A DNA stretch of 64,000 nucleotides from Branchiostoma floridae (taxonomy: Eukaryota > Chordata > Leptocardii > Amphioxiformes > Branchiostomatidae): positions 15,650,915 through 15,714,914 of the forward strand of contig NC_049980.1 in the NCBI RefSeq assembly GCF_000003815.2, in the 5' to 3' direction. Within the stretch, counting starts at the first letter, position 1; each line of letters starts with the position of its first letter. The translations under genes were made by a program, and so were the position numbers. The notes under the pieces are model-generated. The model saw only the letters and a list, made by a program, of their open reading frames with translations. It was not told where the DNA came from and did not search any database. Of this stretch, positions 1 through 64,000 are shown one piece after another.

Positions 1-3000
1 GACTGAGTAGTCCCCAAACATCAGGGTGTTGTGGAGCCCCTCGTCCAGAGGGAAGTACTGGGCACACTTTGGCTGGAACAGATATGAAACATTCACCTTA
101 CAAAAGGTTCCTGTAGTGTGCTAGAAGTGTAGCTGACATACACGTGAATTGCTTCCAAATCAGCGTTAACAGACTACAATGTATATATAATGACCTGCAG
201 CAATTCTTAGGCAATCAGTTTGTGTGATGATGATTAATATTCATGTGTTATATATTAGAAGGCAAAGATTTGCTGGATGTTTTTTTTCATAGTGCCACTA
301 ATTTCTTTCACTACTTTGACACCCCAGTTCTAAAACTTGTTGCAATGGTACTGTCCTGCAGCTCCACTTAGCATTAGTAGTTGGTACTGCAGTCTGGTTG
401 GACAGATGGTTGATTGCATGCAAATGTGAAACAATTCAATATCACCAAGCAGCAGTTGGCTGTCGAGTTTTGTTTAATTTTGTTACCTTTATTTGTAATT
501 GACAAGCTTCAAATCTTTGCACAATTTGGCCATCAATGTGTTCATTTTACAATTTTTCTCATTTGGTCATGATTTGTGCTAATCATTTCACTACATCTCT
601 ATGTTTTACCTTCTTTTCATCTCCCATCTGAAGACACCAGGAATACATGCAGAAGGTAGACAGAGAGAGAACATTGTTGGGTTAGTGATGGAAGAAACTT
701 GTAGCTTGATGTTAGTAAGGTCTCTTAGAAAACTAAGTCTTCTCATTAGGCCATGTTGATTTGATTATATGGATGACATCCTCCGGGAACTCCAAAACTG
801 ATGCAAGCGAGCGAATAAAAAAAAAAGTTTGGCCAAAAAAAAAAGCTGCCTTCAGTATGAAATCAAAGTGGCCAGGAAGGTTGAACATAGGACTAAACAC
901 ACATAGTATGGTATACCAACAGCTAGGTGTACATGATATGGGTGCAAAACATTTTTTTTCTTCCTGGACCAATCCCCCCCCAAAAAAAAACAGACCTGAA
1001 AAAAATCAGAGGAACAGGTTTCGCCAATTACAAAATGGACACACTATGTCGGCAGGCATTTGGGGTCTTACCAGGGGCCAAGAAGACAACAAGAACGAAA
1101 TCAAGTAGAGTTTATAGTCAATTATGGTCTCATTGATGTATTACTCCGCTAGTGGGGACCCTAAAAGAGATCCGAGCCAAAAACTGAACGGCTGTATAGA
1201 CGCATGTTTTTAGCGGTGAGAAATTCCCTTTTAGCCAGCGGAACTGATATCAAAAGTTAGATTGGTGAAATTTTGTTTCTAACTGAAGAAATAAGCAGGT
1301 AAAGTTTGGCAGCCGCGCGCTAGATCGGAGGTACACAGTCGTGGGTTCTGAGTGGTGCGGTTGTACAATAGCAGCGAAAAAGTGCCTTTTGTGGGGATTG
1401 ACTAATCGTAGTTTGTAATTGCTATAAAAAAAGTTTCTATCTATAGTTTACATTGGCAATTTTTTCCCACGATATAGGGTAAATGTGCTCGACAAAGAAT
1501 GAAAAATCTGCTGAAATTTCACGTAGCTTCATTATGAACGCGCCCATTTAAACCACGAATTATAACATAGAAGTCTATGGGAAGAAGAAACTCATCAATG
1601 AGACCTTAAATAAAAATGAAAAATATTCATAAAAAATCAAGGAATAGCACTGGAGCAAAAATTTGAAAAGGGTTTATAACCGGGCGCCACCCTGCATTTT
1701 TTGGCTGCAGATTACGCCGTGTACCTATTTCCGTTACCATGGTAACGGACGGGTCTACATTTCCAAGGGGCGTTACTATTGTTATTTTTCTTGTATCACA
1801 CTCTACTGGATATAGAAGCCATTTGAAAGAGGAGTAAGGTTCTAAAGCTATCTTTCTTGAGGCAAACTACATCCAAGCTATTTTTTGCAATCGCCGCCTT
1901 CTCTCGAACGCCCCTCCAACACCCCCCCCCCCCAAACCCCGGGCTATGCGACACCTATAAAAGGCCAATCAGAAAGGCTCAGTTCGGCTTGCCCGCCTCT
2001 GGTATAAGGGAGCTTGAAACGCAGCTAACATTAATTTCTAGTCGTTAAGCTCTGTTTTGACTTTATGAGCTATAGTACCTTCACCCGATCCTCTATAGAA
2101 CCGTTTATTTTACGTAGAAAGATCCGGATGAATCTCTTCGTGCCTGTCGTGCCGATATCCCTTACACGACTATTCTTTGAGATATATTCCAATTAAACAA
2201 AGACAAAGTCACAAAGAGAACACTACTCAGTCAAACTCATACACAGACTGATCTAATGAGTCTTTGCGACACGTCAAAAGCGTCAGTCTCGACGCCTTTG
2301 CACTTTGGCCTTTGTCCGCCGCTAGGTGGCGCTTTCATGCCTATCATGATCTCGTACTTAATTACCTCCCAGAGGCTAATTCATTAACGTAAGACACCCA
2401 AACTTTCAGAGATGATGAAGAAAACGACATTCTTTCTTTTGATAGATTTTTTTAATAATACATTAAACTTAAGGTCTCATTGATGTATTACTCCGCTAGT
2501 GGGGACCCTAAAAGAGATCCGAGCCAAAAACTGAACGGCTGTATAGACGCATGTTTTTAGCGGTGAGAAATTCCCTTTTAGCCAGCGGAACTGATATCAA
2601 AAGTTAGATTGGTGAAATTTTGTTTCTAACTGAAGAAATAAGCAGGTAAAGTTTGGCAGCCGCGCGCTAGATCGGAGGTACACAGTCGTGGGTTCTGAGT
2701 GGTGCGGTTGTACAATAGCAGCGAAAAAGTGCCTTTTGTGGGGATTGACTAATCGTAGTTTGTAATTGCTATAAAAAAAGTTTCTATGTATAGTTTACAT
2801 TGGCAATTTTTTCCCACGATATAGGGTAAATGTGCTCGACAAAGAATGAAAAATCTGCTGAAATTTCACGTAGCTTCATTATGAACGCGCCCATTTAAAC
2901 CACGAATTATAACATAGAAGTCTATGGGAAGAAGAAACTCATCAATGAGACCTTATACCAAGTTTCTACAGTCAAAGGTACAGAGACAGTTAGCCTTTAT

Positions 3001-6000
3001 TACACGGAGATGGGACTTTCAAATGCCAGTGGGAGTCCAATAATCCACCAAACAGATTCCTTTGTAGAAAAATTGACCAATTACCATTGTTTTGAGTATT
3101 GCCAGTTTTCAAGTTTCCACATACAATCAGGTCCAGGTCCAGGTCCGGACCTGGAAATGATCCTCTGGACCTGAACGGGACCTATACCTGAATTTTCTGT
3201 ACTGGTACCTCCCCCTACCAACTAGATTTTTTTCTTTCTGTCCTTTCACATCTTACTCTTTGACTTTAGATTCATTTTGGCATTCTATGGCATTAGTTAT
3301 CTGTTTTCTGATCCTTTTTTTTCAATCTACAGAATATTTCTGCTCATTTTACAGCTGCTTTGCACAATTTATTGTGTGGTCGAAAATTTTTTTTTTTTTG
3401 GAAACGGCCGAAAATTGGTGCGAGCGCGGATGTCATCCATATAATCAAATCAACATGGCCTTATGTAAAAAAAAAGTTACTTTGTCTAGAAACAAGGGGA
3501 AAGTAGGACAAGCGATAGTTAGCATTTAAGACCATCCTGCCAGGGCTTCAAGAGAGCACAAGGGCATGATGATTGGTTAAAGGAATGTGTTAAGGAGACA
3601 TGACAAAGAAACCAGGAATGTCATTGAGGTGGCCACATCAACAATGGCAGTCAGCTGTTATTACAAGCACAACATGATAGATATGATGTCTGCCTTTACA
3701 AAAAGATAACATTTTCCCATTTTCTCTCTATACATGTTAAAAATAAGTTCACAGAAACAAGTTCTTTCCACTGTGAAATTATCCAACCCTCTCCTAGACA
3801 AGTGATTCCCCCCATAAAATAACCCACAAGCCTTCAAAATGAACGTTTATTGCCATCTTCTAGCATAGCCACCTATATCTCCCACCAACTTATGCGGTGT
3901 CTTGACTTTGCATTGAGTAAACTCGTTACGAAAAGTCCATCCCACCGATTCTGTTTAACCAAAGCCAGTTTTATGAAACAAGGCTGGCAAATGTGCCACA
4001 CTGACCACTTCCTGCTCCTCAAAGTCTGTCAGCATGATGATGGCTGGAGACTGCTGTTCCCACACCATCCGCCAGAAGTCCTCGCAGGTCTGCTCCAGGG
4101 GTGCCTGGGTGGCAATGTAGGCCCTGGTCTGGAACTTATAACCCTGAAAAAAGTTTGTACTATAATCAGCACTTTGCTTTCAAATGCATAAATAATGTTA
4201 CAATATTACAGTCATACAGGCTAATCTATGTATGTTTCCTGTTAATAATTATGTGATAATTTTCATATGTTGTCTGGGCCTCCTTGCAAATAAACTATTG
4301 TTGAAGGGGCTAACAAAATGTTTTGAAGACTGAAATATAAATCCTCATAAATCTGATATAGCAACAACTATGTATGAAAAGTAACTTCAGTCCACTTCTA
4401 CCTGTTTTAGTTTTTCTTTTCTAATCTTGAACACATAGTTCATATCTTTGTTGGTCCCATCCTTTTACAGTTGAACATGTATTCGAAGAAGCCTTAAGTG
4501 ATAGTTTTTTGAGAGCTTGTGCAACTTACTGTAACAAAGTTGGCATTGATGTAGTCAGAGTGAGGAAAGCCTGGTCTTTTCAGTAAGGGAACTCTGGTCT
4601 GAACAACTGCAGAAAAACAACACACATTTATATTAAAGGATCAAAGTTGACCTGCAATTCAAGTAAACACATCCTTCTATAGAACTATATGCTGCAACAT
4701 TTTCACAAAGCTCTTAAGAAATCCTACAAGAGAGAATGTTGCAAAACACATAATTGAGTCATATTTACTTTAATAGAGTGTGACTGTCTAAGTATCTTGA
4801 AATGTTCCCATTGGCGAGTTCATGACACTTCAGATGTGGGTTTTCAATGCATTACTGATGTATCAATGTTCAACACTGTGATTGAACTTAAGACATTACA
4901 AAACCTTTTCTCCTTCTACTGTGAAATGAAGTCCTCAACAGAATAGATGACTTAATACATATTACAGTAGTCAACAGAAAAGTACAGAGAGAAACATAGC
5001 AGTGTTAACATGATCCAAACTATTATACCACCAGGGCGAGTATGAGATATAATGCACAAAAGAAGTAATCAGATTTATTTGATTTTTCTGGAACTTTGAA
5101 CTATGTTTCAATTTCTTCTATTCTTGCTGGACTTTGACTGTGCCCACATTTTGGATGCCAAGCTGTGCCTTTGAGGCAATCAATCTGACATTCTTGCTTT
5201 TACCATTGGTTTCCCTTGAATGAATTCAGTTTAGAATTACAGTGATTCAAACACTTTTGAATGTTAACCATATAAAACTCTTGTGCCTGAGGTATGTTGC
5301 CTTTGAGCGAATAAGAAGTATGACAAAGGTTTCTTTCATCTCAACCCATGCCCATGTAACAGTATTGGCGACTGTCCAGAGAAGGCTAAAACTGAGCTTT
5401 TAGGTATTGGACAGCAGCGATTTCTGACTTTAGCTGTGCCATGCCAAGTCTCCTCATTACTTTTGTAACATTGCTTTGAACTTGCTTTAAAAGGCTATTC
5501 CAGGCTTAATCATTCTGTTCTTTCTGGGACAAAGGGAAGGAATAACAATAAGTAGATTCTAAATGTTGCAAAGTATTCTAAATGTTTTATCTAGCTTTCA
5601 GCTATTTATGCACATGCAAACTTTCACCTTTTGCAATAAGGCCCAGGGGCATAATTTGTGCAGCTTCAGTCCAACAAGTTCTATTAAATGCCTTTTTTTA
5701 ATATAAAAAATGTTTAAGTCACCCGCAAACACTGTTCTTCCTAAAGACCCTAATTCTAACAATTGCAAAATATATATCACTTGAGTACTTCTGCACACCT
5801 ACCTGGCAGCACATTCATGTATCTGTTCTTGTCCTCAGTACCTGGAGGGATGTCAGAAGACTTTGGCATCGGCATTGGGAGTGACTGCAGAATAAAGGGT
5901 ACAAACAGTTCATCACTCCTGTCCAGATATAGCTGTTGGTCCAATTATTCTAGATGGCAACAGTACAAGGTTGATTTCTGAAGCGATCATGTTGTTGAAT

Positions 6001-9000
6001 GTACTCAACCATATCTTTAATGCAAAACATCTTCCATCTTCTCAGGATCATGCTGCTTTCAGATTCTTGTTGCACTTTTAGTTTAATATTGAACAATTTT
6101 TGTGCAAATCTTGAAGAGCCTGATAAATTTTATTTTGTATCATGTAGGTATGAAACTCTGCTTTTTTTTTCTTATTGTATCTCACTAGAATATAGTTCCT
6201 TGAAGGAAGGAAAGGTGCAGTGTTCCCCAAGATTACAGGTCATCAGAATCATCGCATTAGATTTTACTACAACATCTATCCTCTATGGAAAACGCATATC
6301 ATTCTTACCTCAAATTCTTCCACAATGGTCCTGATATTGGAGTAGAACTTCACAATGCCGCTCAAACTGAGGAGGTTACAAGGTCCATCCTATAAAAAAA
6401 TAACATCCCGATTAGGTTGACACAACCATTCAAGGAGACAAAAATATGATCATTGGCAATAAATATCAGCGGAGAAGGCAAATCAGTAATTTTCCTTTTT
6501 CATCTAACTAACCAACATATTTGCTCCACAGACTTCCTAAGTTAATCAGGTTTAAATGAGAACAGTTCACAATGTTTGCACTTAAATACCCTGAGTGCAG
6601 ACCGACCTGGTCATCTGATACTGTATGGGTCAGAGAGTTGTAGTAAGAGAAACAAAAGAAGTCAGTTTGAGGTCTTGTTGCACTGGTATATCTACTCTCT
6701 ACATGTCCATAGCTTTAATTGATGAATTTGATTCACATCATCAATAAACATTGCTACAAATGCACTAAGTCCAAACTCTGCATGCTTTCTTCTACATATC
6801 AGGGCTGCTAACCACCTGAAAAAGTACACTTTCATGTACAGGTTATTCACATAGAACAGAGATGCCAAGCAAAACAGCTACATGCTTAAGTGTCACACTA
6901 TGACTCATAGCCAAAGACATACCATCCTACAGGGACAACAGGAAAGGGATGGTAAGACCATACAAGAGAGAAGGAAGACCGGTTTAGGCTGCAACCAACA
7001 ATTGGACTTTTAACTCTGTCAATAAATTCCAGGGGACCTTTAGTCTGTCCAATGTTTAAATGTACACTCAGATTTCACTCACTTTCAAAGAGTCCATTAG
7101 CTCATTAGATAGTGAGTTGGAACAAAAAAACTGATTGTAAAATTATCATTATGCTATCTTTAATCAGCTAATAATCAGAACTGAGGACCCTGGTGGTATG
7201 TAACCAGATACAATGCACTCTTGGTAACTGAATATTTGGGACTTGCAGACTAATATCCTTACTGTAATACTTGGTCATCATCAAGAACAATCAACAAAAG
7301 AATGCTTGGAGAGGACAAAAGTGACAATGCATACTTATGGAGTATTGTGAATTGTCTACATGTATACCAACTTATTAAAAAAAGAAATAACTAATTAATA
7401 TTCTACAAACATTACCTTTTCAATCATTTTTCAGGTCAGGTCAGGAAAGTTAAGAAAACTTAGTGGGAACAGTCAGGCTTTATCATAAGACAAACATGAG
7501 ACAAAATGTGCACAAAATGGCTTCCAATGTTGGCAGAATGTAAAAACCAACAAGAGACTGTAGGTCTAGAGTCCCCTCTGAAATGGACTCCATCCTATAT
7601 TTACCTGTTGATAAGTTATCTCCAGCTGGTTAATGTGTTACATATTACATGATAGTTCAGCTGGTTACATGACAAGTCAGAAATGACTAAGAGTTCTATT
7701 ATTAGCAAACTGGCACTGCCTTGAAAAAATGGCAATGGAGAGATGATAATGTAGTTGTATTCAATCAAACTGTTTTGGTTGAATGAACATGGAGCATGTA
7801 CAATTGATGAATGTGGAGAAAACAAATTCAAAGTACTGTATATAAGGCATTCAAAATCATGCCACATATTCTAAGACAGCACAACAAAGAGGATGATAAA
7901 ACATAATTATACAGCTTTGAAGGGTAAACTGTCAATATCAGCATTAGATGTAGCAATTGGCTCTTACAACTAGCTACAGCACTGTTTACTTCAGTTCAGT
8001 ATGTGTTGGTTGTGCATGGTCATCATTATGAGAGTAGCATATCAATGATACTAGCGTTTCTTTCTAGAGCTAAGAAATGCAAGGTTATATTGTGGCTACT
8101 GGGCTATAGCCGGACAACCTCGATTTGTGTTACCTTGATTTTATACTGTAGAAGTATGATTTAAAAGAAAACAACACACATAATGTAATAACATTTCCTC
8201 ATGTATGAATTTGGTTGAGCTGTCAGATTTTCGGTTGCTCAGCAGTCTCTCAGTAGTCACAGCCTCTTTTCTTCCTTCTGGTACTGAATATGCACTATTA
8301 GGCAGTATGGAAGTCCCTGTACGGGAGCCCTAAACTAACAAGGCTAATACTCAGGCTTTCACCAAGAAACAAGAATCAAAGGAATACACAGCTAACATGA
8401 TAAAACACCCCCTACACCATTAAGTATGGGAGCTCCCATAGCCTAATGAGAATGGCACCCTACCAAACATCTAGCCTGCTCTCCACCTTACTCACCCTCT
8501 CCAAAGCCTCATTCACGAATGCCAGCTCTGACTTGGATGGTTCTGAGGACAGTGTACTGGACTTCTCCGGAGAACAGTACTCCAGAGGGAAGGAGTCAGT
8601 TGTGTCCAGGCCTTGAGTAGACTTGTTGCCATAGTACTGCCTCTTGAAGGCAATGTTCTGCTGTTTTCTGATGACCTATGTAAGGAAGAGTAAGCAAGAT
8701 ATAGCTGTGGGGGGAAAAATGACCCATTTGTTTCTGATAAGAATCAAGACAGTCTGGGTGCCATCCTAGTTAGCACTTTGCAGCCGCTCCCCTACTGTCA
8801 AAATTGTTGGTTAGCAGGGAGTACAGGAGTTGTGGAAAGCTAATTTAAGATGGCATGGGGCTGATTCAATAATGATTCGAAAAAAGTCTAACACATACAT
8901 TTATGCATCAACAATATGTATCAACAATGATTAACAAGATCATGTGTTATTGTTATCCTTCTTAATCAATTTTTATCAAGTCAACAAATCTGCACATACA

Positions 9001-12000
9001 TGCATAACTTGGAACCTATCAGAGAGGCACCTTCATTTGTCAGCAGTATTGAATGGAGGCAGAATGGAGGCCAACTACCAACATGTAGGCCAGCTCCCTG
9101 GTCTTATAAAATGAGCCATCAACTGATGCCAGATGCCATGTCACATGGAAGGACAGTAAACAGGAAATTGCAATCTACTTTTCTACAAATTCAGTATATT
9201 CCTGCCAAGAATATACATATTTCTCTGTACCCAAACTGCTCCCAAGTGGAACATTGAGTGCAGTAAGAAGCACTGTCTCAGAACATACGTCAACATACTT
9301 ACATGGGACACAGGGTGATCAGCATAGCTGGTGAATTATTTATACTTCTATGAACAATCAGTGGCAAATTCAACTGTCAACAATAACTAGACACCTTTTA
9401 ACCCTTGACCAGCATGGTACCTCAGTTGCAACAATGTTGTCTTGCAGATACAGTAGAATATATCACTGTATCTGTTGGATGTTTGGTCAACATTCCATTT
9501 AATTTCATCCATTGCATTTGATTTATGTTAACAGTGTTGCAACCGACAAAAGGGATATCATCATTATAGTTATATACGCAAACGCCATGAAACATTTTGT
9601 GGAAGTGCTGATGCATTCTGTAGGTAAGTGTAAACCTTTACCTGTATGGCTATGAAGAGCACGAGGCTGATACAGAAGATGACTGCAATGGTAACAGCAG
9701 CTGTCACACCTATGGACATGGAGCCCTGTGTCCCCTCCCTGCCAGCTACATCTGTTTCAGGTGGACCCAGGTACACCTTTTGGACCTGGGGGGCAGGTGG
9801 AAAGGTTGTGATCAACCAATAAATATAAACATGAAATTTGTACAATCTAATATGGACTGGGAAGTAGGTCAGTAGATATTTTACTACAAAGGTAAAGCTG
9901 CTATAACAATGCCTGATTATCAAATGTCAGTAGCTTCAGTACTAACAGGGAGCCCCTTTTGAGCTGTCTACCTGCAAGATACCAAGATTGGTGCTCAGGT
10001 GAGGTATACATTTGCAATAGTGCTATCTTAATTTCTACGGTTGATTTTTGTAATTTGTTTGTCTACATTTTGGTGTAACTATTACTGATACCCAGATTTA
10101 AGATACATGTACAGTCAAACCTGTCTATAGCAGCCACTCAAGGGACTGGAGAAATATGGCCACTATAGACAGGTGGCCACTGTAGAGAAAATGTTGATCA
10201 ATTGACCATGAGCAAGCTACACATGATTTCAGTTCCCAGTAATCCTTCTCACCAAGTAACATTGTCTCGATCGGTAAATTCACCGACAAAGACTTGCACT
10301 TTAATGCTCAAGGCATGCATACCTTCTGCTACCGCCAAAATGACCCCGTCAGGAACTCCAAATCCTCGCAAACTACAATTTCAAACTCGGTGCAGGGTGA
10401 CATAAGGCTTTAGTATGGTTGCAATAGGCAGTGTTTTTGTATCAACGGGACCGGAAATCGTGTGGCCGTGGCCGCGTTGGACAGGTGGCCGCTAAGCCTA
10501 TTTCTTAATTATTACGAATCCAGGGGACCGACAAAAAGTGGCCACTATGGCCAGGCGGCTGCTATGCAAAGGTGGCCGCTAATACAGGTTTGACTGTATA
10601 TAGATATCAAGAAGTGCATCTGGTGCACAAGAGGAATACTGTCATCAGTGAACTATTCAGAAACAATAAACAATGTGCAGGTACTTGTCTTACCTTCCCA
10701 ATAAAAATGCCTCCAAGGACATCACGATCCTTGCTCAACAGGAAATAGATGTCCTCTGTCATTTTAGGATCCGTCCCATCCCTCCCAGTTATGAAGAAAG
10801 AAACTGTAATAGAGCTTTCCCTGGTTTTCCTGGACCGAATGGGCAGACATATTCTGGTGATGTTGATTAACACAACGTCTGAGTAAGTCACATCATTAAC
10901 TGTCTTCCCTCTTAACACAGATATCACAGCATTTTTGAACTCCTTCTGAGCTTTACAAAACTGAGGCCATGACATCTTCATCTCGATCATAATGTAGGAA
11001 TCAGGATCTGGAATCTGTGTGATACTTCTGGAGGTAGGATGTCTGGACGTCACAGCTGAGGTGCTTACTGTGGTGCTTGGTGCCATGGTGGTGGGGGGAC
11101 GTATTGTTGAGGTTTCAACTGTTGAAGGTGGCATGGAAGAAGGTTTCACTGTGGCAAGAGGAGTTACAGGTTTGGTTTGTCTGGTGGTTGAACTTTGTGT
11201 TGTGATATGAGAAACAGTAGTCACTAACATAGTGCTTGACATGGGTATTGTATTGGGAGGGGAGCTTCTTTCAGCTTCTACAGTAGGTGCCAATGTGGTA
11301 ACGGAAGACGTAATGACACTTGACAAAGATGGCCTTGAAGTTAACTTCTCTGTTGGCTTCTCTGGCTTCACAGTGGGAACAAGTGAAATCTGAGGCAGTG
11401 TTGGCACCCAAGCAGAAGTCTTAGATGAGCTTGGTGCCACTTGCACTGTTGGAGATTGATAACTTGGCTCTGTAACAGGTCTCACAGTGGGGGTTCTGTC
11501 ACTTGATTGCACAGGTAGGTAGGCTGTTGATGGAGGTTCCTCTGTGCTTGTTTGTTGATAAGTGGTATATCTTGCTGTGGATGTGGTCTGCACCTGTTGG
11601 AAACTAGTTGTTGTCCGCACATCATCCACATGGCTCTCGGTGGGTTCAGGTTCTGTGGGTCTTATCAAAGGAGGTTCTTCAGTTTCTGCCCCAATATTAG
11701 GGTGTTGTGTCCTTGGCAGCTCAGTGCCTGGCACAAGGATAGGTCTTTCAGTGACTTGGGGGATTAGAGGCCTCTCCGTTTCCACACGTTCTGTAGGAGG
11801 CTGCGATGGTTCTCTAGGAGGACCTGTAGGCTCTCCAGGTTCCTCTCCAGGTTCAGTGGGAGGGCGGACAGTTGGCTCCCTCCCAGACTCCTCTGTAGGT
11901 ACTGGCACAGTCCTGGCACGTGTCACATGACCAGGTTCATTCCCATCCACCCCCTCCACCACTCCCTCCCCTGGGTTGTTGCTGCCCTGCCCCTGTTGGG

Positions 12001-15000
12001 AGCTGGAACTGGCAGGTAACTGCGGCCCCTGTGTCGGTGACCCCCCTCCAGGGTTAATGTTCACAGGTCGTCCTCCATCTGTTAGTGGATCACCTTCCTC
12101 TCCGGTCCTGGTTTTTGACTTCTGTCTTGGAGCAGGGTTCAAGGACAAGCGGCTGTGCCCTCTGCCCACAGCAAACAGGGGAGACTGTACAGCAGCCCAG
12201 GTACCCAACAGGTCATGTGCCCCTGAAACATGAATCATACCACAGTCAATAACAGTTTATTTCTCTGTCTAAAACCATTTCAAGGTTGGCGACAGAAATG
12301 TTCCATGCACATGCCTTTCTTCACGTTAATCTGGGGTAAGAGCCAAGTAGTTGCTGGTATCAGGACCATTCAAGACATGAAATCAAAGTTAAATTTAATT
12401 TATCACTATAAACTTCACTTGTAAGCAATTATGTTAATCCTTAATAATCTTGAAGACAGTTGAAGCAGACAACATTTTTATACAGGGATAGTCTTAATTG
12501 CCCAAGGAGACCACTCAGGTGACCAAGCAAATCTGGCCTATGTGGACAGTTGGTCACAATAGACAGGATTCTTAATGCTTAGATATACCTAGGAGTCTCT
12601 AAAAGTGGTCACATTGGTCAGGTGGTCCTTATGTAGAAGTGGTCACTTGTACAGGACTGACTGGAATAAATGTAAAAGTAATATCTGACAAAATCAAAGT
12701 CCCTGAAGCGAGGCATTATGATAAACAAGACCTAACAACAAACTGGACAGACAAGCCTCAAATCTTGACCCTATTCAGTCAAATATATCAACTTTACGTG
12801 GCCATATGGATTCCCTTTGATGATAAGAGAAAACTCTGATGGAAGTGGGTTAATCCTCAAAACAGGTCCTCAAGAACTCCTGCACTTCACTAGAAAATAA
12901 CTATTTTCAGATTTGTCATGATGAAAACCTGACTCAAACTACTTTATATTTCTCTGGCCTTTCTAAACATTTCCAATGACTAACATCTGAGCAGAATATA
13001 TTTCTATAAAAAAGGTGAAATATTAGACAGAATCATCAGCTGGTTTGAGTTGCACAGGAATCTATGAACCAAATGCTGCTGTTGGCAGCCTGCAAAATGA
13101 CCTCAGTTGGAGATCCAAGCCTCAATCAGTGTACTATTACTGAATGAACGACAAACTGACTGTTGTTTGCCTTTATGCAGAACACTGTTGTGGAGAAGCA
13201 ATCACCGTCTGTGACAAAACCACCTGGATATGATTCTGAAAGTTGTGACTAATCAAGTTTTCCACTAGTCATCATGAGTGCTCTGTCATCAGTTTCGTCC
13301 TCCTATTTACCTGCATGTATGCAGGTATGGTTTTCAGGGGCGTGGGAACTTTTGGAAGCTGGGGCTTTAGGGCGCTGTATCTCGAGAACGAATGGTGCGA
13401 GCACGACGATTTTTGGTACGTGGGTTGGGGGTGGTAGCCTGACACTCAGGTTTGATTTTTGGCCTCCTGGTGCTTGAACTTGACATTGAAGGTGGCATTT
13501 TTTGTGTTTTGGGGGCACTTTTGGCACTGTGTGTCCGGAACGATACGCGCGATTGCAACGATTTTTGGTGCATGGGTGGGGGGTTGTTGCCTGTTGCCTA
13601 GGATAGACTTTGGGCCTTGTCGCGTTTGAACTTGACACGGCAGGTCAAATTTTGTGTCCGGGAGGGGTATTTCCGGAGTTATATCTTCCGAACGGATGGT
13701 GCGGGCGCAATGATATTTGGCACATGTGTTGGCGGTGGCTGAATAATTCTCAATTTTGATTTTGGTGCCCTTGGTGCTTGAACTTGACATTCCAGGTTAC
13801 CTTTTGTGCGGGCACGGTGCGTGCGCTGTATCTCCGGAACGCAAGGTGCCACCGTGTTGCTATTTGTTATGTGGATTGTTGCTGGTGTCCTGGTGGTCAG
13901 GTTTGATTTTGGGCCTCCTAGTGCTTGAACTTGATACTGTAGGTTGACCCTGTTTTTGTGTGGTTGGGGCATCCCCCAATATCTGCTTGGTTGTAAAAAC
14001 AGGTTACGGTTGGGTTTGGGTTGATTGATAGGTCTTTAAGCTTACGTAGAAGTGTTTTTGCACTGGCTTCTGCCACCTTCAATGTATCAGGTTACTTTGT
14101 ATCAATAGTGTTTCCAGCCAGATGATGTACTAGTTCAGTTCAGTTTGTACTAGTATCTGTTGCTGTTAGGTACAATTTGAGTTTGCTTCTTAGTCTTTGT
14201 GGTTTTTTGAAAGCTGTGTAGTACTGAGTTTAAAGTTCTGGTACAAGTTCCTTTACCCTGTTTGGCAATCAGAAGAAGATACAACTTTCTAAAGTGGAGG
14301 AGAAATGTATAGAGCTTGCGTGTAAGAGAAAGGTATGTATATTATCTTTCTGTGTTTCTTGTTGTTTCTTTGGGGATGCCATTTCCATATTGTATGCAGG
14401 CAATTTGTAGTTTGGGGCTAGTCATGTTCGCTTGATTTTTGGGCCTGCTTAATCTATAGTACATACAGGGTCAAGTGGTAGAAGCTTTGTTCTGTTTTAA
14501 ATTTGGTATCGTTTGTTGCATATTGTCACTGCAAAAATATGATGAAATTGTTTTCCCCCTCTAAGCAACTGCTCATTGATTTTGGGGGTTATTTGCTGGG
14601 TGTTTACTCTGACTACAACAGCTTTCTGAACTTTTTAAAGTTGCCAGCAGCTTGCCATCTACGAATGAAAATGACAAGGACATTTTGAATAGTAAATTTT
14701 GCTGTTAAATTTGGCTTAGGTACTTCAAGAAATTTAGGTTTAAGTTGGATGGATTGAATAAAAATATCATACCACCCTGGGGACTAACTGTTGCTGCTGG
14801 ATGGGGGCTACCACTATTCATGTTGTCTATGGAACTACTGTAAAAACTTAATTGGTCAAATTATGCAAATAACCTTCCAGTGTCAAGTGTTATAGCACTC
14901 CAGAAATAAATCTTTACTGAATATCATTGCCACACTAAGGAGATTTAGCAGCTGCATTAGGTCAGTACATTGAAATAGGAAGATATCAGTACTGAATATA

Positions 15001-16819
15001 TCATATGTGACAGAATAACTACAAGGGCCATCTGAGACAAAAAAAAGTAGGAAAAGTCGTCTCAACAACTTCAAGGTACTGTGGTTGGTTACATGCTTAA
15101 GAAATCCAAAATAAGTAATGTTCATCCATGCCCAAACTTACACATTCCGAAAATAGAATTTCAGACTTTTGCATGGTGCACAACCAACACGGTAAAAATC
15201 TCACTTTTCCAACCACGCAACCATGGACAAAAAGGAAAAAAAATACACAATAGGTCTACAGACACCCATACATTTCATGCAGGCCTGAGGTCTATGAACT
15301 CTTGTTCATTTGGAATTCATAATACCCATGCATGATACACTTGTGAAAATCTAAATTGACTACTAAATGAACCAAGGCATGATTCGGAAAGGTGCAACTA
15401 ATCAAATTTTGTTGTTTGTTAACCCCCTGTAAATTGCCTTTGGCACAACACACCAGTTTTGTATAGCTGCGCAGGATTGGGTTTGATTCACTCATACTGA
15501 TGACCCTTAGTCTTTTGATAAGTGTGTGGAGTTATTCAAAACATGTTTGAGGTGTTGGTTCTCCTCAAAACACAGCCATTCATCCTTTATCTAAAAGGAT
15601 AATTCTAACTGGAAACATTTTCAGCTGAGTCAAGTGAAGAGATAGATTTAACATGTAACTCATCCTACTCCCAATGTCCACATAAGCACTGTCAATAATT
15701 CGGAATCCAAGCAAGTTATCCCATGTCAACAACCCTCCCACTAGGAAAACAACCACACAGCACTTTCATGGGCAGCCAATCACTAAACAATCTGTAGGGG
15801 GCGGATCAAGGCCAGTCACAAAGTCCATTAAACTACATCTTACACAGGAAATGAACCATAAAATGGATCAAGAAACACAATCAGCAACTTTACACAGCAG
15901 TGACATGTTGTTGAACACCAGACCTTCTCTGTTCATGAGTGGAATGAAAATCAAAGACTACCAACACAATCGAAGCAACAAATATGGCAGCCAAATGATA
16001 GTCTCCAAGCAGACCCATCGGTGCCTTAGAGATAATATATTAAAGCTGGCAAAGGAATATAGCCGGCCAAAGGGAGATAGCCGGCTAAGGGAGTCAAACG
16101 GGCACTACCTCCCTGGCCAGCTTTGATACTATCTCTAAGGCACAGTTGGGTCTGCTTGGAGACTAGCCAAATGAAGTTTGCTAACTACTGTTGATGGCTA
16201 TCAATGAATACAGACACAGTGGGGTGTCAGCACTTTCACTGCTCTGCCTCTGATTAAAGCCTGCACTATTAAATTGTCAAATAAATCTACCTAACAGTAA
16301 CTATTAGAGCTCAGTCTGTCCCAAAACATGTTGACGTTCACCATGTTTCTATACAAATGTACATAGTTGAACCAGAAATACTTGGCGTCTTATAATAAAG
16401 TGACAATTAACCAAGATTGGCAAAGAACCAAAATTGATTCATAGCACAAAACCATGGATTTTCAACGAGCAAAATCAAAATCAGACTTACCCTGGTTATC
16501 ATAGTACAACGCTAGCTGGCTAAGGGAATTATGCCGCCTACGCAGTACTGCGCAGCGGCGTAACTCCCCCGGTCAGCTAATTTGATTTACGGAGCATGTT
16601 TCTAGGGGCTCGGGAAAGAACCGTAGCAGTGAGCGCTGTTCTCTGGTGACCAGGGTAAATTAGACTGTACTTAGTTACTATTAAAGTTTTGGCATGTAAA
16701 CAGTACAGCCTGCTATAAGACACCTCTAGAATCACATCACAATGTCAGTAAGAATTGACAAATCTTCTCTTACCTATTGTCACGGTTATCAAGAACACAG
16801 CAGCTCTCTGAGAAAACAT
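1..16819 (-). CDS. Receptor-type protein tyrosine phosphatase (3' end outside window)
   Basis: Nine coding exons on the minus strand join in frame: 16819-16774, 12222-10694, 9785-9642, 8675-8496, 6389-6309, 5884-5803, 4606-4530, 4143-4009 and 72 to below 1 (782 codons so far). Residues 1-16 ([16 protein letters not shown]) look like a signal peptide. Residues ~20-420 are a Ser/Thr/Pro-rich mucin-like stalk. Residues ~425-525 form a compact membrane-proximal domain, SEA-like in position only. The TM helix is at ~549-573. A classical PTP domain follows: [34 protein letters not shown] and PKCAQYFP are all visible. The family removes phosphate from phosphotyrosine at the cytoplasmic face. The nucleophile loop HCSxGxGR would lie beyond base 1 and cannot be checked. 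The EEFESLP...DIP...KNRY lead-in resembles the PTPRR/PTPN5/PTPN7 group, but I see no kinase-interaction motif, so the subfamily stays open. The usual YIATQGP is YIATQAP here. Confidence 0.88.
1126..1605. mobile_element. 480-bp TTAA-type MITE, copy 1
   Basis: The ends are inverted repeats, GGTCTCATTGATG and CATCAATGAGACC. TTAT flanks the left side and TTAA the right. It is almost identical to copies at 2473-2952 and 38251-38732. There is no coding capacity. A four-base TTAA target is typical of piggyBac-like elements, but these termini do not look like canonical piggyBac ends, so the superfamily is uncertain. Confidence 0.85.
1733..1746. promoter_or_regulatory. Symmetric RFX X-box-like site
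   Basis: GTTACCATGGTAAC fits the two-half-site X-box pattern bound by RFX factors and lies inside a perfect 20-bp palindrome at 1730-1749. It sits in the internal segment between the two TTAA MITEs. Binding is inferred from the motif only. Confidence 0.4.
2319..2332 (+). promoter_or_regulatory. CTCF-like core motif
   Basis: CCGCTAGGTGGCGC closely fits the CTCF core (CC-x-x-x-AGGTGGCGC type), which is conserved across bilaterians. It lies in the segment enclosed by the two TTAA MITEs in a phosphatase intron. Occupancy is not shown. Confidence 0.45.
2473..2952. mobile_element. 480-bp TTAA-type MITE, copy 2
   Basis: This is in the same orientation as the copy at 1126-1605 and differs from it at only a few bases (for example ctatctat versus ctatgtat). 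TTAA is on its left and TTAT on its right, the mirror of copy 1. The pair therefore has matching outer TTAT and matching inner TTAA flanks. Confidence 0.85.
10112..10596. mobile_element. pogo/Tigger-like MITE with TA duplication
   Basis: The termini CAGTCAAACCTG and CAGGTTTGACTG are flanked by TA on both sides (10110-10111 and 10597-10598). Sub-terminal GTGGCCACTATAGACAGGTG repeats run inward. It is 485 bp long, lies in the intron between the stalk and TM exons of the phosphatase, and has no transposase frame. Confidence 0.8.
10694..12222 (-). CDS. Large stalk exon of the receptor phosphatase
   Basis: This 1529-nt exon starts after a TTTCAG acceptor and ends at GGGAAG|GTAAGA. It completes the Gly codon split with the signal-peptide exon. 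It encodes PPxEP and TTxxP-rich sequence typical of heavily O-glycosylated stalks, with clusters of Thr/Ser/Pro through residue ~420. A folded-looking block then begins ([15 protein letters not shown]) and ends VLGGIFIGK just before the TM exon. The alternating hydrophobic pattern, two Cys (WPQFC, RICLPI) and the juxtamembrane position resemble SEA-type modules, but I do not recognise the family. The antisense open frames over this exon are shadows of its proline-rich codons. Confidence 0.85.
12485..12665. mobile_element. Degraded Tigger-like MITE remnant
   Basis: It contains GTGGTCACTTGTACAGG and related GGTCAC..CAGG blocks that match the sub-terminal repeats of the intact element at 10112-10596, with diverged ends. 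It lies in phosphatase intron 1. Borders are approximate. Confidence 0.5.
13330..13960. repeat. Degenerate tandem repeat, about 4 units of 130-170 bp
   Basis: Units share GGTGCGAGCACGACGATTTTTGG-type starts, a GTGGGTTGGGGGTGG stretch, GGTTTGATTTTGGGCCTCC and GTGCTTGAACTTGACA. The open frames across it are by-products of the repeat. It lies in phosphatase intron 1 and resembles the CTCGAGA...GGGCCCCCTAGCGGC family at 48.6-50.5 kb and 55.7 kb. Confidence 0.6.
15999..16165. mobile_element. 167-bp MITE with 9-bp target duplication
   Basis: Inverted ends TAGTCTCCAAGCAGACCCA and TGGGTCTGCTTGGAGACTA are flanked by perfect copies of GCCAAATGA at 15990-15998 and 16166-16174. A 9-bp duplication fits Mutator-like elements. 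It lies in phosphatase intron 1. Confidence 0.85.
16488..16657. mobile_element. 170-bp MITE with 9-bp target duplication
   Basis: The ends TACCCTGGTTATC and GGTGACCAGGGTA are imperfect inverted repeats. The flanks are AATCAGACT (16479-16487) and AATTAGACT (16658-16666), 8 of 9 identical. It lies just inside the first intron of the phosphatase. Confidence 0.75.
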
Positions 16820-16829
16820 CATCTACTTC

Positions 16830-16856
16830 TTAGGGATCTGCAGTCTTCAACGCCAT
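16830..16856 (-). other. Short upstream ORF in the phosphatase leader
   Basis: On the minus strand an ATGG start (beginning at 16856) opens an 8-codon frame that ends TAA at 16830, ten bases before the signal-peptide ATG at 16819. If the leader is transcribed this far, ribosomes would meet this frame first. Transcription of this stretch is assumed, not shown. Confidence 0.4.
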
Positions 16857-16859
16857 CTT

Positions 16860-19811
16860 GCTGAGAAAATGCTGAGAAAAGAAAAATAACGATCAAAATG
16901 TTAAACACAGTCAGGCATCAACTGTTACCTGTTGACTAGATGCAATATTGTTATGCATTGGACCAGCCAAGTAACTGCAGAGCTCAACTGCACTTGAGCC
17001 AGCCAACTCAAGTTGCCAGTGCCACCAAAGTGGACAGACCCGATGAGATGACATCGAAAAAGGCTTCCAACCAGCCAAACAACTGAGCTGCCAACTTTAC
17101 CTACCACCAATTAAGGTAGAACAGATGGAATGGGGGAAATGGGGAGATATACCTGGTGACACCCAGATTTTTCTGACAAAAACTTCAAAACTGGGTAATT
17201 AACACTAAATTATGTGTTTGTCTGTTAAAAAAAAAACATCTGTACTAATATCAATGAGCAGAATCAATGATTTTCAACTGATGATCAATAGTGAGAAGTC
17301 CTCAAACTTTGCAACAATTGTTCCAGCTGTCCTACATCACATACACTATGCATCTTGAGATGTTTGTCATGATTCTCCTTTGTAAACTCAATGTGCCATG
17401 CACATAACCATAATACCTTTCCATTGTATTATTCTTTTCTTTTACTTCTTTTTAAAACTTTCAGTCTTGACATGTAACAGAAGACATGTTGAAAAGCTGG
17501 GCAGTTTTCTTCATGTACAAAGAAACCTAAAAGAAAAGTAACAGTGAGAGAAAGGCAGGGAGGATCCCAACATTCAGTGTCAGTGAAAGGTTTAAGGCAT
17601 TAGTGGAAAAGACAGCAAAGATCAATCTCTGATAATCTCCATTCACATAACCTTGATTATTTCATACCCCACCTAAGATAGTATGAAGGTGTGCTATCTG
17701 GCATATTAGATACACCATGTTAATGTTTAGCTCCAGGCCATGATTAGCTGCTAACACACCATGAGATTTAACAGAACTGTATGCCCCAGTCTACCAAATT
17801 AAGAATGTATCACTTATGCCAGGCATGCACACCGGGAATTTCTGACATTCAGGTATGGCAACCTTCCCACAATCATTAGTTACATACAAATGTAACACAA
17901 TGCCTACACATAGCAGTTAAGGGCTGATGAGTAACAAAAGGACTTCAGTTCAAGATTTATAAAAATCAGAAAAGACTCTGAAATTTGTGACAACTTGATA
18001 AGGATGTGTAAATTAGGCCAGTTTCAAACCTAACCTTTATGTCAATATGTGACACTGTTTTAATGTCAGATCCGGCATAGGATAAATCCAGGACAGAGGA
18101 ATAGGATCACAACTACAACTTGTACAAGCTTACAAAATGACAAATGTTCTCTGATCATTTACAAATGTACATAAAGCTTCCTTTGATACATAAATTCTTG
18201 ATCAGTTTATCTACTGGCCTTATGAGGCATTATCATTTATCAATTTCCCAGTCAGGACATCAAAGTGCTTTCAACTGAGTGATGAAAGCTGATCACAGCA
18301 ATACCCCTACTTTCTCAGTTACTGTTCCCATGTGACATTCTGATCTAAACAAGACTGGCTGGCCTCATCAGGTCTGCTTGGCCCCTGCTACAATCCAAAC
18401 ACAAACACATGGAAATTGGCAAAGTGAACAGCTAGTGCAAACTGAACCAAAGAAGCATTGTTTGCAACTTTTACATACATTTCTAGTAATCTGCAATTTG
18501 AACTTGAATGTATACACAGAAATGATGAAAAACAACGTTTAGTTTTTTCTGTTCAAGAACGGTATAAACTACAAACTACAATGTATTCAGGTATTAATAA
18601 ATCATTATGACAAACAAGCTAGTTGATATTCATTGCATAACTTATTTGGTAGAAGTTAAAACTAGATAGTTCTTTATTTTACAAAGGCTTTGTGTATTTT
18701 GTTTATTTTGTAATTGTCATACCTTTCCACACTGCATTCAAATTAAGGGTCACACAAATCTTATTTTGGCATTTGTACGGTGGAAAGGGGCCTTCGATCT
18801 ACCCTAGGCTCTAACCCAATATCAATTGAAACCATCTCTACCAATCTCCTCCATATCTTGATCCCTGTTCCCTTTCACTCCTAGCTACTGAACTTGAGTC
18901 CTGTTGGAAGATAAGCACCATCCTGCCTGGTTCTGTAGTATGCCCCAGGGTACAGCTAGCAGGCTACAGGCACCAGGGGCAGGCCTGTGATTCATCACAT
19001 CCTACTGGTGTACAATTTCATAACACTGGGGCACAAATCCAGCTCAGACTGCAGGCCACTCTTCCCTCTGTCAGTTCAGGGCAGGGTAGGCATCTCTAGT
19101 CTCTACCCACTCAAACATACCAATAAACAAAAAGGGACAAGGCACAGCTTGGCATAGTTTCAGCATGCTCTTCATTCTACGATGGAGATATAACACTGGT
19201 TGCTGTAGATTTGGAAAGGCAATGGGAATTTGGAAAATTTGGTAATAACTGATAATGGTTTTGATATATGGCAACTCAACAGGCATACATCCCTTGTGGT
19301 ATGTTGATACCTTTTACAACTTTCATAAATATTGAGACATTCAATATTTGAATCAATCCCCAGTAACAATACATGTCAACATTATAATGTTACGACGTAC
19401 ATCAAAATGGAATACCAAAAACCATTACATTTCATCACTTTCAAAAGAACTAATGGGATCGGATGATAAGTTCTGTGTTATATGAGGAACTACATTTACC
19501 TGCACATGACCTTGGACCCTCCATCATGTCACAGTAACCATACCAGGGCTCTAGCTGGCTGGAATTATTTTTCCATAATTCCCAAGTTTCATCAACTCAA
19601 CAGAGAAGACAACAGAGTGATGCTACAAACTACTACAGAATCATACTTAAGTCGTCCAACCCCTTTATATATGAAAATGTTGGACAATTCATCTTCTACT
19701 GCATACGGAAAAGAAGTCAAACCCATCAATCAGCTTAAGTAGAAATTGATTTAGTTTAGACGTTATTCCCTTTTTAGTTATCTATGATTATCATTTCCCT
19801 TCTTTGTTAAG
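16860..19811. other. Upstream flank of the phosphatase, no gene seen
   Basis: AT-rich unique-looking sequence. Open frames here are short, lack convincing splice sites and do not resemble known domains. A non-coding first exon of the phosphatase could hide here. Confidence 0.5.
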
Positions 19812-19813
19812 TA

Positions 19814-20672
19814 CAGTCAAACCTGCTCAAGACGACCACCCGGGAGACAGGGAAAAAGAGGTCGATTTGGACAGGTGGTCGCTGAGAAGAGTATCGACTC
19901 AAAACAAACCTGATGCAAAGTATAAATGGTTTCCGTTGTGTTTTTTTTATTAATGGCAAATAGCAAGCGCACTGCACGCACGCAAAGTAGCGAGGTCTTT
20001 AATGTCAAATACAACACGCACACTGTAAATTGTAAATTTAACCCCAAGCTTTTATCGAGCTTTTATACGATACAGTGTTTTAAAGCTCAAGTATTTGTAC
20101 ACTAACATTTTAGACAGTAAGGGAACTTTGATGCTGTCAGTTACCATTCAAGCCTTTATGCGTTGATATGTTCTTTTTTTTTTATCTGAAATAACTACGG
20201 TGCACCTTTCGAATTCGATGCCAGGTACGTCCCAATAGCGTACTTACCCACGGGTGAATGTACAGTACAGTTGGACAAAAGCACTCACACGTACAGATCT
20301 TTCTTAAAAAGGTATGAGCTGCACAGATCTTTCTTTAAAAAAGTTTGAGGCTATATACGTTTCAGCATTCATTCACTTAATGATATAGATTTAAAAAGAA
20401 AACTTCTGTAACAACTAAATTTGGATTTTCTTACAGCGATTTCAGCACAAAATCGCGCTAGTTATCATAAAAAAAATCGATGAAAACCTCAATTTTGAAA
20501 ATGATGCGGTCGTTATGGGTCCCAATTTGGGCCGGTCGCGTTGACCAGGTGGTCATTTAGAAAAGGTCGCTTTATGCTTACGTCAATGGAAAAAAAATCG
20601 GGACCGAGAAAAAGCGGTCGAAATGGCCAGGTGGTCGCTGAGAAGAGGTGGTCGCTCGGGCAGGTTTGACTG
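19814..20672. mobile_element. 859-bp pogo/Tigger-like MITE with TA duplication
   Basis: CAGTCAAACCTGC and GCAGGTTTGACTG form the ends, with TA on each side (19812-19813 and 20673-20674). Sub-terminal GTCGATTTGGACAGGTGGTCGCTGAG repeats (broken here by mismatches) occur at both ends. It belongs to the same superfamily as 10112-10596 but is longer. No transposase frame is visible. Confidence 0.8.
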
Positions 20673-22643
20673 TATGTTTATGTATACCACTACTACCTTA
20701 CCATGTATGCAATTAGCCCTCGGGCATGAATTTGCAATAAAGATTTATTTATTATTTTTCATATCAGTTATATCATTCAAATTTGCATACACTTTTATCT
20801 ATCGATTTTTCCCCATCAAGGTGGATGGAATGGTCTAAAAGTTTTTCTGTCATACACAGCAACATTCTCTCAAATGATCCATACTATCAGCGCCAATATG
20901 ATTGTTTTTTTAACAATATGCTGTTTACAAATGTAACCACATTTCCTAAGGTTCTTGTGCAATTGTTATAGCCTGGGCGGCGAGTGTACCAACACCAACA
21001 TTTCCCTTTCAACATAGTATCACACATTAGCTCAGCATTTTAATATCATCCAAACAAACACTTCAGCAGGGAGACCCAGTAACTCACTCCTCCCATGGGG
21101 CCATGATCCTGTGATAGATCTACTGGGATAAATGATGTTAATTTCAATATTTCTGGAAAAAGAGCTTTTCAGGGGTATTGAAATCAACCAGACATTCCTG
21201 CTTGCTCAGTTCCTTTGAAAGTCAAAGCCCCTTTTTGAGCATCATTGGTTTCTGAGGATGCAGATTCCTATATAAGTGTGACTAACCTTTACATACTTTA
21301 GATCCCGATCATACCAGGATTCTTAGATCTGGATTCAGCCTTGACAAGGGATCTATGGATTCAGTGGATCAGCATTAACCCCTTGGAGCTGGATTCGGAC
21401 CGTTCATATGAGAATCTTTAATTTAAAATGGGAGCAATCCCAACTCCTGGGTGAATCCTACCTTGCAAGTCCTGGTAATGGTATGATCACGGTTTTATTC
21501 TGAATAATTATTCTACATGAGAAAGTTCTGCATCAGCAGCAGCAGCTATATGGTAACCAATGGATAATGAACATATGATCATATACACTTGTGGAACCTC
21601 TGAGCTTTATCCTGACAGGGGTTGACACCCCATTCCACAAGCCATATGGAACAGTCTGCTTCTCATATGCCATCAAAGACTTTCCCGCCAAAAGTATGTA
21701 CACCCAAACATGGAGTAGTCACCAGTTTGGCACTAATCCCCTTTCCACTACACACCATACACAAACACATACAAATATTGCAGTTGCAAGTACGTAATCA
21801 ATTTTACAAGAAACAAACAAACACACTGGCAAGATGTTGGTTTGCGGTTAGAGGGTCTTTCATTGCTAAAAACGTCTGCATGACTTGACATATTCAACCT
21901 CAGTTCTGGGGAATTATTCAGCCAATGCATGGTTCCTATCAGTAAGCGCTTAACAGATTATGGTTGAGTATTATCTTTCGTATTCAACTATTTCCTTGCC
22001 TTAGACTTTACGGTCACAGCACATTATTATACTGTCATAGATAGTGTAGAACATCAGCATGAATCATGCACACAGACAAATTGGAGCAAACAATTGGATT
22101 TAAAATTGTTTGGCTGTTTTCTTTGTTTATTTTCATTTATCCAGGGGTACTTTTCGCCTGGCTGGCGATTTTGAAATAAAGATCCCTGGGGGAAAACCCA
22201 GTACATACATGCAACATAACAGTTATCGATAACGATATCAAATAAATAAAATGGTAATATAGCAAAAATCAGCAAATATCAACGCAAGTTAACTTACTAA
22301 TGACAAAATAAGGCAAATAAATTGCACAACGTTAATCCTAAAATTCAATTCTGTTGTTGAAAGTTACAAAAAACTTTGTACACACATAAATTCTACAATG
22401 ATGATGAAATTTGAACAGTATGGCATTGGATGTGTTGTGAATTTGTGAAACATTCACATGTTTAGAAGTAGCCTTTTTAGATGTGGGTCTTTTTACAACT
22501 ACAGTATTTTTTTCCATTTATGCTGCAGTTACTTCCAAAAATTATCATATAACTACACAATAAATAATCTGTCGATTTCACTTGTGTCTGTTGAATGATT
22601 GTGATCATGAATTGATGATAGGTGCTAATTTATTAGAAATGGT

Positions 22644-22818
22644 TACTCTCCAAGCAGAGGTTAGGCTTTTTCAATGTTTTTTTTAGGCATTTTTATTTTT
22701 TATCAGGCTTACAATTTTGTATTTTATCTTGCTGTTTGATACAAATTAGAAAGCCCGATAAAAACGACTAAAAAGACGTTGAAAAAACAGCTGGAGCCTA
22801 ACCTCTGCTTGGAGAGTA
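22644..22818. mobile_element. 175-bp MITE with 9-bp target duplication
   Basis: The ends TACTCTCCAAGCAGAGGTTAG and its complement are followed inward by AGTCGTTTTTATCGGGCTTT arms. The flanks are AGAAATGGT (22635-22643) and AGAAATGGC (22819-22827). Most of the 147-codon minus-strand frame across this site reads through the element. Confidence 0.85.
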
Positions 22819-22959
22819 AGAAATGGCAACAAACAGATCTTCTGGTGGCAAAAATCGTCAAGACAGCATGCATCAGCCAAGACCATGTGCCACCATTTAA
22901 AGGCCCAGTGCTCAGTGAACCAATAGCTTGCGCAACATTGCGATTTTGCCTTTGTACAT

Positions 22960-23091
22960 CTACTCGGAGATGAGCGACAAAATCCCATTCATGTTCAGTT
23001 GCAACAACTTCGCACACAGATGGTAAACTACTTCTGAGCCGGTCCCCACATGCTGCCCCAGAGATGGACTCCCCGCAACGTGAGCTGCCAT
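22960..23091 (-). CDS. Unrecognised 43-residue open frame
   Basis: The frame begins MAAHVAGSPSLGQHVGTGSE in a CATGG context and ends at a TAG codon. Composition looks protein-like, but there is no domain match I recognise and no clear splice donor before the stop. It could be a small peptide, an exon of an unseen gene or chance. Given its length, chance is the likeliest. Confidence 0.15.
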   Translation of the reverse strand: MAAHVAGSPSLGQHVGTGSEVVYHLCAKLLQLNMNGILSLISE

Positions 23092-23699
23092 GACAGTTGT
23101 GAGATCTTCCCTGAATCACAAACACTATCTTTGCAGATTCTACACTACAGGCGCAGACACAAACCATGCATACTGTGCCTCCCGGTCACTGGGAACAACC
23201 AATAATCATTTTTCGGATAATTCCAAGAAACGCTTTCAGCGCCTTTTGTGAGGAACAACAAGGCGTACAGTAACATGCCCACACACAAGTAATCAGCTCA
23301 AGGAGAGCATGACAACCCTGTAGAGCCGGACAAAGTGCCCAGGATGGAAGTTCTAACGCGAATCTAGGATTATATTGTGTAAAACGTGTCTAGAATTTGA
23401 ATTAGAGACCATGAATAAAAAGCCCTTGGGCCTGAATATTATGTTGTCATCCGTGAGTTTTATGTCAACACTACGCCCCCAAACTGCATCCGCTAGATTT
23501 TCAGTGTCGCCTGAAATTCCTCCACACACAACGAAGCATTTGAAATTTTCCATCATTTCCGTCAACGGTAAGAATATGCTGGCGTAATGATAATCTATAA
23601 GGGATGTGATGTAAGATCATCCACTATAACTAGGAGACTTAAGTTTGTCACGAATATACAAACCCAGAAGTCAAACATTTGCTTACCAACTACGTTTGT

Positions 23700-24060
23700 G
23701 TGGAGCCGGTGCGAGGTCCATTCCGATTCAAACAAAAAACGATGAGCGACCTTGTCCTCGTCTTTCACACAGCACGTTTCTCTGGGACGTCCTTGCCTCT
23801 TCGTCCAGAATACGAACCTCGAAATAACTTAAGATATTCCCCAGTTGGGTGGAATATTTGGTAAATTGTGTTTGAATCGGCCACGTCCCAAAACTTTCCA
23901 GTGTGTACTCGCGGCTGGCAACAGTTTGCTTTGCGGCGCGCTGGCGGGAGTTGGCGGACAAAGGTCAACTGGCATCACGTGAGAGGGAGGAAATAAGTTA
24001 TCCTCCATCGTCCTCTGATTGGCCAATAGTTTAATTACTTGGCCGATTGCGTCAGAAAAT
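23700..24060. promoter_or_regulatory. CpG-rich promoter-like patch
   Basis: CpG density rises here compared with the AT-rich flanks. The patch holds a palindromic E-box TCACGTGA (23975-23982) and an overlapping double CCAAT box ATTGGCCAAT (24018-24027). No TATA box is obvious. It could serve an unseen transcript in either direction. The assignment to any gene is open. Confidence 0.3.
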
Positions 24061-24703
24061 GTTTGACATGCATTGGGCTATAATTTTAGTTTGTTGGTAA
24101 AGAAATTCAAACGTGCGTCTAACGTTACGAATTTGGAATACAAATATCGTATCGGGGGAACATAGACAAAGTCAATACACTTTTTGCGTCATTCGCAAAT
24201 GATACAAATCTAGCTCGCGCGCATCAAGATTTTGGCTTGCCGACTACCAAGGAGCTTTTTTGTACAATGAAAAATATGATAAAATACTCAGAATTTTAAA
24301 TTATACAAATGCATTACCGATCAGAAACGCAAATAACGTTAGCATAGATTATTGATTATCATTTGCGTCATTGTCTAATAGCTGGTGGTAGGAATTTGGG
24401 TAACTTTTCCACGACTTCACTATGATGATTTTCATTTGCAAGCATATGTTCTTGTCCACATGGGCTAAATGCAGTTATACCATTACCTGAAAAACTACTG
24501 TAAAATACTATCACTTGCAGTGTTGACAGTGAACAATTGGAGAAACAAAACTACTAAAGCTATGCTACTTCTGATCTATCGTTTACGCTGAACATAACGT
24601 TATATAAAGCTATGCTAACACAGTGGGCGTCTTAGGTGATGGCAAGATAAAGCAATTAGCGATGCAACAAAAGTAGTATTGGCATAGTTTCTATTTCGTA
24701 GAT

Positions 24704-24929
24704 ATATTGCAATGGCGCAACCGAGGAGGTTGAGCTCCTTGGTGCAACTGACGATGATAATGATGATGTCACACCGATGAAAGCTGGGGGTAATGTGCGC
24801 CAGATGGTAACGACAAGAGAATTGACAGAAATGAACGTGTTAGTGACATTACGGAACACATTGTTAGCCTGGTGTCGGAAAAGAAATGTGATAGCTGCGT
24901 ATGCGGAGTCTCTTCGTCCTCGCACGTAA
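24704..24929 (+). CDS. Possible terminal exon of an unrecognised gene
   Basis: After a pyrimidine-rich TTCTATTTCGTAG acceptor a frame of about 74 codons runs to TAA near 24929. It includes an acidic stretch ATDDDNDDV and a basic, helix-like tail NTLLAWCRKRNVIAAYAESL. The composition looks protein-like and the acceptor is reasonable, but no partner exon or family was recognised. A decayed transposase fragment is an alternative. Confidence 0.2.
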
Positions 24930-25544
24930 ATACAAGACCAATTGACGGACGAAGAGAATCTGCACCTATAAAAGGTGTGGATAACAGGATAAGAAGTATC
25001 AGCCTCATATACCTATATGATAAGAAAATTTTAAACCACATCACATACCACCATGTGTGTGTAAAATTACTTTCGCTAAATCGGCAAATGACATGTAACG
25101 GTATAAAAGCTCAAGTACGCTGGTATTTTCATAACAGATGATGTTGTGAAGGCGTGGCGAAGACTTGATCCAATAATATGTGTATTCGAGCCATTTCATA
25201 TTACTTAAGAAAGATAAAGTCTGAGTCAGAGTAAAAGATTTGCTGACAAAACAACGAAAGGACAACGAAATCAGTACGTGTGAACACAGCGTGTTTAACG
25301 TTAGTGCTAACTGTTCTCCAATCAAACAGTGACAACGTAACTGATACAGGCTACAGCCCACACTTTCTGTACTTTGTACAACCACCGCAGCGTCATCTAT
25401 CAATAACTTGCAGAAATGCAGATGCCAGACAGTATATAAGCCGACGATCGAGGCTGAGTTCGTGTATTCCACCACAGTTCAAATCAAGAACCTATCGATG
25501 GCGAGGTCACGTAACCCGAGAGCATGCCTGGAGAACATAAGCAA

Positions 25545-25577
25545 CTGGGTTGCCATAATATTATTATGGCAACCCAG
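25545..25577. repeat. 33-bp hairpin with RFX half-sites
   Basis: Two 15-bp perfect arms, CTGGGTTGCCATAAT and its complement, are separated by ATT. Each arm carries GTTGCCAT, an X-box half-site. Unlike the palindromes at 31993, 39725 and 42322, it has no 7-bp flanking duplication. Confidence 0.7.
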
Positions 25578-26047
25578 ACTGATAGCAATTCCACGATATC
25601 CGTTCACTGTTCACAATGTCAACAGGCTCAGTCGGGTCATTACAGCATACTGCCGCTAGATCTAAAATGTGGACATATGTGCTCAGTACTACATCAGCTT
25701 TGTACTGTGATGGATCTAACTCTCCCGGAGTCCGACCTTCAACGGTACCGGTACAGCAATGGCAATTTGGGGACATCCGTACTTGTCCACCACAGCCTGA
25801 GAGTGGTTCCACGTACTATTATCTTCTCTTCAACTGTCTTCAATCCTACGATCCTCTCAAGTGTATGGTTTGTTGTCCATCGACCGTACTGACACTACTG
25901 TCCAAGCGCTCCTGGAGCTCTTCGCCGGCGATCTGTCGCCGTAGACAACATCCGGCGGACGTCTGTGAACGCCACTGGTGTAGTCGGGTCCATGACATCA
26001 GTACCAGTGTGGAACATTTCTACGCCATCTTTCCGAAAGATGGTTGA
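25567..26047 (+). pseudogene. Possible frameshifted zinc-finger (RING-like) gene fragment
   Basis: From an ATG inside the hairpin palindrome, one frame reads MATQTDSNST and then a Cys/His cluster, CSQC-x16-CGHMC, reminiscent of the start of a RING finger. A second frame over the next part carries RTCPPQPESG and KCMVCC, and a third carries TTVQALLELFAGD. Protein-like character therefore seems to move between frames, as in a decayed gene. The RING spacing is incomplete and no B-box or later domain is clear. It may equally be chance. Confidence 0.2.
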
Positions 26048-26080
26048 AGTGGCGATTCCTGTTCTGCAGGCCCCCTGATA

Positions 26081-26480
26081 CTATTCTGTCAGGTCACCAT
26101 CATACCCACCCCTACTGAGGAAGCTGCGGAAGTTCTTCAGTCGTTGTTTCTTCTTTTCCCCCATCACGTCTGCCTCGTGTTCGAGTCGGAGAGTGACATA
26201 AGTGAGCCGTTTCTCCCTCTCGTATTCACACGCTCCTCTTCTTTCCCAACTCTCCATCGCGCTCAGGGGCCTCAAGATGATTCTCCTGCTCCTTCGGACG
26301 CGGTTCAGCATCTTCATGACAGGCTTGGCTCTCATCATCCTCGCGGTTAGCCGGTAGTCGAGCGTCTTGAAGATAGCGCGTACCCTCTCTTTTAAATCTG
26401 TCTCACTGGTGGTCAAGTCTGGGATGTGGTTAATTGAGCAGAAGCCCGTTTTCCTCTTGGCGAGACCACGGCGTGCCTTC
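26081..26480 (-). CDS. Unrecognised basic open frame, probably partial
   Basis: About 130 codons on the minus strand are rich in Arg/Lys/Glu (for example TARMMRAKPVMKMLNRVRRS and EKKKQRLKNFRSFLSRGG) and end at a stop near 26081. An in-frame TGA lies just upstream and no ATG begins the frame, so it would need an upstream exon. A strong CTACAG acceptor lies near 26535, but it feeds other frames. Family unknown. It may be a second exon of the frame at 27015-27602. Confidence 0.25.
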
Positions 26481-26879
26481 TCCGTAATAGGAGTGCGCAA
26501 TCAGTTTCCAGAACCTGAACAACAGCTTCCTGTAGGGAGAGAAACATTTATGGTTGACCATACAACAATCACTATACTTTTTGTCATGTCAATAAAGCTT
26601 TTATCTTGCATGAAGAAATGCCATTAAAGAAACAAACCGTTAAAATGTGTTAATCATGTCAACTGATATGAATCCACTAAGATGCAACTAAGAACATTCA
26701 ACGACGTTTCTTAGACAAAAAGCGTGCATGATATTGAGCACATATTGACAGGATTGAGAAACCGGCAAGACCAGTTAAGACTGTACATGTCGTCTACTCG
26801 TAAATGTAGCGTTCGGAACTTTAGATAGTATTATAAGTCTTCATACGTTTGTGCCGTAGTCATCACAATACAGTCTAAC

Positions 26880-27010
26880 TACTCTCCAGGAAGAGGTTGA
26901 GTGGCGTAGATATAGTAGTAGTCGGGAAATTTACCGAGAAATTTAAGAGGTAAATTTCCCGACTGCTAACGTTATATCTCCGCGACTTAACCTCGGAGGT
27001 GTGGAGGGTA
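26880..27010. mobile_element. 131-bp MITE with 8-9-bp target duplication
   Basis: The ends TACTCTCC and GGAGGGTA are followed inward by AAGAGGTTGAG and TTAACCTC, a variant of the TACTCTCCAAGCAGAGG family. The flanks are CAGTCTAAC (26871-26879) and GAGTCTAAC (27011-27019). The right duplication overlaps the stop codon of the minus-strand frame at 27015-27602. Confidence 0.75.
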
Positions 27011-27014
27011 GAGT

Positions 27015-27602
27015 CTAACCTAGAAGTTCCGTTTCTTGGAATCCAATAACTTTGCTCACTTGCTGTTCTTTGATGGGGATGCTTGATATCTCGTTTGACT
27101 TAGCAGTCTCCTGCCTATATGTTGCATCGTCCTGCTCTGCAGCGTCCGAGGGCCCAGCATTTGCGTCTAGTTGTCCGTCCAAGCTGTCCTGTGGAAGTTC
27201 AGGCCTAACAGCCACAGTGCACGGGGGTCTAGCGGCTGCCGACAATGTCGCCAGGTGCGCTTTCATATTGTCAACGGCGCAGGCATCTTCCCACAAGGCC
27301 AGGTGAGACACCTCTGCGGTGCCAGTTGTGATGAAGGGCAAGATTGAGCTCGGGTGACCATTCACGTCCTTCCATCTGTGGCGCCTGCTCACTGTGTTGA
27401 CCAACGGCGCTGACTGAGCCGACACCTGGCGATTCTTGAAAAAAGAGCAATTTTGGCTGCTCGACGGAATGCTGCTGGAAAGGACTTGGCAGGTCACTAG
27501 CGACCGTTTTGAGGCACTAGCAAGGGAAGAACAAAGACGGCCAGCCAGAGATTGTCCTAATGGCAACATTTTTGTCCTCAGATATAAATTATCTATGACC
27601 AA
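27015..27602 (-). CDS. Unrecognised frame with a mitochondrial-type N-terminus
   Basis: This minus-strand frame of about 190 codons has an internal start MLPLGQSLAGRLCSSLASAS followed by KRSLV, an amphipathic, Arg/Ser-rich, acid-free leader typical of mitochondrial import. Later parts include RRHRWKDVNGHPSSILPF and a low-complexity Ala/Pro/Asp stretch. The TAG stop coincides with the duplication flanking the MITE at 26880-27010, so the natural 3' end or a splice donor may have been altered by the insertion. No domain was recognised. It may be a first exon or a short protein. Confidence 0.35.
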   Translation of the reverse strand: MVIDNLYLRTKMLPLGQSLAGRLCSSLASASKRSLVTCQVLSSSIPSSSQNCSFFKNRQVSAQSAPLVNTVSRRHRWKDVNGHPSSILPFITTGTAEVSHLALWEDACAVDNMKAHLATLSAAARPPCTVAVRPELPQDSLDGQLDANAGPSDAAEQDDATYRQETAKSNEISSIPIKEQQVSKVIGFQETELLG

Positions 27603-27969
27603 TTAAGGATGACTCGAGGATACAGTGCGATCAGTCGCTTTTGTTTGTAAGACGTATCTAGGTACCTTGTTCTAGAATCCTTGGCATTGTTACGTGATGA
27701 AGTAAGTAGCCATGGACAAGCTGTTCTAGAGCTGCTAGCTTTGAATACAATAAAATCAGAAGTCTTTATATGCCATCTACCACCATCTTTATTTGTCTAT
27801 TCATTTGGATTCGCCACATTTTGTGGAAGCATCAGGTGACTTTCACCTTTCTCGAAATGCCAACACGGAGACCTGACTGTAAGGTTTGATTTTTGTCTAC
27901 CGAGAAAAGCCCCTTCATGTTCTTTGATGTGCTTCAATCCTACACGGGCCTCAGTCTAATGTTCTATCC

Positions 27970-28115
27970 CAGGAACTTCACCTGCCGAAGCTACGTACTC
28001 ATTTTCACCTGATTGACGTAAGGTAATTCGCCTTTCCCACAAATACACGACTATGGATCGAACCCAGGACCCTTGATCCTGGACTCGAGTTGTTGACTCG
28101 GAAACTGAAGAGTTC
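27970..28115 (-). mobile_element. tRNA-derived SINE fragment
   Basis: On the minus strand a perfect RNA polymerase III B-box GGTTCGATCC (complement of 28055-28064) is followed by TGTGGGAAAGGCGAATTACC. This matches the B-box and TTGTGCCCTTGGGAAAGGCACTT-type body shared with the SINE pieces at 51.6 and 61.5 kb. Not a functional tRNA: no full cloverleaf. Confidence 0.6.
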
Positions 28116-28815
28116 TGAAATCCCTGATAGGTCCCGATGTTGTTGAAACGTACTTTACACCAATTTCCTACTTTATCCGACTCTTTTTATTTCAGAACAT
28201 ATTAGACAGTGGATAGTACACTGATGTGTTACGACGTAACTGTACAACTGATATGCAATGCAACAAAACAGTGTTTGTTCAACATCACGTACGGTGTGAG
28301 AGGGACCGGAGTAACCCCGCATATCCTGAAGCAGAGAGATTTTGGCATTTCCGCACGAGTTGAGCTAGTCCCTACCAAACTCCCGCATGGCCGAATAGTA
28401 ATGGGGGCTTTGGCGAAGTTAGGAATAAAAGCCTAGCAGCAGTTGCCTAGGACTGCATTGTCCGGCCGGCGGGAAAGACTTAAAGGCTGACCGAAATCCC
28501 ATGGCAACTTATTTGTCCCTATTTGGCCAAATTCTTCTCTTTTTTCATCCAGCTGACACGTCTGCTTGAAGACTAGAGTTGTGCACTGTTCTCCAAAACA
28601 CGCATCAATTTTCAGGGTTCTGATAACCTAGCGGTCGCGACGCTGATCACGACGTGACTTGGAGTCAAGAGGTGTACAGACATTTGTTTGCTCAGGACAG
28701 AAACAGGCACGTTTCGTGTTCACAGAAAACCCGTTCACAGTGGAACGTCAATCAAACAAAGTCGTAAAATCAGAGGCTTCCTTCCCTTCATATCATAAGA
28801 GGTTTGGCCCACAAC

Positions 28816-31800
28816 ATGGACGGACATCAAGACGTACAGATGCGCCCTTCAACTGCGCCAACTTTCGTCACCGGGTTTCGACAAATCTTCTACCTCGTTA
28901 CTCCATCTGAGACTACATTTGAGGCTCTAGAGGAAGTTCCGAACTATGTGAAGCAGGTAACATCTCAGTTATGCTGTCTTTGCAACTTCATTCAATGTGA
29001 TCATTTGAGCCCCCTCTAGTTCCACAAGACGGTGATGGCTGAGCGACCATCTACTATCATTATTGAACGACCAAGTTAGGTTTGTGTGACTCATGATTTG
29101 TAATTGAAATATAATGCGTAAAAGTACACACAAAATCTACCAAAAAAAAGATTTAGTTATGAAATTCGCTGAGCGAACTGTCAAATGCTTGGTCGCTTGG
29201 AGTCGCAGCCTCTAGCCGTGATAAGGAGGTTAAGTGCTTGACATTGACATTGTCGTCGACTGCATACATTTTGCAATGACGTATTTCATTGATGTTGATT
29301 CAATCAGAACCGGTGAAAGAATTTGTAGTTGTAATGTAGGTAGTCTTCATTTTTCTCTGTGGCAAGTGGCAACTCCTGTGTCAGTCAACAGTCATTCCAA
29401 AGTCTCTTTCTTCAACCGACCATCCCGATATTCACGTGCTCAGTACGTGATCAACCCAGTAGACTTGTCACACATACGAGTAATCTATGAGTGGTTGCCC
29501 TCCACGTGATCATATTGCGTCACGTGAAAAGAAGTGATACTCGGACACAGATAGATACACAGTTGCACACCGCATCCAGTAATTAGTTTATTCATCACGA
29601 TCCAAATGTCTTGGTCGTGTTTCCCACTGCCTCATATCTCTGGTACAACGATTTTCTCTCATAAGATCAAGACCTGTATCAAGATAAGATTTAACTCATA
29701 TGGCAGAAAGCATCCAGTTAAGAAAACTAGAAGTTCCCGTATTGCACACACAAAAAATCCGGAAACGACACATATGAAGAAAAAATATACCGTAAGAGGT
29801 AAGATATCTGATTTGTAAAGATATTCTGATAAATTTTATTGTAAATCTCAGAATAACGGATATCCCAACGCGAGTCGAATTTCGAAAGCCCATATCGCTA
29901 TCAGCGACGCCAGCAACCAACTTGCGCCGCTCGGGAGCGAAGATTCGCCGACAAAACATCTTACTAAAACTTAAAGCTGAATCCGCCACTCCGCACACGA
30001 AGCAACTGGACACAGAACGTCCACTAACTTGAAGCCTCTTTCTCCAAACGAGACTGGTACTACATCGGAATTTGGTGTGCTCCGACCACCCAAGATTCAC
30101 GTGCTACGCATGTCTGAACGAGATAAGATGTGAAAACTAGAAGTTTCCAGGCTGAGTACGTGAAAATCCATATGTTCACGCACCTAATATGCCATGAACT
30201 TGTAAGGTGCATGTGGACATATTGAGATTTTAACTTCTCCGTTGCTTTACAATATTGTAGAAAAAAGAAAGATGACACGAATCTGTTCCGTGCAAAGTGT
30301 TATAGAAGAAAGACTTCCAAAGTATGAACATCATTGCTAAACACGATTCACGTGTAGATCTGACGTGACGTTATTGCTAAGCGCATTCCCAAGTGTTAAG
30401 TTGTACCAAAGAAAACGTGTTGAATGATGCTAAACTGTTTATGAAGTAAATACATGCCGCATAACATTACGATAAGTTGCTCCCGTGCTTGGGCAAGGTA
30501 CGTGTACGTGGTTGGTACTGAAACAAAGAACGTGTTGAACAATGCTGAATTGTTTGTTAAGTAAATATATGATATCATGGGGCTCTCGTCCTTGGGCAGG
30601 GTACAAAGTCTTCGACTTGAGTGACCCTTAAGATAAGTCTACATACTGTATAATACAGGGAAGAAAAATGTTCGGAATATAAACGATCATACATGTACAT
30701 TAGATGAAACATGTGCTTATCATCCATGCATGTTTGTGCAGGGCTGATACAGCACAAACATACAGTAACGCTAGCAATTCAATTAGTCTAAATAAAAGCA
30801 ACATTAGAGCATTTAAATAGGACAATTCTGCACCCCTTTATATACTGGTGCCGGAAATAAATCAGCAAAGGATCGAGCTAGTTAATCATAACGGTTTCCC
30901 GAATCGACCGATGTGGTTGGAGGTTTTCGAACGTTCTCGGGGAACAAAATTCACCGCAAACTACAGTCACTACACTCATTAACGATTCAAGCTTACCACC
31001 GAACGTGTCCGATCGAGTTCTATCGAGTATGTTGGATGGACGCAAAGACAGTGGAAAGTGTGCATATTTTAAGACGGTCTCACGGCACAACTTATGGCGC
31101 ATTCATACGTTGTGAATATTGTTACGCAGTGTAATAAGATAGATTTAACTTGTGGTATAAAAAGAAATGACCAAAACAGTGACTTTGTTTTTATGCTTTG
31201 ATCGCTCTGATTCTACATTGGGTGCCTTTAAAACATTTTTGTTGCAATACCACACGTGAGGTAGATAATCACACTCTTCCTCTCATTCCAGGCAATGCCC
31301 TTTGTAGTTATCTTGTTCCTGGTTGAGACGTTGGTTGCCTGGATACAGAACAGGACCACGCCCAGGTTCAGTAATGTCGTCGCCTCAGGGGGTGTTGCAC
31401 TTGTCACACAAACCGTCAGGTCAGTAAAAATACCCAAAAAAAAAACGGGAAAAACAAGGAGGTAGTAGCAGCAGAGCCTCTTTGCTCTTCCTATAGTTAC
31501 TGACAGTAAAGTGATGTCATGATATTGTGGGAACAGATTTAACGTTTTGTGCAGTTTGGACCGGTACAGACGGGATGGACGAAATTTGGTTTATGTGAAC
31601 AGGTTGTCAGTCACTATAGATATGATTGTTACTGCATTTGTCAATGGGGAAAATGTCAAAGGGACCACTAAAAAATGTTCACATTGGCCAGGTGGTTTTC
31701 ATACGGAGGAAGTCACTTGTACAGGTTTGGCTGTGTTCCTTTTGTACAGGCTCCTGACTGTAGGTGTTGAAATGATGGCGTACGTCTGGCTGTATCGTCA

Positions 31801-34800
31801 CATGCGATTGGTAGATATGTTGTGGGACTCATCTTTGACCTGGTGGGCAGCATTCTTTGGGGTGGAATTTGGCTACTACTGGAGCCATAGACTGCACCAT
31901 GGTAAGCGTCATGCATACTCGTAGGTAGAAACAGGTAAAGGTGGTCCCATCGCATTTTTGAGGCCTTAGGGGCAGTGGGTTGTTAACCACAACAAGGAGG
32001 TAAAAATTTTAACCTCCTTGACCACAATATCTAGAGCACATAAAATGAACACCAGCAAGGCTACCATTCGTGTATGTCTGCATGATGACACGGATAAAGA
32101 ATCTAATTGAATTGTCATTCCTATTTATTTCTGATTTAACACTACATATCATTATTCAATTACTGCATACTTGTGCGGATCTTATCAGAAGAATGGCAAA
32201 AGTTCAGTAGAGCGAATGTGTTGCCTTTTGCTGTTTATTCCTCTTTGATTGTGATCTGTTTACTTTAGAGGTGAACATACTATGGGCCGCACATCAGGTC
32301 CATCACAGCTCCGATGATTACAACATTCTGTCATCACTACGGACATCAGCATTCCAACGCTGTACCTCTTTTGTAAGTAATGTTGAAACAACAAGCAAAG
32401 CATCAGAATCGCAACATTGGTAAAAACAGCCTCGGTGGTGGAGGTACTATCAGCACCACGGACAGGGGCCGACAGCTAGCAAAGCCAGTGTATGAAGAAA
32501 GCTTTAAACCTCACGTATAGGATATAATTTCAGTTCTAATGGCGTTAACAACGATTGAATTTATCATTGACATTGTAGATATGCGATTTTTAGCGTTAGT
32601 GGTACACAACACTTCAAGAGATGCACTAGTCTCAAGTTCTAGGTTTATTCCAGGAAAAGGATATTGCTGTTTTTCAATGTGTCCTGAAGGAAAACGCCGT
32701 ACACTCTCTATGTTTCCACAGCTCCTGTACTTACCCCTGGCCTTAGCAGTGCCCCCTGCTGCTTTTCTGGTTCATTACCAATTGAATCTTCTATATCAGG
32801 CTTGGCTACACACAGAGGTTAGTGGTGAAATTATATATAACATAAACGGTTTATAACATAAACATCATTGCTGATGTGACTCATGAGCATTCAATACACT
32901 CCCACCATTGGCTGGAATTACAGTAGTTCACAGAATGCTTACTCCAGTGGTTAGCGACCCTGCCTCTGGACGAAGAGGATAGGAGTTCAAATTGCATACT
33001 ACTAGAAAGGGCTAAGGTCCCCAGGACAGGACATCTTATTCTCCAAGCAGAGGTTGGGTCGCGGGGATGGTAATGGCCGGGAGCACAGAGAGCTGGTAAA
33101 ATTCTCCGGCACTAGTATACCCGCGATCCAACCTCTGCCTAGATTTCAAAATTTCCTAGTATAATGTACCCGTAGATAATGAACATATCGCCTGTCTTCT
33201 CTGTCTCAACCAGTGGAAGACCCGCTTGTCCAAATTTGCTTTCGCTCTGGCGCTCTGGTGTTCTTTTGTAAAATGCAGTAGTTAGTTTTTAGTCTTACCT
33301 TCGATGATGCTCATGTGTTGACAGCTGCCCTGAACAGTGCTTCCATCCCTTGTGCAGGTGGTTGGTTCCCTGGGTCCCCTGGAGTACATCCTGAACACAC
33401 CGACTCACCACAGGGTTCACCACGGTAAGCTCAGATACAATTATTTCCAATTAGTGGTGCGTACCTAAAGCCCTGACTTGGTCCGGAGCCAAGTCCGGAC
33501 TTGCAAAAAGCAATCTGTCACTTATATTCCCTTTTTTTGTTCTAAACCGTCTGAAACCTTCCATAGACATATTTCCATAGAAATTTGAACTGGGAAAAGA
33601 CAAACAAAAAACAGTTCGTGTTTACACTGGCTGTCTATCATTTTCATGTATTTTTCACATTGCATTTCAATTCATGCTAACATGCAATTTTATATGCACC
33701 CCCTACCCCCCCCCCCCCCCACCCCCCACCCCCCCAAAAAAATGCTCATAATATGACTTTACGTCCGGACCTGAACCTGAACTGCTGGACCTGAATCCGG
33801 ACCTGAAATTGAGTTTAGGTACTCACCACTATTTCCAATTGTGAAGTTGTTGTGTTTGGATATCACTTATGTATTAAAATGAAACGTTACCTGTGATTGT
33901 ACATCTGCTTGGTATTTTTGATAATCTTTTGCGCTATTTCCGTACACAAAGTGAAGACCAGAAAGATAAGAGAGGACTGATCAAGAGCCTGTTGGTAAGC
34001 TCTTTGGTAAACGTTGTGTATAGAATTAGCATATTAAGTATTCACAATTTCATTTCTATTGTCATGGCTTAGAAGCACACTTGAAAACCAATGCACGCAG
34101 TACGAGGGTTAGTGCGAGGGTTAGTATGTTCACAAAGTATTATTATCACTATCTGTTCTATGATGGTTAAACTAACGTGCCCCCTCCTGATTACACCTGA
34201 CTGTCCCAACAGGCAGGAATCAGATGGGAAAGAACTTTGGCGGAACACTCATCATTTGGGATCGAATATTTGGTGAGAAAACTTTGGCATTTTATTTTTC
34301 TGCGAGCCTTGTGAATCAGGGGTGGTATTTTGCGAATAGTGTAATCCATTCTATCTGTTTGAAACTAGGATGGGTCACTCATGAGGTGGTGGGAGGGTGT
34401 CACATGACGAATTCAGGTTGCTATTATTTACCAGTGTCCCTTCAATTGCATCATCAATACTTCCAAATTGTAAAGCTGGGAGTTCAAAGTTTGAGCAGAT
34501 GTAAAATGTTACAACTGTGTGATGATGAAACTCCCAAAACGCTTTTCCTACACGCTCTCTGTCAGAAAGTAGTCTGGATGCCACGTGGGCCTGTTGCCCT
34601 ACATACAAGCCTCTGCATTCAAATCTAAACAACATTATAAAACTCGCAAGGGCTTTATAATGAGTTGCATTATTTACCACAGGCACTTTTCACCAGCAGA
34701 GTGGACCACTGATGTATGGTTTAAGAACTGCTGTCAACACGTGGGACCCAGTCTGGATACAGGTGAAGATACAGATAGTAAGATTCCTTGATGTGAATGA

Positions 34801-36299
34801 ACGATTCTGCAGTATATCTGCACGAACATTGAATTTTGTTGTCACAAATCACACTTGTCTGGTTCCTAGGTCCTCCACACAAAAATAGCTCAATACAAAG
34901 ATACAGGCATGCCATCATAACCCAGCAAAAAAAAACTGAACAAATTTCGAGCTTGAAGAAACTGGGAAATCCTTAATGTTGATTCCAAACAAATGGGTTG
35001 AATAATTATTTTTGCACCATGCAGTTTCATCACTTTGTGTGTATCTGGAATACATTCTGGAAAACCCCTGGGCTGTGGAACAAGTTGCGTGTGCTGTTTG
35101 CCAAGCCGGGCCAGGCAGCCGGCAAACCTCAACTGGGATCTATCCAGGGGCTTCATAAGGTTGGGTCATCACAGCTCAAATGGCTTCATTTCGTCATCTT
35201 GAAAACTGTTTAATGTTAGATCAAAAGATATCCATACTGCATTTTATACAAAAGCACATCATCATTATATTGGGTGAGTTGCCTGCGCCAAGTCACCCTC
35301 TCTGTCCTGCCGTCCCTGTTCCCACCTGAAAAGGAATTCAGTAAACATACAGTGTATATGTGTGACGACTAACGTTACCGTAAGTTAGTCATTTGTGTAC
35401 TGAGGTTTCTTCCACAATAAGTTAAAAGAGACATATTTTTAAAACAGGAGAATCCGTGATGTTTTTCTTTATTCTCTAGATACAGCAAGCACCAAAATAC
35501 GACAGTAAGGTATCCACGGGTTGGGTGTTCTACGTACTGATGCACTTTCTACTCGCTTTGCTGACTTCCAGGACAATTCCCAAGGTAGCTTCATTTTACT
35601 TTGGCTTAATTAGATAACTTGATAATCTCCATATCTGCTCCTATGTGATACATGCTGTGCTTAGTCGTACCAGTAACACCTTAATCTTGTATCGTACTTG
35701 AAACACCCTTACTTGTACCACCAAATCTTACCCTTGTTCCATCATTGCAAACTCTCTCAGTTTCATACATGATCATTACAGTTTAATATTTCACTCTCTT
35801 TTTCATAGGATATGAGTATTTTGGCAACCGTCGGTAAACTGGCAACTATGATGTGGACACTGTCTTGCATGGCAGCAATTCTGGACTGCAGGTAATATAA
35901 CTACCTGATAAGCTTGGAGGCAAGTTCTATTTTCCTGAAACTGAATACAGTGTACTTAAGGCTGGATGCCATCCTATTACAGGGCTCGCCCTAATTTTTT
36001 AGAGCGGGCCTGGTAGTAGTCGGATGGCACCCAGGCTAATTTGCAAACAATGTCAGGTAACATTTGCACAAATCTGCATTTATTTCCATTTCAGGCCAAC
36101 TGCTCCGCTCATGGAACTGTCCCGTTGTGTGTCCGTGTTGGGAACAGGTTTCCTACTGTGCCTCTCTGGTGGCCTGCTGACGTCACAGCCTCTCCTGACA
36201 GCTGTCACTCTGGCCTGTCACGCAGGGTCTGCAGTCCTCTGGAGTGTGGATCTGATGGGGACGGGTTTTCTGCGCGTTAAAAATCTGCGCGCGCGTTAA
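28816..36299 (+). CDS. AGMO: Alkylglycerol monooxygenase (TMEM195 orthologue), complete
   Basis: Twelve exons join in frame to 451 residues: 28816-28956, 31292-31419, 31750-31901, 32269-32372, 32722-32817, 33358-33424, 34213-34272, 34683-34762, 35025-35159, 35480-35584, 35809-35891 and 36095-36299. AGMO is an ER membrane di-iron enzyme of the fatty-acid-hydroxylase superfamily that uses tetrahydrobiopterin to cleave the ether bond of alkylglycerols. The iron-binding histidine boxes are present: HRLHH (136-140), HQVHH (149-153) and HHRVHH (224-229). Other matches to the family are PSETTFEALEEVPNYVK, FGVEFGYYW, NLLYQAWLHTE, LEYILNTP and LIIWDRIFG. Human AGMO is 445 residues. The start is the ATG at 28816 (context ACAACATGG). 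Oddities: the segment after HHGRN is two residues shorter than expected, and the last 11 residues and stop lie in a transposon. Confidence 0.95.
31560..31735. mobile_element. Degraded Tigger-like MITE next to an AGMO splice acceptor
   Basis: GGGACCACTAAAAAATG, TTCACATTGGCCAGGTGG and CACTTGTACAGGTTTGGCTG match the sub-terminal and terminal motifs of the elements at 10.1 and 19.8 kb. It ends about 15 bases before the AGMO exon 3 acceptor at 31748-31749. Confidence 0.6.
31993..32020. mobile_element. 28-bp palindromic micro-insertion with 7-bp duplication
   Basis: CAAGGAGGT, an AT-rich centre and ACCTCCTTG form a near-perfect palindrome. ACCACAA lies directly on both sides (31986-31992 and 32021-32027). 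Same design as 39725-39756 and 42322-42352. It lies in AGMO intron 3. Confidence 0.7.
32940..33035 (+). mobile_element. tRNA-derived SINE fragment
   Basis: CAGTGGTTAGCGACCCTGCC resembles a polymerase III A-box region and GGAGTTCAAATTGC a decayed B-box about 30 bases downstream, as in tRNA-headed SINEs. It lies in AGMO intron 5. Confidence 0.5.
33037..33148. mobile_element. Diverged member of the TCTCCAAGCAGAGG MITE family
   Basis: The left end TTATTCTCCAAGCAGAGGTT matches the family. The right end CAACCTCTGCCTAGA is a decayed complement. The inner arms GGGTCGCGGG and CCCGCGATCC are also inverted. No clean duplication remains. Confidence 0.6.
33453..33830. mobile_element. 378-bp MITE with perfect 10-bp target duplication
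   Basis: The ends AGTGGTGCGTACCTAAA and TTTAGGTACTCACCACT are inverted. ATTTCCAATT is duplicated exactly at 33443-33452 and 33831-33840. Sub-terminal GTCCGGACTTG and GTCCGGACCTGAACCTGAAC motifs repeat, and a poly-C run lies inside. A 10-bp duplication fits Mutator-like elements. It sits in AGMO intron 6. A related fragment (GGTCCAGGTCCGGACCTGG) lies near 3130-3190. Confidence 0.85.
36095..36299 (+). CDS. AGMO: AGMO last exon with transposon-derived C-terminus
   Basis: The exon encodes two hydrophobic segments (VSVLGTGFLLCLSGGLL and LLTAVTLACHAGSAVLW), then WSVDLMGT. From 36263 the frame enters an element that starts GGGTTTTCTGCGCGTTAAAA and ends GFLRVKNLRAR-stop. The TAA at 36297-36299 is part of the repeated CGCGTTAAAAAT unit. 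The final residues therefore do not align with other AGMO proteins. If the element is removed, the flanking DNA also stops within a few codons. Confidence 0.8.
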
Positions 36300-36963
36300 A
36301 AATCTGCGCGCGCGTTAAAAATCTGCGCGCGCGTTAAAAATCTGCGCGCGCGTTAAAAATCTGCGCGCGCGTTAAAAATCTGCGCGCGCGTTAAAAATCT
36401 GCGCGCGCGTTAAAAATCTGCGCGCGCGTTAAAAATCTGCGCGTTAAAAATCAAGTTGTTTTTTTCAGAAAATGCGCAGGGAGAAATTCTTGAAAATGTG
36501 ACCCCATTATATGATTTTCAATCCGTTACCTGATTTTTTGGTTTGAAAACTTAAAAATGAAAAGCCCCTGATTTTAGGTCCCTTGAGAATAGGTTACTTT
36601 GCATCTCCTGAATATTTCAAAATCACTTAAATTTGACACAAATACATGGGAAAATTACTAATATGAGGCTTGGTATTGTAAAATATAACAGCTTGAGGCT
36701 TTTCTCCATTCTGCAAGCTTCATTCCATCTTTTCTCAAGCAGATTGTTCGCATGCAAATTGGACTACAGAAGGGGATATTGTACTCAAGAATTATACATT
36801 ATGATACTTAATTTTAACTTGTGTTCACTTTTTTAAGCTTTTAAGTTTAAAGCTGCAAAAAAAGTTTTTAAATCCCCAGGGAATCAGCTAATTTCCATAT
36901 TTTAACGCGCAGATTTTTAACGCACAAGTTTTAACGCGTAAATTTTTAACGCGCACAAAACCC
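36263..36963. mobile_element. ~700-bp element with sub-terminal tandem repeats
   Basis: The left end GGGTTTTCTGCGCGTTAAAA and right end TTTTAACGCGCACAAAACCC are inverted repeats. The right side repeats TTTTTAACGCGCAGA three to four times imperfectly. The AT-rich interior carries no transposase. The left end lies in the last coding exon of AGMO. No clear target duplication was found. Confidence 0.7.
36270..36451 (+). repeat. 19-bp tandem repeat, eight identical units
   Basis: Eight exact copies of CTGCGCGCGCGTTAAAAAT (36285-36436) are bracketed by one shortened 15-bp unit at each side, CTGCGCGTTAAAAAT. The perfect identity implies recent expansion, or slippage in sequencing or assembly. Confidence 0.95.
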
Positions 36964-37398
36964 CAACCTTATAAGATGAAGTCACCATGTCATGTGTTGG
37001 AAAGTCCTACTACACCCTACTAGTCTCACATCTCTGAAATCAGCAGATAGTAATACTGTGTGTTCAGATTACGGTTCTGAAAAAAATAGGTCGGTTGGTA
37101 GTATAGCTATGGATGATGTTTTTTTTTTCTTTATGATTTCAGCCAGTTTAGCAATGTGAAAATAAATGCACCAGAGTGCTAGTATTTTCAACATCGTATT
37201 TTGATAGCATTTGACATCACAGCAAAACTGGACTGGTGAGAGATGTTGGAAAACGTCACTCTACGAGGCTCTCAGATCGAAACTCCTTGTCAGAGGTCGA
37301 CCCCCCAAACGGCAGCAGGTTTTTGCCATGGTCAGTCGGGTGACCAGAAACCGACATTTTTCTAGGCCTGATCGTCCTCACCGTGCAGCACCAAGAAT

Positions 37399-37597
37399 TG
37401 CTCTCCAAGCAGAGGTTAGGCTCCGGCTGTTTTTTGACGTTTTTCTTAGTCGTTTTTACCGGGCTTTCTATTTTGTATTGAATCTTGTATGTTATGTTTT
37501 GACAATATAAGATACAATACAAAATGCAAAGCCCGATAAAAACGACTAAAGAAAACGTTAAAAAAACAGTTGGAACCTAACCTCTGCTTGGAGAGTA
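37399..37597. mobile_element. 199-bp MITE with perfect 9-bp target duplication
   Basis: TGCTCTCCAAGCAGAGGTTA and the complementary right end enclose AGTCGTTTTTACCGGGCTTT arms. ACCAAGAAT is duplicated exactly at 37390-37398 and 37598-37606. Confidence 0.9.
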
Positions 37598-38250
37598 ACC
37601 AAGAATAGCTGACATCGGTATCGGCTCCATTTACGTAACATGAAATAAAGTTGACATTACTACCGGGCCTACTGTTAAGCTGCTAGCTCATTTACAACCT
37701 TACATAACTCACCTAGTCGACCTTCCTGCTGGTTTGGTACTTTCAATGGCATATTTTTACGTGTTCAATCGTATAGAAAGGTAATACCCTTTGGAACCCT
37801 GTGGAAACCACTTTGCGTGCTGAGCTCATCTGAACATGACGGTAAAGTGATTCAATTCATGGCGACACCAGTAGCCAAAATACCGAACTAGTAATACTAG
37901 GTCTAAAATCGGACACGTCAATCTGTCCATCCTGTGTATATATTACGTCACATACAAAAATATTATAACACTCCAACAATATATTGAGATACTTTAATGT
38001 GTTTGTTGGGTTTGTCTACAGCAATACTAGGATGCATAGACAGAATTAGTGAGAAAGTTGCAATAACGAATAAAACAAGAAATTTAAAAAAAAATCTCAA
38101 ATATGCCACAGAGTCATGAGATCGTTGGTTTCTTGTTGCATTTTTAAAAATCTTTCTTGCTGTTTTTCTTTGAGGAGAAAGGCCCGGGCTGTGTGTCTGG
38201 AACATTACCCACTACGGTTCGATCCGTCTTCCTGTCGTCTACTATATTAA

Positions 38251-38732
38251 GGTCTCATTGATGTATTACTCCGCGAGTGGGTAATTAAAGAGATCCGAGC
38301 CAAAAATGAACGGCTGCACGGACGCATGTTTTGAGCGGTGAGAAATTTCCTTTTAGCCAGCGGAACTGACGTCAAAAGTTAGATTGGTGAAAGCTTATTT
38401 GTAACTGAAGAAATTAGCAGGTAAAGTTTTGCAGCCGCGCGCTAGGTCGGAGGTACACAGTCGTGGGTTCTGAGTGGTGCGGTTGTACACTAGCAGCAAA
38501 AAAGTGCCTTTTGTGGGGATTGACTAATCGTAGTTTGTAATTGCTATAAAAAAAGTTCCTATGTATAGTTTACGTTGGCAATTTTTTCCCACGATATAGA
38601 GTAAATGTGCTCGACATAGAATGAAAAATCTGCTGAAATTTCACGTAGCTTCATTATAAACGCGCCCATTTTAACCACGAATTATAACTATGGAATTAAG
38701 TCTATGGGAAGAAGAAACTCATCAATGAGACC
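38251..38732. mobile_element. 482-bp TTAA-type MITE, solo copy 3
   Basis: It has the same 13-bp terminal inverted repeats and is flanked by perfect TTAA on both sides (38247-38250 and 38733-38736). It is more diverged from copies 1 and 2 than they are from each other, which suggests an older insertion. It lies in the AGMO-TEF intergenic region. Confidence 0.85.
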
Positions 38733-39724
38733 TTAACGTCATCCACCCTTCGCAGCATTACCGGGCAACTGTCTGACCACGCGAGCTTGAACGAGTATCC
38801 CACATCTGTGCCTCTTTCTATCAGACTCGCTGAGCGACTGCACAACAATCAAATTGAAGTTGTATCTAAAAGGAACGAAGCGCACAAAACGTATTAAGTT
38901 AGTTTTTGTAAATCTTAATCTACGAAACCCGTTGTGCGATCTACCAAACCTTTTCCGCAGCGCCGCGGCCCCAGCCTCTGGAGAAGTTGGGTTGATTATG
39001 TAACTACGCTGGAAGCTGGCTACCATACATATAAGGCACACAACACGTTATGTAAGTAAGTACAGGAAATCGATGATTTCCCACTGGTCTCTCCAAGATC
39101 CAAGATCATAGTCGTGCAGCGTGTGCAGGCCGCGTTCTCCCCGCGACAGAGCCGATCAATGGTTTGCATACTAGTACGTAAACGCAAGGGCATTTATTCA
39201 TTTCTGATTATATAATGTCCATTTTGTTTATCTCTGAGTTTTTTCGGCCGAGTGTTTTTTTCTGTCGAGTTGTGGCCCCGGTTTCTTTCACTCACATCTC
39301 CAGAGCAATCTGAATTCAGTGTCCAAGTCTCAGCGCCATACAAGAATATCAACAAGACGGGAGATCAAAAGGAGAATTTTGGTCGCCATATCATTGTTAC
39401 AACAGATGTGTTTGAGTTTCGAGGTCGACAATGCAAGAGTAGACTTTGCACTGCTTCCAAAAAAAGAAGTCAAACCCAACCTGTTAGAAATAGCCAACAC
39501 TAGTATTAGAGTAGAATATTGTTCATGACTGTCCATTGTCACTATGTATATACCGTGTAGATTTGTACAGTCTGACTGCACACACAGACACACACACAAA
39601 CACACCGACCCTCGTGAAAACATAACCCACATGAAATGGATAAAAACAGAGGCACCTGACTTCAGGATGTTTTTAATTCCTCTCGAAAGTACGTTCGCTG
39701 GACACATGTAATGCTACGTGCGTG

Positions 39725-39756
39725 CAAGGACGTTACATCAGGATGTAACGTCCTTG
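39725..39756. mobile_element. 32-bp palindromic micro-insertion with 7-bp duplication
   Basis: Arms CAAGGACGTTACATC and GATGTAACGTCCTTG are perfect complements with a 2-bp spacer. GTGCGTG is duplicated exactly at 39718-39724 and 39757-39763. Confidence 0.8.
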
Positions 39757-39791
39757 GTGCGTGTGAGGAATGTTGCAACAGATATTGTGAT

Positions 39792-40112
39792 GGGTGTTCG
39801 GAATTACCGGTCCGGGCCGGACCGCGGAATTACCGGTCCGGTCTGTTTAGGGGGCGGAAAAACCGGTCCGGTCTGTTCTGCGTTTATCTACGCCCCCTGG
39901 CAGGAAATAGCAGAATTGCAATTGGTATGCTGTGTTCCCGTATATCACAACATGAAGCGCATTGATTGGATGCATGGGGTCCGCATGCTAATGTCACTGT
40001 TTACGTCAGATCGATCGGCGACGGTTAACATAAACATTGCACTGGTGGAAAGTTTGCCATGCCCGATACGCTGAACGGAACCTACTGCCAACAACACTCA
40101 AAGCAGTAAAAC
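39792..40112 (+). repeat. ~320-bp GGTCCGG-rich repeat, left inverted copy
   Basis: It begins GGGTGTTCGGAATTACCGG, continues through repeated ACCGGTCCGG blocks, ACGTCAGATCGATCGGCGAC and CTACTGCCAACAACACTCA. It is the inverted partner of 43943-44264. Confidence 0.8.
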
Positions 40113-43100
40113 CGACACTAGCTTGAGACAAATAATAGGTCGACAATGATCAGAGTATGATCAGAGTGAGATTTTCTTGTTGGGCCGGCTTTCATTTCAT
40201 ATATGGAATCGTGAAAATAGGATCGTGATCAAAGAACTGAAGTCTGGGAAATCTTCAGACACTTGCAATCGCAATCGTCATTTTGCATTTCATCATGCAA
40301 AAATTCAATATACCTATCAAGAAAAGCCAGCTTGACAAACCATATCACATTCTCTATATAAATGACAGATTTTACCGTGATCGATATTGATTGTTGTCTT
40401 ACACTTGTCGCTAAAGACGAATATTTTTGTTTTGAAGACAACAATCCCATGTAATCACCTGCAAAAGCTCGCACGCCGATCGGAAAGACGCCCGTGTAGT
40501 TTTCAGAGCCGAAACCGTGAGTCGTGGGTTACCCTAATATATTCGAATTAAACCAAGGCAAAGTGCCAAATAGTCATCTTAATTTGTATGTTGGAAATAG
40601 ATTTGACAGGAATTGACCAAAGGTGGGCTTTCAATGTTTCGGCAGTCTCGTGTCGGCCAGCTGAACGCGTGGGAAAAAGTTGAAACAAGAGTGACAGTCC
40701 GGGGGTGCCTGGCGTCTTACACGGAGCGCCGCGAGTCTGTGACTGTCGCAGACTCGTGCTGATTTCGTTACACATCGAGTGCGTAGAATTAGATAATGAT
40801 AATAATACCACAGAGAACCTAAAATACAGTGGTTTGTTCTTTGGAGCTCTTGGCTTGATTCATTTCCAAAAGTAAACAACACTTGTATTTTAATTCAAAT
40901 CCCACAGACCGACAATGCCACAGCCTGGCTGTTACTATGGTTGTGATTGTGATTGGCAGTCGTGCGGCTTCCTCTGTAATGATATCCCTAACCTACTTAG
41001 CATATCGGTACCCTTTGATCAGGTCGACAGAAGTCCACAAACTGCCGAACGATAGCTTTTCAGGATCGTGTAGAACTTCCTACATTACGTTAGAAATCGG
41101 AGACAATTTCTAATATTCCCATTACAAATGTCTCACTGAGTATAACCTTTTTTTCTTTGCAAGTGGAAATATAAGGTTTGCCTGAGTTGGTTATTTACCA
41201 TATACATGTACAAGGTGAAATTGTAGAACCATATTATGCCCGGTCATAACTTTCTATAGATCATTTCCGGTCATTTCTATAGATAAGCTGATGCTCATTT
41301 GTTAGGAATTGATTGATATCATAGCTACTTTTCTAGAGGCGGACTTTTCGGATATTTTTTTCTTCTTAGAAAGCCGGAATATATTTAATATACATTGTGT
41401 AATACAATATACAATTTACAATATACATTGTATAATGTAACCATATGCCCGGATATACTATGTATTTCTAGATAAGCTGATGGTCCTTGTTTAATTAGTT
41501 ATTGATATCACAACTACTTTACTAGACGATAACTATGTTTTCATCCGACGACTTTGCTTGAAATAATGCTGCTGGTCGTCGAGGGTGCCGAGGGGCCCAA
41601 CAAGACCTACCTGTTCCTGACGGAGCTTCCTGACGGAACATCGCTGACTGCCGCTCCTGATCGTCGCACCGACGAAATCAATACAAGGCATTCTTTCAAC
41701 TTTATGTGCTTTAATGTATTTGTTGATCGTATATGTCTGTTCAATGTTGTGTTGTTTGGCGTAACTAATTAACCGTATCTGTTGAAACTTGTGAAGTCGC
41801 AACTAATATTACACTTACTTCTATGTATATACTACATACACTACATACAAAATGTACTATTATTAGGTAGCTACATTTCTAAGTCAGAATAAAGGGATTC
41901 GGGGTTCCATCCGTTGCACACTGCTGATCGTCGGGGGTGCAGCTCCACCAAGAAGCCCTAGCCTCTACCAGGCTTCGCGGATCGGTGGTTTAATTGTAGA
42001 AAATGGACAAATAGAGTCAATGGTACGCTAGGGGAGTCAGCCGGCTAGAGGAGTTGTTTTCCTCGCCGACGGCCTGGAGTACATTCAACCTTGCAGCGAT
42101 CCTAGATTCTGATGTCCTGGTTTAACAACTGACACTAACATGAGGCAATAACTGTCATGAGCTCTTGATTTCAAAATCTTGATATAAAAAAATAGCATTA
42201 TAGAAGTCCATCGTCCATATATTAAAAAAATTGCATTTCCGATTCATACTGCAAGAAATGTCGAGAGGGGGTTGTATGAATGAGCCCCAAAACAAAAGAA
42301 CATATAATCTTCTGCTTGTACCAAGGACGTTACATCAGATGTAACGTCCTTGCTTGTACAAAAATATCGCTGTTAACAGTGGTGACGATGTACCCCCATT
42401 TTAAACCTTGTTTATTGATTCTATAATCTACAACTACAGTGTAGCTGCTGAAAATTATAGGTGAGAAACTGTTCCAGCTCCTTTAATTTGGAGAATACAC
42501 ATGTACACATCATAAAACGTTTAAAACCTGGAAGGTAAGTTCATACGAGAGCTTTCCATCATCATTGTGCAGCTACCAGATCGACCATCATCTATTCCAA
42601 ATGTGGAAATACGGTAGGTACATCGCTAAATGTAAGATGAACTTCCATGCCTTTGTCATCTTAAGTCGCGGTGGCACCATATATCAGTATAAATCACAAC
42701 TGAATCTGTCTAACAATTTGTGCACGCCTGTTGAACTTTACGATGTGGGTTTACGATACATGCTATTCCAAAATACCTAAAATATATTAATCGGTACTAA
42801 ATATCGCTATGAAATAAAGTAAACCAAGAAACATAATCAAACACTGTGGAAAAACAAGCCCCGTGCTGATAGTTGTATATAGCACAGGCCCATTCTTTGA
42901 AAACATGCCGTCAAACCAATGCGATTAACCTCCTTGGTCAAACTCAAAGAAGCCGCGCCCCGCCCGCATATGTGTCAATCAAATTGAGCGGCGCGGCAAG
43001 AGGGCCCGGGTCAGACCCATTTTTGCTACAATGCTACCGGTATCTGAACATCTATTAAACACATTCACCCGCAGAAAACATCTATTGGTTTCTATTTCAA

Positions 43101-43942
43101 TAATGTAGGTCCCATACATCCGCTCAAAACCACAAAGTTTGACAACATTCCTCACTTTCTGAACCCCACACAAAACCACGCCGACTGCGTGTGTCATACC
43201 AAGGAGAAAAGTGCCTTTAAACTCTATAGTGTATATAACATCTTTGGTCATATCTAATAGAAAGCGAGTAAGTAGTAGCTCTAAAATACATAGTTGCACC
43301 ATTCCAGATATGTATTTGCTGTGCACAGATATTCCTATCAAAATTCAAAGGTGGCTTTCAAACTGCGCACTGGTGCATGTTCCCGATCTTGATCACGCCC
43401 GGCGGCAATATCAAAGTTGCCGGTGACTTGTGTTGTCCGGTTATGTTTGGTTTTCTGGGAACATGTACAGGCGCTTTATATTGACGTTGCAATGGTTGCA
43501 TTTATCTCAGCATTGTTTGAATACACATATTTTTGAATGAAGAATTATTTCAAAGAAAATATGGTTATGAGAATTGTTCTTTCGTGTTAGGAAAATAGCA
43601 AAAGTTTAAGATCGGCTAGCCATTTTACTTAAACACAGTCTAATTACGTTGCATACGCGGTAGAACCCCGCCCTTCCGACCAGACGCTGTTAAATTTCTG
43701 CCGTAAATCAGGCTGTTTGATTAATAATAATGCTCATGAATATTCCGTGTACACGGTATTCAATGAATATTCTGAATACAACCGACCGGTGAGGTGAGGT
43801 GAGGTGAGAATCGACCGCTCTTCACGTGATACCGTCCCGTAAATACGGCCGTATTACGATCGGATTTACGGCGTGTACACGATTATGCTAATCGTAATCG
43901 CCCCATCGTAATCTACGATAACGTTAGTGTTCAAAAGTGACT
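40113..43942. other. Gene-poor interval between the inverted 320-bp repeats
   Basis: AT-rich with short frames only. It contains a diverged direct repeat (TTTCTATAGATAAGCTGATG near 41275 and TTTCTAGATAAGCTGATGG near 41465) and the palindromic insertion at 42322. A frame near 41554-41772 (TYLFLTELPDGTSLTAAPD) looks protein-like but lacks splice sites or a recognised family. Confidence 0.4.
42322..42352. mobile_element. 31-bp palindromic micro-insertion with 7-bp duplication
   Basis: The arms are identical to those at 39725-39756 with a 1-bp spacer. CTTGTAC is duplicated exactly at 42315-42321 and 42353-42359. A different target sequence with the same element argues for mobility. Confidence 0.8.
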
Positions 43943-44264
43943 GTTTTACTACAGTGAGTGTTGTTGGCAGTAGGTTCCGTTCAGTGCTTCGGTCATGGCA
44001 AACTTTCCACCAGTGCAATGTATATGTTAACCGTCGCCGATCGATCTGACGTAAACAGTGACATTAGCATGCAGACCCCCATACATCCAATCAGTGCGCT
44101 CCATGTTGTGATATACAGGAACACACCATACAACATGCAATTCTGTTCAATTCTGCCAGGGGGCGTAGCTACACGCAGAACAGGTCGGACCGGTTTTTCC
44201 GCCCCCAAACCAGACCGGACCGGTAATTCCGCGGTCCGGACCGGACCGGTAATTCCGAACACCC
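43943..44264 (-). repeat. ~320-bp GGTCCGG-rich repeat, right inverted copy
   Basis: Reverse-complement of 39792-40112 with scattered differences. Outer end CCGGTAATTCCGAACACCC, inner end GAGTGTTGTTGGCAGTAG. The pair brackets 3.8 kb without a recognisable gene. Confidence 0.8.
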
Positions 44265-44530
44265 GTTTGACTGATTTATGTTACAATTTTTAAGACCATA
44301 TATCCGAAATAAAGCGCTTTAATACCAACAAGCTTTCGATCAGTCCTCTGATCCTTCTCAAGTTGAAATGACCCAGAGCCTTTGATCATGTATGATCTTG
44401 AGGTCAACAAGCCCGCACGCGACTTCATCATGTGTCCGACAATCTGTGTCAAAGGTCAACATACGCTCTTACGTTCGAGCGTACGACGGCCTGTGTGATG
44501 TGTGTAATAGTGCAAGGAGGTTTATAAAAC

Positions 44531-44749
44531 TACTCTCCAAGCAGAGGTTAGGCTCTGGCTGTTTTTTAAAACGTTTTTTTAGTCGTTTTTATCGGGCTAT
44601 CTATTTTGTAATTTTTCTTGAAGTATGCCAGCCAAACTTGAGTCAAACTTCAGTTAGGTTTTGACACAGCAAGATAAAATACAAAATAGAAAGCCCGATG
44701 AAAACGACTAAAAAAACAGAGCCAGAGCCTAACCTCTGCTTGGAGAGTA
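44531..44749. mobile_element. 219-bp MITE of the TACTCTCCAAGCAGAGG family
   Basis: The ends TACTCTCCAAGCAGAGGTTA and TAACCTCTGCTTGGAGAGTA are perfect inverted repeats, with the same AGTCGTTTTTATCGGGCT arms inside. No intact 9-bp duplication flanks it, so one flank has changed or the copy is rearranged. Confidence 0.85.
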
Positions 44750-45410
44750 GTTAAAGCTTCAACGGTAAGTGCAAGTAACGTTACGTACTAAACGTTAGCA
44801 TCTTCCAGTAGATGTGTTGTCACGCAACAGTCGGTTTCCTGGCCACAAGGAAAAGATGGATGACGATGTGATATCTTGATGAAGCTAGAGGGACGTAAAA
44901 CGGAGGTCCCGTGCTCGAGGAGGTGCCTCGACCACGTTAATCAGCCCCATTACTCATAATTTGGGTAACGTTACCTTAGTACTGGCTGGCAAAATACACC
45001 TGGTGATTACGATTATTATTATAACCACTCGCGTATACTGTGTCCAGCGAGTGTGTCAAAGGTCAACGAACGTTCGAGCGTAAAAACAGCCTCGAGTCAT
45101 GTGTCTGTTTCACTGAAGGCGAGCTCAATAAAAACATATCGCCCTGACTGATGACAGATTCTGATCATAATATTTGCTGAACGGACTACAAAACTCACAC
45201 ATGGCATATGTACTGTATAGAGCTCCCACATGCGTATTATGTCAGGGATTGCCTTCATATCATAGTAGTATAAAATGTTCAGAATCAGATATCTTAAAAA
45301 TCTCATTGATATTTAACACTAGTAGACAGTACAACATGAGGACTATTGGTATATCCTATTTTTATATTTCAGCCATACATAGTATGGTGAAATATATTGT
45401 ATTCGTAATG

Positions 45411-45434
45411 TTTCTTTCTTTCTTTCTTTCTCCT
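45411..45434 (+). repeat. (TTTC)n microsatellite
   Basis: A short run of TTTC repeats just before the large tandem array. Confidence 0.8.
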
Positions 45435-45469
45435 GTCAAATTTTCAAAGTGATTCATCTCCGTCGTTCG

Positions 45470-46445
45470 TAAACCGAATGACCTGAAATTTGGCACAATG
45501 GTAGAGTGGGCTAATACCCTCGGGTGTTTTTTCCAATTTTTTCATATCTGTCTCTTAAGAGGTTTTATTAAGGTTTTTTGGTCAATTTTAGACCAAAACT
45601 GTATATTTTGGCCCCTGTACCCTGGTATTACAACCAAATGAGTTGAAATTCGACACAGATGTGCCTTGATAATGCCCCCATATAAATTCAATAACACTTT
45701 TGGTGTACAGTACAACAGAATGCTTATTTTTGCGATTTTTTGGCCAATTTTTGACCAAAAAAGGACACTTTTGGCTCCTGTACCTTGGTATTACAACCGA
45801 ATGAGCTGAAATTTGACACAGATGTGCCTTGATAATCCCCCCATATAAAGTCAATAACACTTTTGGTGTACAGTACAACAAAATGCTATTTTTTGGTCAT
45901 TTTTTTACCAAAAAAGGACACTTTTGGCTCCTGTACCTTGGTATTACAACTGAATGAGCTGAAATTTGACACAGATGTGCCTTGATAATCCCCCCATATA
46001 AATTCAATAACACTTTTGGTGTACAGTACAACAAAATGCTATTTTTTGGTCATTTTTTGACCAAAAAAGGACACCTTTGACTCCTGTACCTTGGTATTAC
46101 AACCGAATGAGCTGAAATTTGACACAGATGTGCCTTGATAATCCCCCCATATAAATTCAATAACACTTTTGGTGTACAGTGCAACAAAATGCTTATTTTT
46201 TCGATTTTTTGTTCATTTTTTGACCAAAAAAGGACACTTTTGGCTCCTGTACCCTGGTTTTAAAACCAAATGATCTGAAATTTAGTATAGGAGTGTTATA
46301 CACATATGCGCACATGGATGCATCAACACTTTAGGCATACAGTACAACAAAATGCTTTATTTTGCGACTATTTGGCCATTTTATTACCAAAAACGTACAC
46401 CTTTGGCTCCTGTACCCTGGTTTTAAAACCAAATGACCTAAATTT
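45470..46445 (+). repeat. Tandem array, about six units of 150-170 bp
   Basis: Units share GGCTCCTGTACCTTGGTATT, GAGCTGAAATTTGACACAG, ATGTGCCTTGATAATCCCCC and CACTTTTGGTGTACAGTAC. The GGCTCCTGTACC landmark recurs near 45610, 45773, 45926, 46080, 46240 and 46406. Inner units are nearly identical and outer ones decayed, as expected of unequal exchange. Confidence 0.85.
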
Positions 46446-46758
46446 GGGTAAAAGGGTGCACTAGATACTTATTCAAATGACGGATGTATAATTTTTGGCA
46501 TAAACCTCTTCAAAATGATATATTTGGGGATTTTTTGTCATTCTCCAATTTACTTGACTTGTTTTGGCCATTCTCGGCGTTCAGTGTGTTCCATATATGG
46601 CAAACAAAGCAATAACCCCCGCCCTGGGCGACAGGTGGCAGGTGTCGGTCTGCTAATTAATTGAATTGCGCCGCCAGCCAATCAGCGAAGAGGAAGGAAC
46701 AATTGGTATTAAAACAAAGCGCGAATTTCCAAAACTGAAGCTGATTGGCTAACATTGT

Positions 46759-46764
46759 CACGTG
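46759..46764. promoter_or_regulatory. Palindromic E-box upstream of the PAR bZIP gene
   Basis: CACGTG, with a CCAAT box on the minus strand (ATTGG at ~46744) nearby, lies ~1.25 kb upstream of the bZIP start codon. It could be a CLOCK:BMAL-type site, but a single hexamer is weak evidence. Confidence 0.3.
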
Positions 46765-47333
46765 TGTATGTAGACGCAACCATGCATATTTGGGAGGATT
46801 TTGAAATTTATGTTACTCAATAAAAGGTACTGCAAAGAATATGGGAAGATAATATGTGCATTATTTATATGTTAGCAATACTTTGCATGATGAAATATAT
46901 TGTGTTCGTAATGTATCTTCTTTCTCCTGTCAAATTTTCAAAGTGATGTGTCACCCTGTGCCCGGTTTAAAATTGTAGTTTGCGAGGATTTGGAGTTCAG
47001 ACAGGGTCATTTGAGCGGTAGCGGACGGTACGCGTGCATTGAACGTTAGAATACAAGTCTTTGTTATTGAATTTACCAACACTCCGCATGGCAATTGAAT
47101 ATGAATCATCAGAAAATGTTATTTGGCGGAAAACGCGGGGAAATTGGCCACTTTGCGTTTAGTTTTGATACGTAAGTTTGACAGTGGCGAGTATAACTTA
47201 CTGTTAAAATGTTCCATTTTTGCGCAGGGGTGACTTAGAACAGTCCAATGTTGCGTGGGAATGGGTATGGCTGAAATATGCTGTATTTGCACCCAAGCAA
47301 ATGTCGGCCTTTCTAGTTTTATACATTGCATTC

Positions 47334-47700
47334 TTACATAAGGCATAGCTTCGTTACATAACCGAATTTATAAGACGCCATCGCAAATGTAATGTGCTTT
47401 GTCGGCCATATTCAGACATCCCAGAGGGAACAGAAGTATCCGCCTAACAGTGAATACAATTAGAAGTGCCCTGTTACCTAAGATTCAAGCAGATGTATGA
47501 TTGCTTGGCTGAATTTCTAGTGTTTTCGGTCAACTTGTACATTTTTGGGGTAGCTTTGGTTTTCCATGGGGATCTTACTAAAGTCATTAACGTGCTTACA
47601 ATGTGTTACCTAAGATAAGGCCATATCACTACGAAACGAGCAAAGAGACATAGACAACAACCAAACATCGCACATCTGTTTGAATCTAGGCCTTACATAA
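47334..47700. promoter_or_regulatory. Cluster of three D-box cores upstream of the PAR bZIP gene
   Basis: TTACATAA (reverse complement TTATGTAA) occurs at 47334-47341, 47354-47361 and 47693-47700. The middle one, GTTACATAAC at 47353-47362, fits the full PAR-bZIP consensus RTTAYGTAAY on the other strand. The third fits 9 of 10. They lie 320-690 bp before the ATG of a gene whose own product should bind this sequence. Confidence 0.55.
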
Positions 47701-47854
47701 CAGAAAAATCGTCATGTGTCACAGGAGGTCAGGAAACGTGACAACAGCGGCTTGATCACGAGTTGTCTTTATGTGGGACCGCCCTGTTCGACTGTTTACC
47801 ATTCTGTGACACAATGACGACGAATCAGCTGACAGGAGTACCCATACTGAACAT

Positions 47855-48019
47855 AATTTATTTAAGCCCCGCCCTATAACCCAGATAAACAGGGATCCTC
47901 ACATGTATCGCCATCTTACTTGAGTTCAGACCGGCGGAGTTCTGCAACGGGAAGGTACTATCGCGCCCGACTGAGGTGTATAGAGTATTTTCTGTAGTTA
48001 AAACACTACGAACTACAAA
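47855..48019 (+). promoter_or_regulatory. Putative core promoter and 5' leader of the PAR bZIP gene
   Basis: TTTATTTAAGCCCCGCCC joins a TATA-like stretch to a GC-box about 150 bases before the ATG at 48020. CpG content rises from here. The start site is not determinable from sequence alone. Confidence 0.4.
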
Positions 48020-51000
48020 ATGTCTCACAGTACGGAGAACACAGACAAGCAGAGCACCCTACAGGCGCTGCTACAGAATGCGATGTTGGCTCCTCCAGAG
48101 CCAGGCAAAACCGGTAAGTAAACGTGATGCGTGAGCCGAGCTCGCGAGCGGGCGTGGGGAACTGGGTGTTTTTAGGGGGGCAGAGCGGTTTTAGTCTTGT
48201 AGACGCGATAGTGGGTCCCCTATACTACTAGCTTTGTAGTCTTCTTGACCTGCCCTGGGTGTATTTCCCTGGTGTTGACCAGGCCCCAACAATGTACATA
48301 AGTCATAGACGTCGCACAAACGAGTGGGATATAAGCTAGTTTGTAGACGAAATTATGTTTTTACCGGGATAATGTCAATTTGCCACGGGGCCTCGAAGGA
48401 TGACCCGTTCCCTTGGTGTCCCATGCTGCCAAGACTTGAGCTCTCGACCGAAGACCGAACGTCCCCCAAGCCTTCCCAGCACTTCCCAGCTAGTTAGTCG
48501 ATAAAATTGTTTAGGCGATTATCGCTGACCAGGTCGCGCCACCGCCGGTTTACACTGACAAAAGGCGGCTGGCCCTGACATTTTCCTACGATCTATTTTT
48601 ACCTTTGCCAGAATGGCTAAGGTTATGTTTTCGGTTTGGTGGTGTGGCTCTCCCCGTTTGTGAGCAGCATAACTCGAGAGGACTTCGATGGATGCAGCTG
48701 ATATTTGGTGGGTGGGTAGGGGTGTGGAAGACGAAGGTCGAGTTCGATAATGGGCCTCCTAGCGGCTTGCTAAGGTACTGCAGCAGGACCTGCATGCTTG
48801 ATATCTCGCGTTCCGGACATGCTGCGGTCGTGATTTTTGAGCGTTAGGGAGCCCTTAAAGCAGGGAGTGATTGCTGCGAGTTTGGGCCCCCTAGTGGCTT
48901 TCATGGAAGCGCAGGCGCCGGTTTAATTGCAAACTTTTGTCTGCGGACAGCATAACTCGAGAAGACTTCGACGGATGCAGCTGGTATTTGGTGGGTGGGT
49001 AGGGGTCTGGGAAACGAAGGGGGAGTTCGATAATGGGCCCCCTAGCGGCTTCCCTTGGTACTGCAGCGCAACTTCCGGGTGTGTTTTTCCATCTTCTGAA
49101 CATGGTATGGCCACGAGTTTTGGGTGTTAGATAGCTGTTGTGCTCAGGAGTTAGTGACATAAGTTTGGGCCCCCTAGCGGCTAGTGTAGGGATAGCAGGG
49201 GCATTCTTGTCGAAAACTTCTGAAGCAGTACAACCCCACTCCACCTTAGCAGCTGTCAGCACAGTTGAGGGGTTCCTGGTCCATGACTATGATCAGTCAG
49301 TACTGTGAGCAACCTGATATTTCAGAGGTGTAAAGGTCAGACCTTGCAAATGTGTTAGTTGACCCTTAGGCCACATGATCAACTTGGCAAGCCAGAATGA
49401 TGGGCTTATGTACATAACAACGGTCTTAGTCTGTATTCTTCTCCTTCCTTTGAGTTTGAGAGGTAGGTACACTGTCATCTCTCTTTTCACTACATGGTCT
49501 CAATTTGAGCTGTCCTTGCAGTAGTCTTTTAAAAGCCATTTTCAGTCTCAAAGCCTTCATGCATTCAAGTCTGTCTCCAAAGAGTCAGCTTGAACTATGT
49601 AGAACATGTATCTTACCTTTTATATCATATGGTTGTGAGATTTGGGGCAGAGCTAATTCAGAAGACAATTGCCCAGCAGAAATTACACGGAGGTGATTTT
49701 GTGGAAAATCTTTTGGGTGTACATAGAGATACAAGGAACATGAGGTAGTAGAGCAGAGCTTGGGACATTGTTCCCAATTGACTTACATATATTTAATGTA
49801 CAGTCAAGTTGTGGCTACACTTCAAACATTCGGACTTTTTAACACATCCCCTATTGTGAGTAGGCGTGTTATCACTCTGTCATCAAATTGAATATGAACT
49901 GATGAACAGCTGTAAGGAATTCAGGTTACAAGGCGTAAGGGAAATTTGAAACGATATCGGTTACTTTTTTGTATGGATGTCTGAATTCACAGTTAGACAA
50001 TAAGTACATAATGTACATTGTTAAAAATGTGGTTGAAAGATATATATATCCAGACATGTTTTCATTGACTGTCTACAAAAAAGTAAAGAAGGGATTCTCC
50101 AGGGAATATTATATAAAATTTTCTAGATAAATATGTGGTATGGTGGGCTTTGTGCAAATTTAGAAGTAGTGCCTACCCCCTTGCAATTGTGACAGGGTGG
50201 TGGAAATGGTACTTGTTTCTCGATGCTTTAAGCTTGAGGGTGACTTCTGAACAGTTTCATACAACTAAAATGCACATTTGTGGAGTTATGGTTTTGGAGC
50301 TGAGGGGTTGCCGCACAAACCTGGACAATAGACTAAAACCACTGCGACAATTTTACCTTTGCCAGAATGGCTAAGGTTAGGTTTTGGATGTGTTTGTGTG
50401 TCTGTGTGTGTGTTAACAGCATAACTCGAGAAACCTGGGATGGATCCTGATGATATTTGGTAGGTGGGTAGGGATCGGGAAATGAAGGTCAAGTTTGATA
50501 ATGGACCCCCTAGCGGCTTGCTAAGGTACTGCAGCAGAAACTCAACTTTGGACGAAATAACTCTACAACATGTTGACGGATCGTCATGATTTTTCTATGT
50601 AGATAGAATGAGTGATGACTTACATAATGAGATACTAATTATGCACATCAACAGCTCATTTGCATAATTAATTAGGAAAATTTATAAATCCACAGCATTC
50701 CATGATAGGACTTTCAAACTTGTCACATATGTAGCTGGGAAGGAGAGAAATGGCTATAGATATCAATTATGCAAATGATGACCTCAGTTGCATTATTAAT
50801 GAGAAAATATGAACATGTTGACGGATCATCATGTTTTTTGGTATTTAGGTAGCGTAAGTGAAGACCTACATAATGAGATACCAATTATGCAAATCAACAG
50901 CTAATTTGCATAATCAATTAGGAAAAGTACAAAAACCCACTGCATTTCATTATAGTACTTTCATCAAAGTTGTCACATATGTAACTGAGAAAGAGGGAAG

Positions 51001-53552
51001 AGAGTAAGGGGTGTATTTTATTAAAGACTGAAAGAGAATAAGTCAAGAATGGATCAAAGGATCATCATGATTTTTGGTATGCTGATAGCTTAAGTAATAC
51101 TTGATACAATTTGATATCGATGAATGGTAACCTGGGATCTAATTTGCATAATCAATGTTGAAATTTTATAAACCAACTCCAAGCATATGATTATAAAGAA
51201 AATGAAATGAGTAACACATTTGTCTACAGACATCATTCTACATATTAACAAACCTTGTTATTTGGCAAAGGTATGTGTTCGTGGAACTCTAGTTGTTTAT
51301 CCCCTGTGGCTGTCGCCAAGTTAGAGTGATAAACGGTGTAAATAACGTTCTTGATGTTTGGGTGGCTAACAGCTTTTGACTAGCCTGCATTGATGAGGTT
51401 CTGTTGTATCTGACTTAACTTGTAGACAATGGCGACAAGAAGAAGCTTGAGGATGCTGATGAGATGGACCCCAATGTCATGGCATCTGCCTTCTTGGGAC
51501 CCAACTTATGGGATAATGTGGATGACTTCAAGGTAAGTTCAGTCTTTGATGTGTGTGTCTCAGTGGAGGGTTGACATGTATTTAATATCAATGAACAGTG
51601 GGACTGCAGCACGCTTGACTCAGGTCCAGAAGGTCCTCAGTTCGAACCCCGCCTGTCACCGATCTTGTGCCCTTAGGAAAGGCACTTAGTCCACAGCAAG
51701 TAAATTTTATGGATGACATCCACGCGCTCATTAATTTTCGCCTGATTTCAGAAAAAAGCAAGATTTTTTTTCTTCTTCAGGGAAGGCCGGATAGACGAAA
51801 ATGGGTAACGGTTGTGTTGTAACCTAATCATTGAATGTAGAATTGACACTGGAGACTCTGTAGCATTGACTGACATTGCAGAGGTGCAACTTGATAGATA
51901 GTTGTAAAAGTGGCACAACTATGAAGCTATGAGTGTAGTTGCCAACATGGTGAGTGATACCAGTCTACCACACTAGTGTCACTTTAACTACACTGGTGCA
52001 CTTCTTAAATACAGGAATGAATGCCTTGTTGGCTGTGATGCCAAATTTTGTCTCTTCAAGTCTTGTTACAACGTCTATTTTGAAAATTTGCCATCTTGTT
52101 TTTTTTTACCCATCTTGTTTTTTTTTTGCCCTATCTCATTATTTTTGCAGTCTGCAGAGGATGTCATCCATAAAATTTACTTGCTGTTGGTAGCCTCAAA
52201 ACGAAAGAAGAACTGATCTGATTCCTACAAGTACCTCAATGGAGGAAATTAAAAAGAGTAGCTCAAGATTTCCTTGCATTTTGAGCTTGTATACTGACCA
52301 TGTTGTCTGTCCTTTTCCAATCTATCAGAAAAGTGCCTTTTTCAACTTAAACGTTCAGCTGAGCATAATGCAGCATTTTCGAGCAGTAAATAACTTGCCA
52401 CAAAGAAACACAATAGAGTTGATATCACAAAGGTAGCACAAGTATATTGTAAAAGATGTGACGCTAAGGTCTCTTTTCATTCTCAGGACTTCAAGCTGGA
52501 GGCTATCGACCTGGATGACTTCTTCGCAGAAGCTGGGATCCTTGTTCCACAGGACGTCCCGGTGGGCGACCCCAGTACTGCAGGGTTACCGCAGATCCCT
52601 GACCCTAAATCTCCAGAACCTGCAGCTTCAACATCATTCTCCCCGTCTCCACTGGAGGCTACAACAAGTACATGTAAGTGTTGATCATTTTATTTTACAT
52701 TTCTGTTGGAGAGATTGTCAGAAAGCAAGTACTGCTTATTTAATGCCCTCTCCTCTTACAAACTTGGGACAGTAAAATAATTTCAGCGAAATCCACAAAT
52801 TAACTTGTCAAACTTTGATTCTGATCTGAACAAATAATAGATTTACCAGCTACAGGTACAGCTTAAGAAAGCAAATATCCCTGTACAAGAAGAGAACCAT
52901 GTCAAAAATGAAATAGTTGACAGCATTCTAGAATCTAGAGGGTTACTTTGCAACTCTTTTGTAATTTCTCAATTGATAAACTTGTTGTTATACTATATGT
53001 AGTTTGGAAGTCAAAGTTTTCATTTGTCTGTAAGTAAACTGTTTTAGAAGATGGTGATGGTTGTGAATTGTCAACAATCACATTATTATATTCCTATCTT
53101 CTGCAGCCATCAGCAGCCCCGAGCCAGTATTGTCTCCGGGTGTCTCCCCTCCCCACATCAGTATGGAGGAGGTGATTCCAGAGGTGGAGTACGACGTCTC
53201 GCCAACTGATGTGGCCCTTGCCTCCATCCCAGGAAAGGAAGAGTTCAATCCTCGCAAACGAGCCTTCAGTGAGGAGGAACTCAGGCCACAGCCCATGATC
53301 AAAAAGTCACGCAAGATATTTGTTCCTGAGGACTTGAAGGACGACAAGTACTGGGAGCGCCGCAAGAAGAACAACGTGGCGGCCAAGAGATCACGGGATG
53401 CAAGGCGGATCAAGGAGAACCAAGTGGCACTGCGAGCATCTTTCCTGGAGAAAGAGAATGCTACCTTGAAGGAGGAGTTGCTGAAGGCTAAGGAGGAAAA
53501 TGTGATCCTGTCCAAGAAACTTTTGAAGTATGAACAACAGAACAGAGTCTGA
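48020..53552 (+). CDS. TEF: PAR-domain bZIP transcription factor (TEF/HLF/DBP type), complete
   Basis: Four exons, 48020-48113, 51426-51532, 52487-52673 and 53107-53552, join in frame to 277 residues (human TEF is ~300). The N-terminal activation segment carries family landmarks [11 protein letters not shown] and [16 protein letters not shown] Pro/Ser-rich middle follows, then the PAR basic extension [20 protein letters not shown], the bZIP basic signature [12 protein letters not shown] (~218-229) and a leucine zipper with L243-L250-A257-L264 spacing, ending KYEQQNRV. Such proteins dimerise, bind D-boxes (RTTAYGTAAY) in the nucleus and act in circadian output and metabolic gene control in vertebrates. 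One pre-duplication gene could be equally related to TEF, HLF and DBP, so the symbol is a family label. Kozak context CAAAATGTC. Intron 1 (3.3 kb) is rich in repeats. Confidence 0.93.
48600..49200. repeat. Two copies of a CTCGAGA/CCTAGCGGC repeat in bZIP intron 1
   Basis: Both copies contain CATAACTCGAGA, GATATTTGGTGGGTGGGTAG (with small changes) and GGGCCCCCTAGCGGC, followed by GTACTGCAGC. Further copies lie at ~50340-50530 and, inverted, ~55680-55870. The antisense and sense frames here are repeat by-products. Confidence 0.75.
50340..50530 (+). repeat. Third copy of the CTCGAGA/CCTAGCGGC repeat
   Basis: Starts near TTTGCCAGAATGGCTAAGGT, as does the copy at 48605, and holds CATAACTCGAGAAACC, GATATTTGGTAGGTGGGTAG and CCCCCTAGCGGCTTGCTAAG. 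Confidence 0.75.
50560..51250 (+). repeat. Tandem array of about three ~245-bp AT-rich units
   Basis: Each unit starts near ATGTTGACGGATC(G/A)TCATG or its decayed form, continues CATAATGAGATAC, CAATTATGCA and AATTTGCATAATCAATTAGG, then GTCACATATGTA. It lies in bZIP intron 1. The third unit is the most diverged. Confidence 0.7.
51596..51690 (+). mobile_element. tRNA-derived SINE
   Basis: A near-perfect polymerase III B-box, AGTTCGAACCCCG, is followed by TTGTGCCCTTAGGAAAGGCA, the body seen in other SINE pieces of this window. It lies in intron 2 of the bZIP gene and abuts the MITE at 51694. Confidence 0.65.
51694..52186. mobile_element. 493-bp MITE with 28-bp terminal inverted repeats
   Basis: The ends begin CAGCAAGTAAATTTTATGGA and continue TGACATCC at both sides, exact over 28 bp. 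The inner ATGGATGACATCC is shared with the family at 746 and 57388, hinting at a common origin. No clear target duplication. It lies in bZIP intron 2. Confidence 0.75.
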
Positions 53553-55035
53553 GAAACATGATGATGATGGTGGAGCCAGGGAAATCAAACAGCTTAGCAA
53601 AGTAACTGTACTGTACATACTGTGTTTTTGTTTGCAGGCAATTAAATTCAGTTATCTGTTTTAGGTTTGTTATTGTTTGCAATTGTTATTTGCTCAAAAG
53701 TCGATGGGAGATGGTTAAGAGTAGTATCAAAACCCACTAGCACTGCTTACATCCTGTATTGTTTTTCTTCGTCCTCTTTTTAATGTAGACCATACCTTTT
53801 AACTCCACGTGGCTATTTTTGGTCAGGGATGTCAAAAACGCACAAACTCAACTGATACAGAGTTACAAAGAGTTGATTAGGGTGAGACTTGAGAGAATCT
53901 ATATATGGTACATTCTTGTTTAAAGTTGGTCCTGCCATGAAGTATTGTGGCTCAGGTGTAGATAAGGAGATCTAGTGAAGTTAAAATTGAATGGGTGCAC
54001 ATTTTTAGTAGGATACATCAGATAGTACTCAGCACCTAGAAATTTATTAAAATGATAAGTTACCTAGAAAAGGCTAGAGGTAGATGACATGAGTTTGGGG
54101 TTTCTATGCATGGAATACTAGTGTGGAAAAATAGTGTGATCATATGCAAATTAGATTATTGCAAGGTATCTTCTGATGTTCTGATCTATCGTGGCTGGTG
54201 TGTGTGTGAAAACTTGTACATTACATTTGTTATTACTCCGTCAAGTTTTCTTGTTACAGGTTTAAAGAAAAAGTTGTAACCGTTAGCCACATTAGCAGAA
54301 AAGATGCTTTGCTCTCTCCCCTTCAACCTTTTATAGGTAAAAATTGGTACATTTTGTAATTTCACATTTATTTCTATCAAATTGAACTTCATCAGGTATT
54401 GTTAAGAAATCGATACTTCAGCATCTATGTTGGTTGTTGCTGTATGTTTTCACATTCATCTTTTTAAAGTACACTGTACACCCCATTCCAGATGTTATAT
54501 GTAACGTTATAGGGTGGTCTACTGCAACAAAAGTAATGTTAGGCATTTAGGTTATGTTTAAGTTTCCACTATTTTACTTTTTCTAGTTTTAGACATTTAC
54601 TTTATAGGATAGCTTTCAATTTTGTGTATTCAATTGTTTGTAAAAGTGGGTGTGAATTCCTCTGGTGGTATTGGAAAGGGTTGGTCTGAGAGTTGGTATA
54701 GTTCCATGACCACTATTATCCCCGTTTATTTCCTTCTCCATCACATGTCATAATCAAGCTTCATACTGTCCCTTTAATGTCTATGTGACTAGAGAAATGT
54801 CACTTCTGTTTTATTAAATGCCCTTAGCAAGCACACTCATGTAATTAATGGCAAAGGGTACGCTGTAGCTAAAATGTTCTGTAAAAGATGGTCATGATGT
54901 TAGAGGGCTATCCATAATTTAGGATACGGAATTCACCCAGTCACCAGTTATTTACAGCGCTCGTGTTGTACAACTGCTGGTGTTATATTGCGTCATCCTT
55001 CTGTGGAGGATATGGATCAAATGAAGTCCTCTTTT
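53553..55035 (+). other. Probable 3' UTR and downstream flank of the bZIP gene
   Basis: There is no coding frame of note. An ATTAAA signal lies near 53642, soon after the stop, so a short 3' UTR is possible. A longer one cannot be excluded. A TAACGTTA octamer lies at 54502. Confidence 0.4.
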
Positions 55036-55135
55036 NNNNNNNNNNNNNNNNNNNNNNNNNNNNNNNNNNNNNNNNNNNNNNNNNNNNNNNNNNNNNNNNN
55101 NNNNNNNNNNNNNNNNNNNNNNNNNNNNNNNNNNN
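55036..55135. other. Assembly gap (100 N)
   Basis: Exactly 100 undetermined bases, a standard placeholder of unknown true length. Frames drawn across it are not meaningful. Confidence 0.99.
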
Positions 55136-55679
55136 GATGCCAAGAGAGCTATCCTGACTTGAGGATATATATAAGGTGTTTTCCACCCGGATGCCCTGTT
55201 ATCAGTTGTTCAGTGTGCTCTTCATATAATAGGGCCATCCTCTATGTCATGGATATGGTGATATTCCACCCTAAGTTTCTCTGCCTTCCGCTGTCTTACA
55301 ATGTTGTGTTGTATTACTGGTGGACAATGCTTGGAAGATCATTTTTATGTATGATGAACATGACCTTAGAAAACTGGACATTCAGCAAGTTGTTGTCTTC
55401 TCTGTGTACAAATAGCAAATATGAAAATCTATCCAGTTATGCTGTTGACCTACATCTACACCCACACCACAGATGCTCCATCATGGCACAGCTGAAAACC
55501 TTGGCAAAGGCAATAATTTACCAGAGAGCCAATCCCCCAAACTTAAAATTTCATCTTATTTTGGCCAATTCCCCTGGCAAGTATTCTCCCCTTACCCAGT
55601 AGTCTACCTCAGTGATGAAGTGTTGGGACAGGTGCGAGAAATTACTAACTCCCAAAAATCGTGACCATAGCTTGTTCAG

Positions 55680-55870
55680 AACATGATAGCAAATCCGGAA
55701 GTTACTCTGCAGTACCAAGGGAAGCCACGAGGGGAATCAAAATCTAATCATTTCCAGCTTTCAACACACCCTACCAACGCACCAAGTATGAAACCAATCC
55801 ACCCAGCCGTTCTGGAGTTATCTTGTTCCCACTGGCACACACACCAATGCTACTGGCTCGTTCTCATTTA
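55680..55870 (-). repeat. Inverted copy of the CTCGAGA/CCTAGCGGC repeat family
   Basis: The minus strand carries GTTTCATACTTGGTGCGTTG, GGTAGGGTGTGTTGAAAG and a CTGCAGAGTAAC end, a diverged relative of the copies at 48.6-50.5 kb. Confidence 0.5.
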
Positions 55871-56132
55871 AATGTCGAAATGCTGTCGCAAATTATAGAC
55901 AACATCACTGGTTCCTTCCTTTTTCCACAACCCCTGTAATGTTTTACAAAAAATGTGCAACAACATTCGTATCGGTAGCCAACTATAGTAGCCAAAAATG
56001 TAACAATACAGTTCCCAGAATGATTGTTCGGCAGGTAAAACCTGCTACCCAGGCCCTTTGCCGATCACGACAGATCGCTACTGTCACTGATCTTGAAGGC
56101 TGTGAGGTGGTTTATGCCTGTCGCCAGATTCT

Positions 56133-56503
56133 GTAACAAACGTTACCACCACGAGGACGATGGTTGCCATGGTTATATCATCCACGCATAAGACTAGAAA
56201 TGACCGTTTTTGTGACGCTGTAGTTTTTCTGGCTTTCTAAAGGAACAATAAATGTTTGTCGACTCATTTATATCCCATCTTGCTTAACAAAATGTTGTAC
56301 AGAAATGACTGTAACAAACGTTACCATTGTTCGATGCTCTCTAAGCTTTCTACTTAACCTGGTGTAAAAAAGCTGCCCACTTTTCAAATGCCCCTAGGGA
56401 TGTCCACTTATACCTAAATGATGTCGTCAATAAGGTGCTTCCTTTCGAAGAAAACAGGGTAAAGTCTACTGTTGTAACAAACGTTACCGGTAACGTTTGT
56501 TAC
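56133..56503. repeat. Four GTAACAAACGTTACC motifs, two forming a perfect palindrome
   Basis: The 15-mer occurs at 56133-56147, 56311-56325 and 56474-56488, and inverted at 56489-56503. The last two make a 30-bp perfect palindrome. No 7-bp duplication flanks it. An RFX-like GGTTGCCATGGTTAT lies near 56160. Confidence 0.85.
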
Positions 56504-57387
56504 CTGCCCTGTAATGCATTACCAATAGGACCGAAAATAATAAGTTGCCATTTTCTGGCTATGGTTAAAAGAGGATTTTTCCTAAGCAACCACGTAGTTT
56601 TCACTAAAAATAAAGCCAATTTATTTTTCGACCAAAAAAAATGCCATTTTCGACATTTCAATGAGAACGAGTGTACTGAAAGTCTAATACCACATAGACC
56701 TTGTACGTGCCTAATGCACTGCTTGTGCTCTCACGAGAGAATATTTGGCAATGACAGTTTGAAAAGGGTCTACTGACTGAAGCATTGAATGATATAAGAT
56801 CAAGTGGTTCAAATTACACTAAATTTGCAATATAAAACTCAACAAATTAACCATGGACTAGTATCCACCTGAATACTTTAATCCCATCTGAATTATATGT
56901 GTGTATAAACTGAAGCACCACCTCACATGCACAAATGTGTCATGTGATCATCCTATCACCTTACAGCTTTCTTCCTTTCCACTGAAAGAATTCCATGACA
57001 AAAAGGAGCAGCTTTTGAACTGTAGCTAGCATTTCTACTGGATGTACAGGATGAGGTGCACAATCACTACTTACTACAGTACGTTTCAAAGGTACTACAT
57101 AAGACACTACCTGAACCAACATTGCAAGTTATATTGAAGAGATTCTTGGCCTGATATGACCTACACAGTCACAACACACTGTTAGTTGTAAATGTACTTC
57201 TGTTAAAGAAACAGTTCAACACAGTATACATCCCCCACACTAGGTAAACTACTGCAGGATCAGCAAACAGCGATGTGACATTGATTGACTGAAAACTACA
57301 AGCTACGTACTTTCTTATCACATGTACTGATACAAACAACCCTAGTTTACAATATGTCATTTCTGTAGCCAATCATCAAGACTAGAT

Positions 57388-57740
57388 TAGGCCACATTGA
57401 TGTGATTATATGGATGATAACTCCCCTGGGAATCCCAATACTGAAGTGTGTGAATTAAAAAAAAGTTCGGCCCCAAAAAATTATGAAATTGAAGTATTCA
57501 TGTCCGTTGAACAAATGCCCAAACACACAGAATATGGAATATCAAAAAGAGTAATTTTTGTTTTTTTACATCTTATTTGAACTTGGAATTGACATTTTCA
57601 TCATATGGCATATATTTGCTTCTTTGGAAGCTGCTTTGTATGATTTACCGATTTAGAGCATGGTTGAAAACGTTTTGGAAATGGCCGAAACTTGATGTGT
57701 TCGTGGATGTCATCTATATAGTCAAATCAACATGGCCGTA
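57388..57740. mobile_element. ~350-bp MITE, intact relative of the split element at 746-3463
   Basis: The left end AGGCCACATTGATGTGATTA with TATGGATGA and the right end TCATCTATATAGTCAAATCA with ACATGGCC are inverted repeats. It lies between the bZIP gene and the neuroplastin-like gene, probably in or beyond the latter's 3' UTR. Confidence 0.7.
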
Positions 57741-58929
57741 CTACATTGACAAAGGGTATATTTACTATACATTGTTACATGCCTGTTGGTGTTGGTTGTA
57801 AGTGGAACTGCATACAAATATCTGATGTCAAATTTTGCAAGTAAATGAGAACATACAGTTAAATATCATGGTTAAACATTTGCCTTTACAAATTGCATCT
57901 AGTAAGCACATGTACATATAAAGATTATATACACATCTGAAGTCCCAGGGCACCATAGAACTATCATACAACAGAAACATTTGTTCAGTCACATTTTCAC
58001 TGTCAAAAGACACGCAAACAACACATCTCACACAACAGGTAGATACAATACGATGAGAATATTTTTCTACAAGCTTCGGTCTGAGCCAGTGAATACAACA
58101 CTATATCCTAAAACATTTTGTTTCTCAGTATGCTCATTAACCTATGAACATCTTTCAGTAGCATGTGGAGTAAAATACAGTGTAGTCCTGCACTTTGACA
58201 TACATGTCACCATTGAAAGCTTCCGTGTCTGCTGGAGGCAAGAATGTGCCACTTAAATTTTCTGCAGCAGAGCCACCTCTTGCAAATGGCTGAATCAACC
58301 TTCACACCAATATGTGGAACATTTTACAACATCACATTCCTGTGCCTCCTAGAGGAAGGGCACAAGATGTATATTTGCATTCAACTTGAAGATTGTGGTT
58401 CTGTTTCATCAAAATACACATGTTGAAAAGCAAGGACCAGCAAATGTACCTTATTTCTCAGAATTTTACACGAACACAAAAATATATAGCAATGGGGTGA
58501 AAACATAAAAACTTATCTTAAAACACCTCTTTTGGGGAAATGACTGTACCCTGTGGTCAAACTGTTCTGTAGGTTACTTACAGTACTGGCCTTGTTTTGC
58601 AGTTAAATTTCTAGGACCCTATTGCCCTTTTCATCCACTCCCATGCATATCCAGGTGTACATTTCTCTCTAGCCAAAATTTGGAATGAGGGGAAATCACT
58701 AAAATGTTTGATTTGTGTGGCCTAAAATCTACAAAAAAAAAACTTTCATCGCTTCAAAATTCATTACTTGACCTGTAAGCGTCTTATTGCTCATCAAGAA
58801 GACCAATTTTAGCAAAAAGAAAGTCTAAAAAAATCAGCTTGGAACTTTAATGTTCGACTGCCACATAATTCTAGCAACATTGTTGAGGACCTTATTCCAC
58901 CCACTACTAAGGAGTGCAAAGAGAGCCCA
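57741..58929 (-). other. Probable 3' UTR of the neuroplastin-like gene
   Basis: About 1.2 kb downstream of the TAG at 58930-58932 (minus strand) is AT-rich and without coding frames of interest. The polyadenylation site was not fixed. Confidence 0.4.
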
Positions 58930-61900
58930 CTATGCATTAACGTTACGTAGTCGCACATCACTCTCATCCTTCTCCACGCCCTTCTCATTGGTAGCACTGT
59001 TGGACTTCTTCTTACTGTAAGGAAGAAAAAACTGTGAGTCTCATCTGATTAAATCATTTAAAACATCTACATAGAAACTTGATGCAAATTATAACTGGAA
59101 AAACATACAACATCCTCACTCATAACCATCATATTGTTTCAGCTATTGTAGGTCCAAGTCTTGAGCTATACTTCCTTCAGTTAAACACTGCTCTCTTTCT
59201 GGAATACCTTGTACCCATGAAAGACAAGGCAAATGAGATTTTTCAAGGTTGAATAAAGGTTGGAAAAAAATTATTGATGTTTTCCTCAATATTGAACATA
59301 GTCCTTCATATCAAGTGTGTGCAAATGAAAGAAACAAACATGAGATGTACTTACACAGGAGCATCATCATCATCATCTGTAAATGAAAAAGACAAATAGA
59401 AAATCAGGATTGCTCAATGCTGCATTTGTCTCTATAGCAACCAACAGTACATTTAAACCGTGGCATGCATCACTAATTTGAAAATACATTAGAAAACTAC
59501 TAGTATGTTAAAAATCATCAGTTTCATTTCAACTATGTACATCAACATCTGCAGCACACATTATCTACTAGGCTACTGATGTGTACCTCATAACATGTAT
59601 GTACATTACATTCAAATCATACACATGCAATTCATAAGTCTGTTCATACAAATGTAGGTAGTGAGAATAGACAGAAGCCGACAACTAGAAATGCATACAG
59701 AAGATGAACATGAACAGTGGATGGTTTTTGCTGTTGCTTGCACAGAAAAACATCAATAGTGGATCAGTTGAAGAAGATATAAGTACCAAGCTACCTTTGT
59801 GCCTCTTTCCTACCAGTCTATGGTGATATCAAAAACCTTGTACTTTTTTTCCCTACCAGTCTATGGTAAAATCAAAAAGAATTGTACTTCTTTCCTACCA
59901 GTGTATGGTAACATAAAAAAACTGACTTCTGGCTGTATTGGTAAGTGTTAAAGCAAACCAGTAATATGTCATATTTCCTTAGTCAAATAGTCAATACACA
60001 ACTTAGGCAGCAGAACATTAGTAAAACTGCTTAATCAACTAGTATTTGAGAGCAATTACTATTCAAAATTTAAGTAAACTTAAAACAATGCAAAGAAAAG
60101 TGGAGCCAGTTTACAGATTAGGACATTTAGGGAATGTATATGCTATTCTAATAAGAGATGGTGTATGTATGTATGAGAACTGCAATCAGTCCATCTCCAG
60201 CAGGCAGAAATGTGTATGTGACAGCATGCTGAAAGAAGACATCACCTTGACCAAGGAAAACGAGATGTGAGACCAGTGCTTTCCTTATTTTCTGGTCTAT
60301 CTCTACTACTGCGGGACGCAGGGGCACCCAGGGGAGCTGACCATGTAGAAAACGATAATAGAACAGAATAGTTGTATATGAAATGTTCCAAGTCAAAGCA
60401 AACCCCACGGTAGACAGTACAAATATAGACTCAAACTTTTTAACATCCCAAAGCCACAATGTTTTGGCACATTTAACATATGCACATATGCCAGGTGTTT
60501 GTATCATGTCACCTTGTGCCATATATCCTTCTGTACTCCCTGTCACCTTTGGGGTTCACTTGGAGAAGCATAACAATAAATAAGGAAAAAGACAAAGAAA
60601 CACTACTGTACACAAAAGAAACAAGAGAAAAGAACATGATATATGACAAGAGAGGCAGTATCTTTAAGCCAAGAAAGTAATTGTGGAGGAGTAAAGAACA
60701 AGAATCTTATGTAAATAGTATCTAGGTCTTATAAACCAAGTCTTCTCCTTACCATCGTCAGCTGTGTCATCTGAGTCAGACTTCCTTTTCTCGAAGTAGA
60801 AGATAATGGCCACCAGGATGACAACCTCAGCCAGAATGCCTAGGAAGGGCCACAAAGCTGCCAGGCGGTCTGTAACACAAACACAAAATGCTACATTTGA
60901 CTTCAGTCAAATTCCCCACACTTTCAACATACACAATCTGGCAATAAAGCAGTTTGCCACTATATGCTACAAAATACACAATACAAAAGGAATAAGAGTG
61001 ATTGACATACCTTTTACCCTCAGCAGAACATCCAAGGTAGTAGCACCAATGCTGTTTTCAGCACTGCAAGTGTAGGTTGCCCTGTCCCCCATCTCTAAGT
61101 TGGTGATTACAAGGTTTGCTGCACCATCATCATCCATGAAATAGCTCATTCTGCAGGCATGATGAACAAAGATGTACATTGTAAAATGATAACATAATGA
61201 AGACTAAGCAGCTGTGTATTGAATAGATGAATGACGGGACTTTGGGTAGAATCTCAGGGCAACTGCACTCGACACCACATGCATCTTCAACCAAGCACAC
61301 TTGGTCATCACAACACAGTCTTTATGATAAGTATACATGTAATGGGTTTGTTACTTTGTTTAACCTCCTCATGGTATACAACACCAGCTTTGTGTAAACC
61401 TGATACAGCTTTGAATAAGAATGGAGGGTTCTTTAACATGCTTCTTGTGTGGCTCTCCTCCAACATGGGACCTCCATTTACAGCCCTTAGCCAAAGCTAG
61501 GTGCTAGGTACTAGGCCTTTCCCAAGCTAGGGTTTAACATCAAGACCTACCAGGGATTCAAACTCAGCACCTCCCTGTTCTGAGACAACAACCCTAACCA
61601 CAGTGCCACCGTGACCCCATTGGGACACTACAATTATAACTGCAGCACACATGTACAGCACATCATCATCATCATCATCATTGTGCATGCATATTGGCCT
61701 GAATGACATATCTAAAACATCAAGTTGTCACGTACAGGTTTTTGAGTAACATTGTCTTGGAACATTTTGATTCACTAGGAAGACAGCAATGGATTATGCT
61801 GCATAGCTTTACTGTTCCTGGACCCCTTTCCAATGAGTATGCACTAAGACCAGGAGCATGGTCAATAAACACTTGACCATGCACATAGAGCAAGTACCGG

Positions 61901-63805
61901 GACAAACTACATGATTTTTATGCCTCCCATGAGACCTAACCTGGAGCTCATGTTGGCCAGTTCTTCGTCATCCTTGATCCACTTGACAGTTGGAGTGGGG
62001 TAGCCTTCAGCAGTGCACTTCAGAGTCACTGTTTCACCTTCCTGGTACTTCACGGACTTCCTGAAATGGGAGGTGATCCTTGGGGCCGCTATGGACACAG
62101 GAAGAGTTATATTAGCATAGGGACATCACATTTCACCAGGAGTTTCGCAACCCCAGACCCTACTGAAGACATGGAAACACCAAATCATGAAAGAATGAAA
62201 GAAAAAAGACAGTAGCAAAGCCTGAGGCTCTGGACTGTGCATGGAAGAATCTAACACAGAGGAGAAGGGACCAGCTGCTGGCCTAGGCACTGAAGCAAGT
62301 ATGCAGGAAAAGTTATAGTCAAGTATAGCCTATGTACAGTCTGGCTTCTGGTAAGCTGAGATAGTGCACTCAACTCAGAAAACCATGATCACTAACCCTG
62401 TTTTTTTATACTCAAGCAAATCATTACCACCTCAGCAAGGAGGGGCTTCATGCAATCACTCAACATGGTTGTAACATCAGTAACATCAGTTACAATGGAC
62501 ATAAATGTGCTTTGAATTCATGATTGTCTACAATCAGCATTTTCAGAGATGCATGCATTCATTTTTTTCATTGAATCCATTTTTCCACATGGGTGAAGAG
62601 AGTCATACATGTAAGACACGCTTGGGAATAAAGGAATTGGTTTGGGCCACACGGTGTCAATAGCTTACCATACACGGTGATGTCTCTGCTGTCGGTGACA
62701 GTGGCTCCGGTACTGGTCACAGTGAAGGTCACAGTGCAGGTGTACACTCCACCATCGGTCCCACTCGCTAACCTGATCTTGAGATAGTAGTTGGGCTGTG
62801 CAGTGCCTATGAAGGCAAAACAAAAGAAATTTACCACTGTCACAGAGACATACATACATTATCTAACAGTTTAATCTCATTGGACATTCTGGTGACATCT
62901 GTCACTTTTCTTCAGAGTCACTGGAATGAACTGGAAGAAGCAGTGAACATCATGTAAAAGTTAAACGTAATTGCTGTATATAAATGTCACTATGTCAATC
63001 ATGTTTAATACATGCAGTATTATCACAAACACCGACACATCTTCTGAACCAATTTTATAGGACACAAATTGTCTATTACAGCAGTTACACACATCTTATG
63101 TTTGAGATATAGTCATTGTTCTTTTCTGCTATATCTTTGTGACACCATAAATTATTCAAACATTTTCACAGCACAGCTGCAACCACCTCAGACTCAGTGA
63201 CTGGTGTGAATATCAACATGTCATCTTCAGGTAAATGCATAACGTTGGGTAAAGACCTCCAGGTATGATGCTGTTGTGTCATGCCATGGGGCGGTTATAC
63301 CACCAAATACAAATACAGATTCATAACTCTTGGACATCTTATCAGAACCACTTACTGCCATCATCCTTCACAGCAACTCCATTCCTTGTCCAAGCAACGC
63401 TGGTCACTGTCAAGTCGCTCCCGGGGTTGCTGACCTCACAGCCCAGCTCCAGGGGTCCTATCTTTGTCAGGTTTGTATCAGCTGTCTGGTTGATGAGGAC
63501 CTCTGGGGAAGCAGATGAAGTAATGCATGAAGCTGTCTATACCAAAAAAGTACATTAACTAACACTTCATGGGCCTTGATGATAGTGTTTGATACAGGTG
63601 ATTTTGACCGATTCACAACTGGGAGAGACATCTCAAGAAAAATGAAGGTAATCGTGCTTGTGAAGACTTACTTGCCAGGATATTGAGATTTGCTTGTGCT
63701 GAAATCCATTTTGTAGGCTCTGTCGTTGGGTTACTGCCACGGGTGGGGTCATTTGATGCATAACACTTGTACTGGCCAGTGTCACCAACCACCAAGTCAT
63801 CAATG
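58930..63805 (-). CDS. NPTN: Neuroplastin/basigin-family Ig membrane protein (5' end outside window)
   Basis: Eight exons join in frame: 63805-63672, 63502-63356, 62806-62669, 62088-61941, 61150-61011, 60869-60753, 59376-59355 and 59014-58930. They encode the end of one Ig domain (GDTGQYKCYASN), a second (LELGCEVSNP ... GGVYTCTV), an I-set third (VTLKCTAEGYPTP, VKWIKDD ... ATYTCSAENS), a TM helix ALWPFLGILAEVVILVAIIF and a tail starting EKRKSDSDD and ending VRLRNVNA. The Pro and the buried Glu in the TM and the EKRK anchor are hallmarks of basigin and neuroplastin, which chaperone monocarboxylate transporters or Ca2+ pumps and mediate adhesion. Three Ig domains and the DDDDDAPVKKKSNSATN tail favour neuroplastin, but one ancestral gene may precede the BSG/NPTN split. 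N-glycosylation sites: NQT, NLT, NMS. Signal peptide and first Ig half lie beyond 64 kb. Confidence 0.92.
59355..59376 (-). CDS. NPTN: 22-nt microexon of the neuroplastin-like gene
   Basis: CATTTACAG acceptor and GTAAGT donor bracket 22 bases that encode, with the split codons, DDDDDAPV. Phases match both neighbours. It extends the acidic cytoplasmic run, as in basigin and neuroplastin tails. Confidence 0.85.
61490..61630 (-). mobile_element. tRNA-derived SINE in an intron of the neuroplastin-like gene
   Basis: On the minus strand GGCACTGTGGTTAGGGTTG (A-box region) and GAGTTTGAATCCC (B-box) are spaced as in a tRNA-headed SINE, followed by CTTGGGAAAGGCCTAGTACC. An (ATC)n run lies next to it at ~61662-61682. 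Confidence 0.65.
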
Positions 63806-64000
63806 CTGCAGGAGAGGATGGACATGTCATGAATACCAATATGATATATATCTTTCACTTCAGGTGTTAAATTTTGCATTTGGCAAAACAAACCAGTATA
63901 AGTTTAACACCATCTTTAGGCGCAGTTGGAATTACAAATTATCTAACATAACAACTATAAGAGGTTGCAGTTATAAGCCTAGCTTTAAACAAAAACTTGC

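Follow-up and report, generated by a model that had tools for sequence, protein, structure and literature searches.

The stretch of Branchiostoma floridae DNA analysed here (the window; 64,000 nt of contig NC_049980.1, positions 15,650,915 to 15,714,914 of the forward strand) contains two palindromes with arms of 15 bp, each enclosed by an exact 7-bp direct repeat. Both palindromes are read below as scars, and their parts are as follows:

39718..39724, no strand: left target copy of site 1, GTGCGTG (7-bp duplication)
39725..39756, no strand: palindrome (scar) of site 1, 32 bp, CAAGGACGTTACATC-AG-GATGTAACGTCCTTG (15 bp + AG + 15 bp)
39757..39763, no strand: right target copy of site 1, GTGCGTG (7-bp duplication)
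42315..42321, no strand: left target copy of site 2, CTTGTAC (empty site in 7 related copies)
42322..42352, no strand: palindrome (scar) of site 2, 31 bp, CAAGGACGTTACATC-A-GATGTAACGTCCTTG (centre A/T)
42353..42359, no strand: right target copy of site 2, CTTGTAC (7-bp duplication)

An initial annotation of the window had described a palindrome of about 31 bp at two sites, with arms 1-2 bases apart, which we confirmed at 39725-39756 and 42322-42352. It had also taken the exact 7-bp duplications, which differ between the sites (GTGCGTG versus CTTGTAC), for real target duplications, and in this it was right, an exact 7-bp repeat being present at 35 of 42 such palindromes genome-wide. Site 2 can alternatively be read with an 8-bp repeat, GCTTGTAC, if the terminal G is counted as flank; site 1 admits no 8-bp reading. 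Hairpins with arms longer than 12 bp (spacer of at most 8) were absent from 20 Markov-1 simulated windows, compared with arms of 15 bp at both sites, and chance does not produce arms of this length in the window. Scanning for inverted ends abutted by a 7-bp direct repeat returned three matches in the window, against zero in 400 simulated windows; with repeats of 6, 8 and 9 bp the same scan returned none in the window and 16, 3 and 0 matches, respectively, in the 400 simulated windows. Two further perfect palindromes in the window, at 25545-25577 and 56474-56503, have no adjacent direct repeat. The exact palindrome pattern had no match in collections of viral contigs and genome contigs.

The scan for inverted ends with a 7-bp repeat also identified a third candidate:

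31986..32027, no strand: candidate third scar, ACCACAA + CAAGGAGGTAAAAATTTTAACCTCCTTG + ACCACAA

The palindrome proper occupies 31993-32020 of the window, and its sequence is related to, yet distinct from, that of sites 1 and 2, likewise starting with CAAGGA. It is probably a scar of a sibling family. CAAGGAGGTT sequences were found near the P-type transposase gene of locus L108, described below. The sibling family sequence starts CAAGGAGGTTAAAA.

Site 2 lies inside a larger transposon that has copies elsewhere in the genome:

39792..44264, no strand: host of site 2, a 4.47-kb transposon with inverted ends of about 328 bp

The C18 copy of this host is 98.8% identical over 4,473 aligned columns and contains the same scar, as does each of the partial copies on C6 and C212; the scar of site 2 has therefore been copied along with its host, and the initial view that the palindromes are not part of a duplicated segment fails for this site. 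Palindromes L008, L018, L037 and L041 are all copies of site 2. A probe of 701 bp spanning site 2 recovered at least nine further copies at 81-84% identity among the 40 of 716 candidates that were scored. A single ATTGTAA without an insert, two substitutions apart from CTTGTAC, was present in all seven of the copies read, out of nine matched by the probe, and this related empty site bears out the claim of a real insertion. The alignment gap spans 39 columns compared with 38 expected, so a one-base length difference adjoins site 2 as well.

The genome (513,431,437 bases in 431 contigs) was searched for two arms separated by at most eight central bases and the flanks of each match were tabulated, similar to the search, with up to six central bases, that the initial annotation had proposed. 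The end-to-end palindrome pattern was found at 42 places, with no match for a reversed-pattern control. An exact 7-bp repeat flanks 35 of the 42 and an exact 8-bp repeat another two, duplication lengths that are those of the P superfamily; two more have a 7-bp repeat with one mismatch, and three (L025, L026 and L028) have no flanking repeat within one mismatch. There are 11 different centres, namely A (18 palindromes), AGCT and AACT (5 each), AG and AAC (3 each), AGAT and AACGTT (2 each), and AT, AACGT, ACTCT and ACCT (1 each). The 31-bp form with centre A/T seen at site 2 is thus the commonest (18 of 42, four of the 18 being copies of site 2), and the longest palindrome, at 36 bp, is twice 18. 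Target preference is symmetric, T..GT...AC..A, with T at position 2 in 28 and A at position 6 in 26 of 35 targets, counts that include copies of site 2. Against the consensus GTANTAC of the Galileo transposon the targets score a mean of 3.23 of 6, compared with 1.60 of 6 for flanking 7-mers, a value reached by none of 20,000 resamples.

The 15-nt end of the palindromes occurs 244 times in the genome (118 and 126 times on the two strands), and the flanks were read at the first 100 of the 244 places listed. Among these, two full elements are bounded by a pair of ends: L047, of 1573 bp with TSD ATATCTG, and L049, of 1570 bp with TSD GAACTAC, which are 96% identical to each other and have inverted ends of about 27 bp. 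Both elements have CAAGGACGTTACATCAG at their ends, the next base being A on one side and G on the opposite side; this 17-nt end had been deduced beforehand from 34-bp scars and was only later found at both ends of L047 and L049. A third far pair of ends, L048, turned out to be two separate scars. Reading 7 kb at each of 14 unpaired ends did not reveal a distant partner end accompanied by a target copy; the remaining unpaired ends were read for about 100 bases on each side, and some of them may belong to longer elements that differ in their interiors. The scars also point to a second end type, ...CATCAAC, which no full element among those seen carries. Eight open reading frames of the L047 stretch matched no Pfam family at E 1; L047 has no recognisable protein-coding content and is a non-autonomous element. 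The longer, transposase-encoding element with the same ends that the initial annotation had envisaged is matched by L047 and L049 as to the ends, and not by L047 as to coding capacity.

To describe the scars as a set we made a census of 91 sites with the exact 15-nt end, drawn from the first 100 listed of the 244 places together with the 42 palindromes, and leaving out known copies of site 2, copies of the L081 site and full elements. Both target copies are present at 65 of the 91 sites (63 of 7 bp and two of 8 bp; 59 exact and six with one mismatch), where the scars are 19 to 48 bp long. For 55 of the 65, the scar can be composed from two ends no longer than 18 nt plus no more than two inserted bases, a fit that is descriptive because the end references were picked after the scars had been seen. 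By our own decomposition, 35 of the 65 junctions show microhomology of 1-3 nt, another 16 are blunt joins and the other 14 contain inserted bases. Asymmetric joins recur, each with its own target copies, in a 19-bp form at five sites and a 25-bp form at seven; examples are 15+CTTG and 15+AACGTCCTTG, neither of which is an inverted-repeat element. L050 was scored as 28 bp in the fitting scan, its exact target copies giving 42 bp, and L051 carries an identical 42-bp palindrome, down to its six extra bases, between a different duplication. The 48-bp scar, L095, is a complex case, and L069 and L079, which share target copy and scar, are probably one site. The fitting scan found no match at 26 of the 91 sites, at least four of which have a target copy by a looser scan. 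At L071, L081 and L091 the target copy directly follows a single retained end, and the fourth case is the second L001 copy. The 22 sites that remain unmatched may have lost flanking sequence, may be truncated elements or may be ends of longer elements whose interiors differ.

None of 93 non-full sites retains 20 nt or more of the 27-nt full-element end, the reference for the second end type being only 19 nt long. Barring chance extension to 19, the scars retain at most 17-18 nt of an end, which would place the cut there. At all eight sites where ...CATCAG runs into unrelated sequence (L061, L063, L067, L073, L077, L083, L089 and L098; a hand count made after seeing the data) the next base is A or G, as in the full elements, and position 19 matches in three of the eight; L071 was left out of this count because its next bases belong to the target copy. 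The census points to a tail length of 18 nt, compared with the 17 nt at first assumed.

These retained lengths bear on two other readings of the palindromes. The initial annotation had proposed a mobile element that is almost nothing but two terminal repeats, that is, a true miniature transposon of 31-32 bp whose two inverted ends are moved as a unit by the transposase of larger relatives. This would agree with exact palindromes at many places, most with their own 7-bp duplication, and with the recurrence of identical forms (31 bp with centre A/T at 18 places, four of them one copied site, and the 42-bp form at two). However, copies with target duplications span 19-48 bp and include asymmetric joins, which speaks against a tiny MITE of shared length moving as a unit, and their length spectrum, limited near 18 nt per end, varies as end-joined excision breaks of the Drosophila P element do. 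Transposition of Drosophila P requires internal transposase-binding sites. A palindrome of 31 bp is too short to hold internal sites such as those described for Drosophila P in the passages cited from PMC7776569, and we consider a transposon of this size very unlikely. Alternatively, larger elements could have lost their interiors through interrupted gap repair, keeping their terminal repeats with no staggered cut being involved; defective copies arising by inefficient gap repair are common in P-type elements, according to the part of PMC4168063 cited here. Deletions of that kind would be expected to have varied internal endpoints, in contrast to the 93 non-full sites, none of which keeps 20 nt or more of the 27-nt full-element end (a 19-nt reference served for the second end type), and this origin is highly improbable.

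A source of transposase was sought through Pfam. Three places in the genome encode the P-type transposase domain PF21787, for which 14 control genomes gave no match. We read two of these loci, L107 and L108, and both encode PF21787 and PF21789, the N and C parts of RNase H, in separate frames. Over the outermost 81 bp of the 1573-bp element, L107 is 77% identical (E 4e-11); this match ends precisely where the element does, and the transposase frame begins about 1.4 kb further on. L108 likewise matches up to precisely the element tip (E 1e-4), some 1.1 kb away from its first frame, and an extra 199 bp match at E 1e-12. In this comparison, control loci of at least 2 kb gave no match below 0.006. 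A single end was found at each transposase locus, the opposite end not having been found at either L107 or L108. With matches at the P-type transposase loci to both the end and the adjoining subterminal sequence, the ends of the palindromes most likely belong to the P superfamily. A phmmer search of the L107 protein against solved structures returned no P transposase, including that of Drosophila P, so the link to P rests on the Pfam profiles. In five frames of L107 and L108, which introns may interrupt, the N-terminal part matches RAG1_imp_bd and no THAP domain was matched. Pfam analysis of the 76 open reading frames of at least 90 aa in the window returned two bZIP families on one frame and one weak unrelated match.

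The same loci weigh against a hAT transposon, of which the palindromes would be footprints or deletion derivatives; some hAT families in Repbase have 7-bp duplications, and such families serve as a search example in the Repbase Update paper. The target motif of the lancelet palindromes, with T2 and A6, also points in that direction. Target sites of hAT elements likewise show T2 and A6, and the end CAAGG fits the hAT end consensus, YARNG. However, hAT excision is not known to leave 17-18 nt of each end, the present ends match loci with a P-type transposase, and we regard a hAT origin as extremely improbable. No hAT domain was found in the 76 open reading frames of the window or in the five frames of L107 and L108. 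The superfamilies that the initial annotation had named were P and Dada, of which P is favoured by the transposase loci with homologous ends. Dada resembles the lancelet family in its 6-7-bp duplications and is disfavoured, because, in the text cited from PMC3706591, Dada-U6 has no terminal inverted repeats and Dada strictly targets small-RNA genes, whereas the lancelet family has perfect inverted ends.

We conclude that both palindromes are very probably excision footprints of a P-superfamily DNA transposon and not miniature transposons, the scar of site 1 being most likely one transposon end joined to the other. A P-superfamily element would have inserted, generating a 7-bp target duplication, and would later have excised through a staggered cut by its transposase, at the element tip on one strand and about 18 nt further in on the other. 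Each side of the chromosomal break would have kept some 18 nt of an element end as a 3′ tail, and the two tails would then have been joined end to end, either blunt, through 1-3 nt of microhomology or with inserted bases. As the two tails are alike, such an end-to-end joint would read as a palindrome, at most about 36 bp long and bounded by the target copies, and sites 1 and 2 would be two such joints. The scars have this anatomy and lie between 7-bp duplications, with a related empty site and full elements that share their ends. Their spectrum is repair-like and limited near 18 nt, and P-type transposase genes lie beside homologous ends. The limit of about 18 nt presumably marks the position of the second cut, the tails would be 3′ overhangs by analogy with Drosophila, a transposase of the L107/L108 type is the likely agent of the cuts, and host end joining the likely producer of the recurrent forms. 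Several observations speak against reading the palindromes as scars. The 7-bp duplication is unlike the 8 bp of Drosophila P, though it is that of Galileo, and the identical 42-bp palindrome at L050 and L051 is hard to obtain by independent repair. The unmatched census sites, the second end type seen in scars but in no full element, the single end found at each transposase locus and the phmmer result also count against it. We allow a small chance that some scars, for example this 42-bp palindrome, were re-mobilised by transposase, in which case they would be the shortest known cut-and-paste transposons.

Such scars are already known from Drosophila experiments. In the open-access literature searched, the 15-nt end had no match as text and no report of this family or of natural lancelet scars was recognised. 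The palindrome-end family is new and has an unusually rich natural repair record. A seemingly impossible 31-bp transposon thereby becomes a readable record, with dozens of natural scars of one family in one genome. Without experiment, it tells where the cut probably falls, which targets are preferred and how the host tends to repair the break. Caution is also warranted elsewhere, since a short palindrome that is flanked by a target duplication may wrongly be taken for a tiny MITE.

Among known systems, zebrafish Pdre2 / THAP9 is like the lancelet family in being a P-superfamily member in a chordate with ends that start CA; unlike the lancelet family, Pdre2 has an 8-bp duplication and 13-bp inverted repeats of other sequence (in the part of PMC10983969 cited), and the five lancelet frames scanned at L107 and L108 gave no THAP match. 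Galileo, a P-superfamily transposon of Drosophila, has 7-bp target duplications with the preference GTANTAC, and three of its copies have an 8-bp duplication, as described in sections of PMC4168063 and PMC3573991. Galileo and the lancelet family thus share 7-bp duplications, some of 8 bp, and a palindromic target preference GT...AC, whereas the inverted repeats, in the accounts cited, are about 300 bp to 1.2 kb in Galileo and about 27 bp in the lancelet family.

The closest parallel to the scars themselves comes from Drosophila P, as documented in the passages cited. Its transposase makes a staggered cut, at the element tip on one strand and 17 nt further in on the other (PMC7776569), the donor break bears 17-nt 3′ tails carrying the two similar ends (PMC7776569; PMC2895639), and end joining after the cut can yield a target copy, an end, a reversed end and a target copy in succession (PMC2895639). 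Table 1 of Chan et al. 2010 contains 66 end-joined isolates, 63 with both target copies; 24 of the 66 have arms of at least 13 bp and a spacer of at most 4, and these include 14 perfect 30-bp and five perfect 32-bp palindromes; in another frequent class 15 of the 66 retain only 7 bp (PMC2895639). These junctions resemble the lancelet scars in having a palindrome of terminal repeats between target copies and in falling into blunt, microhomology and insertion classes, and the palindromic class, with its 30- and 32-bp forms, is among the commonest in Drosophila. The two differ in that Drosophila P has an 8-bp duplication and 17-nt tails, compared with 7 bp and about 18 nt in the lancelet family, and in that the Drosophila record consists of laboratory breaks and the lancelet record of natural genomic ones. 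The comparison suggests that a distant animal lineage shares, with a stagger of about 18 nt, the unusual 17-nt staggered cut that biochemical work has described for Drosophila P.

Site 2, the 31-bp scar at window 42322-42352 (a scar being the probable healed excision joint of P-superfamily transposon ends), lies inside a larger transposon:

39792-44264 (window), 4.47-kb transposon with inverted ends of approximately 328 bp

The inverted ends of this host transposon begin GGGTGTTCGG and contain repeats of CCGGTCCGG, and its open reading frames of at least 90 aa gave no transposase match in Pfam. A single-end scar of 18 nt with the target copy AAAGAAC was present in three copies (L081, L096 and L099, on contigs C4, C6 and C7, respectively), each situated approximately 1 kb from a copy, among the matches listed, of the site 2 host transposon; the 18-nt scar is therefore probably located within that transposon. 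Elsewhere in the genome, at one locus (L001:1501-1573), a scar and its target copy form a tandem duplication of the kind that unequal exchange or slippage might produce. At another (L025:126-234), two scars lie 75 bp apart, and their flanking 7-mers are mismatched; these 7-mers seem to have been swapped or inverted, a pattern that recombination between adjacent copies could leave.

The window also contains the following features:

25545-25577, perfect palindrome, arms 16 bp, spacer 1
37396-37598, hairpin-like MITE of approximately 200 bp, first of two copies, ends CTCTCCAAGCAGAGGTTAGGCTC
44528-44752, second copy of this MITE, ends CTCTCCAAGCAGAGGTTAGGCTC
53067-53552, bZIP transcription factor exon (Pfam bZIP_2, E 1e-14), PAR-type as judged by eye
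56474-56503, perfect palindrome, arms 15 bp, spacer 0

No direct repeats were found adjoining either palindrome. A 15-mer of the palindrome at 56474-56503, GTAACAAACGTTACC, occurs a second time at 56311, and this palindrome shares with another at 1730-1749 the motif GTTACC..GGTAAC, which we take to resemble an RFX X-box.

At two genome loci where a P-type transposase gene lies beside an end homologous to the 1573-bp element, we identified an N-terminal stretch similar to Pfam RAG1_imp_bd, in frames that contain the transposase or directly precede it:

L107:1792-4095 (contig C19), match in the transposase frame itself, E 7e-8
L108:5448-6209 (contig C11), match in a separate, overlapping frame, E 7e-10

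A possible joining of a P-type transposase with a RAG1-like N-terminal domain may be of interest; a RAG1-like N-terminal zinc-finger domain is described for Chapaev and a Transib transposon (PMC4411706).
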